A DNA stretch of 64,000 bases from Oceanibaculum indicum P24 (lineage in GTDB: Bacteria; Pseudomonadota; Alphaproteobacteria; Oceanibaculales; Oceanibaculaceae). Location of the stretch: the NCBI RefSeq assembly GCF_000299935.1, contig NZ_AMRL01000003.1, positions 124,001 through 188,000 of the forward strand. Reading direction: 5' to 3'. Shown here in pieces: positions 1-64,000 of the stretch (position 1 is its first letter; every line of letters begins with the position of its first letter). The translations under genes were made by a program, and so were the position numbers. The notes below the pieces were generated by a model. It was not told the origin of the DNA and did no database searches. It saw nothing but the letters and a program-made list of their open reading frames with translations.

Positions 1-203
1 CCCATCGCCATCCAGGCCGAGGGCACATGCACATACATAATGCGCACCGTCTCGCCCTGCTGGTAGTCCGGCGGCGAGTCGAGCAGGCCGAGATAGAGGC
101 CTGTCCCCATCAGCAGGATCGTCGCCAGCGCCAGCCAGGGCAGGATGAGCGCACTGAGCCGCGAGAAGCGGGCCGGATTCGCCAGATAATGCAGTTTCGA
201 CAT
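1..203 (-). CDS. ccmC: Haem exporter protein CcmC (partial, cut by window edge)
   Basis: The first 67 residues are visible, starting at the ATG at 201-203 on the minus strand. They read as a short cytoplasmic start, a hydrophobic helix around residues 20-40, then the motif YVHVPSAWM, which is characteristic of the CcmC/CcsA tryptophan-rich haem-handling family. CcmC is an inner-membrane protein that attaches haem to CcmE during cytochrome c maturation. It begins 2 bases after the ccmB stop, so it belongs to the ccmA-ccmB-ccmC operon. The rest of the gene, including the WWD domain, lies outside the window. Confidence 0.9.
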   Translation of the reverse strand, partial: MSKLHYLANPARFSRLSALILPWLALATILLMGTGLYLGLLDSPPDYQQGETVRIMYVHVPSAWMAM

Positions 204-205
204 CT

Positions 206-886
206 CTATTCCACCGCATGACGCAGGGCGGCCGACGCCGCCCAGGGACAGAGCGGCAGCGCCGCCAGAAACAGCGCCGCCAGCAACATCAGATGGGGCG
301 CGGTGGGATAGCCGCCAACCGCCGCATCGACCGCGGCCACCCCGAAGATCAGCACCGGCACCGTCAGCGGCAGCACCAGCAGCGATACCAGCACGCCCGA
401 CCGCCTGGCACCCAGCGACACCGCCGCCCCCACCGCGCCCAGCAGGCTGAGCGTCGGCGTGCCCAGCGCCATCGCCGCGACCAGCGCCGCGAACCCGTCC
501 AGCGGCAGGTTCAGCAGGATCGCCAGCACCGGCGCCGCCAGCAGCAGCGGCAGGCCGGTGGTCAGCCAGTGCGCCAGGCATTTGGCCAGCACCAGGAAGC
601 CCAGCGGCAGCGGCGACAGCACCAGCAGTTCCAGCGAGCCATCCTCGTAATCTGCCTGGAACAGTCGGTCGAGCGACAGCATGGCGGCCAGCAGCGCCAT
701 CACCCAGATCACGCCGCCGGCGATCCGGGCAAGGACATTGGCATCAGGCCCCACGGCAAAGGGAAACAGCACCGCGCCCAGCACGAAGAAACCGACCACC
801 AGCAGCACGTCGGAGCCCTGCCGTCCGGCCAGCCGAAGGTCGCGCCCCAGTACCGCGCCGAAACCGCCCAGCCCCAGCACGCTCAT
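206..886 (-). CDS. ccmB: Haem exporter permease CcmB
   Basis: This 226-residue, very hydrophobic protein has about six membrane segments, the usual size and layout of CcmB. The motif YEDGSLELL near residues 80-87, followed by LSPLPLGFLVLAKCLAHW, matches the family's conserved loop. CcmB works in the inner membrane with the ATPase CcmA and with CcmC to release holo-CcmE in system I cytochrome c maturation. The start codon overlaps the 3' end of ccmA by 4 bases and ccmC follows after 2 bases, so the three are translationally coupled. Confidence 0.93.
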   Translation of the reverse strand: MSVLGLGGFGAVLGRDLRLAGRQGSDVLLVVGFFVLGAVLFPFAVGPDANVLARIAGGVIWVMALLAAMLSLDRLFQADYEDGSLELLVLSPLPLGFLVLAKCLAHWLTTGLPLLLAAPVLAILLNLPLDGFAALVAAMALGTPTLSLLGAVGAAVSLGARRSGVLVSLLVLPLTVPVLIFGVAAVDAAVGGYPTAPHLMLLAALFLAALPLCPWAASAALRHAVE

Positions 887-1536
887 GCCGCCTCGCTATT
901 TGTGGCGGAACGGGACGGTGCGAAACGATCCATCGCCAGCACATCGGCACCGGGCAAATCGATCTCCGCATGGGTGGACAGCACCACCATGCCGCCCTCG
1001 GCACGATGTTCGGCGATGATCTTCTCCAACTCCGCGATGGTGGCCACATCCAGCGCCACCGTCGGCTCGTCCAGCAGCCACAGGCCGGTTTCCGCTGCCA
1101 GCAGGCGCGACAGGGCCAGCCGGCGCTTCTGCCCGGCCGATAGCCAGCGCCCCGGCGCGCCGGCCAGATGCGCAATGCCGAACCGGCGCAGCGCGGCCTG
1201 CACCCGCTCCGCATTGTCCTCGTCATGCAGGCCGGCCCAGAAGCCTAGGTTCTCCAGAACGGTCAGTGTCGGCTTCACCGCGTCCAGATGGCCGACATAG
1301 CAAAGGTCGGCGCGGTGCGCATCCGGCTCCGCCGCCACCGGCGCCCCGGCGCGGATGAGCGTTCCGGCTGCCGCCGGCAGCAACCCGGCCATGATCCGCA
1401 GCAGGCTGGATTTGCCGCTGCCATTCGGGCCGCGCAGCAGCAATGCCCCGCCCGCCGGCAGCGCAAAATCGACGCCGGTAAAGACAAGCCGGTCGCCCCG
1501 CTGGCAGGCAAGGCCGTTGCCGCTGAAATCGTCCAT
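883..1536 (-). CDS. ccmA: Cytochrome c biogenesis ATP-binding protein CcmA
   Basis: This 217-residue ABC ATPase has a Walker A motif GPNGSGKS at residues 36-43, a signature LSAGQ at 132-136 and a Walker B LWLLDEP at 152-158. The LSAGQKRRLALSRLL signature stretch and the downstream ccmB and ccmC identify it as CcmA rather than a general transporter ATPase. It powers the CcmABCD complex that releases haem-loaded CcmE. It is the first gene of the visible ccm operon. The nearest upstream gene, the cytochrome c peroxidase, is on the same strand about 110 bases away, so the two could be co-expressed. Confidence 0.93.
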   Translation of the reverse strand: MDDFSGNGLACQRGDRLVFTGVDFALPAGGALLLRGPNGSGKSSLLRIMAGLLPAAAGTLIRAGAPVAAEPDAHRADLCYVGHLDAVKPTLTVLENLGFWAGLHDEDNAERVQAALRRFGIAHLAGAPGRWLSAGQKRRLALSRLLAAETGLWLLDEPTVALDVATIAELEKIIAEHRAEGGMVVLSTHAEIDLPGADVLAMDRFAPSRSATNSEAA

Positions 1537-1601
1537 GCCTCTTTCTTAGTCGTTGATCAGGTTCCGGTCCAGCGGACACGGGGCCGCAACTCAGAAGAGT
1601 C

Positions 1602-1635
1602 GCGACCCCGGTCGCTTACGGTCCCGAAGGACCGT
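1602..1635 (-). terminator. Two tandem stem-loops after the peroxidase gene
   Basis: Just past the peroxidase stop, the minus strand carries ACGGTCC-TTCG-GGACCGT (1618-1635), a 7-bp stem with a stable TTCG tetraloop, then GCGACC-GG-GGTCGC (1602-1615). No run of T follows either one, so classical intrinsic termination is doubtful. They may protect the transcript's 3' end or only weaken read-through into ccmA. Confidence 0.4.
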
Positions 1636-1645
1636 CCCCCCTCAC

Positions 1646-2701
1646 CTACTTCTTGATGACCTCAGAGGTGGGCCGCGGCGTCTTGGCGGTCTCCGGCGGC
1701 AGCACCGGATAGGTGACCGGCGGCACGGTGCCCGTCAGCGATTCCAGGAAGGCCGTGATCAGCCGGACCTCCTCCTTGTTCAGCTCCTCGCCCAGCTGGG
1801 AGGTGCCCATGATGGCCACCGCCACCTGCAGGTCCCACACCATGCCGGAGTGGAAATAGGGCGCGGTCACCGCAATGTTGCGCAACGGCGAGGCGCGATA
1901 GACATATTCGTCATCCGCCGTCTTGGTGACCTCATAGCGGCCCTTGTCGTCCGGCGGCAGGATTTCAGCACCCGGCTTTTCGATGACGCCGAACGGATAA
2001 TAGCCATGGCCGCCGACATTCACGCCGCTGTGGCAGGCCGAGCAGCCCTTGTCCATGAACAGGGCCAGCCCCTTCTTCTGCGCCGCCGTCAGTGCCTCGT
2101 CATCGCCGTTCAGGAAAGCATCAAAGGGCGCCGGTGTAATGAGGGTTGCCTCGAACGCCTCGATGGCCTTGGCCAGATTGTCGAAGGTGACCGGGTCCTT
2201 TTCGCCCGGGAAGGCCTTTTTGAACCAGTCAACATATTGCGGCATGCTCTTGATGGTCGCCATCACCACCGGCGGGGTGTTCGCCATTTCGACGCCGGCC
2301 TGAATCGGGCCCTTCGCCTGTTCCTTCAGGTCCGCCGCGCGGCCATCCCAGAACTGCGCCTCGTTCAGCACAGAGTTGAACACGGTCGGCGAGTTGCGCG
2401 GGCCGCGCTGCCAGCCATGACCGATCGAGGTCGGCAGATTGTCATCGCCGCCCGTCGCCAGATTGTGGCAGGAATTGCAGCTGAACACGCCTGAGGCGGA
2501 CAGCCTGGGGTCGAAGAACAGTGCCTTGCCGAGGTCGATCTTCTCCGGCGTGATGCGGTTGTTCTTCACGGCCGGGATGGTCGATGGCAGGGGCTTGAAG
2601 ACTTCCAGCGCCGCATCGCGCAGCGGGTCGGCCAGGGTGGGTGACCCGGCAGCCGACATAGCGAAAGCGGAAGCTAGCAGAACGCCCAGAATCTTCTTCA
2701 T
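1646..2701 (-). CDS. ccpA: Di-haem cytochrome c peroxidase
   Basis: This 351-residue protein has a Sec signal peptide (residues 1-24, cleaved around LADP) and two haem c motifs, CNSCH at 75-79 and CSACH at 220-224, the pattern of the bacterial di-haem peroxidase/MauG family. It would reduce hydrogen peroxide to water in the periplasm using electrons from cytochrome c. The motif WDGRAADLKEQAKGPI and the late YFHSG (in PYFHSGMVWDL) match cytochrome c peroxidase. A ribosome site AGGAG lies 8 bases before the ATG. An FNR-type box upstream suggests low-oxygen induction. The neighbouring ccm genes supply the haem attachment it needs. MauG-like activity is the main alternative, less likely without mau genes nearby. 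Confidence 0.92.
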   Translation of the reverse strand: MKKILGVLLASAFAMSAAGSPTLADPLRDAALEVFKPLPSTIPAVKNNRITPEKIDLGKALFFDPRLSASGVFSCNSCHNLATGGDDNLPTSIGHGWQRGPRNSPTVFNSVLNEAQFWDGRAADLKEQAKGPIQAGVEMANTPPVVMATIKSMPQYVDWFKKAFPGEKDPVTFDNLAKAIEAFEATLITPAPFDAFLNGDDEALTAAQKKGLALFMDKGCSACHSGVNVGGHGYYPFGVIEKPGAEILPPDDKGRYEVTKTADDEYVYRASPLRNIAVTAPYFHSGMVWDLQVAVAIMGTSQLGEELNKEEVRLITAFLESLTGTVPPVTYPVLPPETAKTPRPTSEVIKK

Positions 2702-2737
2702 GGCTGGCTCCTTTGCTCCATGTCCGGTAGCAGGAAG

Positions 2738-2778
2738 AGCCTATGCCGATTAAGCGCCGCAGCATTGATTTAGATCAA
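2738..2778 (-). promoter_or_regulatory. FNR/Anr-type promoter of the cytochrome c peroxidase gene
   Basis: TTGATTTAGATCAA at 2765-2778 is a perfect FNR/Anr-type palindrome (TTGAT-N4-ATCAA). On the minus strand a weak -10 hexamer TAGGCT lies at 2738-2743, beginning 29 bases after the box centre. That puts the box at about -41.5 from a start near 2730, the class II activator position. The peroxidase ATG is at 2701. The box and the spacing are seen directly; the regulator itself is inferred. Confidence 0.8.
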
Positions 2779-2825
2779 ATCTAAAGAGCCTAATAATCAA
2801 TCAATAACATATGGTTATAAAATAT

Positions 2826-3179
2826 TCACGAATTGTTCAATTTATATCGAATGTGCAGCGCAAACCATCCCAGCAGAGGCGGGAACAGCGCCACCAGAAA
2901 CCCGCTGATGGCGTGGCCGTTGCGGCTGCGCAGATATTGCAGGTTGAACAGCGCGATACAGCGTTCCACCCGCTCGTAATTCCCGGCATAGCGCGCCCGG
3001 CAGTCCCGTTGTCCGGCATAATAGGCCGCATCATAGACCTGTGTTGTCGGCGGCCATGTATAGAGCCAGACGATGGCGACGCCGACGATCCAGACAGCGC
3101 TGCCCAGCGCCAGCAGCCGGTAGGCGCGGCGCTGCCGCCGTACCTGTTCCTGCTTCCTGCTGTTCGCTGCCGCTGTCAT
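2826..3179 (-). CDS. Small two-helix membrane protein of unknown function
   Basis: This 117-residue protein is not recognised. It has a basic, glutamine- and arginine-rich start (about residues 8-20), a membrane helix at about 22-42, a soluble loop with two cysteines (residues 59 and 69), and a second helix at about 90-107. The loop is rich in Tyr and Arg. It begins 15 bases after the acyl-CoA ligase gene on the same strand, so it is probably the last gene of that operon, although nothing in its sequence ties it to transport. The region downstream is AT-rich and holds the peroxidase promoter. Confidence 0.65.
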   Translation of the reverse strand: MTAAANSRKQEQVRRQRRAYRLLALGSAVWIVGVAIVWLYTWPPTTQVYDAAYYAGQRDCRARYAGNYERVERCIALFNLQYLRSRNGHAISGFLVALFPPLLGWFALHIRYKLNNS

Positions 3180-3194
3180 GGCGGCAGCATAGCA

Positions 3195-4448
3195 TCACTC
3201 GTAGCTGCGGGTGTCCTCGATCACCTTGCCGTCATTCGGCAGGCTGCCGGGGGCGACCAGCTCGACCGTGCCCTTCAGCTTGGTGGTGGCCTGCAGGCTC
3301 TCGGCGATGCGGGCGGCCAGCGCCGCGTCCTGAGTCGTGGATTCACAGCGCAGAACCATCTCGTCGCGGCCGGCGCTGCCGCCGACCACAAGGCGGAAGC
3401 GGGCGATCTCGGGATGGCGTTTCGCGGCCTCGGCCACCTGGCCGGGATGCACGAACATGCCCTTCACCTTGGTGGTCTGGTCGGCGCGGCCCATCCAGCC
3501 CTTGATGCGGCGGTTGGTCCGCCCGCAGGGGCTGAGCCCCGGCAGGATGGCGGACATGTCGCCGGTGCCGAAGCGGATCAGCGGATAGTCCGGCGTCAGG
3601 GTGGTAACGACAACCTCCCCTACCTCGCCATCGGGCACCGGGTCGCCGGTGCCGGGGCGCACGATCTCCACGATCACGCCTTCATCCAGGATCATCCCCT
3701 CCTGCGCCGAGGATTCATAGGCGATCAGCCCCAGATCGGCGGTCGCATAGCATTGCAGCACCTGGCAACCATGGCCCGACAGCTCAGCGCGCAGCGAGGG
3801 TGGAAGCGCCTCGCCCGAGACCAGCGCCTTTTTCAGGCAGGAAATATCGGCCCCGGTTTCCGCTGCCTTCTCGAACAGGATCTTCAGGAAGGACGGCGTG
3901 CCGGCATAGCCGGACGGGCGGATATCTTCTATCGCGCGCAGCTGCAACTCGGTCTGGCCGGTGCCCGCCGGCACCACGGCACAGCCCAGCGCGTGGGCCG
4001 CCGTCTCCAGCATCGATCCGGCCGGCGTCAGATGGTAGGAGAAGCTGTTGTGCAGGATATCGCAGGGCCGGAACCCGGCGGCATAGAGCGCGCGGGCGAA
4101 GCGCCAATAGTCCCGCCCCTGCCCTTCCGGATCATAGATCGGCCCCGGCGACATGAAGATGCGCGCCAGCGCGCTGGGCCGCTTGGCGTTCAGCCCGCCG
4201 AAGGGCGGGGCCTCCCGCTGCAGGGCGATCAGATCGCCCTTGCGGGTGACCGGCAGCGCCGCCAGCGCCTCCCGGCTGGTCACCCCTGCCGGATCGACCC
4301 TGGCCAGCAGCTTGCCGAAATAATCGGTATGGCTCTTCGCATGCGCGACAATCGCCGGCAGTCGGTCCAGCAGCTGCGCCTCGCGCAGGGCCGGATCGCG
4401 GGTCTCCAGAATATCGAAATACGCCACTATCTCGCCTTTCCCAGCCAT
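3195..4448 (-). CDS. Phenylacetate-CoA-ligase-like AMP-forming ligase
   Basis: This 417-residue protein has the PaaK-type adenylate-forming fold: YAGTPSFL near residue 185, a nucleotide-binding stretch YATADLGLIAYE, then RFGTGDMS and GRADQTTKVKGMFV, and a closing lysine in NDGKVIEDTRS. It should join an aryl or acyl acid to CoA through an acyl-AMP. The usual Ser/Thr/Gly-rich phosphate loop is replaced by SPGPIYDPEG (about 100-109), as I recall for the PaaK-like branch found beside liv-type transporters. It starts one base after the livF stop. The substrate is unknown, and phenylacetate specifically is not supported because no paa catabolic genes are present. Confidence 0.82.
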   Translation of the reverse strand: MAGKGEIVAYFDILETRDPALREAQLLDRLPAIVAHAKSHTDYFGKLLARVDPAGVTSREALAALPVTRKGDLIALQREAPPFGGLNAKRPSALARIFMSPGPIYDPEGQGRDYWRFARALYAAGFRPCDILHNSFSYHLTPAGSMLETAAHALGCAVVPAGTGQTELQLRAIEDIRPSGYAGTPSFLKILFEKAAETGADISCLKKALVSGEALPPSLRAELSGHGCQVLQCYATADLGLIAYESSAQEGMILDEGVIVEIVRPGTGDPVPDGEVGEVVVTTLTPDYPLIRFGTGDMSAILPGLSPCGRTNRRIKGWMGRADQTTKVKGMFVHPGQVAEAAKRHPEIARFRLVVGGSAGRDEMVLRCESTTQDAALAARIAESLQATTKLKGTVELVAPGSLPNDGKVIEDTRSYE

Positions 4449-4449
4449 T

Positions 4450-5298
4450 CTAGCCGAGCCAGCGCTTGCGCCGGCGATACTGCTTCACGTCGCGGAAGCT
4501 CTTGCGGCCGGCACCCGACAGGCCGAGGTAGAATTCCTTCACATCCTCATTGTTGCGCAGGGCATCGGCAGCGCCATCCAGCACGATCCGGCCATTTTCC
4601 AGGATGTAGCCAAAATGGGCGTAGCGCAGCGCCACATTGGTATTCTGCTCGGCCAGCAGGAAGGACACGCCCTCCTTCTCGTTCAGCTGCTTCACGATCT
4701 CGAAAATCTGCTCGACCAGCTGCGGCGCAAGGCCCATGGACGGCTCATCGAGCAGGATGATCTTCGGCCGGCTCATCAGCGCGCGGCCGATGGCGCACAT
4801 CTGCTGCTCGCCGCCCGACGTATAGCCGGCCAGGCTGGTCCGCCGTTCCTTCAGGCGCGGGAAATAATGATAGACCAGCTCCAGATCGTCGGCGATGGCC
4901 TGCCTGCCTTCCTTGCGGGTATAGGCGCCGGTCAGCAGATTCTCCTCGACCGTCAGATGCTCGAAACAGTGGCGGCCTTCCATCACCTGGATAACGCCCA
5001 TGCGCACCAGCGCGTCCGGTGTCAGCCCGTCGATGCGTGTGCCGTCGAAATGGACGGAACCCTTGGTGACCTCGCCGCGCTCCGCGCGCAGCAGGTTGGA
5101 AATCGATTTCAGCGTGGTGCTCTTGCCCGCCCCGTTGGCGCCCAACAGCGCGACGATGCCGCCCTGCGGCACTTCGAGGGAGACACCCTTCAGCACCAGG
5201 ATCACATGGTCATAGATGACCTCGATATTGTTCACCGAGAGCAGCGCCCCGGCCGGTTCTGTGGCGGCGTCCAGTCTTTCTGCGGTTGCGCTGGTCAT
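4450..5298 (-). CDS. livF: Branched-chain amino acid-type ABC transporter ATPase LivF
   Basis: This ABC ATPase of about 282 residues has Walker A GANGAGKST at residues 53-61, a signature TSGGEQQMCAIGRAL and Walker B IILLDEPSMGLAP, the typical LivF pattern. I chose the ATG at 5296-5298 because GGAAG lies 5 bases before it. An in-frame start at 5313 is possible, but the longer frame back to 5358 would run through an intrinsic terminator. The protein is longer than standard LivF at both ends, with a basic tail GRKSFRDVKQYRRRKRW. It pairs with LivG to power uptake. The transported compound is probably not a plain amino acid, given the two flanking CoA ligases. Confidence 0.88.
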   Translation of the reverse strand: MTSATAERLDAATEPAGALLSVNNIEVIYDHVILVLKGVSLEVPQGGIVALLGANGAGKSTTLKSISNLLRAERGEVTKGSVHFDGTRIDGLTPDALVRMGVIQVMEGRHCFEHLTVEENLLTGAYTRKEGRQAIADDLELVYHYFPRLKERRTSLAGYTSGGEQQMCAIGRALMSRPKIILLDEPSMGLAPQLVEQIFEIVKQLNEKEGVSFLLAEQNTNVALRYAHFGYILENGRIVLDGAADALRNNEDVKEFYLGLSGAGRKSFRDVKQYRRRKRWLG

Positions 5299-5320
5299 GG
5301 CGTCTTCCGTCATCCTCGGG

Positions 5321-5356
5321 AAAGAAAAGGGGGACCGCCCGCTACGGACGGTCCCC
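5321..5356 (-). terminator. Intrinsic terminator/attenuator between the binding-protein gene and livF
   Basis: Read on the minus strand, GGGGACCGTCC, a 5-base loop and GGGCGGTCCCC form an 11-bp stem with one wobble pair, followed by CTTTTCTTT. It begins 10 bases after the binding-protein stop and ends just before the livF ribosome site. It would end most transcripts after the binding-protein gene and lower livF and ligase expression. Confidence 0.8.
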
Positions 5357-5365
5357 AATAGCCGA

Positions 5366-6682
5366 TTACATCTTGCAGTCGCGCGGGGTGATGTTCTTTT
5401 CCTTCGCGTACTGCATGGCCGACGCCTCGTACATCTTGGTCAGCATCTCGCGGCGCGGGTTGATGAAGTCGGAGACATAGTTCCAGTTCTTGCCGTCCCA
5501 CTGCTGGATGACGACGGCGCCGCCGCCCTCATGATCGTTGCAGGACAGCTTGATCGGCGACATCAGGCCGGTGAGGCCCAGCTTGTCGATCACTTCCTGG
5601 GTCATGTTCAGGTTCTCGAAGCCCCACTGCACCTGCTCGCCGGTCAGCGGCTTGTTGCCGAACTTGCCCTGCGCGGTGCGGATCGCCTCGACCGCGATCG
5701 CCGCATTCACCAGGCCGCGGTTGTAGAGCACCTCGCCGAAGGTGTCCTTGCCGATGCCCATGTTCTTGGCATAGAGCTGCTCGCGGATCTGCGCGTGGAT
5801 CGGCGCGCCGGTGCCGGTGCCGGTGAACTGGGCCGACTTGTAGCCCTTGGCGGCAGCGCCAGCCGGCTTCACGTCAGCCTCGGAGCCCGACCACCAGATG
5901 CCGATGAACTTCTCCATCGGGAAGCCGACGGCAGCCGCTTCCTTGATGGCGGTCGCGTTCATCACGCCCCAGCCCCACATGATGACCCAGTCCGGCCGCA
6001 GCTGGCGGCCGATCTGCAGCCAGGTCGCCTTCTGCTCCAGGCCCGGATGGGCGACCGGGAACAGGTTCAGGCTGTAGCCTTCCTGCTTGCCCAGCGCCTG
6101 CAGCGTGGCAATCGGCTCCTTGCCATAGGCGCTGTCATGATAGACCAGCGCGATCTTCTTGCCCTTCAGGCTGCCCTTCTCCTGCGCCTGGATGTACTGG
6201 ATGATGGCGTCCGCCCCCGCCCAGTAGGTCGCCGGCGCGGTGAAGACATAGGGGAAGACCGAGCCTATGGTGGCGTCCGCACGGCCATAGCCCATGGAGA
6301 AGACCGGGATCTTATCGGCGGTCGCGCGCTCGATCAGCGCGTAGGTGATGCCCGTCGAATAGGGGTTCACCAGCGAGGCACCGGTCGCCCCCTGCTTCTT
6401 CAGGCGCTCATAGCATTCGACGCCGCGGTCGTTGTTGTAGCTGGTCTCGCATTCTTCCCAGCTGATCTTCACGCCGTTCACGCCGCCATCGCGGGCATTG
6501 ATCAGCTCGAAATAATCGACGAAGCCATTGGCCAGCGGGATGCCGCTCGGCGCGTAGGGGCCCGTGCGATAGACCAGCAGCGGGATGAACTGCTCCGCCT
6601 TGGCCACGATCGGCGCCGCCAGCAGCGGGGCCGCAACCACCGCCGCACTGGCGGCGGTCAGAAGCAACTTCCTGATGTTCAT
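5366..6682 (-). CDS. Periplasmic substrate-binding protein of a Liv-type ABC importer
   Basis: This 438-residue protein starts at MNIRKLLLTAAS (ATG 6680-6682, with GGGAG 7 bases upstream) and has a Sec signal peptide cleaved near VAKAEQF. The mature protein has the type I periplasmic binding fold of the LivK/amide family: IPLLVYRTGPYAPSG at the start, GKKIALVYHDSAYGKEP mid-way, and late cysteines that may form disulfides. It would bind the substrate outside the inner membrane and hand it to LivH/LivM. At 438 residues it is longer than LivK (about 370), like binding proteins for aromatic or other organic acids. It lies between livM and livF, with a terminator behind it. Confidence 0.87.
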   Translation of the reverse strand: MNIRKLLLTAASAAVVAAPLLAAPIVAKAEQFIPLLVYRTGPYAPSGIPLANGFVDYFELINARDGGVNGVKISWEECETSYNNDRGVECYERLKKQGATGASLVNPYSTGITYALIERATADKIPVFSMGYGRADATIGSVFPYVFTAPATYWAGADAIIQYIQAQEKGSLKGKKIALVYHDSAYGKEPIATLQALGKQEGYSLNLFPVAHPGLEQKATWLQIGRQLRPDWVIMWGWGVMNATAIKEAAAVGFPMEKFIGIWWSGSEADVKPAGAAAKGYKSAQFTGTGTGAPIHAQIREQLYAKNMGIGKDTFGEVLYNRGLVNAAIAVEAIRTAQGKFGNKPLTGEQVQWGFENLNMTQEVIDKLGLTGLMSPIKLSCNDHEGGGAVVIQQWDGKNWNYVSDFINPRREMLTKMYEASAMQYAKEKNITPRDCKM

Positions 6683-6770
6683 GGTTTCACTCCCTGTTCC
6701 TTGGTTTTCTCCGTGTTGCCGGAACTCTTGCGGTTCCTTGCCCGAAGCTTTTCTGTCGCTTGCCGCCTGG

Positions 6771-7850
6771 TCAGTAGGGGAACGGCCAGAGCCGCATTTT
6801 CTCCTTCGCGATCTGCCAGAGCCGGGCAAGCCCGTGCGGCTCCACGATCAGGAAGAAGATGATGAGCGCCCCGAAGATCATGAATTCGAGATGCGCGATC
6901 ATATCGACCGGGATCTGCCACCCAATCAGCCCCGGCACGTTGTTCAGCAGGATCGGCAGCAGCACGATGAAGGCCGCGCCGAGGAAGGACCCCAGGATGC
7001 TGCCCAGTCCGCCGATGATGATCATGAACAGCACCTGGAAGGAGCGGTTGATGTCGAAGGCCAGCGCCTCCACCGACCCGGTATAGATGAAGGCCCACAT
7101 CGCCCCGGCGATGCCGATGAAGAAGGAGGAGATGGCGAAGGCCGACAGCTTGGCCATCAGCGGCCGGATGCCGATGATCTCGGCGGCGATGTCCATGTCG
7201 CGGATCGCCATCCAGGACCGGCCGATCTTGCAGCGTGTCAGGTTCTTCGCGATCAGCGCCATCACTGCCACGAAGCCCAGCAGGAACAGGTATTTCGCGA
7301 CCGGCGAGGCGGAGGCCCCGGTGACATAGAAATCGCCGAACAGCGCGCGCGGCGGTGCCGAGATGACGCCGGACGGGCTGTAATTGTTGAACCAGCCGAA
7401 CTTGTTGAACATCCAGATCAGGAAGAACTGCGCCGCCAGCGTCGCCACTGCCAGGTAGAACCCCTTGATGCGCAAGGACGGCAGACCGAACAGCACGCCG
7501 ACCGCCGCCGCCACCCCGCCCGAGAGCAGGAAGACGATCAGGATGTTCAGCTCCGGGAAGGCGGTGGACAGCTTGTAGGCGGCAAAGGCGCCACAGGCCA
7601 TGAAGCCGCCGGTCCCCAGGCTGAGCTGCCCGGCATAGCCGGTCAGGATGTTCAGCCCGATGGCCGCCAGCGAGAACACCAGGAACGGCACCAGGATCGA
7701 CAGCAGCCAGTATTCATTGGCCACCACCGGGATGACGAAGAAGGCGACAAACAGCGTCACCAGCATGCCCCAGCGGTCCAGGCGGATCGGGAAGATCGCC
7801 TGGTCGGCGGCATAGGAAGTCTTGAATTGTCCGGCCTCGCGGTAAATCAC
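6771..7850 (-). CDS. livM: Liv-type ABC transporter permease LivM
   Basis: This permease of about 359 residues has eight or nine membrane segments and the motif SLGTGGFMACGAFAAYKL near residue 95, then RIKGFYLAVATLAAQ and IGRSWMAIRDMDIAAEIIG, which is the LivM signature region touching the ATPases. I chose the GTG at 7848-7850, 4 bases after the livH stop and preceded by AGAGGG at a good distance; the frame upstream would overlap livH in another phase. It pairs with LivH to form the channel. Confidence 0.9.
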   Translation of the reverse strand: MIYREAGQFKTSYAADQAIFPIRLDRWGMLVTLFVAFFVIPVVANEYWLLSILVPFLVFSLAAIGLNILTGYAGQLSLGTGGFMACGAFAAYKLSTAFPELNILIVFLLSGGVAAAVGVLFGLPSLRIKGFYLAVATLAAQFFLIWMFNKFGWFNNYSPSGVISAPPRALFGDFYVTGASASPVAKYLFLLGFVAVMALIAKNLTRCKIGRSWMAIRDMDIAAEIIGIRPLMAKLSAFAISSFFIGIAGAMWAFIYTGSVEALAFDINRSFQVLFMIIIGGLGSILGSFLGAAFIVLLPILLNNVPGLIGWQIPVDMIAHLEFMIFGALIIFFLIVEPHGLARLWQIAKEKMRLWPFPY

Positions 7851-7854
7851 GGCG

Positions 7855-8748
7855 TCACACCCTCTCGATGATCTTTTCGCCGAACAGGCCCTGCGGCCGG
7901 AACAGCAGCACCAGCATGGCCAGCATGTAGGCGAACCAGTCCTCAATGGCGCCGGCCAGGAACGGGCCGATGAACACTTCCGCCAGCTTCTCGCCGGCCC
8001 CGATGATCAGGCCGCCGATGATGGCGCCGGGGATCGAGGTGAAGCCGCCCAGGATCAGCACCGGCAACGCCTTCAGCGCGATCAGCGCCAGCGAGAACTG
8101 CACCCCCAGCTTGGAGCCCCACATGATGCCGGCGACCAGCGCCACCAGCCCCGCCACCGACCAGACGATGACCCAGATGACGCGCAGCGGAATGCCGACC
8201 GACATGGCGGCCTGATGATCGTCGGCGACGGCGCGCAGCGCGCGGCCGATGCGGGTCTTCTGGAAGAACACCGCCAGCACCGCGACCAGCACACCGGCCA
8301 CCACGGCGGCCACAAGGTCGAAGCTGTTAACCAGAATATCGCCAAAGAACAGCGGCTGGTTGGGGATGCCGATATCCAGCGCATAGACGTCCGAGCCCCA
8401 CAGCGTCTGGCCGAACCCGTCGATGAAGAAGGTGATGCCGATGGTCGCCATGAACAGGATGATCGGTGGCTGGTTCACCAGCGGTCTCAGCACCGCGCGC
8501 TCCACCGCATAGGCCAGCAGGATCATCACAATGATGGCGATCACGATGGCCAGCGGCACCGGCACGCCCATGTTGATGAAGCCGACCAGCGTGAGGGCGG
8601 CGAACAGCACCATCGCCCCCTGCGCGAAGTTGAACACGCCGGATGCCTTGAAGATCAGCACGAAGCCCAGCGCCACCAGCGAATACATGACGCCGGACAG
8701 CAGCCCGCCGATCAGCACCTCGAAGAAGAACGGCCAGGAAAAGAACAT
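7855..8748 (-). CDS. livH: Liv-type ABC transporter permease LivH
   Basis: This 297-residue integral membrane protein has about eight helices. LALGFVLIFKASGVFNFAQG near residues 25-44 is the conserved LivH start, and GRALRAVADDHQAAMSVGI is the coupling loop that contacts the ATPases. GGFTSIPGAIIGGLIIG is also typical. It sits 20 bases after livG and 4 bases before livM, within the ligase-livG-livH-livM-binding-protein operon. Confidence 0.92.
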   Translation of the reverse strand: MFFSWPFFFEVLIGGLLSGVMYSLVALGFVLIFKASGVFNFAQGAMVLFAALTLVGFINMGVPVPLAIVIAIIVMILLAYAVERAVLRPLVNQPPIILFMATIGITFFIDGFGQTLWGSDVYALDIGIPNQPLFFGDILVNSFDLVAAVVAGVLVAVLAVFFQKTRIGRALRAVADDHQAAMSVGIPLRVIWVIVWSVAGLVALVAGIMWGSKLGVQFSLALIALKALPVLILGGFTSIPGAIIGGLIIGAGEKLAEVFIGPFLAGAIEDWFAYMLAMLVLLFRPQGLFGEKIIERV

Positions 8749-8768
8749 GCCTTGCTACCCCTTCGCGG

Positions 8769-9593
8769 TCAGTGGCTGACGCCGAGATAGGCGTCGATGA
8801 CGCGCTGGTTTGCGCGCACCTCGTCGGGCGTGCCGTCGGCGATCTTCACGCCGTAATCCAGCACGACCACGCGGTCGGAAATATCCATCACGACGCCCAT
8901 GTCATGCTCGATCAGCACGATGGTGGTGCCGAACTCCTGATTCACTTCCAGGATGAAGCGGCACATATCCTCCTTCTCCTCGACATTCATGCCGGCCATC
9001 GGCTCGTCGAGCAGCAGGATGTCGGGCTCCATCGCCAGCGCCCGGCCCAGCTCCACGCGTTTCTGCAGGCCATAGGGCAGCCGGCCGACCGGCGTGCGGC
9101 GCACCGCCTGGATTTCCAGGAAGTCGATGATCTTCTCGACCGCCTCGCGGTGCTCCAGCTCTTCCTTCTGCGCCGGCCCCCAGTAGAGCGCCTGCCAGAA
9201 CAGGCCGCGCTTCATCTTCAAGAGCCGCCCGGTCATCAGATTGTCCAGCGTGCTCATGCCCTTGAACAGCGCGATGTTCTGGAAGGTGCGGGCGATGCCG
9301 TTCTTGGCGGCGGTGTTCGGGTCCATGGCGCGCAGCGTGCGGCCCTGGAACTCGATGGTGCCCAGCTGCGGCTTGTAGAAGCCGTTGATGACATTCAGCA
9401 TCGAGGACTTGCCGGCGCCGTTCGGGCCGATGATCGCCAGAATTTCGCCCTTGCGCACCTCAAAGCTGACCTTGTTGATCGCCTTCACGCCTCCGAAGCC
9501 CAGCTCGATATCGGTCAGCCGCAGCACCGGCGCGCCGCCGCGCTGGGGTGCCGGGGCCAGGGTCTGGGCCAGTGCCGAATCCGCTTCCGCCAT
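8769..9593 (-). CDS. livG: Liv-type ABC transporter ATPase LivG
   Basis: This 274-residue ABC ATPase has Walker A GPNGAGKSS at about 56-64, the LivG-specific GIARTFQNIALFKGMSTLDN, a longer helical insert (about 120-150), a signature LPYGLQKRVELGRAL, and Walker B DILLLDEPMAGMN. The last helices carry IEHDMGVVMDISDRV. The ATG at 9591-9593 directly follows a GTG that is also in frame. It begins 3-4 bases after the upstream acyl-CoA synthetase stop, so the two are co-translated. Confidence 0.92.
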   Translation of the reverse strand: MAEADSALAQTLAPAPQRGGAPVLRLTDIELGFGGVKAINKVSFEVRKGEILAIIGPNGAGKSSMLNVINGFYKPQLGTIEFQGRTLRAMDPNTAAKNGIARTFQNIALFKGMSTLDNLMTGRLLKMKRGLFWQALYWGPAQKEELEHREAVEKIIDFLEIQAVRRTPVGRLPYGLQKRVELGRALAMEPDILLLDEPMAGMNVEEKEDMCRFILEVNQEFGTTIVLIEHDMGVVMDISDRVVVLDYGVKIADGTPDEVRANQRVIDAYLGVSH

Positions 9594-9596
9594 CAC

Positions 9597-11531
9597 TCAG
9601 CTCGCCTTCTTCATCGTTGCGGACTCATGCACCCCATCCACCATCATGATGCGCATGTCGGCCTTCACCTTGCTCTTGCGGCCATCCTCATAGGTGACTT
9701 CGGCGTCGAGATGCGCGGTATCGGCATCGGTATAGAGCGCGTCGATCAGGTCGCCATAACGCTCCGAAATGACGCCGCGCCGCACCTTGCGGGTGCGGGT
9801 CAGCTCGCCATCGTCGGCATCCAGCTCCTTGTAGAGCAGCAGGAATTTCCGGATGCGCTGGGCCTCGGGCAGGCTGGCGTTCACCTGCTCTACCTCGCCG
9901 GCGATCAGGTCATAGATCTGTTGCTGGTTCGACAGGTCGGTGTAGGAGGAAAAGGCGATGCGCTTCTTCTCCGCCCATTTCGAGACGATGGAATAGCGGA
10001 TGCAGACGATGGCCGTCAGATAATCGCGGCCCGCCCCCAGAATCACCGCCTCGGCAATGTAGGGGGAGAATTTCAGCTTGTTTTCAATATATTGTGGGGA
10101 GAAGCGCAGCCCCTGCGCGGTCGTCGCGATGTCCTTCAGCCGGTCGATGACGATCAGCCGCCCCTTATCGTCGAAATAGCCGGCATCGCCGGTGTACATC
10201 CAGCCGTCGCGCATGTCGGCGCGCGTCGCTTCCTCGTTCCGGTAGTAGCCGAGGAACATGTTGTCGTGGCGGGTGACGATCTCCCCGACGCCGCTTGCGT
10301 CCGGGTCGGCGATGCGCACATCGGTGCCTGGGAAGGGCGGCCCGACCGTGTCGCAATCAACATCCTTGCCATCCTGCAGCGTGTAGGCGCCCATCAGCTC
10401 GGTCTGGCCATAGAGCTGGCGCAGCGGCACGCCCATGGCGAGGAACAGCTTGAAGGTGTCCGGCCCCAGCGCGGACCCACCGGTCGCGGCGGAACGCACG
10501 CGGGAGAAGCCCAGCCGGTCACGCAATGCCGAGAACAGCATCGCATCCGCCAGCCCCGACCGCTCGCCACGGTCCAGCGCCTCGATCCCCAGCTTCACGC
10601 CCTTGTCGAATATCCAGCGGTTCAGCGCCGAGGCATCCATGACACGGGCGCGCATATCGGCAGCCAGCTGTTCCCACAGGCGCGGCGCCATCAGGAAGAA
10701 GGTCGGCCCGATCTCGCGCAGGTCGTGCATCATCGTGTCCTGGCTTTCCGGGTAATTCACCTTCATCCCCGCGACCAGGGAAAAGCCGATGCAGTAGATC
10801 TGCTCCATGATCCAGGGCAGCGGCAGGACGGAGACATATTCGTCCGTACCGTCCTTCGGATCGACCGACAGGTAGCGATGCACATGGCGGATCATCGGCC
10901 CCGCCTGCAGCATCGCCAGCTTCGGGTTGGAGGTGGTGCCCGAGGTCGTGCAGAGGATGGCGACGTCATCGCCCTCGGTCGCATCGACCAGCGCCTTGAA
11001 CCGCGCCGGCTCGCGCGCCTCGGCCTTGCGCCCCAGCTCCTTCAGCGCTTCCAGCGACAGCACGCGCGGATCGGTGACCGTGCCCATGCCGCGGGTATCG
11101 CAATAGATGATGTGCTGCAGCGCCGGCAGCCGCTCGCCCAGGTTCAGGAACTTGTCCACCTGCTCCTGATCCTCGGCCAGCACCGCCTTCACGCCGGCAT
11201 AATCGGCCAGGTAGAACACCTCCTCATCCAGCGCGTCGCGATAGATGCCAAGGCTCATCGCCCGCACAGAATGGGCCGCCAGTTCGCCACAGACCCAGTT
11301 GGTGTCGTTGTCGCCAATCAGCGCCACCACATCGCCGCGCCCGATGCCCAGCGATTCGAGGCCCAGCGCCATCAGCTTCACGGTCTCGGCATACTCGCGC
11401 CAGGTCACTTCCCGCCAGATGCCGAAATCCTTTTCCCGCATCGCCACCGCATCCGGTCGGGTCTGGGCGTTATGAACCAGTAATTTCGGGCAGGTATCGA
11501 AACGGGCGGCATCGGGATAGGTCGCCGTCAC
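9597..11531 (-). CDS. Long-chain-type AMP-forming acyl-CoA synthetase
   Basis: This 644-residue ligase starts with GTG (11529-11531) behind a strong AGGAGGG ribosome site. Domains: N-terminal AMP-binding region with the P-loop TSGTTSNPK at 196-204 (the usual TSGTTGxPK has Gly where this has Ser), YGQTELMGAY mid-way, MYTGDAGYFDDKG, and a C-terminal TRTRKVRRG with the likely catalytic lysine. It resembles FadD15/FAA1-type long-chain acyl-CoA synthetases. It would activate a carboxylic acid to its CoA ester at the membrane. It heads the Liv-type importer operon, so it probably traps the imported acid; the substrate is not shown by sequence. Confidence 0.85.
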   Translation of the reverse strand: MTATYPDAARFDTCPKLLVHNAQTRPDAVAMREKDFGIWREVTWREYAETVKLMALGLESLGIGRGDVVALIGDNDTNWVCGELAAHSVRAMSLGIYRDALDEEVFYLADYAGVKAVLAEDQEQVDKFLNLGERLPALQHIIYCDTRGMGTVTDPRVLSLEALKELGRKAEAREPARFKALVDATEGDDVAILCTTSGTTSNPKLAMLQAGPMIRHVHRYLSVDPKDGTDEYVSVLPLPWIMEQIYCIGFSLVAGMKVNYPESQDTMMHDLREIGPTFFLMAPRLWEQLAADMRARVMDASALNRWIFDKGVKLGIEALDRGERSGLADAMLFSALRDRLGFSRVRSAATGGSALGPDTFKLFLAMGVPLRQLYGQTELMGAYTLQDGKDVDCDTVGPPFPGTDVRIADPDASGVGEIVTRHDNMFLGYYRNEEATRADMRDGWMYTGDAGYFDDKGRLIVIDRLKDIATTAQGLRFSPQYIENKLKFSPYIAEAVILGAGRDYLTAIVCIRYSIVSKWAEKKRIAFSSYTDLSNQQQIYDLIAGEVEQVNASLPEAQRIRKFLLLYKELDADDGELTRTRKVRRGVISERYGDLIDALYTDADTAHLDAEVTYEDGRKSKVKADMRIMMVDGVHESATMKKAS

Positions 11532-11826
11532 CAGTCCCTCCTGTTTTTTCGGCGGGCGGACGGACGAATCCTGTCATCGGCAAAGCAAATACCGAGCACT
11601 GAGCTTCTCCCTGTCTTGCGCACTTTTTGCCGGTCTTGCGCCGGGCTGATTATTCAGCGCGCTTTGTTCTTGTGCTATTAGCAGTAATCCAAGCGCGGGC
11701 CAGGGTCAAGCACAGCGCATGACCACCATACCGTTAACGCATGGCGTGCATATTATTGTTATATAAGAGGCTGATCGGGCTCACGCGCCGCTTGCAGTAG
11801 CGCCTGTTTTGCTCTGTGCTTCCCGC
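11532..11826. other. Non-coding divergent region between the ligase operon and a hydrolase gene
   Basis: About 295 bases without a convincing gene separate the leftward ligase-liv operon from the rightward hydrolase. It must hold at least one promoter for each direction. The hydrolase side is AT-rich (11745-11767, ATATTATTGTTATATAAGAG). CGCATG occurs twice 23 bases apart around GTTAAC, and CTTGCGC occurs twice near 11614-11640. I see no hexamer pair with good spacing and do not place promoters. Confidence 0.5.
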
Positions 11827-12642
11827 ATGAACGACCCCATCCCGATGAGTCTGCGCCGCACAGAGACGGCCTTCCGCTGGCAGGGTCTGCGCCTGCCGGG
11901 CGTGCGGATCGACCCGCCGCACCCGGCGCCGGCGGATGCGCCCTGCCTCGTCTTCCTGCATGAGGCGTTGGGCTCGATCCGGCTGTGGCGCGACTTCCCG
12001 GATGACGTGGTCGCAGCGACCGGACTGCCAGCGCTGGTCTATGAACGGCAGGGCCATGGCGATGCCGACCCGATCGCTGCGCCACGCGGACTGGATTATC
12101 TGCACATCGAGGCTGAGCAGGCCCTGCCCGCCGTGCTGGAGCAGGCCGGTATCGAACGCGCCATCCTCATCGGCCACAGCGATGGCGGCTCCATCGCACT
12201 GCTGCACGCCGCCGCCTTCCCGGAACGCACCCTAGCCGCCGTGACGCTGGCGGCGCATGTCTTCGTCGAGGATGTGACCGTGGCCGGCGTCCACGAGGCG
12301 ATGGAGGCCTGGCGCACCACAGACCTGCCCGAGAAGCTGGCGAAATATCACGGCCCCAATACCGAGGCGCTCTATCGCGCCTGGGCCGAGACCTGGACGT
12401 CCGATGCATTCCGCCCCTGGAACATCGAGGATTGCCCGGCGCGCATCGGCTGCCCGCTGCTGGTCATCCAGGGGGCGGAGGACGAATACGCCACTGCGGC
12501 ACAGGTGCACGCCATCTGCCAAGGTGCGGGCGGTCCAGCAACGCCGTTGCTGATCCCCGATTGCGCACACCAGCCCCAGCGCCAGCAGCGCGCCGCCGTG
12601 CTGGACGCGATAACCGCCTTCGTGCGGGAGGTGGTTGGGTAA
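11827..12642 (+). CDS. Alpha/beta-fold hydrolase
   Basis: This 271-residue hydrolase starts at MNDPIPMSLRR (an upstream in-frame TTG is less likely). The fold is clear: LVFLHEALGS with the oxyanion region near residue 45, nucleophile elbow GHSDGGS near 120-126, acid in IQGAEDEYA, and the catalytic histidine in PDCAHQPQ. Family members cleave esters, lactones or carbon-carbon bonds (MhpC or enol-lactonase-like); this sequence does not settle which. It is divergent from the acyl-CoA ligase-liv operon and might hydrolyse an ester of the same substrate, but that is inference. A dispersed repeat follows its stop. Confidence 0.82.
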   Translation: MNDPIPMSLRRTETAFRWQGLRLPGVRIDPPHPAPADAPCLVFLHEALGSIRLWRDFPDDVVAATGLPALVYERQGHGDADPIAAPRGLDYLHIEAEQALPAVLEQAGIERAILIGHSDGGSIALLHAAAFPERTLAAVTLAAHVFVEDVTVAGVHEAMEAWRTTDLPEKLAKYHGPNTEALYRAWAETWTSDAFRPWNIEDCPARIGCPLLVIQGAEDEYATAAQVHAICQGAGGPATPLLIPDCAHQPQRQQRAAVLDAITAFVREVVG

Positions 12643-12667
12643 GCAAATATGCCGGTGTTTCCACTCA

Positions 12668-12788
12668 CTCCAACCGTCACCCCCGCACTTGTTGCCCATG
12701 GGCGCATCGGGGGTCCAGGCTTCAGCCCGCTGGATCGATGGTCGAGTAAGCTGAACCCTGGATTCCCGGGACAAGCCCGGGAATGACA
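12668..12788 (+). repeat. Dispersed intergenic repeat, copy 1 (two-hairpin type)
   Basis: This 121-bp element matches a second copy at 41132-41239. Shared blocks include CTCCAACCGTCACCCCCGCA, CTTGTTGC, GAGTAAGCTGAACCCTGGAT and GGGAATGACA. The right end folds as ATTCCCGGG-ACAAG-CCCGGGAAT. The left end has CCCCCG pairing with CGGGGG around a longer loop that carries an extra GCCCATGGGC palindrome. It lies between the convergent hydrolase and phoD genes, where it could also stop transcription. Confidence 0.9.
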
Positions 12789-12829
12789 GCCGGAGAGTTG
12801 TCAACCAATGGCGCGAAGGCGGGTTCCGA

Positions 12830-14398
12830 TCACGCCGGTTCCGCGCCGGCCTTGCCGGGCTCGACCGCGAAGCTGGCGAGGCGCGAGACGGTGCCGTCCG
12901 GCCGTTCCACGCTATCGACCGCCTCCAGCCCGAACAGCGCCTGTTTCGGCGTAAGCTCCAGGCTGGCATAGCCGCGCTTGTCGCCGCGCCCGTAGCGGAT
13001 ATGCGGGTTGTCCTCACGGCCCGCCTGCATGGTCTTGGCGCTCGGCCCCTGCGAGCTGACGGAAGTGCACACCACCTCGGTCGCCAGCGTCGGCGAGGCC
13101 GGGTTCTGGAAATCCTTCTTCAGGTCGGACACCCAGAAGGCGTGCACATCGCCGCCGATCACCAGGGGGTTGGCCGGCCGGTGCGTCTCGATGGCGGAGA
13201 GCAGTCGGTCGCGGCTGGCGACATAGCCGTCCCAGCCATCCAGCGCATAGGCCTTGCCCGGCCCGGGCTCGCGGTCCAGCTCCGACACCAGCGTCTGCTG
13301 TGCGACCAGCGTCCAGCGCCCCTGCGCATCCTTCAGCGCGCTATCCAGCCAGGCTTCCTGCTCGCGCCCCAGCAGGCTGCGCGATGGATCAAAGCGTTCC
13401 TCGCAATTGGCCCCGCCGGACTTGTTGATCCCGCAGGGATGCGGCGAGCGGTACTGCCGATCGTCCAGCAGCGTCATATCCAGCAGATCGCCAAAACGGT
13501 AGCGGTCATAAATCCGGAGCGACGGCCCCTTGGGCGCCATCGAGGGCGGCACCGGCATATGCTCGTACCAGGCCTGATAGGCAGCGGCGCGGATCGCGAG
13601 GAACTGGTCCGGCTGCACCGTCTTTGGCGAATGATCGTCGGCGTAGTTGTTGGCAACCTCGTGATCGTCCCAGATCGCCAGCCAGGGGGCCGCCGCATGC
13701 GCCGCCATCAAATCCGGATCGGACTTGTAGAGCGCGTAGCGGTCGCGGAACTCCCACAGCTGCGTGGGGATGCCGGTGCCGTGCTGGCGGACATATTTCC
13801 GGCCCCAGGACATCTCGTAGATGTAATCGCCCAGATGCACGACGAGGTCGAAATCCTGCGCCGCCATATGGCGGAAGGCGGTGAAATAGCCATGCTCGTA
13901 TTGCTGGCAGGAGGCAAAGGCGAGGCGCAGCCTGTCCGTTGCCGCGCCCAGCGCCGGCGCGGTGCGGGTGCGGCCCACCGGGCTCTGCTGCCCGCCGGCG
14001 GTGAAGCGGTAGAAATACCAGCGCCCCGGCTCCAGCCCTGTCGCCTCGACATGGACGGAATGGCCCCACTCGTCGGTGGCCAGCACGGTGCCTTTCGCGG
14101 CGAGGCGCTGGAAACCCTCGTCATGCGCCAGCTCCCAGGCGACCTCCACCGGCCCTTCCAGCACCGGCGGCGGTGCGGCGAACAGGCTGCCGCCCGCCTC
14201 CTCCGCCTTTGGCGCGAGGCGGGTCCACAGCACCACGCTGTCGGGTCGCGGGCAGCCCGAAGCGACGCCCAGCGTGAAGGGATCATCCTCGAACCGCATC
14301 TCGGCGGCGAGCAGCATCGCCGGGCGCGCCAGCAGGGCGGCACCCGCCGCCGAGCCGATCAGCAGGGTGCGCCGGGAAACCGGCAGAATCACAGGCAT
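12830..14398 (-). CDS. phoD: Alkaline phosphatase PhoD (Tat-exported)
   Basis: This 522-residue protein starts with a twin-arginine signal, SRRTLLIG with R9 and R10, ending near LLAAEMRFEDDPFTLGVASG, which is also the PhoD N-terminal domain start. Metal-binding motifs of PhoD follow: LRLAFASCQQYEHG, VVHLGDYIYE, IWDDHEVANNYA and VIGGDVHAFW. It would be a calcium- and iron-dependent phosphomono/diesterase in the periplasm that releases phosphate from organic esters. It lies 10 bases after gmk on the same strand, but no Pho box was recognised. Confidence 0.93.
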   Translation of the reverse strand: MPVILPVSRRTLLIGSAAGAALLARPAMLLAAEMRFEDDPFTLGVASGCPRPDSVVLWTRLAPKAEEAGGSLFAAPPPVLEGPVEVAWELAHDEGFQRLAAKGTVLATDEWGHSVHVEATGLEPGRWYFYRFTAGGQQSPVGRTRTAPALGAATDRLRLAFASCQQYEHGYFTAFRHMAAQDFDLVVHLGDYIYEMSWGRKYVRQHGTGIPTQLWEFRDRYALYKSDPDLMAAHAAAPWLAIWDDHEVANNYADDHSPKTVQPDQFLAIRAAAYQAWYEHMPVPPSMAPKGPSLRIYDRYRFGDLLDMTLLDDRQYRSPHPCGINKSGGANCEERFDPSRSLLGREQEAWLDSALKDAQGRWTLVAQQTLVSELDREPGPGKAYALDGWDGYVASRDRLLSAIETHRPANPLVIGGDVHAFWVSDLKKDFQNPASPTLATEVVCTSVSSQGPSAKTMQAGREDNPHIRYGRGDKRGYASLELTPKQALFGLEAVDSVERPDGTVSRLASFAVEPGKAGAEPA

Positions 14399-14408
14399 GG
14401 AAAGACCC

Positions 14409-15083
14409 TCACTCCGGCGCGGAGGCGACGATCCGGCGCACGAAATCGCCGATTCCGGTCTGGCGTTCGCGCTTCAGCCGCTCGCTGCGCAGGATGGCGC
14501 GCACATCGGCGACGCTGCGCTCCAGATCCTCGTTCACGATCACATAGTCATATTCCGACCAGTGGCTGATCTCGTCCGCCGCCTTGCGCATGCGGCCGAT
14601 CACCACCTCCTCGGAATCCTGCGCGCGGCTGCGCAGCCGGCGCTCCAGCTCCTCCTGCGAGGGCGGCAGGATGAAGACGCTGACCACGTCCTGCGGCACC
14701 TTCTCGTTCAGTTGCTGCGTGCCCTGCCAATCGACGTCGAACAGGATATCGTTGCCGGCGGACAACGCCGCCTCCACCGCCGCGCGCGGCGTGCCGTAGC
14801 AATTGCCGAACACGCGGGCATGCTCCAGCAGCTCGTCCGCCTTCACCATCGCCTCGAAGCGCGTCAGATCGATGAAGTGATAGTCCCGGCCATCCACCTC
14901 GCCCGGACGCGGCGGCCGTGTCGTGACCGAGACCGACATGGCAAGCCGGCCCTCATCCTGCAGCAGGCGGCGGGAGATGCTGGTCTTACCGGCCCCGGAC
15001 GGCGAGGACAGCACCAGCATCAGGCCGCGCCGCTGGATATCAGCACCCTTGCCTTCCGGCCGAGCCGCCACCTCACTCGACAT
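14409..15083 (-). CDS. gmk: Guanylate kinase
   Basis: This 224-residue kinase has a P-loop SSPSGAGKTS at residues 26-35, the GMP-binding VSVTTRPPRPGEVDGRDY, and the FDVDWQGTQQL motif of guanylate kinase. It phosphorylates GMP to GDP in the cytoplasm. The N-terminal extension of about 20 residues is longer than in E. coli. Its start overlaps the yicC stop by 11 bases, the usual yicC-gmk pairing. In many alphaproteobacteria this pair follows mltG at the end of the fab cluster; here it is 18 kb away. Confidence 0.96.
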   Translation of the reverse strand: MSSEVAARPEGKGADIQRRGLMLVLSSPSGAGKTSISRRLLQDEGRLAMSVSVTTRPPRPGEVDGRDYHFIDLTRFEAMVKADELLEHARVFGNCYGTPRAAVEAALSAGNDILFDVDWQGTQQLNEKVPQDVVSVFILPPSQEELERRLRSRAQDSEEVVIGRMRKAADEISHWSEYDYVIVNEDLERSVADVRAILRSERLKRERQTGIGDFVRRIVASAPE

Positions 15084-15975
15084 TCTGCACCTGTTCCTTC
15101 AGCTGATCGATCACCGCCTTCAGCTCCAGCCCGATGCGCGTCAGCTCGGCATCGCCGGACTTGGAGCACAGCGTGTTGGCCTCGCGGTTGAATTCCTGGC
15201 ACAGGAAGTCGAAGCGCCGGCCGATCTGGCTGCCGGCCTGCATCAGTTCCCGCGCGGCGGCGATATGGGCGGCCAGCCGGTCCAGCTCCTCGCGGATGTC
15301 GGCCTTGGTGGCAAGCAGCGCGGCTTCCTGCGCCAGCCGGTCCTCGTTCAGCGCCGGGGAGGCTTCCAGCAGTTCCGTCACCTGCTGGCGCAGCCGCGCC
15401 TTCAGGGCCTCCGGCTGCACGGCGCCCAGTGTCTTGGCCTGCGCGGTCAGCTCCTCGATGCGATCGAGATGGCCGGTCAGGATGGCGGCCAGCCGCGCCC
15501 CCTCCTCCAGCCGGGAGGCGACCATCGCCTTAACCGCCTGTTCCAGTCCGGCCAGGATATCGGCATCACGGGCGGCGCGCGCCTCCTCATCCGCCTCCTC
15601 CTCGCCGGCCTCGACCACGCCGCGTACGGCGAGCAGAGCTTCCAGCCGGGGCGGGGCGGCATCCACCTTGCCGGCCAGTTCCGCCTGCAGCGCCAGCACC
15701 TGATCCAGCACCGCGCGGTTGATGCGGATACCGGCCTCACCAGTACGCCGCTCCACCACCAGCGAGACATTCACATTGCCGCGCTTCAGCGCCTCGCCCA
15801 GCTTCTGCCGGGCCAGCGGCTCCAGGCTCTCGAAGCCCTGCGGCACGCGGGTGCGGATATCGAGGCCGCGCCCGTTCACCGATTTCAGCTCCCAGGCCCA
15901 GCCGAGCCCGTCATGCTGGCCCTCGGCGCGGGCGAACCCGGTCATGCTGGAAAGAGGTGATGCACCAGGTTTCAC
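15073..15975 (-). CDS. yicC: YicC-family endoribonuclease
   Basis: This 300-residue protein carries the family's signature start SSMTGFARAEG (residues 9-19), SVNGRGLDIRTRVP, and the conserved end EFNREANTLCSKS plus IDQLKEQVQNVE. YicC proteins are recently described RNA endonucleases (YicC/YloC type). The 5' ATG at 15975 is kept because family members usually have a few residues before SMTGF. It is coupled to gmk by an 11-base overlap and divergent from the SDR at 16061. Confidence 0.93.
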   Translation of the reverse strand: MKPGASPLSSMTGFARAEGQHDGLGWAWELKSVNGRGLDIRTRVPQGFESLEPLARQKLGEALKRGNVNVSLVVERRTGEAGIRINRAVLDQVLALQAELAGKVDAAPPRLEALLAVRGVVEAGEEEADEEARAARDADILAGLEQAVKAMVASRLEEGARLAAILTGHLDRIEELTAQAKTLGAVQPEALKARLRQQVTELLEASPALNEDRLAQEAALLATKADIREELDRLAAHIAAARELMQAGSQIGRRFDFLCQEFNREANTLCSKSGDAELTRIGLELKAVIDQLKEQVQNVE

Positions 15976-16060
15976 GGGGATTTGCCTCTGTATCTTGTAG
16001 GGTATCGGCGGGAGGCGGCACTATATCCCCGCGACACCGCACCAGCAACCGGACAGGCAC

Positions 16061-16834
16061 ATGCGCGACCCGAAGCATATCCTCATCACCGGCGCCAGCA
16101 GCGGCCTCGGCGCCGAACTGGCCCGCACCTATGCTGGCCCCGGCATGACCCTGGCGCTGACCGGGCGCGACACGGCGCGGCTGGAGGCGGTGGCGGAGCA
16201 GTGCCGCGCGCAGGGTGCGACCGTTGAGACGGCGGTGCTGGACGTGACCGATGCGGCGGCGCTGGAAGGCTGGATGCTGGCGCGCGACGATGCCCAGCCC
16301 ATCGACCTTGCCATCGCCAATGCCGGCATCTCGGCCGGCACCGGCGGCGATACCGAGCCGGTGGAGCAGGTGCGCCGCATCTTCGCGGTGAATGTCGATG
16401 GGGTGATGAACACGGTGCTGCCGCTGATCCCCCGGATGCAGGCGCGACAGCGCGGGCAGATCGCGCTGATGGCCTCGCTGGCGGGCTTCCGGGGCTTCCC
16501 CGGCGCGCCGGCCTATTGCGGCAGCAAGGCCGCCGTGAAGGTCTATGGCGAGGGGCTGCGGGGCGTGCTGGCCGGCAGCGGCGTCGAGGTCTCCGTGGTT
16601 TGCCCCGGCTATGTCCGCACACCGATGACCGACCGCAACGGCTTCCCCATGCCCTTCCTGATGGACGCTGACAAGGCAGCGCGGCTGATCCGCGACCGGC
16701 TGGCCCGCAACAAGGCGCGCATCGCCTTCCCGTGGCCGATGCTGGCGGCGGTGTGGCTGCTGCAGGCGCTGCCCCCCGGTTTGATCGACCCCCTCATGCG
16801 TGTTCTGCCCTCGAAAAGCGTCGACGCCGGCTGA
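16061..16834 (+). CDS. Short-chain dehydrogenase/reductase
   Basis: This 257-residue SDR has the cofactor motif TGASSGLG at about residues 11-18, NAGIS near 90, MASLAG with the catalytic serine, and YCGSK as the Tyr-Lys active pair. The end has a C-terminal hydrophobic segment (AAVWLLQALPPGLIDPL), which suggests membrane association as in the DltE/YqjQ-like branch. Substrate unknown. A TSUP exporter gene starts 13 bases later on the same strand. Confidence 0.85.
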   Translation: MRDPKHILITGASSGLGAELARTYAGPGMTLALTGRDTARLEAVAEQCRAQGATVETAVLDVTDAAALEGWMLARDDAQPIDLAIANAGISAGTGGDTEPVEQVRRIFAVNVDGVMNTVLPLIPRMQARQRGQIALMASLAGFRGFPGAPAYCGSKAAVKVYGEGLRGVLAGSGVEVSVVCPGYVRTPMTDRNGFPMPFLMDADKAARLIRDRLARNKARIAFPWPMLAAVWLLQALPPGLIDPLMRVLPSKSVDAG

Positions 16835-16847
16835 CGCCACTGCCTAA

Positions 16848-17633
16848 ATGGCGGGCAAAAGCCAACCCGCCGCCAGGATTTCCGCCGTGCCGATCCCCGA
16901 CGATCTGACCGTCGCTGCCTATGGTTTCGCCTTCGTCCTGATCCTGGCGGCGTCGTTCCTGCGCGCCTTCACCGGCTTCGGCTTCGCGCTGCTGGCCGTC
17001 CCCGGCCTGATGCTGCTGATGCCGCCGGTCGCCGCCGTGCCGATCGCCATGCTGCTGCAGCTGGGTGCCGCCGCCGCGATGGTGCCCTCGACCCGGAAGG
17101 AGATGGACTGGCGCTCCCTGCGCCTGCTGCTGCCGGGCGGGCTGCTGCTGACACCGGTCGGCGCGCTGACACTGGCCATCGTCGATCCGACGCTGTTGAA
17201 GCTGGCGATCTGCGCCATCGTCATGGTGATCGCGCTGGCGCTGTGGCGCGGCTTCCGCCTGAAAAAGGCCCCGGGCCCCGTCGGCAGCTTCCTGGCCGGC
17301 GCCAGTGCCGGCTTCCTTGGCGGGCTGGCGGCGATCCCCGGCCCGCCGGTGATCCTGTTCTACCTGTCCGCCCCCGGCAACCACGCCTCGACGCGCGCCT
17401 CGCTGAACGGCTTCTTCCTGATCCTCAACATCCTGGCGGTCGGTACGCTGGCGCTGAAGGGAGCCTTCGACCTGCACGCCATCGTCTGGGCCGCCACCCT
17501 TGGCCCGGCCATGCTGCTGGGTTCCTGGTTGGGCAGCGCCGGTTTCCGCCGCGCCGACCCGGCGCTGTTCCGCACTGTCGCGGTCGGCCTGCTGTTCGTG
17601 ACCGGTGCCGCCGGCATCGCCTCCTCCTTCTGA
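16848..17633 (+). CDS. TSUP-family (TauE/SafE) membrane exporter, first of a tandem pair
   Basis: This 261-residue protein has seven or eight membrane helices. The family motif RAFTGFGFALLAVP (about 39-52) and its second-half counterpart GGLAAIPGPPVILFYL are typical of TauE/SafE/YfcA proteins, which move sulfite, sulfonates or other small anions across the inner membrane. The next gene, 9 bases later, is a clear paralogue, so the two arose by tandem duplication. The hydrophilic first 15 residues may not be translated; a later GTG (MAGKSQ...VPIPDD) could be the start. Confidence 0.85.
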   Translation: MAGKSQPAARISAVPIPDDLTVAAYGFAFVLILAASFLRAFTGFGFALLAVPGLMLLMPPVAAVPIAMLLQLGAAAAMVPSTRKEMDWRSLRLLLPGGLLLTPVGALTLAIVDPTLLKLAICAIVMVIALALWRGFRLKKAPGPVGSFLAGASAGFLGGLAAIPGPPVILFYLSAPGNHASTRASLNGFFLILNILAVGTLALKGAFDLHAIVWAATLGPAMLLGSWLGSAGFRRADPALFRTVAVGLLFVTGAAGIASSF

Positions 17634-17642
17634 GTTTCCGCC

Positions 17643-18407
17643 ATGTCCGCGCTGCTGCCCGCTTCCCTCGACCCGCTTGCCTTCGCCGCGATCTTCGCGG
17701 TGGTGGTCGTGGCCGCCGTGATCCGCGCCTTCACCGGCTTCGGCTTCGCCCTGCTGGCCATCCCGGTGCTGGTGCTGATCCTGCCGCCGGCACAGGTGAT
17801 CCCCTTCATCTTCCTGCTGGAGCTGGTGATCAGCATCACGCTGCTGCCGCGCCTTTGGCACGAGGTGGATTTCCGTGGCTTGCGCTGGCTGTTGCCCGGC
17901 GCACTGCTGGCCACCCCGATTGGCGGCTATGTGCTGCTGATCGCCTCGGCGGAGGCGCTGCGCCTCGCCATCGGCCTCATTGTCGTGGCGGCAGCGCTGC
18001 TGATGGCGCGCGGGCTGCGTTTCCGCAACCGGCCGGGACCGCTGGCCAGCTTCGCCACCGGCACTGTCTCCGGCGCGCTGAACGGCGCCGCCGGCATCCC
18101 CGGCCCGCCGGTGGTGCTGTTCTACCTGGCGACGCCGGCGGCCGATTCGGTGAGCCGGGCGACGCTGATCGCCTATTTCACCGTGACCGACATCATGGGG
18201 ATTGGCGTTGCCGCCTGGAACGGGCTGTTCACCTGGGACACGCTGCTCTGGGCGCTGTGGCTGACGCCGGCCATGCTTATCGGCTCGGTCCTCGGGCAGA
18301 CGGCCTTCAGCCGCATGAACCCGAACCTGTTCCGCCGGATCGTGCTGGGCGTGCTGCTGGTGACCGGGCTGATCGGCGTCGCGAAGGCGCTGATGGACCT
18401 TCTTTAA
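17643..18407 (+). CDS. TSUP-family (TauE/SafE) membrane exporter, second of a tandem pair
   Basis: This 254-residue paralogue of the preceding protein shares IRAFTGFGFALLAIP, LRWLLPGALLATPIG and GIPGPPVVLFYLATP in the same order, with about eight helices. It may work with its neighbour or on a different anion. Its stop codon TAA overlaps the stop of the convergent SDR gene in the palindrome TTAA (18404-18407), so no terminator can lie between them. Confidence 0.87.
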   Translation: MSALLPASLDPLAFAAIFAVVVVAAVIRAFTGFGFALLAIPVLVLILPPAQVIPFIFLLELVISITLLPRLWHEVDFRGLRWLLPGALLATPIGGYVLLIASAEALRLAIGLIVVAAALLMARGLRFRNRPGPLASFATGTVSGALNGAAGIPGPPVVLFYLATPAADSVSRATLIAYFTVTDIMGIGVAAWNGLFTWDTLLWALWLTPAMLIGSVLGQTAFSRMNPNLFRRIVLGVLLVTGLIGVAKALMDLL

Positions 18408-19114
18408 TAGGCCTGCACAAGCTCGCCATTGCGGGTGCAGTCGGCGGCGGCCAGATCGACGAAGCAGTCGGTGATCTCCTCCGGCGTGCGCAGCGTCATC
18501 GGGTCCTCGCCCGGCATTGCCTGCGCGCGCATCGCGGTGCGGATCGGCCCCGGATTGACCAGGTTCACGCGCAGCGCCGTATTCTCCATCTCATCGGCAT
18601 AGGACATGACCAGCGTGTTCAGCGCCGCCTTGGTGGCGCCGTACAGGCCCCAGAAGGCCTTGCCCTTGGCAGCGCCGGAGCTGACAAAGATCGCCCGGCC
18701 CGACTCGGAGCGGCGCAGCAACGGGTCCATCGAGCGGATCAGCCGGTAATTCGCCGTCACATTCACCGTCATCACCTGGTCCCACTGGCGCTGCGCGATA
18801 TGCGGCACCGGCGTCAGGTCACCCAGCAGGCCGGCATTGCCGACCAGCACATCCAGCCGGCCAAAGCGTTCGACGAGCGCCGCCCCCAATTGGTCGATCT
18901 GGTCGAGCTGGCGCAAATCCAGCGGCACCAGCGTCGCACTACCGCCGGCGGCACGCACGGCGTCGTCGATCTCCTCCAGCGCGCCCTCGGTGCGGGCGGT
19001 CAGCACCAGATGCGCGCCCTCGGCGGCATAGCGCTTGGCGATGGCGGCGCCGATGCCACGGCTGGCGCCGGTAATCAGGGCGATACGGCCGGAAAGACGT
19101 CCGGTCTGAGTCAT
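18404..19114 (-). CDS. Short-chain dehydrogenase/reductase (YciK-like)
   Basis: This 236-residue SDR has TGASRGIG at about 15-22, GNAGLLG near 89, VSSGAA with the catalytic serine, and YGATK as the Tyr-Lys pair. The ending resembles YciK-type SDRs that often follow purF in alphaproteobacteria. It starts 28 bases after the purF stop and is the last gene of that long leftward run. The substrate is unknown. Confidence 0.85.
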   Translation of the reverse strand: MTQTGRLSGRIALITGASRGIGAAIAKRYAAEGAHLVLTARTEGALEEIDDAVRAAGGSATLVPLDLRQLDQIDQLGAALVERFGRLDVLVGNAGLLGDLTPVPHIAQRQWDQVMTVNVTANYRLIRSMDPLLRRSESGRAIFVSSGAAKGKAFWGLYGATKAALNTLVMSYADEMENTALRVNLVNPGPIRTAMRAQAMPGEDPMTLRTPEEITDCFVDLAAADCTRNGELVQAY

Positions 19115-19142
19115 GATGTGCTGTCTCGTCGGATACGGAAAA

Positions 19143-20630
19143 TCAAGCCGCCGGCTGTTCGGTCAGCAGGGAGAGTTGCGCCGGATCGCCGCCATCGTCG
19201 AAATCCGTCAGCGAGATCGGGTAATCGCCGGTGAAGCAGGCATCGCAATATTGCGGCATGGCGTCGTTGCGCGCCGGCAGGCCCATCGCCCGGTACAGCC
19301 CGTCGATGGAGATGAAGGCGAGGCTGTCCACGCCGATCACCTTGGCCATGCCCTCGATGTCGTAATTATGCGCCAGCAGCTTTTCCTTCTGCGGCGTATC
19401 TACACCGTAGAAGCAGGCGTTCGTGGTCGGCGGGCTGGCGATGCGCATATGCACCTCGGTCGCCCCGGCATTGCGCACCATCTCGACGATCTTCTTAGAG
19501 GTGGTGCCACGTACGATGGAATCGTCCACCAGCACCACGCGCTTGCCTTCGATCTGCATGCGGTTGGCGTTGTGCTTGCGCTTCACGTCATAGTGGCGGA
19601 TCTGATCGGTCGGCTGGATGAAGGTACGGCCGACATAGTGGTTGCGGATGATCCCCAGCTCGAAGGGCAGGCCCGATTCCGCGGCATAGCCGATAGCCGC
19701 CGGCACGCCGGAATCCGGCACCGGCACGATGACATCGGCATCGACATGGCTCTCGCGCGCCAGCTCCATGCCGATATTCTTGCGCGCCTCATAGACCGAC
19801 TGGCCTTCGACATTGCTGTCGGGCCGGGCGAAATAGATATACTCGAACACGCAGAACCGCTTGCGGCCGGGCGGGAACGGACGGTGGCTGGTAACCCCGT
19901 CGCCGTTCAGCACGACGATTTCGCCCGGCTCAATATCGCGCACGAATTCCGCGCCGATAATGTCGAAGGCACAGGTCTCCGAGGCCAGGATATGGGCATC
20001 GCCCAGCTTCCCCAGCACCAGCGGCCGCACGCCGTTGGGATCGCGCACGCCGATCAGCCCGTGGCCGGTCAGCGCCACCAGCGAATAGGCCCCTTCCACC
20101 TGCCGCAGCGCATCGATCAGCCGGTCCAGCACGGTCGCCCCCTGCGAGGTGGCGATCAGGTGGATGATGACCTCGGTATCGGTGGTGGACTGGAACAGGC
20201 AGCCGCGCTTCACCAGCTGCCGGCGCAGCTTCAGCGCATTGGTGAGGTTGCCGTTATGGCCGATGGCCAGGCCGCCGAACTCGAAATCCGCGAACAGCGG
20301 CTGTACGTTGCGCAGCAGCGTCTCGCCAGTGGTGGCATAGCGGTTATGGCCAATCGCGGCATGGCCTTCCAGCCGCGCCATCACATTGGGGGAGACGAAG
20401 ATTTCCGAGACATGGCCGAGGCCGCGATGGGCGTTGAAGCGCTTGCCATCGAAGGCGACGATGCCGCTGGCCTCCTGCCCCCGGTGCTGCAGCGCATGCA
20501 GCCCCAGCGCCGTGTGCGCGGCGGCGTCCTGCGTGCCGTAAATGCCGAAGATCGCGCATTCCTCGCGCAGGTGGTCATCATCTTCGGTTTCGGGCGTTTC
20601 GGGCAAATGGAACGGGTGGGTGGTGATCAT
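19143..20630 (-). CDS. purF: Amidophosphoribosyltransferase PurF (Fe-S type)
   Basis: PurF makes 5-phosphoribosylamine from PRPP and glutamine, the first step of purine synthesis. I chose the ATG at 20628-20630 (AGGA upstream), giving 495 residues. A 24-residue propeptide precedes Cys25 in EECAIFGIYG, the glutaminase nucleophile. VVLVDDSIVRGTTSKK is the PRPP loop. FCVFEYIYFARPDS, NACFYGVD and YCDACFTG supply the four cysteines that hold a 4Fe-4S cluster in the Bacillus-type enzyme, unlike the E. coli type. It follows cvpA by 70 bases. Confidence 0.95.
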   Translation of the reverse strand: MITTHPFHLPETPETEDDDHLREECAIFGIYGTQDAAAHTALGLHALQHRGQEASGIVAFDGKRFNAHRGLGHVSEIFVSPNVMARLEGHAAIGHNRYATTGETLLRNVQPLFADFEFGGLAIGHNGNLTNALKLRRQLVKRGCLFQSTTDTEVIIHLIATSQGATVLDRLIDALRQVEGAYSLVALTGHGLIGVRDPNGVRPLVLGKLGDAHILASETCAFDIIGAEFVRDIEPGEIVVLNGDGVTSHRPFPPGRKRFCVFEYIYFARPDSNVEGQSVYEARKNIGMELARESHVDADVIVPVPDSGVPAAIGYAAESGLPFELGIIRNHYVGRTFIQPTDQIRHYDVKRKHNANRMQIEGKRVVLVDDSIVRGTTSKKIVEMVRNAGATEVHMRIASPPTTNACFYGVDTPQKEKLLAHNYDIEGMAKVIGVDSLAFISIDGLYRAMGLPARNDAMPQYCDACFTGDYPISLTDFDDGGDPAQLSLLTEQPAA

Positions 20631-20700
20631 CGTATCCTGCCTGGCCTTCGCTGTGCGCCGTCGCGGGCGCCCGGTACGGTCGAGTATCGCCATCGGACCG

Positions 20701-21384
20701 CTACTGCGTCTTCTGGATCAACCGATCCATCTCCTGCCGTTCGTCGGTCTTATACCCCGATGACGGGGGCTGTGCATCGTCTTTCCTCTCTCCCGGCGTG
20801 GCCGGCGGATTGACGAGCTGGTTATAAATCTCCCGGCGCATCCGCTGTTCGGTCTCGCGCCGCGTCGCTTCCGCCTTGGCGGCGGCATCCTCGCGCGCAT
20901 CCGAGGGGATGAGGGTCATGATGAAGCCGGCCCCGCGCTCGACCAGCGGCATCGTCTTGGCGTTGGTGATCCAGTCCGGCCGGTCCTGCTCGGCCACCGC
21001 CCAGTCCAGCACCAGGAAGGCGAGACAGACCAGAACGGCACCGCGCACCAGGCCGAACAGGAAGCCCAGCGAGCGGTCCACCGCGTTCAGCGCGCTGCCC
21101 TTCACCAGCCCGGCCAGCATATTGCTCACCACAGATAGGATGATCAGCGCGATTATAAAGAGCCCGGCCCCCGCCACGATGTCGGCAACCATGTCGATAC
21201 CGATCAGATCGCGGGCATAGGGGCGCACATGCTGGAAGCCGTAGAGCGTGGCGAAGGCGGCGCCGACCCAGGCGCCGACCGACAGCACCTCGCGCACGAA
21301 ACCGCGGAAAAACGCCAGCAAGCCGGAAATCAGCAGGATCGCGAAGACCAGGATGTCGGTGGCATTGACCGGAAGATTGTCCAT
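20701..21384 (-). CDS. cvpA: Colicin V production family membrane protein CvpA
   Basis: This 227-residue protein has four membrane helices in the first 130 residues, with the family stretch LLAFFRGFVREVLSVGAWVG near 22-41 and GAVLVCLAFLVLDW. The tail (about 160-227) is hydrophilic, charged and probably disordered, ending EMDRLIQKTQ. CvpA is an inner-membrane protein linked to envelope stability; the exact role is not settled. It sits between radA and purF, its usual partner. Confidence 0.92.
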   Translation of the reverse strand: MDNLPVNATDILVFAILLISGLLAFFRGFVREVLSVGAWVGAAFATLYGFQHVRPYARDLIGIDMVADIVAGAGLFIIALIILSVVSNMLAGLVKGSALNAVDRSLGFLFGLVRGAVLVCLAFLVLDWAVAEQDRPDWITNAKTMPLVERGAGFIMTLIPSDAREDAAAKAEATRRETEQRMRREIYNQLVNPPATPGERKDDAQPPSSGYKTDERQEMDRLIQKTQ

Positions 21385-21393
21385 CGCCGTCTC

Positions 21394-22815
21394 CTAACCC
21401 TGGCCGCGCGCGGCCTGACGGGGCAGGCGCCGTGCATGGCTGCCATCGTCGAACAGCAGGGTCAGATCGCCAAGACGCGACAGCTCGATCATCTCGATGG
21501 CCTCGCCCCCTCTTCCATCCCCCTTGGTGCCGCGCTTGCGCCGGGCCGGCATCAGCGCCTTGGCAAAGCCCAGCTTCGCCGCTTCCTTCAGCCGCGTGTC
21601 CATCTGGCTGACCGCCCGCACCTCGCCGGACAGGCCGATCTCGCCGAACACCACGGCCTCCTTCGGCACCGGCACGCCGGTCAGCGAGGAGACCAGCGCC
21701 GCCGCGACCGCAAGGTCCATCGCCGGTTCGGCGATCTTCAGCCCGCCGGCGACATTCAGGAACACGTCCGCCCCCGCCACCTCGACGCCGCAGCGCGCCT
21801 CCAGAACCGCCATCACCATGGCGAGACGCCCGCTGTCCCAGCCGACCACGGTGCGGCGCGGCGTGGAAAAGGGCGATGGCGCGACCAGCGCCTGCACCTC
21901 GACCAGCACCGGGCGGCTGCCCTCGATGCCGGCGAAGACAGCGGCCCCCGATACGTCCTGCTTGCGGTCGGCGAGGAACAGCTCTGACGGGTTCGACACT
22001 TCGGCCAGCCCGCCATCGGTCATCTCGAACACGCCGATCTCGTCGGTGGCGCCATAGCGGTTCTTCACCGCGCGCAGGATGCGGAACTGGTGGCCGCGTT
22101 CGCCCTCGAAATACAGCACCGTATCGACCATGTGCTCCAGCACCTTCGGCCCGGCGATGGCTCCTTCCTTGGTGACATGGCCGACCAGGATGAGGGTGAA
22201 GCCGCGGCGCTTGGCCAGCCGGATCAGCTCCTGCGCGGCGGCGCGCACCTGGGCGACCGTGCCGGGGGCCGATTCCAGCGAATCGACATACATGGTCTGG
22301 ATCGAATCGATGACCACCACATCCGGCGCGTCCGCACCATCCAGTGAGGCCAGGATGTCGCGCATCGCCGTCGCCGAGGCCAGCATGACCGGCGCATCGC
22401 CGACATTCAGCCGCTGCGCGCGCAGACGGATCTGATCGACCGATTCCTCGCCGGAGATGTAGGCTGCCCGACCGCCCCGCGCCAGGCTGGCCGTGGCCTG
22501 CAGCAGCAGGGTGGATTTGCCGATGCCGGGATCGCCACCGATCAGGATGGCGGAGCCGGGAACGAGGCCGCCGCCGGTCACGCGATCCAGCTCGACCAGG
22601 CCGGTGGTGCGGCGCGGCGGCGGCGCGCTGGCGCCGGTCAGGCCGACAAACTCGATACGGCGGCCGCCGGTGCGGCTTTGCCCCTTCGGCAGGGCGGGCT
22701 CAACCGATTCCTCGACGATGCTGTTCCATTCCCCGCAGGAATCGCACTTGCCGCTCCAGCGGGCCGTTACCGCGCCGCAGGACTGGCACACGAAGCGGGA
22801 TTTCGGTTTCGCCAC
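21394..22815 (-). CDS. radA: DNA repair protein RadA
   Basis: RadA is a RecA-like branch-migration ATPase. With the GTG at 22813-22815 as start, the protein is 473 residues. A zinc finger uses Cys10, Cys13, Cys24 and Cys27 (FVCQSCGAVTARWSGKCDSC). Walker A is GDPGIGKST at about 94-102, and the RadA-specific KNRYG loop follows. The C-terminal Lon-like domain contains VDPxD-like DLAVAAALVSS and FGEIGLSGEVRAV. It overlaps neither neighbour: mlaF ends 22 bases upstream and cvpA begins 9 bases downstream. Confidence 0.95.
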   Translation of the reverse strand: MAKPKSRFVCQSCGAVTARWSGKCDSCGEWNSIVEESVEPALPKGQSRTGGRRIEFVGLTGASAPPPRRTTGLVELDRVTGGGLVPGSAILIGGDPGIGKSTLLLQATASLARGGRAAYISGEESVDQIRLRAQRLNVGDAPVMLASATAMRDILASLDGADAPDVVVIDSIQTMYVDSLESAPGTVAQVRAAAQELIRLAKRRGFTLILVGHVTKEGAIAGPKVLEHMVDTVLYFEGERGHQFRILRAVKNRYGATDEIGVFEMTDGGLAEVSNPSELFLADRKQDVSGAAVFAGIEGSRPVLVEVQALVAPSPFSTPRRTVVGWDSGRLAMVMAVLEARCGVEVAGADVFLNVAGGLKIAEPAMDLAVAAALVSSLTGVPVPKEAVVFGEIGLSGEVRAVSQMDTRLKEAAKLGFAKALMPARRKRGTKGDGRGGEAIEMIELSRLGDLTLLFDDGSHARRLPRQAARGQG

Positions 22816-22837
22816 CCTTCTCAGCCTTCCCTTGCCG

Positions 22838-23614
22838 TCATGGCCGCAGCACCTGCATCTGGATCGGCCCCTCGGCGCTGCCATGGATGAACTGGTCCAC
22901 ATAGGCATTGCCCGACCGGTCGATCTCGCCGACCGGACCGTCCCAGATGATCTGCCCATCGTAGATCATGGCGATCCGGTGCGCGATCTTGCGGGCACTC
23001 GCCATGTCATGGGTGATCGACAGGGTGGTCGCCCCCAACTCCTTCACGCAGGCGACGATCAAATCGTTGATGACGTCGGCCATGATCGGGTCGAGGCCGG
23101 TGGTCGGCTCGTCGAAGAAGATGATATCCGGCTCGGTGGCGATGGCGCGGGCCAGCGCCACGCGCTTCTGCATGCCACCCGAAAGCTCCGAGGGCGACAG
23201 GCTGGCCACAGCTTCGCCAAGGCCGACCTGCGCCAGCTTGGCTATGGCGATCTCCCGCGCCTTCGCGCGCGGCGTGCCGGCGCCCTGGATCAGGCCGAAG
23301 GCGACATTCTCCCAGACCGGCAGCGAATCGAACAGCGCCCCGCCCTGGAACAGCATGCCGAACTTCCTCATCACCCGGTCGCGCTCGCCGCCCGACAGGC
23401 CGACGGTTTCCTCGCCATCGATCTCGATGGAGCCCTCGTCCGGGGTGATGAGGCCAAGGATACATTTCAGCAGCACCGACTTGCCGGTGCCCGATCCGCC
23501 GATGATGACCAGCGATTCGCCTTCCGCCACCTCAAGATCGATGCCGTTCAGCACTACCTTGGGGCCGAAGCGCTTCTTCAGGCCGCGAATGCGGATTTTC
23601 GGCGGTTGGCTCAT
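22838..23614 (-). CDS. mlaF: Mla-type phospholipid transport ATPase MlaF
   Basis: This 258-residue ABC ATPase has Walker A GGSGTGKS at 39-46, a signature LSGGMQKRVALARAI and Walker B DIIFFDEPTTGLDP. MRKFGMLFQGGALFDSLPVWENV is the MlaF-type Q-loop region. It powers lipid movement between inner and outer membrane together with the MlaE permease. Its start overlaps the mlaE stop by 4 bases. No mlaD, mlaC or mlaB gene is next to it, so the solute-binding parts must be elsewhere. Confidence 0.9.
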   Translation of the reverse strand: MSQPPKIRIRGLKKRFGPKVVLNGIDLEVAEGESLVIIGGSGTGKSVLLKCILGLITPDEGSIEIDGEETVGLSGGERDRVMRKFGMLFQGGALFDSLPVWENVAFGLIQGAGTPRAKAREIAIAKLAQVGLGEAVASLSPSELSGGMQKRVALARAIATEPDIIFFDEPTTGLDPIMADVINDLIVACVKELGATTLSITHDMASARKIAHRIAMIYDGQIIWDGPVGEIDRSGNAYVDQFIHGSAEGPIQMQVLRP

Positions 23615-24387
23615 TTGGCAAAGAACAAGGTTGTGATGATGTAGTTGAAGATCAGGATCAGGATCGAGGCCGACACCACGGCATTCGTCGTCGCCGCCCC
23701 CACGCCCTGCGCACCGCCGCGCGACCTGAAGCCATGATAACAGCCCATCAGGGCGATCAGGAAGCCGAAGGCCGCCGCCTTCACCAGACCGGAGACCACG
23801 TCGATCAGTTCCAGATATTCGATTGTGCTCTTGATATAGGCCGCCGGGTTGAAGCCCAGATTATAGATCGAGACGACATAGCCGCCGAACACGCCGATCA
23901 CGTCGCCGACCGCCACCAGCACCGGCAGCATCAGCGTCGCCGCCAGGACACGCGGCACGATCAGATATTTGAACGGGTTGGTGGAGAGTGTGGTCAGAGC
24001 GTCGATCTGCTCGGTCACCCGCATGGTGCCGATCTCCGCCGCCATCGCCGCACCGACGCGCCCGGCCACCATCAGCCCGGCCAGCACCGGCGCCAGCTCG
24101 CGCGTGATCGACAGCACCACCACGGTCGCCACCGCGCTTTCGGCGGAGAAGCGGGCAAAGCCGCTGTAGCTCTGCAGCGCCAGCACCATGCCGCTGAACA
24201 GCGTGGTCATGCCGACAACCGGCAGCGAGTAATAGCCGATATCGATCATCTGCCGGCCGATCAGCCGGAAATAGAAGGGCGGCCGGAAACAGTGCATCAC
24301 CGCCGTCAGGGCGAAGATCGTGATGCGCCCGGCTGTGGCGATGAATTCCAGGAAGCCGGCGCCGATGGTCCGAAGGAAACCGATCAT
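23611..24387 (-). CDS. mlaE: Mla-type phospholipid transport permease MlaE
   Basis: This permease of about 258 residues (start MIGFLRTIG, ATG 24385-24387) has five or six helices and family motifs GMVLALQSYSGFARF, LVAGRVGAAMAAEIGTMRVTEQ (AGRVGAA... near 110) and GFLIALMGCYHGFRSRGGAQGVG. It forms the membrane part of the lipid transporter with MlaF. Seven bases separate it from the alr stop; a longer frame back to 24426 would overlap alr and has no better start. Confidence 0.9.
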   Translation of the reverse strand: MIGFLRTIGAGFLEFIATAGRITIFALTAVMHCFRPPFYFRLIGRQMIDIGYYSLPVVGMTTLFSGMVLALQSYSGFARFSAESAVATVVVLSITRELAPVLAGLMVAGRVGAAMAAEIGTMRVTEQIDALTTLSTNPFKYLIVPRVLAATLMLPVLVAVGDVIGVFGGYVVSIYNLGFNPAAYIKSTIEYLELIDVVSGLVKAAAFGFLIALMGCYHGFRSRGGAQGVGAATTNAVVSASILILIFNYIITTLFFAK

Positions 24388-24394
24388 CGCGCGG

Positions 24395-25516
24395 TCACGC
24401 CCCCGCGCCGATATAGTGCCGGGCATAACGGCTGCCCAGCGAGGTCAGAATTTCATAGCCGATCGTGCCAGCGTCCCGTGCCGCATCATCGGGCGTATAG
24501 CCCTCGCCCAGCAGCTCCATGAGCCCGCCCGGATAGACCAGCCCCTCGGGCAGGTCGGTGACGTCGAAAGTCAGCAGATCCATCGATACCCGCCCGATCA
24601 TCGGAACCTCGTGCCCCGCGATCCGGGCAACCCCGCGATTGCTGAGAGCGCGCAGATAGCCGTCCGCGTAACCTGTTGCAACAGTTGCAATTTTGGAGGG
24701 CTTGTCGCACCGGCGCGTGGCACCGTATCCAACCCCCTCCCCCCTGTCAACGTGACGGACCTGAAGGACACGGCCTTCCAGCCGCACCGCCTGGCGCATC
24801 GGGTTCGGCGCGCCCGGCGTCGGGTTCACGCCATAGAGTGCTGCCCCCGGCCGCACCAGGTCGAAATGATAGTCGGGGCCGAGGAAGATGGCCGAGGAGG
24901 CGGCAAGGCTTCCCTTCGCGCCTGGCAGCGAAGCCAGCGCCACGCGAAAGCGCGTCAGCTGCGCCGCGTTCAGCGGATGCGACGGCTCGTCCGGGCAGGC
25001 CATATGGGTCATCACATAGGTGATCTCGATCCCCTCCAGCAATGCGGGATCGGCAGCGAGCTTTTCGGTTTCCTGCGGGTCGAGCCCCAGCCGGTTCATG
25101 CCGGTATCGACATGCAGGATCGCCGGCGCGGCCTGTCCGGCCTTCGCGGTCTCCGCGCGCCAGCGTTCGACCTGTCCCAAATCGTTCAGCACCGGGATCA
25201 GCCGGTCGCGCAGGAAGATCGGCGCGGTGCCCGGCAGCAGCCCGCCCAGCACGGCGACCTCGACCTGCGGCAGCAGTCCGCGCAGGCGCAGCCCCTCATC
25301 CAGTGTGGCCACGAAGAACAACGTGCAGCCGGCATCGGCCAGGGCGGGGGCAACCGGGTCGATCCCCAGCCCATAGGCATCCGCCTTCACGACCGCCGCG
25401 CAGGCGGCCGGCGCCGCGCGGTCGCGCAGCAAACGCCAATTGTCGGTTACGGCGGTCAGGTCGATGGTCAGGATGGAACAGGCGGCCTCGGTCTGCATGG
25501 CGTGGTCATCGCCCAT
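24395..25516 (-). CDS. alr: Alanine racemase
   Basis: This PLP enzyme of 373 residues makes D-alanine for peptidoglycan. The PLP lysine lies in VVKADAYGLG at about residue 44. HVDTGMNRLG, MTHMACPDEP, GYADGYLR and the catalytic tyrosine region VGYGATRR are all present, and GRVSMDLLTFDVTDL is the dimer-side motif. A second in-frame ATG 18 bases in (25498) is an equally plausible start. It lies 13 bases after dnaB and just before mlaE. Confidence 0.94.
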   Translation of the reverse strand: MGDDHAMQTEAACSILTIDLTAVTDNWRLLRDRAAPAACAAVVKADAYGLGIDPVAPALADAGCTLFFVATLDEGLRLRGLLPQVEVAVLGGLLPGTAPIFLRDRLIPVLNDLGQVERWRAETAKAGQAAPAILHVDTGMNRLGLDPQETEKLAADPALLEGIEITYVMTHMACPDEPSHPLNAAQLTRFRVALASLPGAKGSLAASSAIFLGPDYHFDLVRPGAALYGVNPTPGAPNPMRQAVRLEGRVLQVRHVDRGEGVGYGATRRCDKPSKIATVATGYADGYLRALSNRGVARIAGHEVPMIGRVSMDLLTFDVTDLPEGLVYPGGLMELLGEGYTPDDAARDAGTIGYEILTSLGSRYARHYIGAGA

Positions 25517-25529
25517 CCGGTGCCGGGGG

Positions 25530-27065
25530 TCAATACGTATCGGGCAGGTGATCGTCCGCGACGTAGTTCGAGAATTTCGTCGTGTTGCCGTCGAAACGCA
25601 GGGTGATCTTGCCGGTCGGGCCGTGGCGCTGCTTGCCGATGATCACCTCGGCCTTGCCATAGGCGCTCTCGCACAGCGACTTCCAGTGCTCGTGCCGGTC
25701 ATGGAACTTCTCGTCGCCTTCGTCGGGCCGGCGCACCGGCTCCGCGCGGCCGAGATAATATTCCTCGCGGAACACGAACATGACGACGTCGGCGTCCTGC
25801 TCGATGGAGCCGGATTCGCGCAGGTCGGCCAGCTGCGGGCGCTTGTCCTCGCGCTGCTCGACGGCGCGCGACAGCTGCGACAGGGCGATCACCGGCACAT
25901 GCAGTTCCTTGGCGATGGCCTTCAGGTTCCGTGTGATCTCGGAAATCTCGTTCACGCGGTTCTCGGCCCGGGCGCCGGCGGGGGCCTGCAGCAGCTGCAG
26001 ATAGTCGACCACGATCATGTGCAGCCCGTGCTGGCGCTTCAGCCGCCGGGCGCGGGTGCGAAGCGAGGAGACCGGCAAGGCCGGCGTATCGTCGATGAAC
26101 AGCGGCGTGCGTTCCAGCCGCTGGGTCGCCTGCACCAGCTTCTGGAAATCCTGATCGTTCAGCTCGCCCTTGCGGATTTTCTCCGACGGGATGCCGGTCT
26201 GCTCGGCGAGGATACGGGTGGCCAGCTGTTCGGCCGACATTTCCAGCGAGAAGAAGGCGACGACGTAGCGGTCATCCTGTTCCAGCGTCCGGGTGGCGGC
26301 ATGGAAGGCGATGTTGGTGGCCAGCGCCGTCTTGCCCATGGCGGGACGGCCGGCAAGGATCAGCAGGTCCGAATAGTGCAGACCGCCCAGCATCTTGTCG
26401 AGTTCGGTGAAACCCGAAGGCACACCGGCCAGCCCGCCCTCACGACGGTAGGCGCTGGCCGCCATCTCGATGGAATCCGCCATCGCCTTGGAGAAGGTCT
26501 GGAACCCGCGCTCGCTGCGCCCGGTCTCGGCGAGGCCAAACAACCGCCCTTCCGCCGCCTCGATCTGGCTTTCGGCAGTGGCGTCGAGATCATGCTTGAA
26601 GGCCTCGTTCACCACCGTCTCGCCGAAATCGATCAGCTGCCGGCGCAGATAGAGGTCATAGACGGTGCGGCCGTAATCCTCCGCATTCACCACGGTCACG
26701 ACCGAGGCCGCCAGCTTCACCAGATATTGCGCGCCGCCGACATCGGCCAGCGAGCCGTCCTGATCGAAGAAATTCTTCAGGGTGATCGGGTTGGCCATCT
26801 GGCCGCGCTCGATCAGCTTGCCGCAGGCCTCATAGATGCGGCCATTCACCGGATCGGCGAAATGATCCTTCTGCAGGAATTCGGACACCCGCTCATAGGC
26901 GCCATTATTGACCAGGATGGCGCCCAGCAGCGCCTGCTCCGCTTCCAGATTATGCGGCGGGATGCGGTAGGGCGGGCTCTGCGGGTCGGTTACCCCTTCT
27001 GCGGGGCGCTCCGCCCGGTCCGGCAGGCTGGTGATCTTCGCGCTGGTCTGATTTCCGTCGGTCAT
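25530..27065 (-). CDS. dnaB: Replicative DNA helicase DnaB
   Basis: This 511-residue hexameric helicase has the N-terminal primase-interaction domain (PPHNLEAEQALLGAIL near 36-51) and a RecA-like motor with Walker A GRPAMGKT at 239-246, VAFFSLEMSAEQLATR, HMIVVDYLQLL (Walker B) and SQLSRAVEQREDKRPQLADLRESGSIEQDADVV across the arginine-finger region. It unwinds the fork during replication. Its gene is separated from rplI by a terminator, so it has its own promoter in the 170-base gap, which also carries a DnaA box. Confidence 0.97.
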   Translation of the reverse strand: MTDGNQTSAKITSLPDRAERPAEGVTDPQSPPYRIPPHNLEAEQALLGAILVNNGAYERVSEFLQKDHFADPVNGRIYEACGKLIERGQMANPITLKNFFDQDGSLADVGGAQYLVKLAASVVTVVNAEDYGRTVYDLYLRRQLIDFGETVVNEAFKHDLDATAESQIEAAEGRLFGLAETGRSERGFQTFSKAMADSIEMAASAYRREGGLAGVPSGFTELDKMLGGLHYSDLLILAGRPAMGKTALATNIAFHAATRTLEQDDRYVVAFFSLEMSAEQLATRILAEQTGIPSEKIRKGELNDQDFQKLVQATQRLERTPLFIDDTPALPVSSLRTRARRLKRQHGLHMIVVDYLQLLQAPAGARAENRVNEISEITRNLKAIAKELHVPVIALSQLSRAVEQREDKRPQLADLRESGSIEQDADVVMFVFREEYYLGRAEPVRRPDEGDEKFHDRHEHWKSLCESAYGKAEVIIGKQRHGPTGKITLRFDGNTTKFSNYVADDHLPDTY

Positions 27066-27132
27066 GTCCGCACTCTATCCCCACAGGCCCGGCATCGGAA
27101 GATGCCGCCGGAAAAGGAAACGGGGATGGATT

Positions 27133-27141
27133 TTATCCACA
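27133..27141 (+). promoter_or_regulatory. Perfect DnaA box upstream of dnaB
   Basis: TTATCCACA at 27133-27141 is the strongest DnaA-binding consensus. It lies about 70 bases upstream of the dnaB start, between dnaB and the rplI terminator. The location fits DnaA control of dnaB, but one 9-mer could also occur by chance. Confidence 0.5.
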
Positions 27142-27174
27142 GCCTGTTAACTGCGTGGACAAAGGCTTCCGGAC

Positions 27175-27208
27175 AAAGAAAAACGGCGCCCCGCGAAGGG
27201 GCGCCGTT
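27175..27208 (-). terminator. Intrinsic terminator after rplI
   Basis: Read on the minus strand, AACGGCGCCCC-TTCG-CGGGGCGCCGTT forms a strong GC stem with a stable loop, followed by TTTCTTT. It lies about 30 bases after the rplI stop and ends the rpsF-rpsR-DUF2232-rplI transcript before dnaB. Confidence 0.93.
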
Positions 27209-27237
27209 CCTCGGAAAAAATCTTCTAGCGCGAAAGA

Positions 27238-27813
27238 TCAGTCGCGCGACGACATCTCGTAGCCTTCGGCAGCCGCATCCTCGGCGGCCTGGATGAGCTC
27301 CTCGATCTCGTCAACCGGCTCATTGCTCATGAAGGCTTCGCCGGTCTTCGCCTGAGTCTCGGCCTCTTCCGCCGAACGGGCGACGTTCGCCGTGATGCTC
27401 ACCGCGACTTCCGGGTGCAGCACGACGCGCAGGCCGAACAGGCCCAGCGTCTTGATCGGCTTGTCGATGATCACCTGGCGGCGGTCGATGGTCACTCCGG
27501 CCTCGGTCACCGCCTCGGCAACGTCACGCGCGGTCACGGAACCGAACAGGTTGCCCATCTCGCTGGCCTGGCGAACCAGGACGACGCTCATGCCGTCCAG
27601 CTTGCCGGCGACCTGCTCGGCCTCCTGCTTGCGCTGCAGGTTCTCCGCCTCAAGCTGCGTCTTGCGGGACTGGAACTGCTCCAGGTTCCCCTTGGTCGCC
27701 CGCAGCGCCTTGCTCTGCGGCAGCAGGAAATTACGGGCAAAGCCGGGCCGAACCTTGACCACGTCGCCCATCTGGCCGAGCTTCTCGACACGCTCGAGCA
27801 GGATGACTTCCAT
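27238..27813 (-). CDS. rplI: 50S ribosomal protein L9
   Basis: This 191-residue L9 starts at [19 protein letters not shown], the family's signature, with GGAG 8 bases before the [21 protein letters not shown] continues the N-terminal RNA-binding domain, and a long helix (about 45-75) leads to the C-terminal domain. The last 40 residues, rich in Glu and Ala, form an acidic tail longer than in E. coli L9 (149 residues), a common alphaproteobacterial trait. It is the last gene before the terminator. Confidence 0.97.
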
Positions 27814-27818
27814 ATTCT

Positions 27819-28775
27819 TCACTCCTCGCCTTGGGTCGGACCGGCGAACCGACGCCGCAGCCCGAAAAGCTGATCGACGATACCGAGCAGCATCACCAGC
27901 AGAACCGGCCAGCCGAACAGCACCATCGTCACATACACAACAACCAACAACACCTGTCTTGCGGCGAGCTTCAGGATGAAGCCATGCACCACCGCCAGAC
28001 CGGCGAACAAATACGCCATGCCGAGCACGACCAGCAGATTGCGCCCGATATACCCCAAACCACCAGGCGCCACCAGCCCAACCACCGCCGCCACGACCAG
28101 GGCCACCAGCAGCGCGCGGGGCAATTCCAGCGTCGCCATGTCCGGCGACGGGCGGAGATTGCGCCCGAAGCGCGAGGCCAGCCCCTGCGCCAGCGCGCCG
28201 TTGACCGCGATCATCACGACCCAGGAGGCCGCCGCGATCCCCGGAAACAGCGCCGCCATCAACGCGATGGCCGGCGTGATCTCTCCGGTTTCCGCCCCGC
28301 CCGCCTGCAGCATTCCCTGCAGGCCGGCATTCAGGAACGTCCGGACCGCTGCCTCCAGCCCGCCCTCGCTGCCTGCGAAGACCAGCCAGATGATCACCAG
28401 CACCGTGGCCGCCATGGCGGCCAGCAGGGCCGTCAGCCGGCCCAGCGGGTACCATTCGATCCCGCTGCCCTCCTCGCCTGCCATGACAGGCCGGGAGAGC
28501 AAGGCCTGGCGGACCAGAACCGCGACGGGCAGCACCTCGATCCCGAGATAGAGCCCCGCCGCCATCAGGCTGCCGCTGGCCAGCCCGACGATAACGAAGG
28601 CCGCAGCCCCCGCCACCAGCAGGGCGGTCAGCCCCAGCGCGAGACCGGCCAGGAACAGCGGCAGCGGCGCCAGATAGGCCAGCAGGAAGGCGCCGGGAGA
28701 TCCCAACACCACGGACAGATACAGTGCCGCGCTTGTCAGCCCGGCCGCACCGGCCCATCCCCAATAGCCTGTCAT
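27819..28775 (-). CDS. DUF2232-type membrane protein
   Basis: This 318-residue protein has eight or nine membrane helices. It lies between rpsR and rplI, where alphaproteobacteria usually carry a DUF2232 (YybS-like) membrane protein, and its helical pattern fits. The motif [19 protein letters not shown] near the end is conserved in that family. The function is unknown. It ends 5 bases before rplI and starts 63 bases after rpsR, so it is part of the ribosomal protein operon. Confidence 0.83.
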
Positions 28776-28838
28776 TGTCCTCCCACCGCGGCCCGGCTGG
28801 TCATTAACGCCGGTTCTGCGTCCTAAAAACGGACAAGC

Positions 28839-29084
28839 CTAGTCCAGCACGTAGGGCAGCAGCGCCAGGAAGCGGGCGCGCTTGATGGCCTGGGCCAGCT
28901 CGCGCTGCTTCTTGGTCGACACCGCCGTGATACGGCTCGGCACGATCTTGCCGCGCTCGGAGATGAAACGGCCGAGCAGACGGACGTCCTTGTAATCGAT
29001 CACCGGCGCATTCGGGCCGGAGAACGGGCAGGACTTGCGACGACGGGTAAAGGGCCGCCGGCCACCACCAGGACGGATGCTCAT
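28839..29084 (-). CDS. rpsR: 30S ribosomal protein S18
   Basis: This 81-residue protein has the S18 pattern: RRKSCPFSG near 15-23, [19 protein letters not shown], and the basic end [22 protein letters not shown]18 binds S6 and 16S rRNA on the platform of the small subunit. Its ATG overlaps the rpsF stop (ATGA), so the pair is translated together. Confidence 0.98.
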
Positions 29085-29554
29085 GCCACGTCTCCTTCGC
29101 TACGGCTCTCGTTCGAGTCGCCGCGGTCGTAATTGCGCGGACCCCGGTCACCTCGGTCGCCACGATCACCGCGCGGGCCGCGATCACCCCGGTCGCCACG
29201 ATCACCGCGCTCCGGACGGTCGCCACGCTCGCTGCGCTGCTGCAGCATCACCGACTGGCCATCCTGCAGCGCCTCGACCCGCAGGGTCAGGCAGCGCAGC
29301 ACGTCTTCGTTCAGGCGCATGTTGCGCTCCATCTCGGCGACGGCGGCAGCCGGCGCGTCGATGTTGAACATCACGTAGTGGCCCTTGCGGTTCTTCTTGA
29401 TCTTGTAGGCAAGGCTGCGCAGACCCCACTGCTCGAGGGACTTCACTTCGCCGCCATTATTCTTGATGATCTCCGAGAACTGCTCGGTCAGGGCTTCCAC
29501 CTGAGTGGTGGAAATGTCCTGGCGTGCGATCCACACGCTTTCATACAAAGCCAT
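29081..29554 (-). CDS. rpsF: 30S ribosomal protein S6 with a repetitive GDR-rich tail
   Basis: S6 (157 residues) binds S18 on the small-subunit platform. The folded part spans residues 1-105 and starts [15 protein letters not shown]. The tail from about 107 on is a basic/acidic, disordered stretch: the block [12 protein letters not shown] occurs twice in a row at residues 117-128 and 129-140, which at DNA level is a 36-bp tandem repeat. E. coli S6 ends in a modified run of Glu; this tail has none of that but is charged in the same place. It is the first gene of its operon. Confidence 0.96.
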
Positions 29555-29656
29555 TCATAACCCCTTCTGGCTATATCGGCCCCCGCCGGACCTTCCGAAA
29601 ACCGGAAAATCGGACACAGGCATAGCCGGCCCCATTGCCGGCAAGGGAAAAACGAA
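29555..29656 (-). promoter_or_regulatory. Candidate S6-S18 ribosomal protein leader
   Basis: The leader between the promoter and rpsF can form an outer helix GGCTAT (29622-29627 on the plus strand) with ATAGCC (29569-29574), enclosing TTCCG-gtttt-CGGAA. A second stem uses GCCGGC on both sides of AATGGG. The position fits the known S6-S18 autoregulatory leader, where the two proteins bind the mRNA. Helix pairings are read from sequence; matching to the known motif is not verified. Confidence 0.4.
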
Positions 29657-29662
29657 GCGCCG

Positions 29663-29690
29663 CTTATACACGAAGGCGCGCCCGGTTCAA
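29663..29690 (-). promoter_or_regulatory. Sigma-70-type promoter of the rpsF operon
   Basis: On the minus strand, TTGAAC (29685-29690) and TATAAG (29663-29668) are separated by 16 bases. They are followed by about 100 bases of leader before rpsF. The -10 has 5 of 6 consensus bases and the -35 has 4. Confidence 0.65.
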
Positions 29691-29732
29691 GCACAGATTT
29701 GGCCGAACCTGCCCTGAATGGTGTGGCAGGAC

Positions 29733-29760
29733 TTGACAGGCAGGGCTGGCAGGCTATCAC
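29733..29760 (+). promoter_or_regulatory. Sigma-70-type promoter of fabD
   Basis: TTGACA (29733-29738, perfect) and TATCAC (29755-29760) are separated by 16 bases, and the fabD ATG is at 29793. The pair is divergent from the rpsF promoter 43 bases away. Confidence 0.6.
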
Positions 29761-29792
29761 TTGCCGCCATTTCGCGGCGAGCCGGAAAGAGC

Positions 29793-30740
29793 ATGATGAA
29801 ACGCACCTTCGTATTTCCCGGACAGGGGTCCCAGGCCGTCGGCATGGGCAAGGAACTGGCCGAGGCCTACCCCGCCGCCCGCGAGGTCTTCGACATGGTG
29901 GACGAGGCGCTGGGCGAAAAGCTCTCCGCGCTGATCTTCGACGGGCCGCTGGAAACCCTGACCCTGACCGAGAACGCGCAGCCGGCACTGATGGCGGTTT
30001 CCGTCGCCGCCGTGCGCGCGCTGGAAAGCGTCACCGGCAAGCAGCTGGCCGCGATGGGGCACTTCGTCGCCGGCCACTCGCTGGGCGAATATTCGGCGCT
30101 GGCCGCCGCCCGCTCCCTGGAGCTGGAGGATGCCGCCCGCCTGCTGCGCCTGCGCGGCCAATCCATGCAGAAGGCCGTGCCGGTCGGCGCCGGCGCCATG
30201 TGCGCCATGCTGGGCGTCGAGATCGAGCTGGCCCGCGAGATCGCCGCGGAAGCAGCAGAAGATCAGGTCTGCGATATCGCCAACGACAATGGCGGCGGCC
30301 AGGTGGTGCTGAGCGGCGACAAGGCAGCGGTGGAACGCGCCGTAGCCATCGCTACAGCCAAGGGCGTCAAGCGCAGCGTCATGCTGCCGGTCAGCGCGCC
30401 GTTCCACTGCACGCTGATGGCGCCCGCCGCCGATGCGATGGGCCAGGCGCTGGCCGAAATCAGCCTGCAGAAGCCGTCCATCCCGGTGATCGCCAACGTC
30501 TCCGCCCAGGCCGAGACCGACCCGGCAAACCTGCGCCAGCTTCTCGTACAGCAGGTGACCGGCATGGTACGCTGGCGCGAATCGATGGTGCATGCCGCCG
30601 ATCAGGGTGTGACCCAACTGGTCGAGCTGGGCGCCGGCAAGGTGCTGACCGGCCTCGCCAAGCGCATCGATCCGCGCCTGGAAGGCGTTGCCATCGGCGC
30701 GCCGGCGGCGATCGAGGCTTTCGCTGAGACGCTCGGCTGA
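29793..30740 (+). CDS. fabD: Malonyl-CoA:ACP transacylase
   Basis: FabD moves the malonyl group from CoA to ACP, giving the extender for fatty acid synthesis. This 315-residue protein starts at MMKRTFVFPGQGSQ (a GGAAAGAG ribosome site lies just upstream). The catalytic serine is Ser96 in GHSLGEY, and the histidine lies in SAPFHCTLM. GMVRWRESM near the end is also typical. The next ATG, one codon on, is equally possible. It is first in fabD-fabG-acpP-fabF. Confidence 0.96.
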   Translation: MMKRTFVFPGQGSQAVGMGKELAEAYPAAREVFDMVDEALGEKLSALIFDGPLETLTLTENAQPALMAVSVAAVRALESVTGKQLAAMGHFVAGHSLGEYSALAAARSLELEDAARLLRLRGQSMQKAVPVGAGAMCAMLGVEIELAREIAAEAAEDQVCDIANDNGGGQVVLSGDKAAVERAVAIATAKGVKRSVMLPVSAPFHCTLMAPAADAMGQALAEISLQKPSIPVIANVSAQAETDPANLRQLLVQQVTGMVRWRESMVHAADQGVTQLVELGAGKVLTGLAKRIDPRLEGVAIGAPAAIEAFAETLG

Positions 30741-30780
30741 GCCACAGCCGGACCGGCTTTATAAGGATAGGGAGTATCGC

Positions 30781-31518
30781 ATGTTCGATTTGACGGGAAA
30801 GGTCGCGCTTGTCACCGGCGCGTCGGGCGGCATCGGCGGCGCCATCGCGCGTGCCCTGCACGCCCAGGGCGCCACGGTGGCGCTAAGCGGCACCCGCACC
30901 GGCCCGCTGGAGGAACTGGCGGGCGAGCTGGGTGAGCGCGCCGTCGTCACCCCGGCGAACCTCACCGACACGGCCGCCACCGAGGCGCTGATCAAGACCG
31001 TCGAGGAACAGGCCGGCGGGCTGGACATCCTGGTGAACAATGCCGGGCTGACCCGCGACGGCCTGCTGCTGCGCATGAAGGACGAGGACTGGCAGACCGT
31101 GCTGGACGTCAACCTGACCGCCGGCATGCGCCTGGCCCGCGCAGCCCTGCGCGGCATGATGAAGAAGCGCTGGGGCCGGATCGTCGGCATATCCTCCGTG
31201 GTCGGCGCCACAGGCAATCCGGGACAGACCAACTACGCCGCATCCAAGGCCGGCATGATCGGCTTCTCCAAGGCGCTGGCCGCCGAAGTCGCGGCGCGCG
31301 GCATCACGGTAAACATTGTCGCCCCCGGCTTCATCGCCACCGCCATGACCGATGCCTTGTCGGAAGAGCAGCGCGCCAAGCTGTCGGAGCGGATTCCCGC
31401 CGGCCGGCTGGGCACACCGGAAGATATCGCCGCCTCGGTCGTCTATCTGGCAAGTGAGGAGGCCGCCTACGTCACCGGCCACACCATTCATGTGAATGGC
31501 GGCATGGCGATGCTGTAA
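30781..31518 (+). CDS. fabG: 3-oxoacyl-ACP reductase FabG
   Basis: FabG reduces 3-oxoacyl-ACP with NADPH in each elongation cycle. It has 245 residues, TGASGGIG at 12-19, NNAGLTRDG near 87, and the active triad Ser139, Tyr152 and Lys156 (ISS ... YAASK). The conserved end VTGHTIHVNGGMAML is intact. A GGGAG ribosome site lies 6 bases before the ATG. A terminator follows, so acpP is expressed separately. Confidence 0.96.
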   Translation: MFDLTGKVALVTGASGGIGGAIARALHAQGATVALSGTRTGPLEELAGELGERAVVTPANLTDTAATEALIKTVEEQAGGLDILVNNAGLTRDGLLLRMKDEDWQTVLDVNLTAGMRLARAALRGMMKKRWGRIVGISSVVGATGNPGQTNYAASKAGMIGFSKALAAEVAARGITVNIVAPGFIATAMTDALSEEQRAKLSERIPAGRLGTPEDIAASVVYLASEEAAYVTGHTIHVNGGMAML

Positions 31519-31534
31519 TGGCCCTTATTAGGGT

Positions 31535-31562
31535 ATGAAACCGCTGCGAAAAGCGGTTTCAT
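31535..31562 (+). terminator. Intrinsic terminator between fabG and acpP
   Basis: ATGAAACCGCT, a loop GCGAAA, and AGCGGTTTCAT form an 11-bp stem 16 bases after the fabG stop, followed by GTTGCATTTG. The T-run is broken, so strength is moderate. It separates fabDG from the strongly needed acpP. Confidence 0.75.
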
Positions 31563-31700
31563 GTTGCATTTGTCGAAGGCTGGCCTGAAAAAACAAAGTG
31601 TGATAGAGAACCCCACCTTGCCGTCCGAGGGAAGTATCGGCCACAGGCGGCGCCTTCGGTAAACAGGTTTTTTTCAATATAAATCAAGGGACTGCTAATC

Positions 31701-31937
31701 ATGAGCGATGTCGCCGAGCGGGTGAAGAAGATCGTCGTCGAACACCTGGGTGTGGATGAGGCGAAGGTTACCGAGGATGCCAGCTTCATCGACGATCTGG
31801 GCGCCGACAGCCTAGACACCGTCGAGCTGGTGATGGCGTTCGAGGAAGAGTTCGGCTGCGAGATCCCGGACGACGCGGCGGAGAAGATCCAGACCGTGAA
31901 GGACGCGATCACCTTCATCGAGAAGAACGCTTCCTAA
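31701..31937 (+). CDS. acpP: Acyl carrier protein
   Basis: This 78-residue acidic protein carries growing acyl chains on a 4'-phosphopantetheine arm attached to Ser37 in [19 protein letters not shown]. The length and pattern are those of fatty-acid ACP. An AAGGGA ribosome site precedes the ATG. About 180 bases separate it from fabG, including a terminator and probably its own promoter, as is usual for this abundant protein. Confidence 0.98.
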
Positions 31938-32004
31938 GCGTCGCTGTCCTGTCGGTGCTGTACGCAGGATGCACGGATTCACGTAACGAACAGCGGTACA
32001 GAGC

Positions 32005-33270
32005 ATGAGACGTGTCGTCGTCACCGGGATGGGTCTGGTCACACCGCTGGGTTGCGGTGTCAACGCTACCTGGGATCGCCTCGTTGCCGGACAATCCGGA
32101 ATTACTGGCGTACAGCATTTCGATGTCTCGGACCTGCCGGCGAAGATCGCCGGCCAGGTGCCGGACGGCCCCGCATCGGAAGGCAAGTTCACCGCCGACG
32201 AGTGGGTGTCCACCAAAGACCAGCGCAAGATGGACCGCTTCATCGTCTATGCGGTGGCGGCGGCCGATCAGGCGGTGGCTGATTCGGGCCTAACCCCGGA
32301 CAGCGACGAGGAACGCGAGCGTATCGGCGTCATGATCGGCTCCGGCATCGGCGGGCTGGAGACCATCTATAATGGCTCCATCACGCTGAAGGAGCAGGGG
32401 CCGCGCCGGATCACCCCGTTCTTCATCCCGGCGGCGCTGATCAACCTGGCCTCCGGTCATGTCTCGATCAAATACGGCTTCCGCGGTCCGAACCATGCGC
32501 CGGTGACGGCCTGCTCGACCGGCGCGCATGCAATCGGCGATGCCTCCCGCCTCATCATGCATGGCGATGCTGACGTGATGGTTGCCGGCGGCGCGGAAGC
32601 CGCGGTCAGCCGCATCGGCATTGCCGGCTTCGCGGCGGCCCGCGCGCTCTCCACCAGCTATAACGATACGCCGGAAAAGGCCTCCCGCCCGTGGGACGAA
32701 GGCCGCGACGGCTTCGTCATGGGCGAAGGCGCCGGCGTCGTGGTGCTGGAAGAATATGAGCACGCCAAGAAGCGCGGCGCGACGATCTATGCCGAGATCG
32801 TCGGCTATGGCATGTCGGGCGATGCCCACCACATCACTGCCCCTGCGGATGACGGCAATGGCGGCTTCCGCTCCATGCGCGCGGCCCTGCGCAGCGCCAG
32901 CATGTCGCCCGAGGATATCGATTATGTGAACGCCCACGGCACCTCGACGCCGCTGGGTGACGAGATCGAGCTGGGCGCCGTAAAGCGGCTGTTCGGCGAT
33001 GCCGCGAAGTCGATTTCCATGTCCTCCACCAAGTCGGCCATCGGGCATCTGCTGGGTGCTGCCGGCAGCGTTGAGGCGATCTTCTGCATCCAGGCGATGC
33101 GCAACAGCCTGGTGCCGCCGACGCTGAACCTGGACAACCCGTCCGAGAGCTGCCAGGGCATCGACCTCGTGCCGCACAAGGCGAAGGAGAAGAAGGTCCG
33201 CGCGGCCCTCTCCAACTCCTTCGGGTTCGGCGGCACCAACGCCTCGCTGATCTTCACCTCGGTTGCCTGA
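32005..33270 (+). CDS. fabF: 3-oxoacyl-ACP synthase II
   Basis: FabF condenses malonyl-ACP with an acyl-ACP to lengthen the chain. This 421-residue thiolase-fold enzyme has the triad Cys170 (TACSTGAH), His near 310 (NAHGTSTPLGD) and His near 347 (SAIGHLLGAAG). The start MRRVVVTGMGLVTPLG is the family signature. It follows acpP by 67 bases and mltG begins 11 bases after it. Confidence 0.96.
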   Translation: MRRVVVTGMGLVTPLGCGVNATWDRLVAGQSGITGVQHFDVSDLPAKIAGQVPDGPASEGKFTADEWVSTKDQRKMDRFIVYAVAAADQAVADSGLTPDSDEERERIGVMIGSGIGGLETIYNGSITLKEQGPRRITPFFIPAALINLASGHVSIKYGFRGPNHAPVTACSTGAHAIGDASRLIMHGDADVMVAGGAEAAVSRIGIAGFAAARALSTSYNDTPEKASRPWDEGRDGFVMGEGAGVVVLEEYEHAKKRGATIYAEIVGYGMSGDAHHITAPADDGNGGFRSMRAALRSASMSPEDIDYVNAHGTSTPLGDEIELGAVKRLFGDAAKSISMSSTKSAIGHLLGAAGSVEAIFCIQAMRNSLVPPTLNLDNPSESCQGIDLVPHKAKEKKVRAALSNSFGFGGTNASLIFTSVA

Positions 33271-33281
33271 GCGGGCGTCCG

Positions 33282-34265
33282 ATGGGACGCCTGATTTCCG
33301 GCCTGCTGACCTTCCTGCTGCTGGGCCTGCTGGCCGGCGGCGGGCTGGTCGCGTGGGGCTATGCCCAGTTCACCCGTCCCGGACCGCTGCAGGCGCAGAC
33401 CGCGCTGGTGATCCCGCGCGGCAGCGGTGTCGAGACGATCGCCCGTCGGCTGGAGCAGGCCGGCATCCTGCGGCATCCCGAACTGTTCATGGTGGCGGTG
33501 AAGATCAAGGGGACTGCCGGCTCACTGAAGGCCGGCGAATACGCCTTCAAGCCCGGCATCAGCCCGCGTGAGGTGATGGCGCTGCTGCAGAGCGGCGAGA
33601 CCGTGGTGCGGCGCCTGACCATCGCCGAAGGGCTGACCGTGCGCCAGATCGCCAGCCAGCTGGCCGCCGTTGAAGGGCTGGACGGGAATCCCGCCGACCT
33701 GCCGCCGGAAGGCAGCCTGCTGCCCGAGACCTATCATTTCTCCTATGGTGACGAGCGGTCGGAAATTCTCCGCCGCATGCGCAATGCCATGCGCGAGACG
33801 CTTGACCGGCTGTGGGAACAGCGCGCGCCCGACCTGCCCTTCGACACCAAGGAGGAAGCGCTGGTGCTGGCCTCCATCGTCGAGCGGGAGACCGCGATCC
33901 CGGCAGAACGCCCGCGCGTCGCCGCCGTCTTCGTGAACCGGCTGCGCAAGGGCATGCGGCTGCAATCCGACCCGACGGTGATCTACGGTCTCAGCGATGG
34001 GCTGGGGGTGCTGGAACGGCCGTTGCTGCGCGTCGATCTGCAGAAGGACCACCCCTACAACACCTATACCCGCGACGGGCTGCCGCCGGCGCCGATCTGC
34101 AACCCCGGTCGCGACTCGCTGCGCGCGGTCCTCAATCCGATTTCCAGCGACGAATACTACTTCGTGGCGGATGGCAGCGGCGGCCATGCCTTCGCCCGCA
34201 CGCTGGACGAGCACAACGCCAATGTGCGGCGCTGGCGGCAGTTCCAGCGCGAGCAGCGGCAGTAG
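33282..34265 (+). CDS. mltG: Endolytic murein transglycosylase MltG
   Basis: This 327-residue protein has one N-terminal membrane helix (about 5-27), a LysM-like domain and the YceG catalytic domain. The catalytic glutamate is Glu201 in LASIVERETAI. LQSDPTVIYGL and NPISSDEYYFVADGSGGHAFA are conserved. It cuts nascent glycan strands at the outer face of the inner membrane and so ends polymerisation. In many alphaproteobacteria yicC and gmk follow it; here der, on the opposite strand, ends 3 bases away. Confidence 0.94.
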   Translation: MGRLISGLLTFLLLGLLAGGGLVAWGYAQFTRPGPLQAQTALVIPRGSGVETIARRLEQAGILRHPELFMVAVKIKGTAGSLKAGEYAFKPGISPREVMALLQSGETVVRRLTIAEGLTVRQIASQLAAVEGLDGNPADLPPEGSLLPETYHFSYGDERSEILRRMRNAMRETLDRLWEQRAPDLPFDTKEEALVLASIVERETAIPAERPRVAAVFVNRLRKGMRLQSDPTVIYGLSDGLGVLERPLLRVDLQKDHPYNTYTRDGLPPAPICNPGRDSLRAVLNPISSDEYYFVADGSGGHAFARTLDEHNANVRRWRQFQREQRQ

Positions 34266-34268
34266 GCG

Positions 34269-35690
34269 TTACTTCTTCTTCCCGGCGTAGGGATTGCGGC
34301 CCTTGCGCAGATACACGCGCACCGGCACGCCCGGCATGTCGAAATCCTGCCGCAGCCCGTTCACCAGATATCGCTGGTAGCTGCCTGGCAGTTCCTCCGG
34401 ACGGCTGGCCCAGATCGCGAAGGTCGGCGGCCTGGTCTTGATCTGCGTCATGTAGCGCAGCTTCAGCCGGCGTCCGGCGACCAGCGGCGGCGGATGCATT
34501 TCCAGCAGGCCGGCCAGCCAGCGGTTCAGCTGCGCGGTGGAGATACGGCGGTTCCAGGTGTCGTACACCTGGAAGACGGCGGCCATCAGCCGGTCAAGGT
34601 TGCGCCCCTTCAGCGCCGACAGCGTCACCACCGGCACACCCTTCACCTGGCTGAGCGACGTCTCCAGCCGGTCGCGCAGGTCGGCCAGCGCGGTTTCCTT
34701 GTCGGCAACCGCATCCCACTTGTTGAAGGCGATGACGAGGGCGCGCCCCTCCTCCTCCACCATGCGGGCGATGGTCAGGTCCTGCTTGTCCATGCCCAGC
34801 TCGGCATCCAGCATCAGCACCACGACATGGGCATAGCGGATGGAGCGCAGCGTATCCTGCACGGACAACTGCTCCAGCTTCTCGTCAATCCGTGCCTTGC
34901 GGCGCATGCCGGCGGTATCGACCAGCCGCACCGGCCGCCCCTCATATTCCCAGTCAGTGGCGATGGCGTCGCGGGTGATGCCGGCCTCAGGACCGGTCAG
35001 CATGCGCTCCACGCCCAGCAGCCGGTTGACCAGCGTCGATTTGCCGGCATTCGGCCGGCCAACAATCGCCATCTGGATGATCCGGGGCGCGTCATCCGGC
35101 AGCAAGTCGCCGTCCAGCACCTCCTCGCCATCCTCACCGGTCACCGTCAGCCCTGGTTCCGTCTGCGGCTGCTCCTCGTCCTCCGGCTCTTCCTCCGGCA
35201 TGTGTTCGACGATGGCGTCATACAGGTCGGACAGGCCGATGCCATGCTGCGCGGAAAACGGGATCGGGTCGCCCAGCCCCAGCGCATAGGCCTCCAGCAG
35301 GCCGGGTTCACCCGCCCTGCCCTCGCATTTGTTGGCAACCAGCACGACCGGCCGGCTGCCCTTGCGCAGCAGCCGCGCGAAGGTCTCGTCCAGCGGCGTC
35401 AGCCCGGCGCGCGCATCAACCACCATGAGGGTGAGGTCGGCCTCCTCAATGGCACGCTCGGTCTGCTGGCGCATCCGGGCGGGCAGGCTGTCATCGTAGC
35501 TGTCCTCATAGCCGGCCGTGTCGATCAGCCGGAAGCGCAGCGGCCCGAGCTGGCCTGCAGCCTCGCGCCAGTCGCGGGTCACGCCGGGCGTGTCCTCGAC
35601 GATGGCCAGCTGCTTGCCGGCCAGCCGGTTGAACAGAGTCGATTTTCCGACGTTCGGCCGGCCGACAATGGCAATGGTAAAGCGAGTCAT
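34269..35690 (-). CDS. der: Ribosome assembly GTPase Der (EngA)
   Basis: Der matures the 50S subunit. It has two GTPase domains: G1 GRPNVGKST at 10-18 and GRPNAGKST at 211-219, with NKCE and NKWD as base-recognition motifs. A KH-like C-terminal domain ends in a basic tail ([12 protein letters not shown]). The linker between the domains (about 165-205) is acidic and longer than in E. coli. I chose the ATG at 35690 rather than an upstream frame without support. It ends 3 bases from mltG, tail to tail. Confidence 0.96.
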
Positions 35691-35730
35691 GTCGCTCAAA
35701 TGACCTGTCCCAACCTGATGTTTGTCGGGC

Positions 35731-37071
35731 TCAGCGCAACGCCAGCAATTCGGCGTCGTCGGTGAGGATGTACAGCGTATTGTCCGCAACCACCGGCGTC
35801 ACTGAGACACCATCCGGCAGGTCGAAGCGGCCAAGGACCTCGCCGGTATAGGGCGAGACCGAGATCGCCTCGCCGTGCGAACCGGCGACGATCAACCTGT
35901 CACCGGCCAGCACCGGCCCGGACCAGAAGATCGGATCTTCCCGGTCCTCCTCATCCTCGAAGCGCGGCAGCCGGGTGATCCAGCGGATAAAACCCTCCTT
36001 GCGGGTCAGCGCCACCAGTTCGGCATCGTTGCTGATGACGAACACATAATCGCCCGCGACCCACGGCATCTGGGTGCCGCCAATATCCTTTTCCCACAGG
36101 CGCGCGCCAATCCGGCGGTCAACCGCTGCCATACGGCCGCTATGGCTGATCGCCAGCACGATCTCGCGGTCGATCACCGGCAGGCCGCGGATATCGGCCA
36201 GGCTGGAAATCGCATCGACCCGGCGCACGGCGGTCAGATTGTCGGTCCACAGCAGGCGGCCATTTTCCGCCCGCAGCGCGAAGATCTCACCGGAGGAGAA
36301 AGGCGCGATGACCACGTCGCGCTCCACAGCCGGGCTGGCGCCGCCGACAAGACCCGCCACCTCGGAGATGCCGGCATGGCCCCACAGCCGCTCACCGGTT
36401 TCCGCGCTCAGCGCAATCATCTGATTGTCCAGCGTGATGACGAAGACCCGGCCGTCCGAGACGCTCGGCGCGGCACGAACCGGGGCCGGCATGTTGGATC
36501 GCCAGACCTGTTCGCCATTCTCCGCCGAAAGCGCCAGCACCTGAGCATAGCCACTGCCGACATAGACCCGGCCATTGGCATAGCCCAGCCCGCCGCCGAC
36601 CACGGCGCTGTCCTCGCCCTCCGGCGCGGTCTCGACCTGCCACAGCCGGTTGCCGTTCCGGGCATCGAAGGCGCTGACCATGCCCTCGGCATCAATGGTG
36701 AAGACCTTGCCGGCTGCCACGATGGGCGGCGCGATCAGCACGGCTTCGTCGCCGGAGCCTTCGCCGGCATCGGCGCGCCAGACCACGCCCGGCGCATCGC
36801 CAAGCGCCAGATGATGCATGGCGTGATTGGACCGCCCACCGGCCATGGCCCAGTCCGGATTGACGACCGGGCGCGGCAGGCGGACCGCCAGTTCGGCGAC
36901 CTGGGGATCGGCCTTCAGCTCGCTGTCGAACAGCAGCACGGCCATGCGCTCGCCCGGCAGCGGTGGCGCTTCCTTGGTGCCAAACCAGCCGCAGCCGGCA
37001 AGCGCGCCCGAAAAGGCGACAGCAACGGAAACCGACAGGGTCCAGCGGGTCAGGGCGCGAAATCTGGTCAT
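35731..37071 (-). CDS. bamB: Outer-membrane assembly lipoprotein BamB
   Basis: This 446-residue lipoprotein has a signal peptide with lipobox LAGC (Cys27) and an eight-bladed beta-propeller of PQQ-like repeats (e.g. [29 protein letters not shown], about one every 42 residues). BamB supports the BAM complex that folds outer-membrane proteins. It lies 41 bases upstream of der and 8 bases after a YfgM-like gene, the conserved YfgM-bamB-der order. Confidence 0.93.
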
Positions 37072-37078
37072 CTGGGGA

Positions 37079-37720
37079 CTATTCTGGCAGGGCCTGAAGC
37101 AGCTCGGCGGCGCGGGCGCGGGCAGCCTGCGGCGCTTCCAGATCGTCGGTCACCTGGCGCAGCAGCGCGCGTGCCTCCGCCCGGTTGCCCTGGGATTCCG
37201 CCGCCAGTGCCGTCAGTTCGCGCGCCAGATGGCGCCAGGGGCTGGTGCCCTCGACCAGGGTCGCCAGGTGCGCCTTCACGGCGGCAGCCTCGCCCGCTTC
37301 CAGCCGGCGCTGACCACCCAGCACCAGCGCCAGGTCGCGCAGCGACTGGGGAGCGGCGGCATCGCCGGCCAGCGCGTCCAGGGATGCAATTGCCTCCGCG
37401 CGCTTTTCCTGCTGCCACAGCAGGCCCGCCTGCTCCAGCCGAGCCAGTGCGGCATAGCCGGAGCCGCCCGACTGCGCCAAGGCGGCAAACCGGTCTGCCG
37501 CCTGGTCATTCTGCTCACCGACGAGGGCCACCGCCGCCGCATAGCTCTGCGCCGCTTCGGCCTGCTGGCGGGACTGGTATTCCTTCCAGCCGACATAGCC
37601 GGCGGTTCCCAGCAGCAGCGCCGCCACGCCGCCCACGATCAGGTACCGGTAGCGCGACCAGACGCGCTTCAGATTGTCCTGACGAAGTTCCTCGTCGATT
37701 TCGCGAAAAATATCGGCCAC
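37079..37720 (-). CDS. YfgM-like tetratricopeptide membrane protein
   Basis: This protein of about 213 residues starts with GTG at 37718-37720 (VADIFREIDEELRQDN), the typical start of the family. One membrane helix lies at about 27-45, then helical repeats of TPR type rich in Ala and Leu fill the periplasmic part. YfgM works with PpiD and the Sec translocon in protein export. It sits immediately upstream of bamB. The longer frame to 37879 would overlap a mobile-element-like repeat and was not chosen. Confidence 0.85.
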   Translation of the reverse strand: MADIFREIDEELRQDNLKRVWSRYRYLIVGGVAALLLGTAGYVGWKEYQSRQQAEAAQSYAAAVALVGEQNDQAADRFAALAQSGGSGYAALARLEQAGLLWQQEKRAEAIASLDALAGDAAAPQSLRDLALVLGGQRRLEAGEAAAVKAHLATLVEGTSPWRHLARELTALAAESQGNRAEARALLRQVTDDLEAPQAARARAAELLQALPE

Positions 37721-37837
37721 GGGCAAGCTTCTCGCTAACGGGAGGACCGGATCGGTCCGAAAGCGGCGTAAGGTAGCCTCCGCGCCCCGGCAATGCAATG
37801 CGAAGCGGTGCCGCACCGGCGAGTTCGCATGCCTTAG

Positions 37838-38101
37838 GTTGTATCGACAGTCAGGGTTGGATCGCGGTATTGAGCGCAAATCGTTCAGTTTCAGGAGTCA
37901 AAGCGCAGGAAGGGTCGTCCCCTTCTAAGCTTTGGCGACGCCAAAATGGGCGATTTGCGCAATATTTCTCCGAAACGCGGCGAATTTTGTCCCTGAATGC
38001 GTTGCGCCCCGCTTGTGGTGGACGGCACCACGGCGCGGTTCGCGCCTGTTCAGGATCAAAATTCGACACGCGCCGCGCCCAAACCTGACTGTCGATACAG
38101 C
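37838..38101. mobile_element. MITE-like element with 23-bp terminal inverted repeats
   Basis: This 264-bp non-coding stretch is bounded by 23-bp inverted repeats matching at 21 of 23 positions: left 37838-37860 (begins GTTGTATCGACAGTCAGG) and right 38079-38101 (complement begins GCTGTATCGACAGTCAGG). It is flanked by TTAG (37834-37837) and CTAG (38102-38105), which fit a YTAR target duplication as made by IS5-family elements, one base diverged. No transposase is inside. A GTGGTG-GACGG-CACCAC hairpin lies near 38015. It separates the YfgM-like gene from the DUF2794 gene. Confidence 0.7.
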
Positions 38102-38178
38102 CTAGGCCTTTACGCTGCCGGCAAATTTGGCAAAACTGTTACATCATCCCCAGACGGAACAGGTGCCGAGACCGCCTT

Positions 38179-38514
38179 ATGAACCAGTTCGTCCACCTGG
38201 CCGACTATCGCAAACAGCGCCGAGGCACCTATTTCAGCCGGTACGAGCTGGGCAGGATACTGGATGTGTACAGCCGCCGCGTCGCCTCGGGCGAATGGCG
38301 CGATTATGCCATCGACCATGACGGCCAGGTCGCCAGTTTCTCGATCTTCCGCCATACCCACGAACGCCCGATCTTCGCCATCCTGAAATGCAACAAAGGG
38401 CCGCAGCGCCCGGTGGACTATCTCCTGGTCAGCGGCAAGCAGCAGCTGAAGCGCGCTTCCACGCTGGAGGAAATTCTTGCCGCCTTCGACCGCCGCCTTG
38501 AAGTGGTCCGCTAA
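38179..38514 (+). CDS. DUF2794 family protein
   Basis: This 111-residue soluble protein matches the DUF2794 family of alphaproteobacteria: HLADYRKQRRGTYFSRYEL at the start, then SGEWRDYAIDHDGQVASFSIFRHT, and a C-terminal helix. The function is unknown. It is short, basic and shows no membrane segment. The gene lies 77 bases after the MITE-like element and is the first of a rightward series. Confidence 0.82.
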   Translation: MNQFVHLADYRKQRRGTYFSRYELGRILDVYSRRVASGEWRDYAIDHDGQVASFSIFRHTHERPIFAILKCNKGPQRPVDYLLVSGKQQLKRASTLEEILAAFDRRLEVVR

Positions 38515-38597
38515 GGCCGCACGCTGAAACGGCGGCAGGATCGACGCCGCACCCCGCATCCGCTATTGTCTGGCGCGATCCTTGCTTGGCTCAGAAC

Positions 38598-39176
38598 ATG
38601 AGCCGATACGCAACAGGTGCCAGAGCAGACATGTCGCAATCTCCCTATCGAAGCGGCGCGCCGGCAGGCCGTCCGCCCCGGCATGTGCCCATGCCGCCGC
38701 TGAAGATCGCCCCGGCGCGGGAAGCCCCGCGCCCGAAGAAGCCGCGCGCCGACATGTCGCATGACGAGCGGGCGGCGGAGATCGTCGATCATCTGCGCGA
38801 CGCCATCGAGAGCCGCAAGGATGGCGGCGAGAAGGCCGGCGGCATGTCCTACCGCGACTGGCGCAAGCTGGCGCAGCAGGAAATCGCCGAGGCGCTGCGC
38901 GATACAGCACTGCGCGCCGCCATCGGCGAGGTGATGTCGGCCCGGCGCATCGGCAATCTGGCGCTTCGGCTGGGCTTCATGCTGCTGGCCGCCGTCGCCT
39001 CCTTCTTCGCCTTCTGGTTCGGCGTGGTCTGGATCGGCCAGGAATTTGGTGCCGCCTGGAGCACGCTGGCGACCGTCACCGCGCTGCTGCTGACCGGTGC
39101 CTTCATCGCCGGCGGGCTGATGGTCGGCGGCAAGGATGGCGACCCTAAGGACCAGATCGACCCTGACCGGCTGTAA
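38598..39176 (+). CDS. Two-helix membrane protein of unknown function
   Basis: This protein of about 192 residues (start MSRYATGARADMSQ; alternative starts at 38631 and a weak TTG at 38586) has a long hydrophilic N-terminal half with many Pro, Arg and Lys (about 20-60), a helical stretch ending DTALRAAIGEVM, and two membrane helices (about 120-145 and 153-172). The tail KDGDPKDQIDPDRL is acidic. I do not recognise the family. It is not coupled to its neighbours and its function is open. Confidence 0.6.
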   Translation: MSRYATGARADMSQSPYRSGAPAGRPPRHVPMPPLKIAPAREAPRPKKPRADMSHDERAAEIVDHLRDAIESRKDGGEKAGGMSYRDWRKLAQQEIAEALRDTALRAAIGEVMSARRIGNLALRLGFMLLAAVASFFAFWFGVVWIGQEFGAAWSTLATVTALLLTGAFIAGGLMVGGKDGDPKDQIDPDRL

Positions 39177-39268
39177 ATATTTCCGCCGGTAAGTACGCTC
39201 CCCTTCCCCCCTATCCGCTTCCCCTGATACATCTTGACCCCAATCAAGAAGATCAGCGGAGGAAGCCC

Positions 39269-40045
39269 ATGCATCTTAGCCTCAACGGGCGCAACGCCAT
39301 CGTCACGGCGGCGGGCGGCGGCATCGGCAGGCGGATCGCCGAGCTGTTCCACCAGGCCGGCGCCCGGCTGTTCCTCTGCGATATCGACGAGACGGCGCTG
39401 GACGAGACCATCGCCGCCCTGCCCGGCAGCTTCGGCATAGTGGTGGACGTCGCCGACCGGGCGCAGGTGGACAAGTTCATGGACACCGCGCTGAAGGAGC
39501 TGAACGGCCTCGACATCCTCATCAACAATGCCGGCATCGCCGGACCGACCGGCCCCATCGAGGAGATCGACCCGGACGAGTGGCAGCGCACCCTGGATGT
39601 GAATCTGAACGGGCTGTTCTTCTTCACCCGCCGCGCCGTGCCGGCCCTCAAGCAATCCGGCGGCGGTTCCATCGTGAACCTGGCCTCCGCCGCCGGGCGT
39701 TTCGCCTTCCCGATGCGCAGCCCCTATTCGGCGACGAAATGGGGTGTGGTCGGTGTCACCCGCACCCTGTCGGTCGAGCTTGGAGAGTACGGCATCCGGG
39801 TGAACGCCATCCTGCCCGGCTCGGTCGCTGGTCCGCGCATCGAGAAAGTGCTGACCGCCAAGGCCAAGGCGCGCGGCATCGGCGAGGAGGAGATGCGCGC
39901 CGAGATGCTGGCACCGATCTCGCTGAAGGAATTCGTGACCGCGACCGATGTGGCCAGCATGGCGCTCTATCTCTGCTCCGACGCCGGACGGCACGTCACC
40001 GGACAGAGCCTGAATGTCGATGCCGGCACCGAATATCTCGTCTGA
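39269..40045 (+). CDS. Short-chain dehydrogenase/reductase paired with a 2-hydroxyacid dehydrogenase
   Basis: This 258-residue SDR has TAAGGGIG at 10-17, NNAGIAGPTGP near 87, catalytic Ser in NLASAAG, Tyr and Lys in YSATK, and the end SLNVDAGTEYL. It is of the NAD-dependent classical type. GGAGG precedes the ATG. The next gene, a 2-hydroxyacid dehydrogenase, follows after 22 bases, so the two probably work on related substrates such as a hydroxy- or keto-acid. Sequence alone does not give the substrate. Confidence 0.83.
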   Translation: MHLSLNGRNAIVTAAGGGIGRRIAELFHQAGARLFLCDIDETALDETIAALPGSFGIVVDVADRAQVDKFMDTALKELNGLDILINNAGIAGPTGPIEEIDPDEWQRTLDVNLNGLFFFTRRAVPALKQSGGGSIVNLASAAGRFAFPMRSPYSATKWGVVGVTRTLSVELGEYGIRVNAILPGSVAGPRIEKVLTAKAKARGIGEEEMRAEMLAPISLKEFVTATDVASMALYLCSDAGRHVTGQSLNVDAGTEYLV

Positions 40046-40067
40046 CCCCCAGTCTCAGGATGAACCC

Positions 40068-41093
40068 ATGACCGCACCCTTCCGTACCCTGACGCCGGAC
40101 GCCCAGTATCATGACGACGCGCTGGTCGAGCGCGAGGCCGCAGCCGGCCAGCTGAACCTCGTCACCCTGCGCGAGCGCGGCGCCGAGGCCATCCCCGATG
40201 CCGAATGGGAACAGGCCGAGGCCATCCTGCTGTGGCACGAATGCCCGATCACCCCGGCGCTGGTGCCGAAGCTGAAGAAATGCCGTATCATCGTGCGCTG
40301 CGGTGCCGGCTTCGACCATGTCGAGCTGAAGGCGACGGGCGCAGCCGGCATCCCGGTCTGCAACGTGCCCGACTATGGCACCAGCGAGGTGGCGGACCAC
40401 GCCATCGCCCTGATGCTGACGCTGCGCCGGAACATCGTGCAGTATAATGACCGCATCCGCACCGACCCGGTGGCCGGCTTCGACTGGAGCGGCCCGGCCA
40501 CCACCATCCGCCGCATCCGCGGCCAGAAACTGGGCATTGTCGGGCTCGGCCGCATCGGCACGGCAACGGCCCTGCGCGCCAAGGCCTTCGGGCTGGAGGT
40601 GATGGCCTACGACCCCGGCCTCGCCTGGGGGCAGGAGATCGCGCTGGGCGTCACCAGGATGGCCGACCTGCATGACATGCTGGGCAAAGCCGATATCGTC
40701 AGCCTGCACGCGCCGCTGACCGAGGAAACGCGGCACATCATCGATGCGGCGGCGCTGGCCGCCATGAAGCCCGAAGCCGTGCTGGTGAATACGGCGCGGG
40801 GCGCGCTGATCGACCTCGGCGCGCTGCACGCAGCACTGAAGGAGAACCGCATCGCCGCCGCCGGCCTCGACGTACTGCCGAAGGAACCGCCGGAAGCCGA
40901 TCATCCGCTGATGCGCGATTTCCATGACCAGCCGGACTGGATCAGGGGCCGCCTCGTCGTCACCCCGCATGCCGCCTGGTACAGCATCGAGAGCCAGACT
41001 GATGCCCGCCGCAAGGCGGTAGAGACAGCCATCGCCTTCCTGCGCGACGGTGAGCTGCGCAACTGCGTGAACGGAGCCTATCTGAAGCGGTGA
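40068..41093 (+). CDS. NAD-dependent D-2-hydroxyacid dehydrogenase (CtBP/SerA-like)
   Basis: This 341-residue enzyme has the Rossmann motif GIVGLGRIGTATALRAKAFG (about 151-170), catalytic Arg in VNTARGALID, Glu in VLPKEPPEA and His in TPHAAWYS. It oxidises or reduces D-2-hydroxyacids and resembles the phosphoglycerate dehydrogenase/CtBP branch. It follows the SDR by 22 bases with an AGGA ribosome site. No ACT domain is present, which argues against SerA itself. Confidence 0.86.
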   Translation: MTAPFRTLTPDAQYHDDALVEREAAAGQLNLVTLRERGAEAIPDAEWEQAEAILLWHECPITPALVPKLKKCRIIVRCGAGFDHVELKATGAAGIPVCNVPDYGTSEVADHAIALMLTLRRNIVQYNDRIRTDPVAGFDWSGPATTIRRIRGQKLGIVGLGRIGTATALRAKAFGLEVMAYDPGLAWGQEIALGVTRMADLHDMLGKADIVSLHAPLTEETRHIIDAAALAAMKPEAVLVNTARGALIDLGALHAALKENRIAAAGLDVLPKEPPEADHPLMRDFHDQPDWIRGRLVVTPHAAWYSIESQTDARRKAVETAIAFLRDGELRNCVNGAYLKR

Positions 41094-41131
41094 TCCGGCT
41101 GTGACTATTTCGCTCTATCCTTGCCATCACC

Positions 41132-41239
41132 CTCCAACCGTCACCCCCGCACTTGTTGCGGGGGGCCAGGCTTCCGCCTGCTGGATGCCCGCCCGAGTAA
41201 GCTGAACCCTGGATTCCCGGCACAAGGCCGGGAATGACA
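41132..41239 (+). repeat. Dispersed intergenic repeat, copy 2 (two-hairpin type)
   Basis: This 108-bp copy matches the element at 12668-12788. It folds as CCCCCGCA-CTTGT-TGCGGGGG on the left and ATTCCCGGC-ACAAG-GCCGGGAAT on the right. Compared with copy 1, the right stem differs by a paired G-to-C and C-to-G change that keeps the stem. The left loop CTTGT and right loop ACAAG are complementary. It sits between the hydroxyacid dehydrogenase gene and a convergent small gene. Confidence 0.9.
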
Positions 41240-41260
41240 TATGAGGAAAACCGTCAGCGC

Positions 41261-41458
41261 CTAACCCTGCTTCTCGTCCGCCGGCTCGATCTCATCGTAA
41301 TGCTCCAGGAAGCTGTCGAGGTCGCCCTTCACGCGCTCGACCATCAGGCGCACCATGCGGCGGTCCGGCGTGGCGCACAGCGCCTCCGTCGTTGCCGTGC
41401 CGAGCTGGTTGACCGCATGGGCCAGCAGCTTAATCGCCATCTGATCCGCGAACTTCAT
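41261..41458 (-). CDS. Small hypothetical protein
   Basis: This 65-residue protein (start MKFADQMAIKLLAHAVNQ, with a purine-rich ribosome site GAGAGGC just upstream) is predicted helical and soluble, with acidic ends. It ends DSFLEHYDEIEPADEKQG. I do not recognise it. It is divergent from the SpmA-SpmB-type gene and separated from it by 90 bases. The codon pattern and ribosome site argue that it is real. Confidence 0.55.
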   Translation of the reverse strand: MKFADQMAIKLLAHAVNQLGTATTEALCATPDRRMVRLMVERVKGDLDSFLEHYDEIEPADEKQG

Positions 41459-41550
41459 TGCCTGCCTCTCTGATGCCGCAACCGGCCTGTTCCATATTCG
41501 CCGCCAGCCTATAGATTGGACCCGGCTTTGGCAAAACCAGGACGCGCCCC

Positions 41551-42852
41551 GTGAACATCATCTTCCTCGCCATCGTGATGATTGCCTTCCTCGTAGCCGC
41601 GATGCGGCAGTTCGCCTGGAGCGGAGACGGGCAGTCGCCGATGGAGCTGCTGGGGGCGGGCATGATCAAGGCCGCCGAGGGCTCGGTGACGCTGGCCCTC
41701 GGCCTGATCGGCGTGATGGCACTGTTCCTGGGACTGATGAAGGTGGCGGAGGCCGGCGGCCTGCTGACCATCGTGGCGCGGCTGCTGCGCCCGCTGATGG
41801 TGCGGCTGTTCCCCGAGGTGCCGGCGGATCATCCGGCGATGGGTGCCATGATCATGAATTTCTCGGCCAACGTGCTGGGCCTCGGCAATGCCGCCACGCC
41901 GTTCGGCATCCGCGCCATGCAGGAGCTGGACAGGCTGAACCCATACAAGGGCACGGCAACCAACGCGATGGCGCTGTTCCTGGCGATCAACACCTCCTCC
42001 ATCACGCTGCTGCCGACCGGCGTCATCGCCATCCGCGCGGCGGCCGGCTCGACCGACCCCGCCGGCATCCTGCCGACCACCCTGTTCGCCACCATCTGCT
42101 CCACCACGGTGGCCATCGTCATGGCGAAGCTGCTGCAACGTTATTGGAGCGCCAATCCCGCCGATCTGCAGATCACGCCAGAAAAAACGGAGGCCGAAAC
42201 GGTGTCGGTGCCACTGCCGGAAAGCGACGCCCCAGCGGGTGAGGGCTATCCCGCCTGGGTGTCGGCGCTGGCGCTGGGCATCATCCTCGCCATGGTGCCG
42301 GTCACCATCCTGCATGGCCGGACCATAGCACCCTGGATCATCCCCGGCCTGATGGTGCTGCTGCTGGGCTTCGGCGCCATCAAGCGGGTGAAGATCTACG
42401 AGGTATTCGTGGAAGGTGCCAAGGACGGCTTCCAGGTCGCGGTCCGCATCATCCCCTATCTGGTGGCAATCCTGGTTGCGGTCGCCATGTTCCGGGCCAG
42501 TGGCGCGCTGGAGATGCTGATCACGCCGCTGGGCGCCATCACCAACCTGGTCGGCCTGCCGCCGGAGGCGCTGCCGATGGCGCTGCTGCGTCCGCTCTCC
42601 GGTTCCGGCGCCTATGGCATCATGGCGTCGATCATCAACGACCCCGCCATCGGGCCGGACAGCTATACCGGCTATCTCGTCTCCACCCTGCAGGGCTCGA
42701 CCGAGACCACCTTCTATGTGCTGGCGGTCTATTTCGGCGCGGTGAATATCCGCCGGCTGCGCCACACGCTGGCAGCGGCCTTGTCCGCCGATCTGGCCGG
42801 CATCATCGCCGCCACCGCCATCTGCCTCGTGCTGTTCGGCGCGCTGCGCTGA
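41551..42852 (+). CDS. Fused SpmA-SpmB-type nucleoside-recognition membrane protein
   Basis: This 433-residue membrane protein has the SpmA half first: GLGNAATPFGIRAMQELDRL (about 111-130) then FLAINTSSITLLPTGVIAIR. After a hydrophilic linker (about 195-230) comes the SpmB half: GAKDGFQVAVRIIPYLVA, LRPLSGSGAYGIMAS and YLVSTLQGSTETTFYVLAVY. Such proteins occur in Bacillus as two spore-maturation genes and in Gram-negatives as one polypeptide. The function outside sporulation is unknown; transport is likely. A convergent SDR gene ends 7 bases later. Confidence 0.87.
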   Translation: MNIIFLAIVMIAFLVAAMRQFAWSGDGQSPMELLGAGMIKAAEGSVTLALGLIGVMALFLGLMKVAEAGGLLTIVARLLRPLMVRLFPEVPADHPAMGAMIMNFSANVLGLGNAATPFGIRAMQELDRLNPYKGTATNAMALFLAINTSSITLLPTGVIAIRAAAGSTDPAGILPTTLFATICSTTVAIVMAKLLQRYWSANPADLQITPEKTEAETVSVPLPESDAPAGEGYPAWVSALALGIILAMVPVTILHGRTIAPWIIPGLMVLLLGFGAIKRVKIYEVFVEGAKDGFQVAVRIIPYLVAILVAVAMFRASGALEMLITPLGAITNLVGLPPEALPMALLRPLSGSGAYGIMASIINDPAIGPDSYTGYLVSTLQGSTETTFYVLAVYFGAVNIRRLRHTLAAALSADLAGIIAATAICLVLFGALR

Positions 42853-42859
42853 CCCGGCG

Positions 42860-43558
42860 TCAGACGAAGCGGGTCACGCCGCCATCGACGCGCAGGCTCT
42901 GCCCGGTGATGTAGCTGGCACCGTCCGACAGCAGGAAGGCGGTCGCGGTGGCGATCTCCGAGGCATGGGCATAGCGCTGCATCGGGATGCGGGCACGGCG
43001 CGCATCCTTTTCCGGCAGGCTGTCCACAAAGCCCGGCAGCACGCAGTTCATGCGGATGCCAAGGGCGGCATGTTCGTCGGCGTAGAGCTTGCTCCAGGCA
43101 CTCAGCGCGGCGCGCAGCGTGCTCATCGGGAAGTCCGCCTCCGGCTCCAGCGCGGCGTAGGAGGAGATGTTGACGATGGCGCCCTTGCCCTGATTCTGCA
43201 TGATCGGCGTCACCAGCCGCGCCATGCGGATGACGTTCAGCAGCACCATGTCGAAGCCCTTGTGCCAGTCGGCATCGCTGATATCGAGCAGCGGCCCCTT
43301 CGGCGCATGGCCGGTATTGTTCACCAGCACGTCGATGCGGCCATAGCTTTCCATCGCCAGGGCAACCAGCGCCTCAAGATCGGCGGGTTCGGTCACGCTG
43401 CCGCGGATCGCCTTGCCACCCAGCTTTTCGGCCAGGTCCAGCACCGCCTCGCCGGGCGACAGCAGCACGGGCTTATAGCCCTGTGCGGCCAGTTCCGTCG
43501 CAATCGCCGCCCCGATGCCGCGCCCCGCCGCCGTAACCAGCGCAACCTTCTCCGCCAT
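42860..43558 (-). CDS. SDR-fold protein lacking the catalytic Tyr and Lys
   Basis: This 232-residue protein has an intact cofactor motif TAAGRGIG (9-16), NNTGHAP near 80 and the end YITGQSLRVDGGVTRFV, so it still folds as a classical SDR. The catalytic Ser region ISSYAAL (131-137) is present, but where YxxxK should be, the sequence is MSTLR: Tyr is Met145 and Lys is Arg149. The frame is open throughout. It may be a cofactor-binding protein, a non-reductase, or inactive. The rest of the reading frame is like its neighbours in codon use. Confidence 0.83.
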   Translation of the reverse strand: MAEKVALVTAAGRGIGAAIATELAAQGYKPVLLSPGEAVLDLAEKLGGKAIRGSVTEPADLEALVALAMESYGRIDVLVNNTGHAPKGPLLDISDADWHKGFDMVLLNVIRMARLVTPIMQNQGKGAIVNISSYAALEPEADFPMSTLRAALSAWSKLYADEHAALGIRMNCVLPGFVDSLPEKDARRARIPMQRYAHASEIATATAFLLSDGASYITGQSLRVDGGVTRFV

Positions 43559-43627
43559 CGCCCTATCTCCCGTCCTGTGATTTGGACGCGAAGACTAGGC
43601 GAGGCGGATCAGGCCGGCAAGTGGGGG

Positions 43628-44386
43628 TTACAGCACCGTCAGCATGCTGGCGACTAGCGGATGGCGCACAATGTCCTGCTCGCGAAGGCGCACAACGGCG
43701 ACATCGTCCAGCGCCTCCAGCCGGCGGGAAATCTCGGCAAGGCCCGACAGTTCCGGCAGCAGGTCGGTCTGGTCCGGATCGCCGGTCAGCACCATGGTGG
43801 AATTCCAGCCCAGCCGCGTCAGCAGCATCTTGATCTGGCCATAGGTGCAGTTCTGCGCCTCGTCGATGACGATGAAGGCGTTGTTCAGCGTGCGCCCGCG
43901 CATATAGGCGACCGGCGCGATCTCGATGGAGCCATCGGTCATCAGCGTCTTCAGTCGCTTGCCGCCCAGACGTTCGTTCAGCGCGTCGTAGAGCGGGCGC
44001 AGATACGGCGCCAGCTTGTCCTCCAGGCTGCCTGGCAGATAGCCCAGGCTCTCGCCGGCCTCGACCGCCGGGCGGGTCAGCAGGATGCGCGCCACCTTGC
44101 CCTGCTCGAAAGCCTCCACCGCCTTGGCAATGGCGAGGTAGGTCTTGCCGGTGCCGGCCGGCCCGACCGCCACCACCATGTGCTTCGTCTCCATCGCCGC
44201 CATCAGCGACTGCTGGTTCTCGCCCATCGGGCGCACCGTCTTCACGTAACGCTGCTCACGGCTGGCCTCGTCATAGCCTTCATCCAGCGGGTGCCAGCCT
44301 GGCGCCCCAGGGAAGAGTGCCCTTACATTCGCTTCTCGGGTTCGGGATTCGCGGACCTGTGCCTGACGGGCGGAACGCTTGGCCAT
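43628..44386 (-). CDS. PhoH-like ATPase
   Basis: This 252-residue protein has Walker A GPAGTGKTYLA at 75-85, LLTRPAVEAGESLGYLPGSLEDKL, Walker B FIVIDEAQNCTYGQIKML and TGDPDQTDLLP, the PhoH family pattern (superfamily 1-like NTPase). It is the short PhoH form without a PIN domain and is linked to RNA metabolism and stress. A terminator-bearing non-coding stretch lies upstream. PhoH-like proteins often lie near ybeY, which is absent here. Confidence 0.88.
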   Translation of the reverse strand: MAKRSARQAQVRESRTREANVRALFPGAPGWHPLDEGYDEASREQRYVKTVRPMGENQQSLMAAMETKHMVVAVGPAGTGKTYLAIAKAVEAFEQGKVARILLTRPAVEAGESLGYLPGSLEDKLAPYLRPLYDALNERLGGKRLKTLMTDGSIEIAPVAYMRGRTLNNAFIVIDEAQNCTYGQIKMLLTRLGWNSTMVLTGDPDQTDLLPELSGLAEISRRLEALDDVAVVRLREQDIVRHPLVASMLTVL

Positions 44387-44431
44387 ACTGCAAGCTCCTC
44401 AGGTAAGAGACGGGATATGTCGGGTAAAGCC

Positions 44432-44611
44432 GGAAACGAAAATGCCTCCCAATGGGAGGCACAGGAGATCGATCATTCTGGGAAGGCTGGCGAGCGGGCT
44501 TGCGGGCGATAGCGAAACCGGCCTGTTCCGCCTCGATAGCATGAGGGGGACTGCACGATCCGCTGTTACCGGCAAGGGAAGCATGGGCCATCCATCCTTC
44601 GTTCCGTTTCC
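44432..44611 (-). ncRNA. Candidate small RNA or leader upstream of phoH
   Basis: The 348-base gap between phoH and ppk2 has no good ORF. On the minus strand it holds promoter-like hexamers CGGACA (44641-44646) and TATGAT (44618-44623) 17 bases apart, a predicted start near 44611, and an intrinsic terminator TGCCTCCC-ATT-GGGAGGCA (44443-44461) followed by TTTTCGTTT. The product would be about 180 nt, and its first bases GGAAACG pair with CGTTTCC at its end. It may also serve as an attenuator before phoH (start 44386). Confidence 0.45.
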
Positions 44612-44734
44612 GCAAGAATCATATCGCGCTGCAGCAGTTATGTCCGCATCAAATTGCGGCTTCATCAAAGATTCACACTAGATGTAGTGAACGCGTTACC
44701 ATGGCGCCCTGACCGGAGCAGAGCTGGAACAGCC

Positions 44735-45571
44735 ATGAGCAAGAAAAAGGACAAGCCGGAGGCCGGCGGTTTCCTGATCCGCGGCAGGCCGGATCTGGAC
44801 CGGCTGGCGAACGACCATCACGTCAGCGACGCGGCCTTCGAGAAGCGGATCAAGCCGCTGCAGGAAACGCTGCAACGCCTTCAGCAGGCCTATCTGGGCA
44901 GCCGGGAACGCGCCGTTGTCGTGCTGGAAGGCTGGGACACCGCCGGCAAGGGCGGGCTGGTGCGCCGGCTGGGCTGGACCTTCGACCCACGCAGCTTCAA
45001 GGTCCATTCCACCGCCGCCCCGAACGCCATCGAGGCGCGCCAGCATTACCTGCAGCGTTTCTGGGAAAGGCTGCCGCTGCATGGCCAGATCACCGTGTTC
45101 GACCGGTCCTGGTACGGAAGGGTGCTGGTGGAGCGGGTCGAGAATCTGACACCGGAGCCGGCCTGGCAGCGCGCCTATGAGGAGATCAACGCCTTCGAGC
45201 GCATGCTGGTCGATGATGGCGTGCGGCTGGTGAAGCTGTTCCTGCACATCAGCCGCGAGGAACAGGCGAAGCGCTTCCGCGACCGGATGGAAAACCCGCT
45301 GAAGCGCTGGAAGCTGAGCTACGAGGATTTCCGCAACCACGCCCTGTGGGACGGCTACCGCACCGCCATCGAGGAGATGGTGGAGAAGACATCCACCGAG
45401 GCCGCACCCTGGCATGTCATCCCGTCCAACGACAAACCCTTCTCGCGCCTGGCCGCCATGGAGATCATCGCCGGCAGGCTGGGCCAGGGCGTCGATGTGA
45501 CGCCGCGCGAGCTGGATGCCGAATTCCGCTATCTGGCGGAAAAGACGCTGGGGAGCGGGAACGGCGGCTAG
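44735..45571 (+). CDS. ppk2: Polyphosphate kinase 2 (PPK2)
   Basis: This 278-residue P-loop kinase has Walker A GWDTAGKGG at 66-74, the PPK2 lid motif DRSWYGRVLVERV (about 125-137) and the basic RFRDRMENPLKRWK. PPK2 uses polyphosphate to phosphorylate nucleoside mono- or diphosphates. The class is not settled by sequence here. I start at MSKKKDKPEAG (ATG 44735). The stop TAG is shared in a CTAG palindrome with the convergent PAS gene. Confidence 0.92.
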   Translation: MSKKKDKPEAGGFLIRGRPDLDRLANDHHVSDAAFEKRIKPLQETLQRLQQAYLGSRERAVVVLEGWDTAGKGGLVRRLGWTFDPRSFKVHSTAAPNAIEARQHYLQRFWERLPLHGQITVFDRSWYGRVLVERVENLTPEPAWQRAYEEINAFERMLVDDGVRLVKLFLHISREEQAKRFRDRMENPLKRWKLSYEDFRNHALWDGYRTAIEEMVEKTSTEAAPWHVIPSNDKPFSRLAAMEIIAGRLGQGVDVTPRELDAEFRYLAEKTLGSGNGG

Positions 45572-46122
45572 AGGCTGGTCTCGCTCCAGGAGTCCGTGCC
45601 GTCGAGCGGGATATAGGTCCGCACCTGGCGGATCGGCACCGGCCCGGACGGGTTGTTCGGCGACACCCATGAGTGGGTAGTCGCCCCCAATATCCGGCTG
45701 ACGCGGCCTGTCTTTTCATCCGCAATCGGCAGCAGCAACCGCTCGCCGCTGGCCGGGCGGGTTGCCTCGGCATAGACGCGCCCCGCAATATGGACCACGG
45801 CAGGACGGGAAATCGCGGTATCGAAATAGCCCATGACGCGGGGTTGGGCGGAGCGTTTTACCAGCTCGTCGAGATAGCGCCCGACGATGCTGCCACCATA
45901 GGCCACCTTCACATGCTCGCCGATGCTGAGGTAGCGGAACCGGCGGGGATGCCCCTGCTCCTCCACCAGCCAGTGAATGTTCAGCAGATCCGGCCCCAGC
46001 CTGGGCTGCAGCTGCTCGAAGGAAGGCGGCGTGCCGCTATCTTCCAGCGCGTCCTGCCAGTGCGTGGCGAGGGCGAGCAGCCGGGCATCCTGAATCTGGG
46101 CGGCGGCAATAACGTCGATCAT
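45568..46122 (-). CDS. PAS-domain protein of the PAS_5 type
   Basis: This 184-residue protein resembles the short PAS_5 proteins of alphaproteobacteria: LLALATHWQDALEDS, RPRLGPDLLNIHWLVEE (near 45), FRYLSIGEHVKVAYGG, then YFDTAISRPAVVHIAGRVY and LLLPIADEKTGRVSRILGATTH. It has no kinase or output domain, so it is a sensor-only module or interaction protein. Its promoter region carries an AT-rich palindrome. It overlaps the ppk2 stop by 4 bases. Confidence 0.75.
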   Translation of the reverse strand: MIDVIAAAQIQDARLLALATHWQDALEDSGTPPSFEQLQPRLGPDLLNIHWLVEEQGHPRRFRYLSIGEHVKVAYGGSIVGRYLDELVKRSAQPRVMGYFDTAISRPAVVHIAGRVYAEATRPASGERLLLPIADEKTGRVSRILGATTHSWVSPNNPSGPVPIRQVRTYIPLDGTDSWSETSL

Positions 46123-46179
46123 GCTGATCCTTCTTCTGCGGCGCTGGCATTCTGCCGGCGCTGTGCCTCTGGGAGGCGC

Positions 46180-46212
46180 AATGTCGTTATAATTAATTAT
46201 TTGAACGACATT
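46180..46212. promoter_or_regulatory. Operator-like palindrome upstream of the PAS gene
   Basis: AATGTCGTT (46180-46188) and AACGACATT (46204-46212) are a perfect 9-bp inverted repeat around an AT-only core. On the minus strand a -10-like TATAAC lies inside it, 18 bases after TTCAAT. A factor bound here would cover the promoter of the PAS gene, whose start is at 46122. Confidence 0.55.
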
Positions 46213-46307
46213 GAAAGAAAAGACAGTTTTCGTCCTGCCTTTTTTATTTCATATTCCTGATATGTGTCTGACATGCCAGGGCCTGCCGGCGAACGGCAGC
46301 CCGATAC

Positions 46308-46334
46308 GGAAAGGGGGCCAGTGGCCCCCTTTCC
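46308..46334. terminator. Terminator next to ppdK
   Basis: GGAAAGGGGGCCA-GT-GGCCCCCTTTCC forms a near-perfect 12-13-bp stem 9 bases after the ppdK stop (minus strand). On the plus strand it is followed by TTTTGTG. The minus strand lacks a T-run, so ppdK termination relies on the stem, and the hairpin may work in both directions. Confidence 0.7.
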
Positions 46335-46343
46335 TTTTGTGCT

Positions 46344-49037
<2,694 letters not shown>

Positions 49038-49120
49038 CGTCGTTCCGCCTTGGCGTTGGACATCTGCCGCCACCCGCATGGTGGCCGGCTTCCTTTAGCG
49101 CCGCCCCGAAGGCGGCATCT

Positions 49121-49292
49121 CCCCTCACCCAGCTCCAGCTAACTCACTTTCGTTCGTAAGCTTTCGCATCCCTCTCCCCTTCCGGGGCGAGGGATAGGGA
49201 AAAATCTGTTAACTACCCTCGCCCCCTTGGGGGAGAGGGTTGCGCAGCCTTGGCGAGGCACTCGCCGAGCCTAGGCGCAGCTGGGTGAGGGG
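49121..49292. repeat. Large palindromic intergenic element between glyS and ppdK
   Basis: CCCCTCACCCAGCT (49121-49134) and AGCTGGGTGAGGGG (49279-49292) are perfect 14-bp inverted repeats. Between them are hairpins CCCTCTCCCC-TTCC-GGGGCGAGGG, CCCTCGCCCCC-TT-GGGGGAGAGGG and CTTGGCGAG-GCA-CTCGCCGAG. The whole 172-bp unit can form a multi-arm structure. Elements with a CCCTCACCC arm are common between genes in alphaproteobacteria. It may terminate glyS transcription. Confidence 0.75.
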
Positions 49293-49298
49293 GTAACC

Positions 49299-51368
49299 CT
49301 AACCCTCGACCTTCGAGAAGTCGGCCAGCTGGTTCATCGTATCGCGAATCTTCGCCAGCAGCTTCAGCCGGTTCTCGCGCAGTTCGGCATCCTCGGCATT
49401 CACCGTGACGCTCTCGAAGAAGCGGTCCACCGGTGCGCGCAAGCTGGCCAGCGAGGCCATGGCGGCGGCAAAATCCTCCGCCTTTAGCGCGTCCGCGATC
49501 TTCACCTCGATAACGCCCAGCGTGCCGTGCAGTTCCGCCTCCGCCACCTCGCCGCGCGCCTTGATGAGCTTCAGGTCGGCACGGCCCTCATAGGTGCGGC
49601 TGTCCTTCTTCTCCTCGATGGCGACGATGTTGGCGGCCCGGCGATAGGCGATCAGCAGGTTGGCGCCATCCTCGCTCGACAGGAAGGCAGCCAGTGCGTC
49701 CACCCGCTTCAGCAGGCGCACCAGATCATCCTCGTTACCGAGCGCGAACACGGCGGACACCAGATCGTGCCGCACGCCCTGCTCGCGCATCGCCACCTTC
49801 AACCTGTCGGCGAAGAAAGCCATCAGCTCGGCAACCACTTCCGGCTTGGCGCCGGCCTTGGCGAACACTTCCTGCAGCGACAGCCGCAGCCCATTCTCCA
49901 CGATCAGCCGGATGATGCCGAGGGCCGCACGGCGCAGCGCATAGGGGTCCTTGGAGCCGGTCGGCTTCTCGTCGATGGCGAAGAAGCCCACCAGCGTGTC
50001 CAGCTTGTCGGCCAGCGCCAGCGCGACCGAGTTCGGCGCGGTCGGGCAGCGGTCGGACGGGCCCAGCGGCGAGTAATGATCGGCGATGGCCTCGGCAACC
50101 GCCTCCCCCTCGCCATCATGGCGGGCGTAATAGCGGCCCATGATGCCCTGAAGCTCCGGAAACTCGCCGACCATGCCGGTGACGAGGTCGGCCTTGGCCA
50201 GCTGCGCGGCACGGTCCGCCACCTTCGCATCGGCGCCGGGGATCAGCGACGCCAGATGCGCGGCCAGCGCCCGAACGCGCCTGACCTTGTCGGCCAGCGT
50301 GCCCAGCTTGGCATGGAAGGTGATGTTGGCCAGCGCCGGCAGGCGCGACTCAAGGCTCTGCTTGCGGTCCTGGTCCCAGAAGAACTTGGCGTCGGACAGC
50401 CGGGCGCGCAGCACGCGCTCATTGCCGCCGATGATGACCGCACCGCCGTCGGACGGCTCCATGTTGGAGATGACGACGAAGTGCGGGGCAAGCGCGCCGC
50501 TCTTGGTCTCCACCGCGAAATATTTCTGATGCGACCGCATGGAGGTGGTCAGCACCTCCGGCGGCACGTCCATGAAGGCCTCGTCGATGCGGCCCAGCAG
50601 CGCCACCGGCCATTCGACCAGCCCGGTCACCTCGTCCAGCAGCGCTTCATCCGGCTTCAGCACGAGGCCGGCCTTGGAGGCCAGAGCCTCGGCCTGCGAC
50701 AGGATCGCGGCACGGCGCTCCGCCGGGTCGAGGATGACCCTGGCGGCCTTCAGCTTGGCCTTGTAGTCCTCGGCATTGTCCGCCGCCAGTTCGGCCGGCG
50801 CCAGGAAGCGATGGCCGCGCGTGCGGTCGCCGAACAGGATTTCCCGCCCGCCGCCGAGATCGAGCCGGCCCGGCAGCGCCTGCCCGTTGAACAGGCAGAG
50901 GATGGAGTGCATCGGGCGGACCCAGCGGAAATCGGATTCGCCCCAGATCATGGATTTCGGCCAGGGCAGCTTGCGGATCGCCTCGACCAGCAGTTCCGGC
51001 AGCACGTCCTGGGTGGCCGCGCCACGCTTCTCCACGGTCAGGAAATAGAACACGCCCTTGCCGGTATCGCGCTGCTCGCAAGCATCGATGGAGGCCAGGT
51101 TGTTGGCCTTCAGGAAGCCGGCCAGCGCCTGTTCCGGCGATCCCACGCGCGGGCCACGGCGTTCCTCCGTCACGTCCGGCTGGGTCAGCGGCAACCCCTC
51201 GACGGACAGCGCCAGCCGGCGCGGCGTCACATAGGCGGCAGCGCTTTCATACTCCAGCCCGGCGGCGGTCAGCCCGTCGCAGACCAGACGCTTCAGATCC
51301 TCGGCCGCGCGCGCCTGCATGCGCGCGGGAATCTCCTCGGAGAAAATCTCCAGCAGCAGATCGGCCAT
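49299..51368 (-). CDS. glyS: Glycyl-tRNA synthetase beta chain
   Basis: GlyS (689 residues) is the tRNA-binding chain of the alpha2-beta2 glycyl-tRNA synthetase. It starts [18 protein letters not shown], the family signature, with [14 protein letters not shown] and FEWPVALLG-like [16 protein letters not shown]. The catalytic chain GlyQ lies 3 bases upstream. HD-domain features near 420 and the anticodon-binding C-terminal region ([21 protein letters not shown]) are present. An operon of glyQ-glyS is typical in this phylum. Confidence 0.97.
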
Positions 51369-51371
51369 CGC

Positions 51372-52292
51372 TTATGCCCCTGCCTTGAGGGAATTGCTGC
51401 CGTGAGACGCAACCCAGGCTTCGCAGCAGCCCTTCGCCAGCGCGCGCACCCGGCCGATATAGGAGGCGCGCTCCTGCACGCTGATGACGCCGCGCGCATC
51501 CAGCAGGTTGAACAGGTGGCTGGCCTTCATGCACTTGTCATAGGCCGGCAGCGCCAGCGGCTGCGCCAGCCCCAGCAGATGCTGGCACTCGGCTTCGGCA
51601 TCCTTGAAATGCTGGAACAGGATGTCGGTGTCGGCATGCTCGAAATTGAAGGCGCTGAATTCCCGCTCAGACTGCAGGAAGACATCGCCATAGGTCTTGC
51701 CGCCCCGGTCCTTGGGCACGCCGTCATAATCCAGGTCATAGACGTTCTCGACGTCCTGGACATACATGATCAGCCGCTCCAGCCCGTAGGTCAGCTCGAC
51801 CGGCACCGGCTTGCACTCGATGCCGCCGACCTGCTGGAAATAGGTGAACTGCGTCACCTCCATGCCATCGCACCAGACTTCCCAGCCCAGCCCCCAGGCG
51901 CCCAGCGTCGGGCTTTCCCAGTCATCCTCGACGAAGCGGATGTCATGCTCGTGGGCATGGATGCCGATGGCCGCCAGGCTGCCCAGATACAGCTCCTGGA
52001 TATTGTCCGGCGAGGGCTTCATCAGCACCTGGAACTGGTAATAATGCTGCAACCGGTTCGGGTTGTTGCCATAGCGCCCGTCGGTCGGCCGGCGCGAGGG
52101 CTGCACATAGGCACAGTTCCAGTAATGATCGGGGCCCAGCGCGCGCAGCGTGGTCGCCGGATGGAAGGTGCCGGCACCCACCTCCATGTCATAAGGCTGC
52201 AGGATGACACAGCCCTGTGCGGCCCAGTATTGCTGGAGCGTCAGGATAATCGACTGGAAGCTGGTGGCGGCGGCTGGCCTACCGGCGGACAT
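51372..52292 (-). CDS. glyQ: Glycyl-tRNA synthetase alpha chain
   Basis: GlyQ (306 residues) makes glycyl-adenylate and works with GlyS. It starts with [20 protein letters not shown] and has the class II motifs [40 protein letters not shown] and [18 protein letters not shown]. The sequence is complete and conserved. It is first in the glyQ-glyS pair and divergent from the toxin-antitoxin genes. No T-box is seen upstream. Confidence 0.97.
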
Positions 52293-52410
52293 TGCTTCTC
52301 TCGCGCTAGGATGAAACCGGTTTTTCGGTGCGGCGCAACATAGCGACCTGACCCGGCAGGGTCAAGAAACGGTCATGCAGGGTGCACTTGTTCTTCTGGC
52401 ACAGCCTTTC

Positions 52411-52433
52411 TAATATGACCATATAGGTGGTCA
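52411..52433 (+). promoter_or_regulatory. Promoter/operator of the toxin-antitoxin operon
   Basis: TGACCATATAGGTGGTCA (52416-52433) is a perfect 6-bp inverted repeat (TGACCA-N6-TGGTCA). It overlaps a weak -10 TAATAT (52411-52416) with TTGTTC 17 bases upstream. ATATGACCATAT (52414-52425) is a second palindrome. The ribosome site GGAGAG lies just after it. Antitoxins of this type repress their own operon by binding such sites. Confidence 0.65.
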
Positions 52434-52448
52434 CGAAGGAGAGATGCG

Positions 52449-52712
52449 ATGACCGCGACCAGCATGAAAGCCTCGGATTTCAAGGCACATTGTCTGCAGG
52501 TGATGGACGAAGTCGCCCGCACTGGCCAGCCCGTGACCATCACCAAGCGCGGCAAGCCGGTGGCCCGCATCGTGCCGGCGCGCGAGGGTGCGAAAGACAT
52601 CTTCGGCGCGCTGAAGGGCAGCGTGACCGTCACTGACCCCAATGACGATCTGATCGATCCGGTCGAGGTCGAATGGGAAGTGATCGAGGGCACGGAACCG
52701 AACCTGCCCTGA
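52449..52712 (+). CDS. Phd/YefM-family antitoxin
   Basis: This 87-residue protein has the Phd/YefM pattern in SMKASDFKAHCLQVMDEV, then TGQPVTITKRGKPVARIVPA, the DNA-binding half. The acidic tail (DPNDDLIDPVEVEWEVIEG) should wrap the toxin. Its stop TGA overlaps the toxin ATG by one base (TGATG), so the two are co-translated. An operator-like palindrome lies upstream. It neutralises the PIN toxin that follows. Confidence 0.9.
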   Translation: MTATSMKASDFKAHCLQVMDEVARTGQPVTITKRGKPVARIVPAREGAKDIFGALKGSVTVTDPNDDLIDPVEVEWEVIEGTEPNLP

Positions 52713-53113
52713 TGCTGGCGCTGGATACTCATACGCTGCTCTGGCTGATGGCCGAAAGCCCGTCGCTGGGTCGCAAGGCGAGAAGTGAGATCGATAGCGG
52801 GCGCGACGATGGCATTCTGGCGGTGCCGGCGATCTGCTTCTGGGAAGTCGCCCTGCTGCTGCGCAAGAACCGCGTCCGGCTGGACCGTCCGGTGGAAAAA
52901 TGGCGGCAGGATGTCCTTAGCGCTGACATCGCCGAACTGCCGATGACAGGCGAGATCGGCATCCTGTCGGTCCAGCTTGCCGATCTGCATGGCGATCCGG
53001 CGGACCGGCTGATCGCCGCCACCTGCCTAGTGCACAATGCCACGCTGCTGACCGCCGACCGACGGTTGCTCGACTGGAAAGGCGGGCTTCAGATGCAGGA
53101 TGCGCGGCAGTAG
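52712..53113 (+). CDS. vapC: VapC-type PIN-domain toxin ribonuclease
   Basis: This 133-residue PIN protein starts MLALDTHTLLWL. The acidic metal-binding residues are Asp5, Glu45 (FWEVALL), Asp98 (GDPADRL) and Asp116 (LLTADRRLL). Toxins of this family cut tRNA or other RNA when the antitoxin is lost. It belongs to the type II module with the antitoxin at 52449. It keeps all four acidic positions and shows no frameshift, so it is probably active. Confidence 0.9.
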   Translation: MLALDTHTLLWLMAESPSLGRKARSEIDSGRDDGILAVPAICFWEVALLLRKNRVRLDRPVEKWRQDVLSADIAELPMTGEIGILSVQLADLHGDPADRLIAATCLVHNATLLTADRRLLDWKGGLQMQDARQ

Positions 53114-53122
53114 CGGTCAGTC

Positions 53123-53440
53123 CTACGCCCCGTAGGGGCACAGCTCCCGGCCGCAATCGCGGGCACCGCGCGCCGGCACATAGGTGCCGCAGGTCGGGCA
53201 GGCCCGCATCTCCTGCGTTTCCTCGGCGGCAGCCTGCTTTTCCGCCTTGTCGCGTCGGAAGATACCGCCAAGACCGCCACCCTCACCACGCGGCGCAGCC
53301 TTCCTGGACTCGCCGCGCATCTCCCCCCGGGCGACCTCCCGGCGGGCACGTTCCAGCTTGGTGACCATCTTGAAGAAGAAGAACACCCCGGCGATGACCG
53401 CCGCCAGAACCAGAAGCTTGCTGAAACTCAAACCGAACAT
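53123..53440 (-). CDS. Small membrane-anchored protein with a cysteine cluster
   Basis: This 105-residue protein has a membrane helix at about 7-24, a charged middle (ERARREVARGEMRGE) and a C-terminal cysteine set ACPTCGTYVPARGARDCGRELCP that fits a zinc-ribbon-like site (two CxxC-type pairs). Alphaproteobacteria carry PP0621-like proteins with this layout; the function is unknown. It starts 16 bases after the SppA stop, in the same operon. Confidence 0.7.
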   Translation of the reverse strand: MFGLSFSKLLVLAAVIAGVFFFFKMVTKLERARREVARGEMRGESRKAAPRGEGGGLGGIFRRDKAEKQAAAEETQEMRACPTCGTYVPARGARDCGRELCPYGA

Positions 53441-53456
53441 CCCTGCCCCATCTTCC

Positions 53457-54347
53457 TTATAAGCCGTACCGCGCCCACAGCGCCCGTTCCTCCGCCGCAC
53501 CGATGGCCGCTTCCGGCAGCGCTTCCGCCCAGCCGCCCGCCTCTTTCGCCAGCCTAGCAGCCCCACCGGCGCGGAAGGCCAGCAGCGGGCGGCGCATGCC
53601 AACCGGATACAGCCTCACCTTGTCGCCGAAGCGCGCGCGCAACAAGCCCCGAAGATCGCCCAGCCCGTCAGCCAGTCCAAGCGAAACCGCCGTGCGGCCG
53701 GTCCAGAAGCTGCCATCGAACAATTCCGTCTCGCCGGGATGCAGCCGTTCGCCGCGCCGGCTTTCCACCAGCGCGCGGAAGCTGGCATGCATCTCCTCCT
53801 GGATGGCGCGCAGCCGGGCGACATCCTCCGGATTTTCCGGCTTGAACGGATCGAGCATGGATTTCGACTTGCCCGCCGTATAGACCCGGCGCTCGACGCC
53901 GATCTTCTCCAGCAGGTCCGGAAAGCCGAAGCCGGCGGTAATCACGCCGATGGACCCCAGGATCGAATTCTCGTCGGCGAAGATTTCATCTCCGGCGCAG
54001 GCCAGCCAGTAGCCGCCGGAGGCCGCCACATCCTCGACGAACACCAGCACCGGCAGCTTCTTTTCCGTCGCCAGGTCGCGGATGCGCTTGTGAATCAGCG
54101 CGGACTGCACCGGCGATCCGCCGGGCGAATTCACCACCAGCGCCACCGCTTTGGCATGGCGCATGGAAAAAGCGCGCTCCAGAACCGAGGCGAGGCCGGT
54201 GAGCGTCAGCCCGGCACGGAACGGCCCGACCTGCCCGATCACCCCGGCCAGCCGGACCACCGGCACCAGTGGCGCGCGGCGCCGGGCGATCCGGTCGCCA
54301 ATCCAGGAGAAGATCGACCTATAAGCCATTATCGAACCCGCTTTCAT
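53457..54347 (-). CDS. S49-family signal peptide peptidase (SppA/SohB-like)
   Basis: This 296-residue peptidase has the catalytic serine Ser110 in DVAASGGYWLACAGD and the lysine in AGKSKSMLD (about 162). LVVNSPGGSPVQS supplies the oxyanion strand. It is the short, single-domain SppA form and would cut remnant signal peptides in the membrane. An alternate ATG at 54329 gives a 290-residue form. No clear N-terminal anchor is visible, and SohB is the alternative name. Confidence 0.88.
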   Translation of the reverse strand: MKAGSIMAYRSIFSWIGDRIARRRAPLVPVVRLAGVIGQVGPFRAGLTLTGLASVLERAFSMRHAKAVALVVNSPGGSPVQSALIHKRIRDLATEKKLPVLVFVEDVAASGGYWLACAGDEIFADENSILGSIGVITAGFGFPDLLEKIGVERRVYTAGKSKSMLDPFKPENPEDVARLRAIQEEMHASFRALVESRRGERLHPGETELFDGSFWTGRTAVSLGLADGLGDLRGLLRARFGDKVRLYPVGMRRPLLAFRAGGAARLAKEAGGWAEALPEAAIGAAEERALWARYGL

Positions 54348-54371
54348 CGTCCGGTGAATACCGCCTGCCCC

Positions 54372-55259
54372 TTAATGACGTCGCACCGTGGCCAGATAAA
54401 GGCCGGGCAGGATCATCGCCGCTCCCAGCAGATGGTAGCCATGTACCGGTTCGTCCAGCAGAACATAGCCAAGGCCGCTGGTATAGAGCGGCACCAGATA
54501 CATCAGCAGCCCGGTGCGCCCCGCCCCCAGCACGCTCTGAATCTTGGCATAGGCCTGATAGGCGCCGAAGGAGGCAACGCAGGCCAGGAACAGCACCGCC
54601 AGCACACTTTCGCGGGTCAGCGGCATCGGCTGGCCGGACAGACCCTCCCACAGATAGAACGGCAATATGACAGCCAGCCCGCCCAGAATAATGGCAGCAA
54701 AACGCGTCATCAGCCCCAGCTTACTCGGCCGGTATTTCAGCAGGATGGCATAGAGCGCCCAGCCGGCCATCGCGGCGGCAATCCACAGATCGCCGATGGT
54801 GAAGGACAGGCCGATCAGGATCGCCGGGTCGCCCTTGGCGATGATCGCCAGCACGCCGGCCAGCGACAGCGCGATGCCGATGCCCTGCCGCGGCGTCACC
54901 CGCTCGCCATAGAACAGCCCGGCGAGCAGCACGATGAGGATCGGCGAGGCGCTGTAGATCAGGCCGATATTGCTGGCCGGCGTGGTCTGCGCGCCGATAT
55001 AGACGAAGGCGCCGCACACGCCCATGCCGAGCGCACCCAGCACCAGCAGGTCGCGCCATTCCGCCAGCGCCTCGCGGCGCTGCCGCCAGAGCTGCGGTCC
55101 AACCAGCGGCAGTAACAGCAGGAAGGTCACCGCCCAGCGCCAGAAGGCAAGCCCCACCGGCGGCACCAGATCATGCACCAGCCGCGCCGTCAGCATGTTG
55201 CTGGCGAACATCGCCGGGGCGATGGCCAGCAGGATGTAGGCCAGCCGCTGCTCTTTCAT
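54372..55259 (-). CDS. EamA-family (DMT superfamily) transporter
   Basis: This 295-residue protein has ten membrane helices in two repeated EamA halves: FWRWAVTFLLLLP, YIGAQTTPASNIGLIYSASPILIVLLAGLFYGERVTPRQ and, in the second, AGRTGLLMYLVPLYTSGLGYVLLDEPVHGYHL. It would export metabolites. I chose MKEQRLAYILL (ATG 55257-55259), since the frame beyond it overlaps the kefB-type gene. It starts 13 bases after that gene's stop. Confidence 0.88.
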   Translation of the reverse strand: MKEQRLAYILLAIAPAMFASNMLTARLVHDLVPPVGLAFWRWAVTFLLLLPLVGPQLWRQRREALAEWRDLLVLGALGMGVCGAFVYIGAQTTPASNIGLIYSASPILIVLLAGLFYGERVTPRQGIGIALSLAGVLAIIAKGDPAILIGLSFTIGDLWIAAAMAGWALYAILLKYRPSKLGLMTRFAAIILGGLAVILPFYLWEGLSGQPMPLTRESVLAVLFLACVASFGAYQAYAKIQSVLGAGRTGLLMYLVPLYTSGLGYVLLDEPVHGYHLLGAAMILPGLYLATVRRH

Positions 55260-55272
55260 GAAAAAGCGACCA

Positions 55273-57213
55273 TCAGGCGACGGCGCGCTTTTCGTCCTCG
55301 GCGGGCGGTTCCGCCTGCCGCAGCTCGTCCACCCGCTCCAGTGCCTCGCAGGCCGCCACGACCGGATCGACCGGGCGTTCGGACTCTGTCTCCATCTCTG
55401 ACGCGGTATCGGTCTGGCCGTCGGCCTGGGTCGTGCGCCGCCGGCCGCTATCGACATGGCGGAAGGCATCGACCAGCGATTCGATTTCGGTTTCCGGCAC
55501 GCCGATCTTCGCCAGCACCTCCGCCCCCAGCTGCAGGCTGGCCTCCAGCAGCTCCGGCACCGCGACATAGGCGCCCGCCGCCTCCAGCTCGCGCGTCGTC
55601 TGTGCGTCGGGCGAGCGCGCGAAGATCGTCAGGTTGGGGAAATCCTCGCGCAGCTGGCTGACCAGCGCCGGCAGATGCTTGTGGCGGTCCAGGGTCAGCA
55701 CGATCCCCAGCGCCTTTTCCGCCCCGACCAGCCGCAATATATCAGGCCGTCCGGCATCGCCGTAATAGACCGGGCGGCCATTGGCGCGGTTCTCTGCCAC
55801 ATTGGCGGCATCCATGTCGAGCATCGCCACGGTGACGCCCTGCGCCTCCAGCAGCCGCGCGATGATCCGCCCGAACCGCCCATAGCCGGCGATGATCACA
55901 TGGTTTTCCAGCTCGCCGCACTCGTCCGGCCCCAGCTCCTCCAGATGGCTGTTGTCCATATGCCGGGTTAGCCGGTCCACCACCAGCATCACCAGCGGGG
56001 TCAACGCCATGCTGACTGACACCACGAGGAACATCATCTGCACGGCAAGAGGCTCAAGCACATTCGCCGCGACCGCCACGCCGAAGATCACGAAGGCGAA
56101 TTCCCCGCCCTGGCACAGCAGCGCGGAGATGCGCAGCGAGGCCAGGAGCCCCTGCCGGAACAGCAGCGCCAGGCCGAACAGCACCAGCATCTTCACCGCG
56201 ATCAGCCCGCCGATCAGCAACAGCACCGTGCCCAGATGATCGAAGGCCAGCGACAGATTGACCGACATGCCGACGGTCATGAAGAACAGGCCCAGCAGGA
56301 TGGCGCGGAACGGCTCGATATCCGCCTCGACCTGATGGCGGAATTCCGATTCGGAGATCAGCAGGCCGGCCAGGAAGGCGCCCAGCGCCATCGACAGCCC
56401 GACCATCTGCGTCGCCGAACCGATGCCCAGCACCACCAGCAGGGTAAGCGCGGTGAAAATCTCCCGCGAGCCGACAGACGCCATCAGTCGGTAGAGCGGG
56501 CGCAGCAGCAGCCGGCCGATCAGCACGATGACCACAAGGGCAATCGCCGCCTTCACGATGGCAAAGACGAGGCTGAGGGCAATCGCCCCTTCCGAGGGCG
56601 CGCTCAACAGCGGCACGATGACCAGCAGCGGCACCACCGCCAGATCCTGGAACAGCAGCGTGGCGAAGGCGGCGCGGCCATGATGGGTGGCGAACTCGCC
56701 GCGTTCCTGCAGCAGCTGCACCACGAAGGCGGTCGAGGACAGCGCCAGCGTGCCGCCGATCACGATGGCAGCCGGCAGGTCCAGCCCCACACCGACGGCA
56801 ATGCCGGCTAGCACCGTGCCGGTCACCAGCACCTGCGCCGTGCCCAGCCCGAACACCAGCTTCCGCATGATCCGCAGGCGCTCGAAGCTCAGCTCCAGCC
56901 CGATGGCGAACAGCAGGAAGACGACACCGAATTCCGCCAGATGCCGCGTGCCCTCGACATCGCCGACGAGGCCCAGCCCGAACGGCCCGATCAGCGCCCC
57001 GGCGGCAAGATAACCCAAAACCTGGCTGAACCGCAGGCGGCGGAACAGCGGGGCGAACATCACCGCGGCAATCAGAAAGACAAGAACATCGGCGGTTCCG
57101 GCGCCATGGATCGCGTCAGGATTCCAGATCAGTTTCGCGATATCGTCCAACAGCCCCGTCCCGGCAAAGATGGTGCGCCAACAGTAAGGCCCAACAGTAA
57201 GGCCAAGCGGCAC
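55273..57213 (-). CDS. Cation:proton antiporter with TrkA-N domain (KefB/KefC-like)
   Basis: This 646-residue protein has 12 or 13 helices up to about residue 410, with GIGSATQMVGLSMALGAFLAGLLISE as the CPA2 signature, then an RCK/TrkA-N domain HVIIAGYGRFGRIIARLL near 428. The tail from about 590 is charged. It resembles glutathione-gated KefB/KefC potassium efflux, though no KefF/KefG gene is next to it. The start is uncertain: a TTG at 57150 (LDDIAKLIWN) fits the family better than 57213. Confidence 0.87.
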   Translation of the reverse strand: MPLGLTVGPYCWRTIFAGTGLLDDIAKLIWNPDAIHGAGTADVLVFLIAAVMFAPLFRRLRFSQVLGYLAAGALIGPFGLGLVGDVEGTRHLAEFGVVFLLFAIGLELSFERLRIMRKLVFGLGTAQVLVTGTVLAGIAVGVGLDLPAAIVIGGTLALSSTAFVVQLLQERGEFATHHGRAAFATLLFQDLAVVPLLVIVPLLSAPSEGAIALSLVFAIVKAAIALVVIVLIGRLLLRPLYRLMASVGSREIFTALTLLVVLGIGSATQMVGLSMALGAFLAGLLISESEFRHQVEADIEPFRAILLGLFFMTVGMSVNLSLAFDHLGTVLLLIGGLIAVKMLVLFGLALLFRQGLLASLRISALLCQGGEFAFVIFGVAVAANVLEPLAVQMMFLVVSVSMALTPLVMLVVDRLTRHMDNSHLEELGPDECGELENHVIIAGYGRFGRIIARLLEAQGVTVAMLDMDAANVAENRANGRPVYYGDAGRPDILRLVGAEKALGIVLTLDRHKHLPALVSQLREDFPNLTIFARSPDAQTTRELEAAGAYVAVPELLEASLQLGAEVLAKIGVPETEIESLVDAFRHVDSGRRRTTQADGQTDTASEMETESERPVDPVVAACEALERVDELRQAEPPAEDEKRAVA

Positions 57214-57289
57214 CGGCTGTCAGCATCCGTTGCAGCAGCCTGCCGTGAAGCCGCTTGACCTTGCCGGCGGTCCACGTAGCTTGCTGCGC

Positions 57290-58057
57290 ATGGCTGACAG
57301 CGATCCCTCCCTGCCCGAGACCCTGCCCCGCGCCCTTCCCCGGGTGGCGCTGGTGACCGGTGCCGCCCGCCGCATCGGCCGCGCCATCGCGCTGGACCTG
57401 GCCCGGCAGGGCTGGGATGTGGCGGTGCATGCCAACAATTCCCGCGACGAGGCCGATGCGCTTGCGCGCGAGATCACGGCCCTCGGGCGGCGCGCTGCAC
57501 TGCTCTCCGCCGACCTGATGAATGAGGACGAGGTGGAAGCGCTAGTGCCGGACGCCACCGCCGCACTGGGCCCAGTCGGCCTGCTGATCAACAACGCCTC
57601 GATCTTCGAGCAGGACGATATCGAAACCATGGACCGGGCGGGCTGGGACCGCCACATGGAGGCAAATCTGCGCGCGCCAGCACTGCTGATCCAGCGTTTC
57701 GCCACGGCCTTGCCGCCGGAAGCGGAAGGGGTGGTGGTCAACATCATCGACCAGCGCGTGCTGCATCCGGGGCCGGACTTCCTGTCCTACACGCTGAGCA
57801 AATCCGGTCTGTGGACTCTGACCCGCACGCTCGCACTGGCGCTGGCGCCGCGCATCCGGGTGAATGCCATCGGCCCCGGCCCGGTGCTGCAAAGCATCCA
57901 TCAGTCGCAAGCGGATTTCGTGGCGGAGGTGGAGAGCGTGCCGCTGCGCCGGCAGACGGAGCTGGCGGAAATCTGCCGGGCCATCGGCTTCATCGTGCAG
58001 GCACGCTCGATGACCGGCCAGATGATTGCCCTGGATGGCGGCCAGCATCTTTCCTGA
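57290..58057 (+). CDS. Pteridine-reductase-like SDR
   Basis: This 255-residue SDR starts MADSDPSLPET. TGAARRIG at 23-30 is the arginine-rich cofactor motif of the pteridine reductase/FolM branch (Arg pair for NADPH). INNASIFEQDD follows. The catalytic pair is YTLSK. The serine position reads NIIDQ, with Asp as in pteridine reductases. GGQHLS ends the protein. It may reduce dihydropterins. It is divergent from the KefB/C-type gene. Confidence 0.82.
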   Translation: MADSDPSLPETLPRALPRVALVTGAARRIGRAIALDLARQGWDVAVHANNSRDEADALAREITALGRRAALLSADLMNEDEVEALVPDATAALGPVGLLINNASIFEQDDIETMDRAGWDRHMEANLRAPALLIQRFATALPPEAEGVVVNIIDQRVLHPGPDFLSYTLSKSGLWTLTRTLALALAPRIRVNAIGPGPVLQSIHQSQADFVAEVESVPLRRQTELAEICRAIGFIVQARSMTGQMIALDGGQHLS

Positions 58058-58528
58058 CGGGCCGGCGTCCACTGCGAAGGCCAACGGGCAATATCATTGT
58101 CAAAAGATGTCTATAATATGAAGGAACGGTTAATTATGGCGTTAAAATGACGCCGTAAGCGCTTCAAAAGCGGCGCTATTCCGGATTCAAAAGACCGCAT
58201 TAGATGAAAGTTGTGCACAGCAAAAAACCATGGATTGGGAACGGCCGTGACTGTCAACGGGAAAAACTCCAGCCTCCTCATTTTCTCGGATTGACATAAA
58301 AAACTATAATGAAATCAAATATATAATTCTTTGCCTATTTTTTGAGCAATAACGGTGGAGTCCTAGGAAGCCCGTAACTGGCGCAATGACACCCCCTGCT
58401 TGCCCACAAAGTTATCCACAGGAATCGTGGATAGGCGGAAGAGTTCCCATGTTAACCAAGTGCTACGCCCTACACAGGCGCCGTGCAGAAGGGTAATAAG
58501 TCCGCCATACGGGTTAACGAGCAGACAG
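58058..58528. other. AT-rich non-coding region with DnaA-type sites
   Basis: These 471 bases are much more AT-rich than the rest. They hold a perfect DnaA box TTATCCACA (58412-58420), a near-box TTGTGCACA (58211-58219), an AT-rich stretch 58291-58350, and CtrA-like half sites TTAACC (58452-58457) and TTAAC (58514-58518). Hairpin GGCGT-TAAAATG-ACGCC lies at 58138-58154. TTGACA (58291) and TATAAT (58305) are only 8 bases apart, so no promoter is called. It includes the uvrC promoter. Confidence 0.55.
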
Positions 58529-60460
58529 ATGGCCAAGGCAGCACGCGACACCCATCCTTTTGAGCCGACGCCCGGCCGGGTTCCCGAACCCCGGCCGGCG
58601 GACGCGCCTGCGGTCTCGCTGGAACGCGGCGTGGCGGTGCTGAAGGCGAAGCTGCGCACCCTGCCCAACGCGCCTGGCGTCTATCGCATGCTGGATAAGC
58701 GCGGCGACGCGCTCTATGTCGGCAAGGCGCGCAGCCTGAAGAAGCGCGTCGTCGCCTATACCCAGCCCGAGCGCCTGCCCTACCGGCTGCAGCGCATGGT
58801 GGCCGAGACGGTGACGCTGGAGGTGGTGGTCACCCACACCGAGGTCGAGGCACTGCTGCTGGAGAGCAACTACATCAAGCGCTTCATGCCGCGCTACAAT
58901 GTGCTGCTGCGCGACGACAAGTCCTTCCCCTACATCCTGATCAGCGGCGACCATGATTTCCCGCAGATCCTGAAGCACCGGGGATCGCGCGGCCGCCCCG
59001 GCGACTATTTCGGCCCCTTCGCCTCGGCAGGTGCTGTGAAGCAGACGCTGACATCCCTGCAGCGCGCCTTCCTGTTGCGCAACTGCACCGACAGCATGTT
59101 CGCCAGCCGCACCCGGCCCTGCCTGCAGTACCAGATCAAGCGCTGCACCGCGCCCTGCGTCGGTTATGTGACGAAGGAGCAGTACGCCGAGCAGGTGCGC
59201 GAGGCGCGCGACTTCTTCAGCGGCAAGAGCCGACAGATCCAGGAGATGCTGGCAAGGCGCATGCAGGCGGCCAGCGACGCGATGGATTTCGAAGCTGCCG
59301 CGCTGTTCCGCGACCGCATCCGCGGCCTGTCGCACATCCAGTCGCATCAGGATGTGAATGTCGCCGGGCTGGAGGATGCCGACGTGATCGCCGCCCATCA
59401 GGAAGGCGGGGCGACCTGCATCCAGGTCTTCTTCTTCCGGGGCGGCCGCAACTACGGCAACCGTTCCTACTTCCCCAGCCACGAGAAGAATCTGGAGCTG
59501 CCGGCGGTGCTGGCGGCCTTCATCGGCCAGTTCTACGACAATAAGGAGCCGCCGCGCGCCATCCTGCTGAGCCATGTCCCCGACGAGCAGGAATTGCTGG
59601 CCGAGGCGCTGGCGGTCAGCGCCGGCCACCGGGTCGAGCTGGCGGTGCCGCAGCGTGGCGCCAAGCGGAAGGTGATCGACCAGGCGGTGACCAACGCGCG
59701 CGAGGCGCTGGGCCGGCGGCTGGCGGAAAGCAGCTCGCAGCGCAAGCTGCTGGACGGGGTGGCCGCCGCCTTCGGGCTGGACGGACCGCTGGACCGGGTG
59801 GAGGTTTATGACAATTCCCACGTCCAGGGCACCAACGCCATCGGCGCGATGATCGTCGCCGGGCCGGACGGGCTGATGAAGAACGCCTACCGCAAGTTCA
59901 ACATCCGCGCCGCCGAAGTGGCGGGCGACGATTACGGCATGATGCGCGAGGTGCTGACCCGCCGCTTCGCCCGCGCGCTGAAGGAAGACCCGGACCGCGA
60001 GACCGGCGCCTGGCCCGACCTGGTGCTGATCGATGGCGGGTTGGGGCAGCTGGGCGTCGCCGTCGAGGTGCTGGCGGAGCTGGGCATCGAGGATGTGCCG
60101 CTGGTCGCCATCGCCAAGGGGCCGGAGCGCAATGCCGGGCGCGAGCGCTTCTTCATGCCGGGCCGTGAGCCGTTCAGCATGGAGCTGCGCGACCCGGTGC
60201 TGTATTTCCTGCAGCGGCTGCGCGACGAGGCGCACCGCTTCGCCATCGAGACCCACCGCGCCAAGCGGGCGAAGTCGCTGCAGCGGTCCAGCCTGGACGA
60301 TGTGCCGGGTATCGGCGGCAAGCGCAAGAAGGCGCTGCTGCTGCATTTCGGCTCCGCCCGCGCGGTCGAGCGGGCCGGCCTTGCCGATCTGGAGACTGTG
60401 GAGGGAATCAGCCGGGCAACGGCAAAAAAAATCTATGACCATTTCCACGACGAAGGGTAG
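58529..60460 (+). CDS. uvrC: Excinuclease ABC subunit C
   Basis: UvrC makes both cuts around DNA lesions in nucleotide-excision repair. This 643-residue protein has the GIY-YIG domain (GVY at 50-52, YVG at 63-65), the UVR domain, an RNase H-like domain with [17 protein letters not shown] and [11 protein letters not shown], and a C-terminal helix-hairpin-helix ([19 protein letters not shown]). The N-terminal extension (about 40 residues) is typical of alphaproteobacteria. pgsA follows after 42 bases. Confidence 0.96.
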
Positions 60461-60502
60461 GATCGGCTGACGCCGCCCGAAGCGAGAAGAATCGGGGCTT
60501 CT

Positions 60503-61147
60503 ATGCTGACCAGCCTGCCAAATCTGCTCACCCTGTCGCGCATTGCCGCGATACCGGGTCTCGTGGCGCTCCTGTTCTTCGATGCGCCGCTCTACCGCTG
60601 GCTGGCCTGCGGCCTGTTCGTGCTGGCCGCCGTCACCGATTATTTCGACGGCTATTTCGCGCGGACCATGGGGCAGATATCCGCCTTCGGCCGGTTCCTC
60701 GACCCCATCGCCGACAAGCTGTTCGTCGCCGCCGCCCTGCTGATGCTGGTGCATGCCGAACGGGTGAGCGAACTGAGCGTGCTGGCGGTGCTGGTCATCC
60801 TGTGCCGCGAGATACTGGTCTCCGGCCTGCGCGAATTCCTGGCCGGCACCGCGGCCAGCCTGCCCGTCACCTGGCTGGCCAAATGGAAGACCGGCATCCA
60901 GATGGTCGCCATCGCCGTGCTGATCGTCGGCGAGGCCGGAAATGGCGTGCTGAACCCACTGCTACCCATCGTGCTGCCGATCCAGACGATTGGCGAGGTG
61001 CTGCTGTGGCTGGCCGCCCTGCTGACCCTGATCACCGGCTATGATTATCTGCGCGCCGGCATACGCCATATGCAGGCGGAAGATGCGCGTGACAGCGTGG
61101 CGCGGACCGCCATGAAGCCCGCGCAATCGACCCCGCCCGCAGAGTGA
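60503..61147 (+). CDS. pgsA: CDP-diacylglycerol-glycerol-3-phosphate 3-phosphatidyltransferase
   Basis: PgsA joins CDP-diacylglycerol and glycerol-3-phosphate, the committed step to phosphatidylglycerol. The 214-residue membrane protein has four to six helices and a complete CDP-alcohol phosphotransferase motif: Asp46, Asp49-Gly50, Ala53-Arg54, Gly63, Asp67 and Asp71 (TDYFDGYFAR ... FLDPIADK). It starts MLTSLPNLLTLSRIAAIP. uvrC-pgsA order is common. Confidence 0.95.
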   Translation: MLTSLPNLLTLSRIAAIPGLVALLFFDAPLYRWLACGLFVLAAVTDYFDGYFARTMGQISAFGRFLDPIADKLFVAAALLMLVHAERVSELSVLAVLVILCREILVSGLREFLAGTAASLPVTWLAKWKTGIQMVAIAVLIVGEAGNGVLNPLLPIVLPIQTIGEVLLWLAALLTLITGYDYLRAGIRHMQAEDARDSVARTAMKPAQSTPPAE

Positions 61148-61172
61148 TGTTCCGCAGCCCCATGGACAAGAG

Positions 61173-61676
61173 ATGAGGATTTTCGGCATTGCCGGCTGGA
61201 GCGGCAGCGGCAAGACCACCCTGCTGACCGGCCTGATCCCGCTGATCGTGCGCGCCGGCGTCACGGTTTCCACGGTGAAGCACGCCCATCACGCCTTCGA
61301 TGTGGACAAGCCCGGCAAGGATTCCTACCGCCACCGCGAGGCCGGCGCCACCGAGGTGATGATCAGTTCCGCCGCGCGCTGGGCCCTGATGCACGAGCAT
61401 CGCGGCGCGCCGGAGCCGACGCTCTCCGACCTGATCCGCAACATGACGCCGGTGGACCTGCTGCTGGTCGAGGGCTTCAAGCATGAGGGCCACGAAAAGC
61501 TGGAGGTCTATCGCCCCTCGGTCGGCAAGCCGCCGCTCTACCGCGAGGATTCAAAGGTGGTGGCGGTCGCCAGCGATGCGGCATTGGCGGACGCAACAGT
61601 GCCGGTGCTGCCGATCGACGATCTGGACGCCATCGCCCGGTTCATTTTGACCCATTGCGGTCTGGCCGCGCGCTGA
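61173..61676 (+). CDS. mobB: Molybdopterin-guanine dinucleotide biosynthesis adaptor MobB
   Basis: This 167-residue P-loop protein starts with GIAGWSGSGKTTLLTG (Walker A 8-16), followed by VSTVKHAHHAFDVDKPGKDSYRHREAGA, the MobB signature. LLVEGFKHEGHEKLEV follows. MobB binds GTP and aids transfer of GMP to molybdopterin by MobA. It begins 25 bases after pgsA and is followed by moeA after 13 bases, so it is part of the cofactor operon. Confidence 0.93.
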   Translation: MRIFGIAGWSGSGKTTLLTGLIPLIVRAGVTVSTVKHAHHAFDVDKPGKDSYRHREAGATEVMISSAARWALMHEHRGAPEPTLSDLIRNMTPVDLLLVEGFKHEGHEKLEVYRPSVGKPPLYREDSKVVAVASDAALADATVPVLPIDDLDAIARFILTHCGLAAR

Positions 61677-61689
61677 CCAGTATCTTCCC

Positions 61690-62961
61690 ATGGCACAGCT
61701 TACCGACGACTGCTTCGCCTTTGGCGGCCGACTGGTTCCGGTCGAGGAAGCGCTTGCCGATTTGCGCCGCCGGCTGACGCCGCTCACGGATGTCGAGACT
61801 GTGCCGTTGCGCAAAGCGCTGGGGCGCTGCCTCGCCGAACCGCTGACGGCGCGGCTGGATGTGCCGCCGCACGATAATTCCGCCGTCGATGGCTATGCCG
61901 TCTATTTCGACGATCTGCCGGCCGAGGGCGAGGTCCGGCTGCCGCTCGCCGGCCGCGTCGCTGCCGGCCACACGCTGGACGGCCCGGCCAGGCGCGGCAC
62001 CGCCATCCGCATCTTCACCGGCGCACCGATGCCGTACGGCGACGGCGATAGTGGCCCCGACACAGTGATGATGCAGGAGGATTGCCGGGAGGAGGACGGG
62101 CATGTCGTCATTCCCGCTGGCATCAGACGCGGTGCCAACCGCCGCAAGGCCGGCGAGGATGTGCGGCAGGGCGATGCCATCCTGCGCCGGGGGCAGAAGC
62201 TGCGCCCGCAGGATATCGGCCTGGCCGCCGCGCAGGGGCTGACGGAACTGGCCGTGCATGCGCCGCTGCGCGTGGCGATCTTCTCCACCGGCGACGAGGT
62301 GCGCGATCCGCCTGCCCCGCTGCCCGCCGGCGGCATCTACGATTCCAACCGCTTCACCCTGGCGGCGCTGCTGGATGGCATGGGCTGCGCCGTCACCGAC
62401 CTGGGCATCTTGCCCGACGACCGGCAGGCGATCACCGATGCGCTGGAGAAGGCTGCCGGGTCGCACGACCTGCTGATCACCTCGGGCGGTGTGTCTGGTG
62501 GCGAGGAGGATCATGTGAAATCCGCCGTCGAGGCGCTGGGCTCGCTCTATTTCTGGCGCCTTGCCATCAAGCCGGGACGCCCGGTGGCGCTGGGCCAGGC
62601 CCGGGGCACCGCCTTCATCGGCCTGCCCGGCAATCCGGTCGCGGTGATGGTCACCTTCCTGCGCGTCGCCCGGCCGATCATCGAGCGCCTGTCGGGGGCG
62701 GAGGAAAGCGACCCGAAGCTGTTTCCCGTCCTTGCCGGCTTCGACTACAAGAAGAAGCAGGACCGGCGCGAATATGTCCGCGTGCGGCTGGAGCGGCGCG
62801 GCGATGGCCAGCTTGTCGCCCACCGATTCGAACAGGACGGGGCCGGTGTGCTATCCTCCATGGTCGCCGCCGACGGGCTGGTTGAATTGCCCGAGGAGGC
62901 GACGCGGATCGCGGCTGGTTCCGTGGTTCCCTATCTGCCGTTCAGCGAGGTCGGACTGTGA
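61690..62961 (+). CDS. moeA: Molybdopterin molybdenumtransferase
   Basis: MoeA inserts molybdate into adenylylated molybdopterin. This 423-residue protein has PPHDNSAVDGYAV near 60, FTGAPMP near 110, STGDEV near 198, the MoeA signature LLITSGGVSGGEEDHVK, and KPGRPVALGQ. The end SVVPYLPFSEVGL matches domain IV. It overlaps the moaD start by 4 bases (ATGA-type), showing translational coupling. Confidence 0.95.
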   Translation: MAQLTDDCFAFGGRLVPVEEALADLRRRLTPLTDVETVPLRKALGRCLAEPLTARLDVPPHDNSAVDGYAVYFDDLPAEGEVRLPLAGRVAAGHTLDGPARRGTAIRIFTGAPMPYGDGDSGPDTVMMQEDCREEDGHVVIPAGIRRGANRRKAGEDVRQGDAILRRGQKLRPQDIGLAAAQGLTELAVHAPLRVAIFSTGDEVRDPPAPLPAGGIYDSNRFTLAALLDGMGCAVTDLGILPDDRQAITDALEKAAGSHDLLITSGGVSGGEEDHVKSAVEALGSLYFWRLAIKPGRPVALGQARGTAFIGLPGNPVAVMVTFLRVARPIIERLSGAEESDPKLFPVLAGFDYKKKQDRREYVRVRLERRGDGQLVAHRFEQDGAGVLSSMVAADGLVELPEEATRIAAGSVVPYLPFSEVGL

Positions 62962-63209
62962 AGCTGCTCTATTTCGCCTGGGTACGCCAGAAGATCGGCA
63001 CTGCCGAGGAAGAGGTGACGCCCCCCGCCGAGGTTACCGATGTGGCCGGCCTGCTGGACTGGCTGAAGGCGCGCGGCCCCGGCTATGCCGAGGCGCTGAA
63101 GGATGCCCGCGTGGTGAAGGTCGCGGTTAACCAGGAATATGTCCGCCCCGACCATCCGCTGAAGCCGGGCGACGAGGTGGCGATCTTCCCGCCGGTGACG
63201 GGAGGCTGA
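62958..63209 (+). CDS. moaD: Molybdopterin synthase small subunit
   Basis: This 83-residue ubiquitin-fold protein carries the sulfur that MoaE places on the pterin. It ends in the required Gly-Gly (FPPVTGG), which is adenylated and thiocarboxylated. It starts MKLLYFAWVRQKIG. The gene overlaps moeA by 4 bases and moaE begins 4 bases after its stop. Confidence 0.95.
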   Translation: MKLLYFAWVRQKIGTAEEEVTPPAEVTDVAGLLDWLKARGPGYAEALKDARVVKVAVNQEYVRPDHPLKPGDEVAIFPPVTGG

Positions 63210-63213
63210 GGCG

Positions 63214-63690
63214 ATGATCCGTGTGCAGCGCGAGGATTTCGACATCGGCGCGGAGATTGCGGCGCTGACCGACGGCAACCATGCCATCGGCGGTGTGGCC
63301 AGCTTCACGGGCCTGGTGCGCGACATGGCCGGCGATGCCGGAATCGGCGCGATGACGCTGGAGCATTATCCCGGGATGACCGAGAAGGCGCTGGCCCGTA
63401 TCGAGGCCGAAGCGCAGGAGCGCTGGCCGCTGCAGGCCAGCCTGATCATCCACCGCTATGGCCGTCTGGAGCCCGGCGACCGCATCGTGCTGGTGGTCAC
63501 CGCCTCGGCGCACCGGCAGGCTGCCTTCGACTCTGCCATGTTCCTGATGGATTATCTGAAGACCCAAGCGCCGTTCTGGAAGCTGGAAGAAACCGGCGAG
63601 GGCGCGCAATGGGTCGATGCCCGCGAAAGCGACGATCACGCGCTTGCCCGCTGGGCGCCGAAGACCGGAAAAGCCGACGCCGCGGAATAG
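63214..63690 (+). CDS. moaE: Molybdopterin synthase catalytic subunit
   Basis: MoaE (158 residues) converts precursor Z to molybdopterin with MoaD. Family motifs IGGVASFTGLVRD near 28-40, MTLEHYPGMTEKAL, HRYGRLEPGDRIVLVVTASAHR and YLKTQAPFWKLEE (with the catalytic lysines) are intact. It is the last gene of the uvrC-pgsA-mobB-moeA-moaD-moaE run. About 170 bases follow before the next gene, with no clear terminator. Confidence 0.96.
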   Translation: MIRVQREDFDIGAEIAALTDGNHAIGGVASFTGLVRDMAGDAGIGAMTLEHYPGMTEKALARIEAEAQERWPLQASLIIHRYGRLEPGDRIVLVVTASAHRQAAFDSAMFLMDYLKTQAPFWKLEETGEGAQWVDARESDDHALARWAPKTGKADAAE

Positions 63691-63857
63691 GCCACCGCAC
63701 TTTTCTTTACCCCCAAGAGAACCATTCCCGTCCTTCTGCGTTATTTCAGGACAAACCAAGAGATCGCGCCCTATCACAAGGCCATTTCCTTGGTCGTTCG
63801 GAATAATTTTAGCCCTGTTTGAGGAAGTAATTTCAAGGCAGGGTCAGGAGGACAGAA

Positions 63858-64000
63858 ATGTCGGTTCTTTCGTTGATTCTTACTCTTGTGATCATTGGCG
63901 TCGTGCTGTGGGCGGTGAACCGCTACATCCCGATGGACCACAAGATCAAGTCGATCCTAAACATCGTCGTGGTGATTCTGGTGGTGATCTGGCTGCTGCG
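63858..64000 (+). CDS. Small two-helix membrane protein, Thivi_2564-like (partial)
   Basis: The first 47 residues are visible, starting MSVLSLILTLVIIGVVLWAVNR behind a strong AGGAGG ribosome site. The second helix begins IKSILNIVVVILVVIWLL. Such short two-helix proteins are known in proteobacteria as the Thivi_2564 family, with no known function. The gene runs off the window. Confidence 0.7.
   Translation, partial: MSVLSLILTLVIIGVVLWAVNRYIPMDHKIKSILNIVVVILVVIWLL

Follow-up and report, generated by a model that had tools for sequence, protein, structure and literature searches.

An inverted-repeat sequence lies between two divergent genes of Oceanibaculum indicum P24, inside a window (the whole stretch of DNA analyzed here) of 64,000 nucleotides. 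The locus raises the question of whether this sequence belongs to the intergenic region, as a native hairpin, promoter, or terminator would, or arrived there as a mobile element, and, if it is mobile, what moves it and what its interior does. The original prediction described a 264-bp element at 37834-38105 with 23-bp terminal repeats and YTAR-type flanks, moved by an IS5-family transposase and perhaps supplying a promoter or terminator to its neighbors. We consider it highly probable that the sequence is an orphan non-autonomous mobile element, a type II MITE with IS427-type ends and a superfamily core that would work as folded DNA.

Anatomy and insertion site of the element

The features of the locus are given below by position in the window, with the evidence for each; G001 is a genome of the same genus, and G031 is from another family of class Alphaproteobacteria.

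37079-37720, minus strand: neighboring TPR_21 (YfgM-like) gene, upstream of bamB (Pfam PF09976)
37835-37836, no strand: left-hand TA of the presumed target-site duplication (T-TA-G, YTAR); from the flanks, the empty site in G001, and the YTAR flanks of relatives
37837-38102, plus strand: non-autonomous MITE-like element, 266 bp; from the repeats, fold, empty sites, and relatives
37837-37860, plus strand: left terminal repeat, IS427-like; with the TA, identical at 18/21 positions to the left end of the insertion sequence in G031
37874-37960, plus strand: left arm, a hairpin with loop AGGAG ... GCGACGC; from the inverted repeat, fold, and A2 alignment
37976-38070, plus strand: right arm, a hairpin, GCGTTG N7 CTTGTGG..CCACGGC..GCGCCT, the basis of model R1; from the inverted repeat and fold
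38079-38102, minus strand: right terminal repeat, IS427-like; with the TA, identical at 19/21 positions to the left end of the insertion sequence in G031
38103-38104, no strand: right-hand TA of the presumed target-site duplication; from the flanks and the empty site
38179-38514, plus strand: neighboring DUF2794 gene (Pfam PF10984)

The presence of an inverted-repeat element at 37834-38105 was confirmed, and its terminal inverted repeats (TIRs), predicted as 23 bp, measured 26 nt at 37835-37860 and 38079-38104, with 92% complementarity and 218 nt between the arms. If TA is the duplicated target, the element occupies 37837-38102 and is 266 bp long; the predicted element stood, and its predicted size of 264 bp did not. 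Two inner inverted repeats were also present (37976-37997/38049-38070 and 37874-37891/37943-37960), and the single-strand fold consisted of an outer stem and two long arms. Minimum free energy of the plus strand was -148.3 kcal/mol, compared to -92.0 +/- 4.9 kcal/mol for 200 shuffles, none of which was as low (z -11.5); the minus strand folded at -134.1 kcal/mol (z -9.5). With 3 or fewer mismatches allowed, a 16-mer of the TIR had four matches in the window, including two exact ones, compared to 0.23 expected. As predicted, there was no coding sequence inside: the longest closed open reading frame within 37835-38104 was 72 amino acids, and it ranged from 10 to 81 amino acids per element in the 41 non-redundant elements described below. 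A mechanically called frame of 96 amino acids (37798-38088, plus strand) has its start outside the element.

The element is intergenic, and its predicted location between divergent YfgM-like and DUF2794 genes was borne out. The likely GTG start of the TPR_21/YfgM-like gene (37720, minus strand; the start codon that we chose) is 116 bp from the element, and the ATG of the DUF2794 gene (38179, plus strand) is 76 bp from it. The bamB call was made with TIGR03300 at 227.5 bits, under the cut-off of 285.2 for that model. Downstream of the DUF2794 gene, a 196-amino acid frame at 38586-39176 had no NCBIfam or Pfam match (E up to 0.001).

A BLAST search with the 1-kb region found the flanking sequence in 4 of 4 genomes of the genus and the element in its own genome alone. 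The original prediction had called for empty sites in related strains, and the site was empty in 3 of the 3 other genus genomes examined (G001, G002, and G003). When the window flanks were joined with one TA, they aligned through the G001 empty site with a single 1-bp gap; the alignments for G002 and G003 had more gaps because both genomes are more distant. The element is a real insertion. Its flanks, T-TA on the left and TA-G on the right, form a YTAR target (a TTAG site), which agrees with the flanks that had been predicted. A YTAR target with duplication of TA marks the IS427 group. TA stands on both sides of the element, and the empty site has a single dinucleotide, TC in G001; because G001 has TC at the TA position, the TA duplication in the window copy is one that we infer.

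A long hairpin or bidirectional terminator native to the region would be consistent with the intergenic position between two divergent genes and with the strong hairpin potential of the sequence. However, the site is empty in all three other congeners examined, relatives of the element occupy unrelated sites in many genomes, and the one terminator-like site in the region equals the number given by shuffles (1.0); we regard a native hairpin as exceedingly improbable. No promoter-like sites were detected by a scan of the region. Blocks common to the empty-site genomes were intact on both sides, outside the element; these conserved blocks are possibly the two promoters, and the promoter regions of both neighbors appear untouched. 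A native promoter or terminator element was ruled out by the empty sites and the chance-level scans. The suggestion that the element itself supplies a promoter or terminator was not supported, with no promoter-like site, terminator-like sites at the level of shuffles, and conserved flanking blocks intact.

IS427-type ends and candidate transposases

No second copy of the element was found in its own genome, nor any further match there to the TIR 16-mer at fewer than 3 mismatches. The same genome (G000, a draft of 98% completeness) had 0 matches to PF13340, which lowers the probability that the element is active here and not the probability that it is derived from an IS427-type insertion sequence (IS).

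We scanned 385 alphaproteobacterial genomes with the TIR pattern, allowing 1 mismatch, and 7 genomes matched, own genome included. G031 had seven TIR-pattern places, all of which were the left end of an IS of 871-939 bp as determined by boundary search. The left end of this IS, TAGGCTGAATCGACATTCAGG, agreed with the window TIRs at 18/21 and 19/21 positions; the right end agreed less (14-17/21). The reading frames of one copy (L226) were PF13340 (DUF4096) and PF01609, and the seven-copy IS is of the IS427 type (IS5 family). Single TIR-pattern places were present in four further genomes (L223, L224, L228, and L229). Similarity between the element and the autonomous IS was confined to the TIRs, as is characteristic of type II MITEs, and a strict core motif was found at 0 of 14 loci with the TIR pattern (including all seven from G031) and 0 of 26 PF13340 loci.

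Of 20 hosts or records, 10 had a PF13340 match. TIRs were readable at 3 of the 26 PF13340 loci (L198, L202, and L222), and by eye these IS427-type TIRs matched no element of the same host. In Glycocaulis (G192), the TIR of the element found that element and two single one-mismatch places, with no paired IS. A well-matching IS and element were thus not found together in Glycocaulis or in the three readable IS427-type hosts. No phage match was found for the window element or for L276, and no plasmid match for L110. In another genome (G343), short elements of about 100 and 260 bp (L225, L230, and L233) had, by eye, the end TAGGYTGAATCGACATTCAGG (one CAGG) and another interior with CCCTCCCCC..GGGGGAGGG repeats, that is, the same ends and a different core.

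Taken together, the empty sites, the TA/YTAR flanks, and the IS427-type TIR match support the predicted dependence of a non-autonomous element on an IS5-family transposase, as far as sequence comparison can indicate it. The original prediction had also held that, with no other copy of the repeat and no matching transposase, the sequence might be an ordinary long hairpin. Within its own genome, there was indeed no second copy and no IS5-family transposase by PF13340; elsewhere, there were many relatives and, in G031, a matching IS. The anatomy and the matching IS suggest that the element was inserted into a TTAG target, with duplication of the TA, by an IS427-type (IS5 family) transposase that worked in trans on terminal repeats of about 20 bp. 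The window copy is probably inert, given that its genome yielded no partner transposase domain and that the promoter regions on both sides are apparently untouched.

The two-arm core and its relatives in Pseudomonadota

Relatives were collected with a right-arm pattern run over the species collection, which matched at least 120 stretches. A TA-anchored TIR of at least 17/24 was present in 69 of the 120 matches listed, and 48 of these 69 elements, among the matches listed, were 250-275 bp in length. Among the 51 matches dropped, 19 were truncated at a contig end; others were hits in other phyla that lacked a TIR or probable elements in which one end was damaged (such as L095). The TA-anchored scan misplaced the ends of some elements, as judged by eye (L171, L177, L179, L184, and L187). 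The element set totaled 76, of which 62 were full length and 41 non-redundant. Of these 41, 35 entered the wide alignment, A2; six longer elements (L055, L100, L125, L129, L134, and L147; 282-310 bp) were left out, and L127 (282 bp) was kept. Elements in the tree came from Hyphomicrobiales, Rhodospirillales, and Maricaulales, where the order was known. One genome, G082, had several relatives, and full-length relatives on plasmids were found in Terrarubrum flagellatum (72.7%) and Rhizobium sp. SSA_523 (69.1%). The Terrarubrum flagellatum relative sits between two sarcosine oxidase genes; this copy (L057, 2978-3248) lies on the plasmid between the beta and delta genes, apparently inside one operon, and read-through would therefore need to be tolerated.

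R1, a covariance model built from the right arm only (34 sequences, 84 positions), was used in searches that covered Pseudomonadota. R1 matched the window at 37981-38064 with 85.6 bits, a score that follows by construction, the window sequence being part of the model. Matches were obtained in 26 of 385 alphaproteobacterial genomes and in 39 of 398 genomes of a phylum sample, 31 of these outside the class; copy numbers are lower bounds, with at most 11 candidates scored per genome. There were 47 R1 loci, 40 with enough flank, and the arm lay inside a repeat pair of at least 17/22 in 31 of the 40 (23 of 28 in the class and 8 of 12 outside). The shuffle control, one per locus, reached at most 16/22 (mean 14.2). 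Two of the 31, L243 (from the window) and L269 (identical to L050), belong to the model, and without them the count was 29 of 38. Plasmid copies in Azotobacter and Halomonas (Gammaproteobacteria) had the same plan with TAGGGYCTGTTGACG ends. The arm motif is spread through Pseudomonadota with changing ends. Shorter forms were also seen by eye: L078, L084, L155, L172, and L194 were 157-170 bp, with ends intact and the right arm only. Outside the class, forms of 124-162 bp (L279 and L285) were one-arm versions of the two-arm plan.

The TIRs were of three kinds, TAGG.., TAGA.., and TACCA.., and the count of flanking bases takes in 54 of the 69 elements. A pyrimidine preceded the left TA in 19 of 21 TAGG and 14 of 17 TAGA elements, and a purine followed the right TA in 21 of 21 and 15 of 17, respectively. 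The 16 TACCA elements had A and T at the TA-flanking positions, as part of the repeat. A multicopy end from G082 matched 193 plasmid records, and 14 of the 20 listed were annotated as IS630 family transposase. Two complete IS630 elements, of about 1160 bp, had imperfect terminal repeats (18/24 and 19/24). When compared to the best of five IS630 ends, 42 TACCA element ends agreed at 12-19/22 positions and 84 TAG-kind ends at 3-11/22. The elements of G082 agreed with that genome's own IS630-like end at only 14-16/22, the IS having been recovered in part. These data suggest that the ends resemble those of different transposases depending on the member, IS427-type in the window and IS630 in the TACCAA kind.

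A core tree was built without the TIR columns, with the TIR kind of L171 and L177 labelled by hand. The three TIR kinds needed 4 changes on this tree, compared to a shuffled mean of 15.7. TIR kind follows the core tree, and exchange of ends would therefore be rare; the ends of these elements appear to have changed, but seldom.

Between TIR kinds, mean identity was 0.35 for the TIRs, 0.41 for the outer stem, 0.49 for the left arm, 0.46 for the right arm without the search pattern, and 0.76 for the left-arm loop columns, which lie outside the search pattern but were picked for looking conserved. What crosses from one kind to another is therefore the loop motif and the plan rather than the core as a whole. 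Inside one TIR kind, there was no difference between the TIRs (0.64) and the arms (0.67 and 0.60). The same base was present in 31-35 of 35 elements at A2 columns 71-73, 75, 76, 114, 115, and 117-120. The two arms aligned as inverted copies of each other (z > 3) in 17 of 35 elements; z was 0.8 for the window copy. The interior of the element places it in a superfamily that many Pseudomonadota carry; members of this superfamily share the plan of two hairpin arms and a fixed loop sequence, and the arms are inverted copies in about half of them.

Folded DNA, RNA, and known repeat families

The core could be a structured RNA, regulatory or involved in processing, that is carried by a mobile element and has its fold selected in the transcript. 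The very stable fold (z -11.5) is in keeping with this, as are the pairs with changes on both sides: 52 of 106 when 10 close elements are compared, and 57 of 66 with the 35 elements of A2. If one-strand RNA were selected, G-U pairs should outnumber A-C mismatches. We counted both in the close set (A1), in A2, and, with the same script, in a control of 30 RNase P RNAs. For pairs predicted on both strands, G-U to A-C was 10:14 in A1 and 51:59 in A2, in contrast to 66:16 in RNase P. For pairs predicted on either strand, the counts were 81:41, 168:159, and 291:123, respectively, and the A1 value here favors RNA. The RNase P control folded much better on its true strand (-144.5 vs -98.7). A1 folded better on the plus strand (-140.6 vs -129.7), as does the window element itself; however, A2 folded better on the minus strand (-103.2 vs -81.3), and the plus strand was more stable in 27 of 41 elements only. 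By a crude call of open reading frames, 37 of 52 elements lay between tandem genes and 4 of 52 inside a long frame, which would suit a transcribed element, but the orientation to the tandem genes was the same in 21 and opposite in 16.

Rfam 15 gave three matches in the window, at 11.4-13.1 bits (E up to 5), far under the gathering scores. Among 17 other loci (E up to 0.5), no family covered the element, and two riboswitches were present, one of them overlapping an element end. At that locus (L281), the 3' end of a cobalamin riboswitch (1216-1378; 40.1 bits, gathering 31.5) overlaps the left end of the element (approximately 1355-1623), which would fit an insertion of this two-arm element at the riboswitch's downstream end.

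The G-U/A-C control lowered the structured RNA reading, which we consider unlikely overall; for the close group of the window, a one-strand RNA retains some probability. On balance, the fold seems to be kept as DNA, as RNA from both strands, or by neutral correction of the palindrome. The near-equal G-U and A-C counts in shared pairs hint at DNA rather than one-strand RNA, less clearly so in A1.

Covariation of the arms could also be neutral, if template switching at imperfect palindromes during replication keeps them complementary and only the TIRs matter. Such correction is expected to give Watson-Crick, strand-symmetric pairs, and the shared pairs are nearly all Watson-Crick and strand-symmetric; moreover, conservation within a TIR kind is about the same for the TIRs as for the arms. 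However, the unpaired left-arm loop is among the best conserved parts of the element (31-35 of 35 at eleven columns), and conserved unpaired loops argue against neutral correction alone because correction would remove them. Right-arm T-G pairs are also constant but are part of the search pattern. The length of 250-275 bp in 48 of the 69 elements, among the matches listed, likewise speaks against a purely neutral account, to which we give a low probability.

According to the explanation that we prefer, a mobile element whose core may work as folded DNA, the nested palindromes would extrude during replication or supercoiling and bring the terminal repeats together, and the conserved loops would be presented to a protein common to many hosts. 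The same core could then be served by whichever transposase recognizes its current ends, and the comparison of relatives suggests that the core changes carriers. An extension of this explanation is that a DNA module of paired hairpin arms with a fixed loop sequence is spread through Pseudomonadota and persists by changing its terminal repeats, carried in some cases by IS5/IS427-type and in others by IS630 (mariner-like) transposases, with the folded DNA as a functional unit binding a conserved host protein that aids the transposases. The extension is weakened because the TIRs equal the arms in conservation inside a kind and because A1 leans toward plus-strand RNA, and we offer it as a tentative and somewhat doubtful possibility.

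MITEs are usually seen as remnants of one insertion sequence that matter for their ends, with a middle that serves as filler. In the present case, the arm motif and the folding plan of the middle cross bacterial classes, and the ends are similar to those used by at least two transposase families that are unrelated. If true, element-bearing genomes would harbor a modular parasite of parasites whose core has a function, and the close balance between G-U and A-C counts would provide a testable case of selection on folded DNA, not RNA. The superfamily could account for part of the unannotated intergenic repeats in element-bearing bacteria.

In the open full-text literature, no description of the two-arm superfamily was found, and the portions used here of five reports on related topics (PMC2229807, PMC3733652, PMC10969869, PMC3189936, and PMC5082802) do not describe the element. 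CIR elements of Caulobacter and Brucella, according to the available part of their description, are intergenic and have two hairpin arms and TA ends (PMC2229807); however, they are about 110 bp, with the TIR marked absent and GANTC at the loop, whereas the window element is 266 bp with a TIR. GANTC occurred 24 times in 41 elements, compared to 38.3 expected, and no column had it in more than 4 of 35. A CIR element was ruled out by the length of 266 bp, the TIR, and the lack of a conserved GANTC. CGTC-tagged REPs are summarized in the portion of their report used here as palindromes of Alphaproteobacteria that have no transposase dedicated to them and occur mostly as head-to-head dimers; they have stems of 8-9 bp, a CGTC foot, and a CCA tail (PMC3733652), in contrast to arms of approximately 85-95 nt inside a TIR-bounded element. 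A CGTC REP was ruled out by this arm anatomy.

MITEPsy1 of Pseudomonas syringae is, in the excerpted description, non-autonomous, assigned to "IS5?", has CTAG or YTAA as its target, and was trapped moving (PMC3189936). It is like the window element in being non-autonomous with a possible IS5 link; however, it is 100 nt, has other TIRs (GGAAGGTCTGAAAAAGCC), and has no two-arm core in that description. Type II MITEs, as characterized in the part of the source consulted, are under 500 bp, have TIRs and no transposase, resemble an IS in the TIRs alone, form stable hairpins, and are normally intergenic (PMC10969869). The window element agrees with them in its size, lack of a transposase gene, TIRs, occupied and empty sites, and copies in other genomes. 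In contrast, a type II MITE family, by the same partial account (PMC10969869), is tied to the ends of one IS, whereas a single arm motif and plan is combined here with ends of several kinds in different classes of bacteria. The general kind of the element, a MITE, is known, and its modular variant is unusual.
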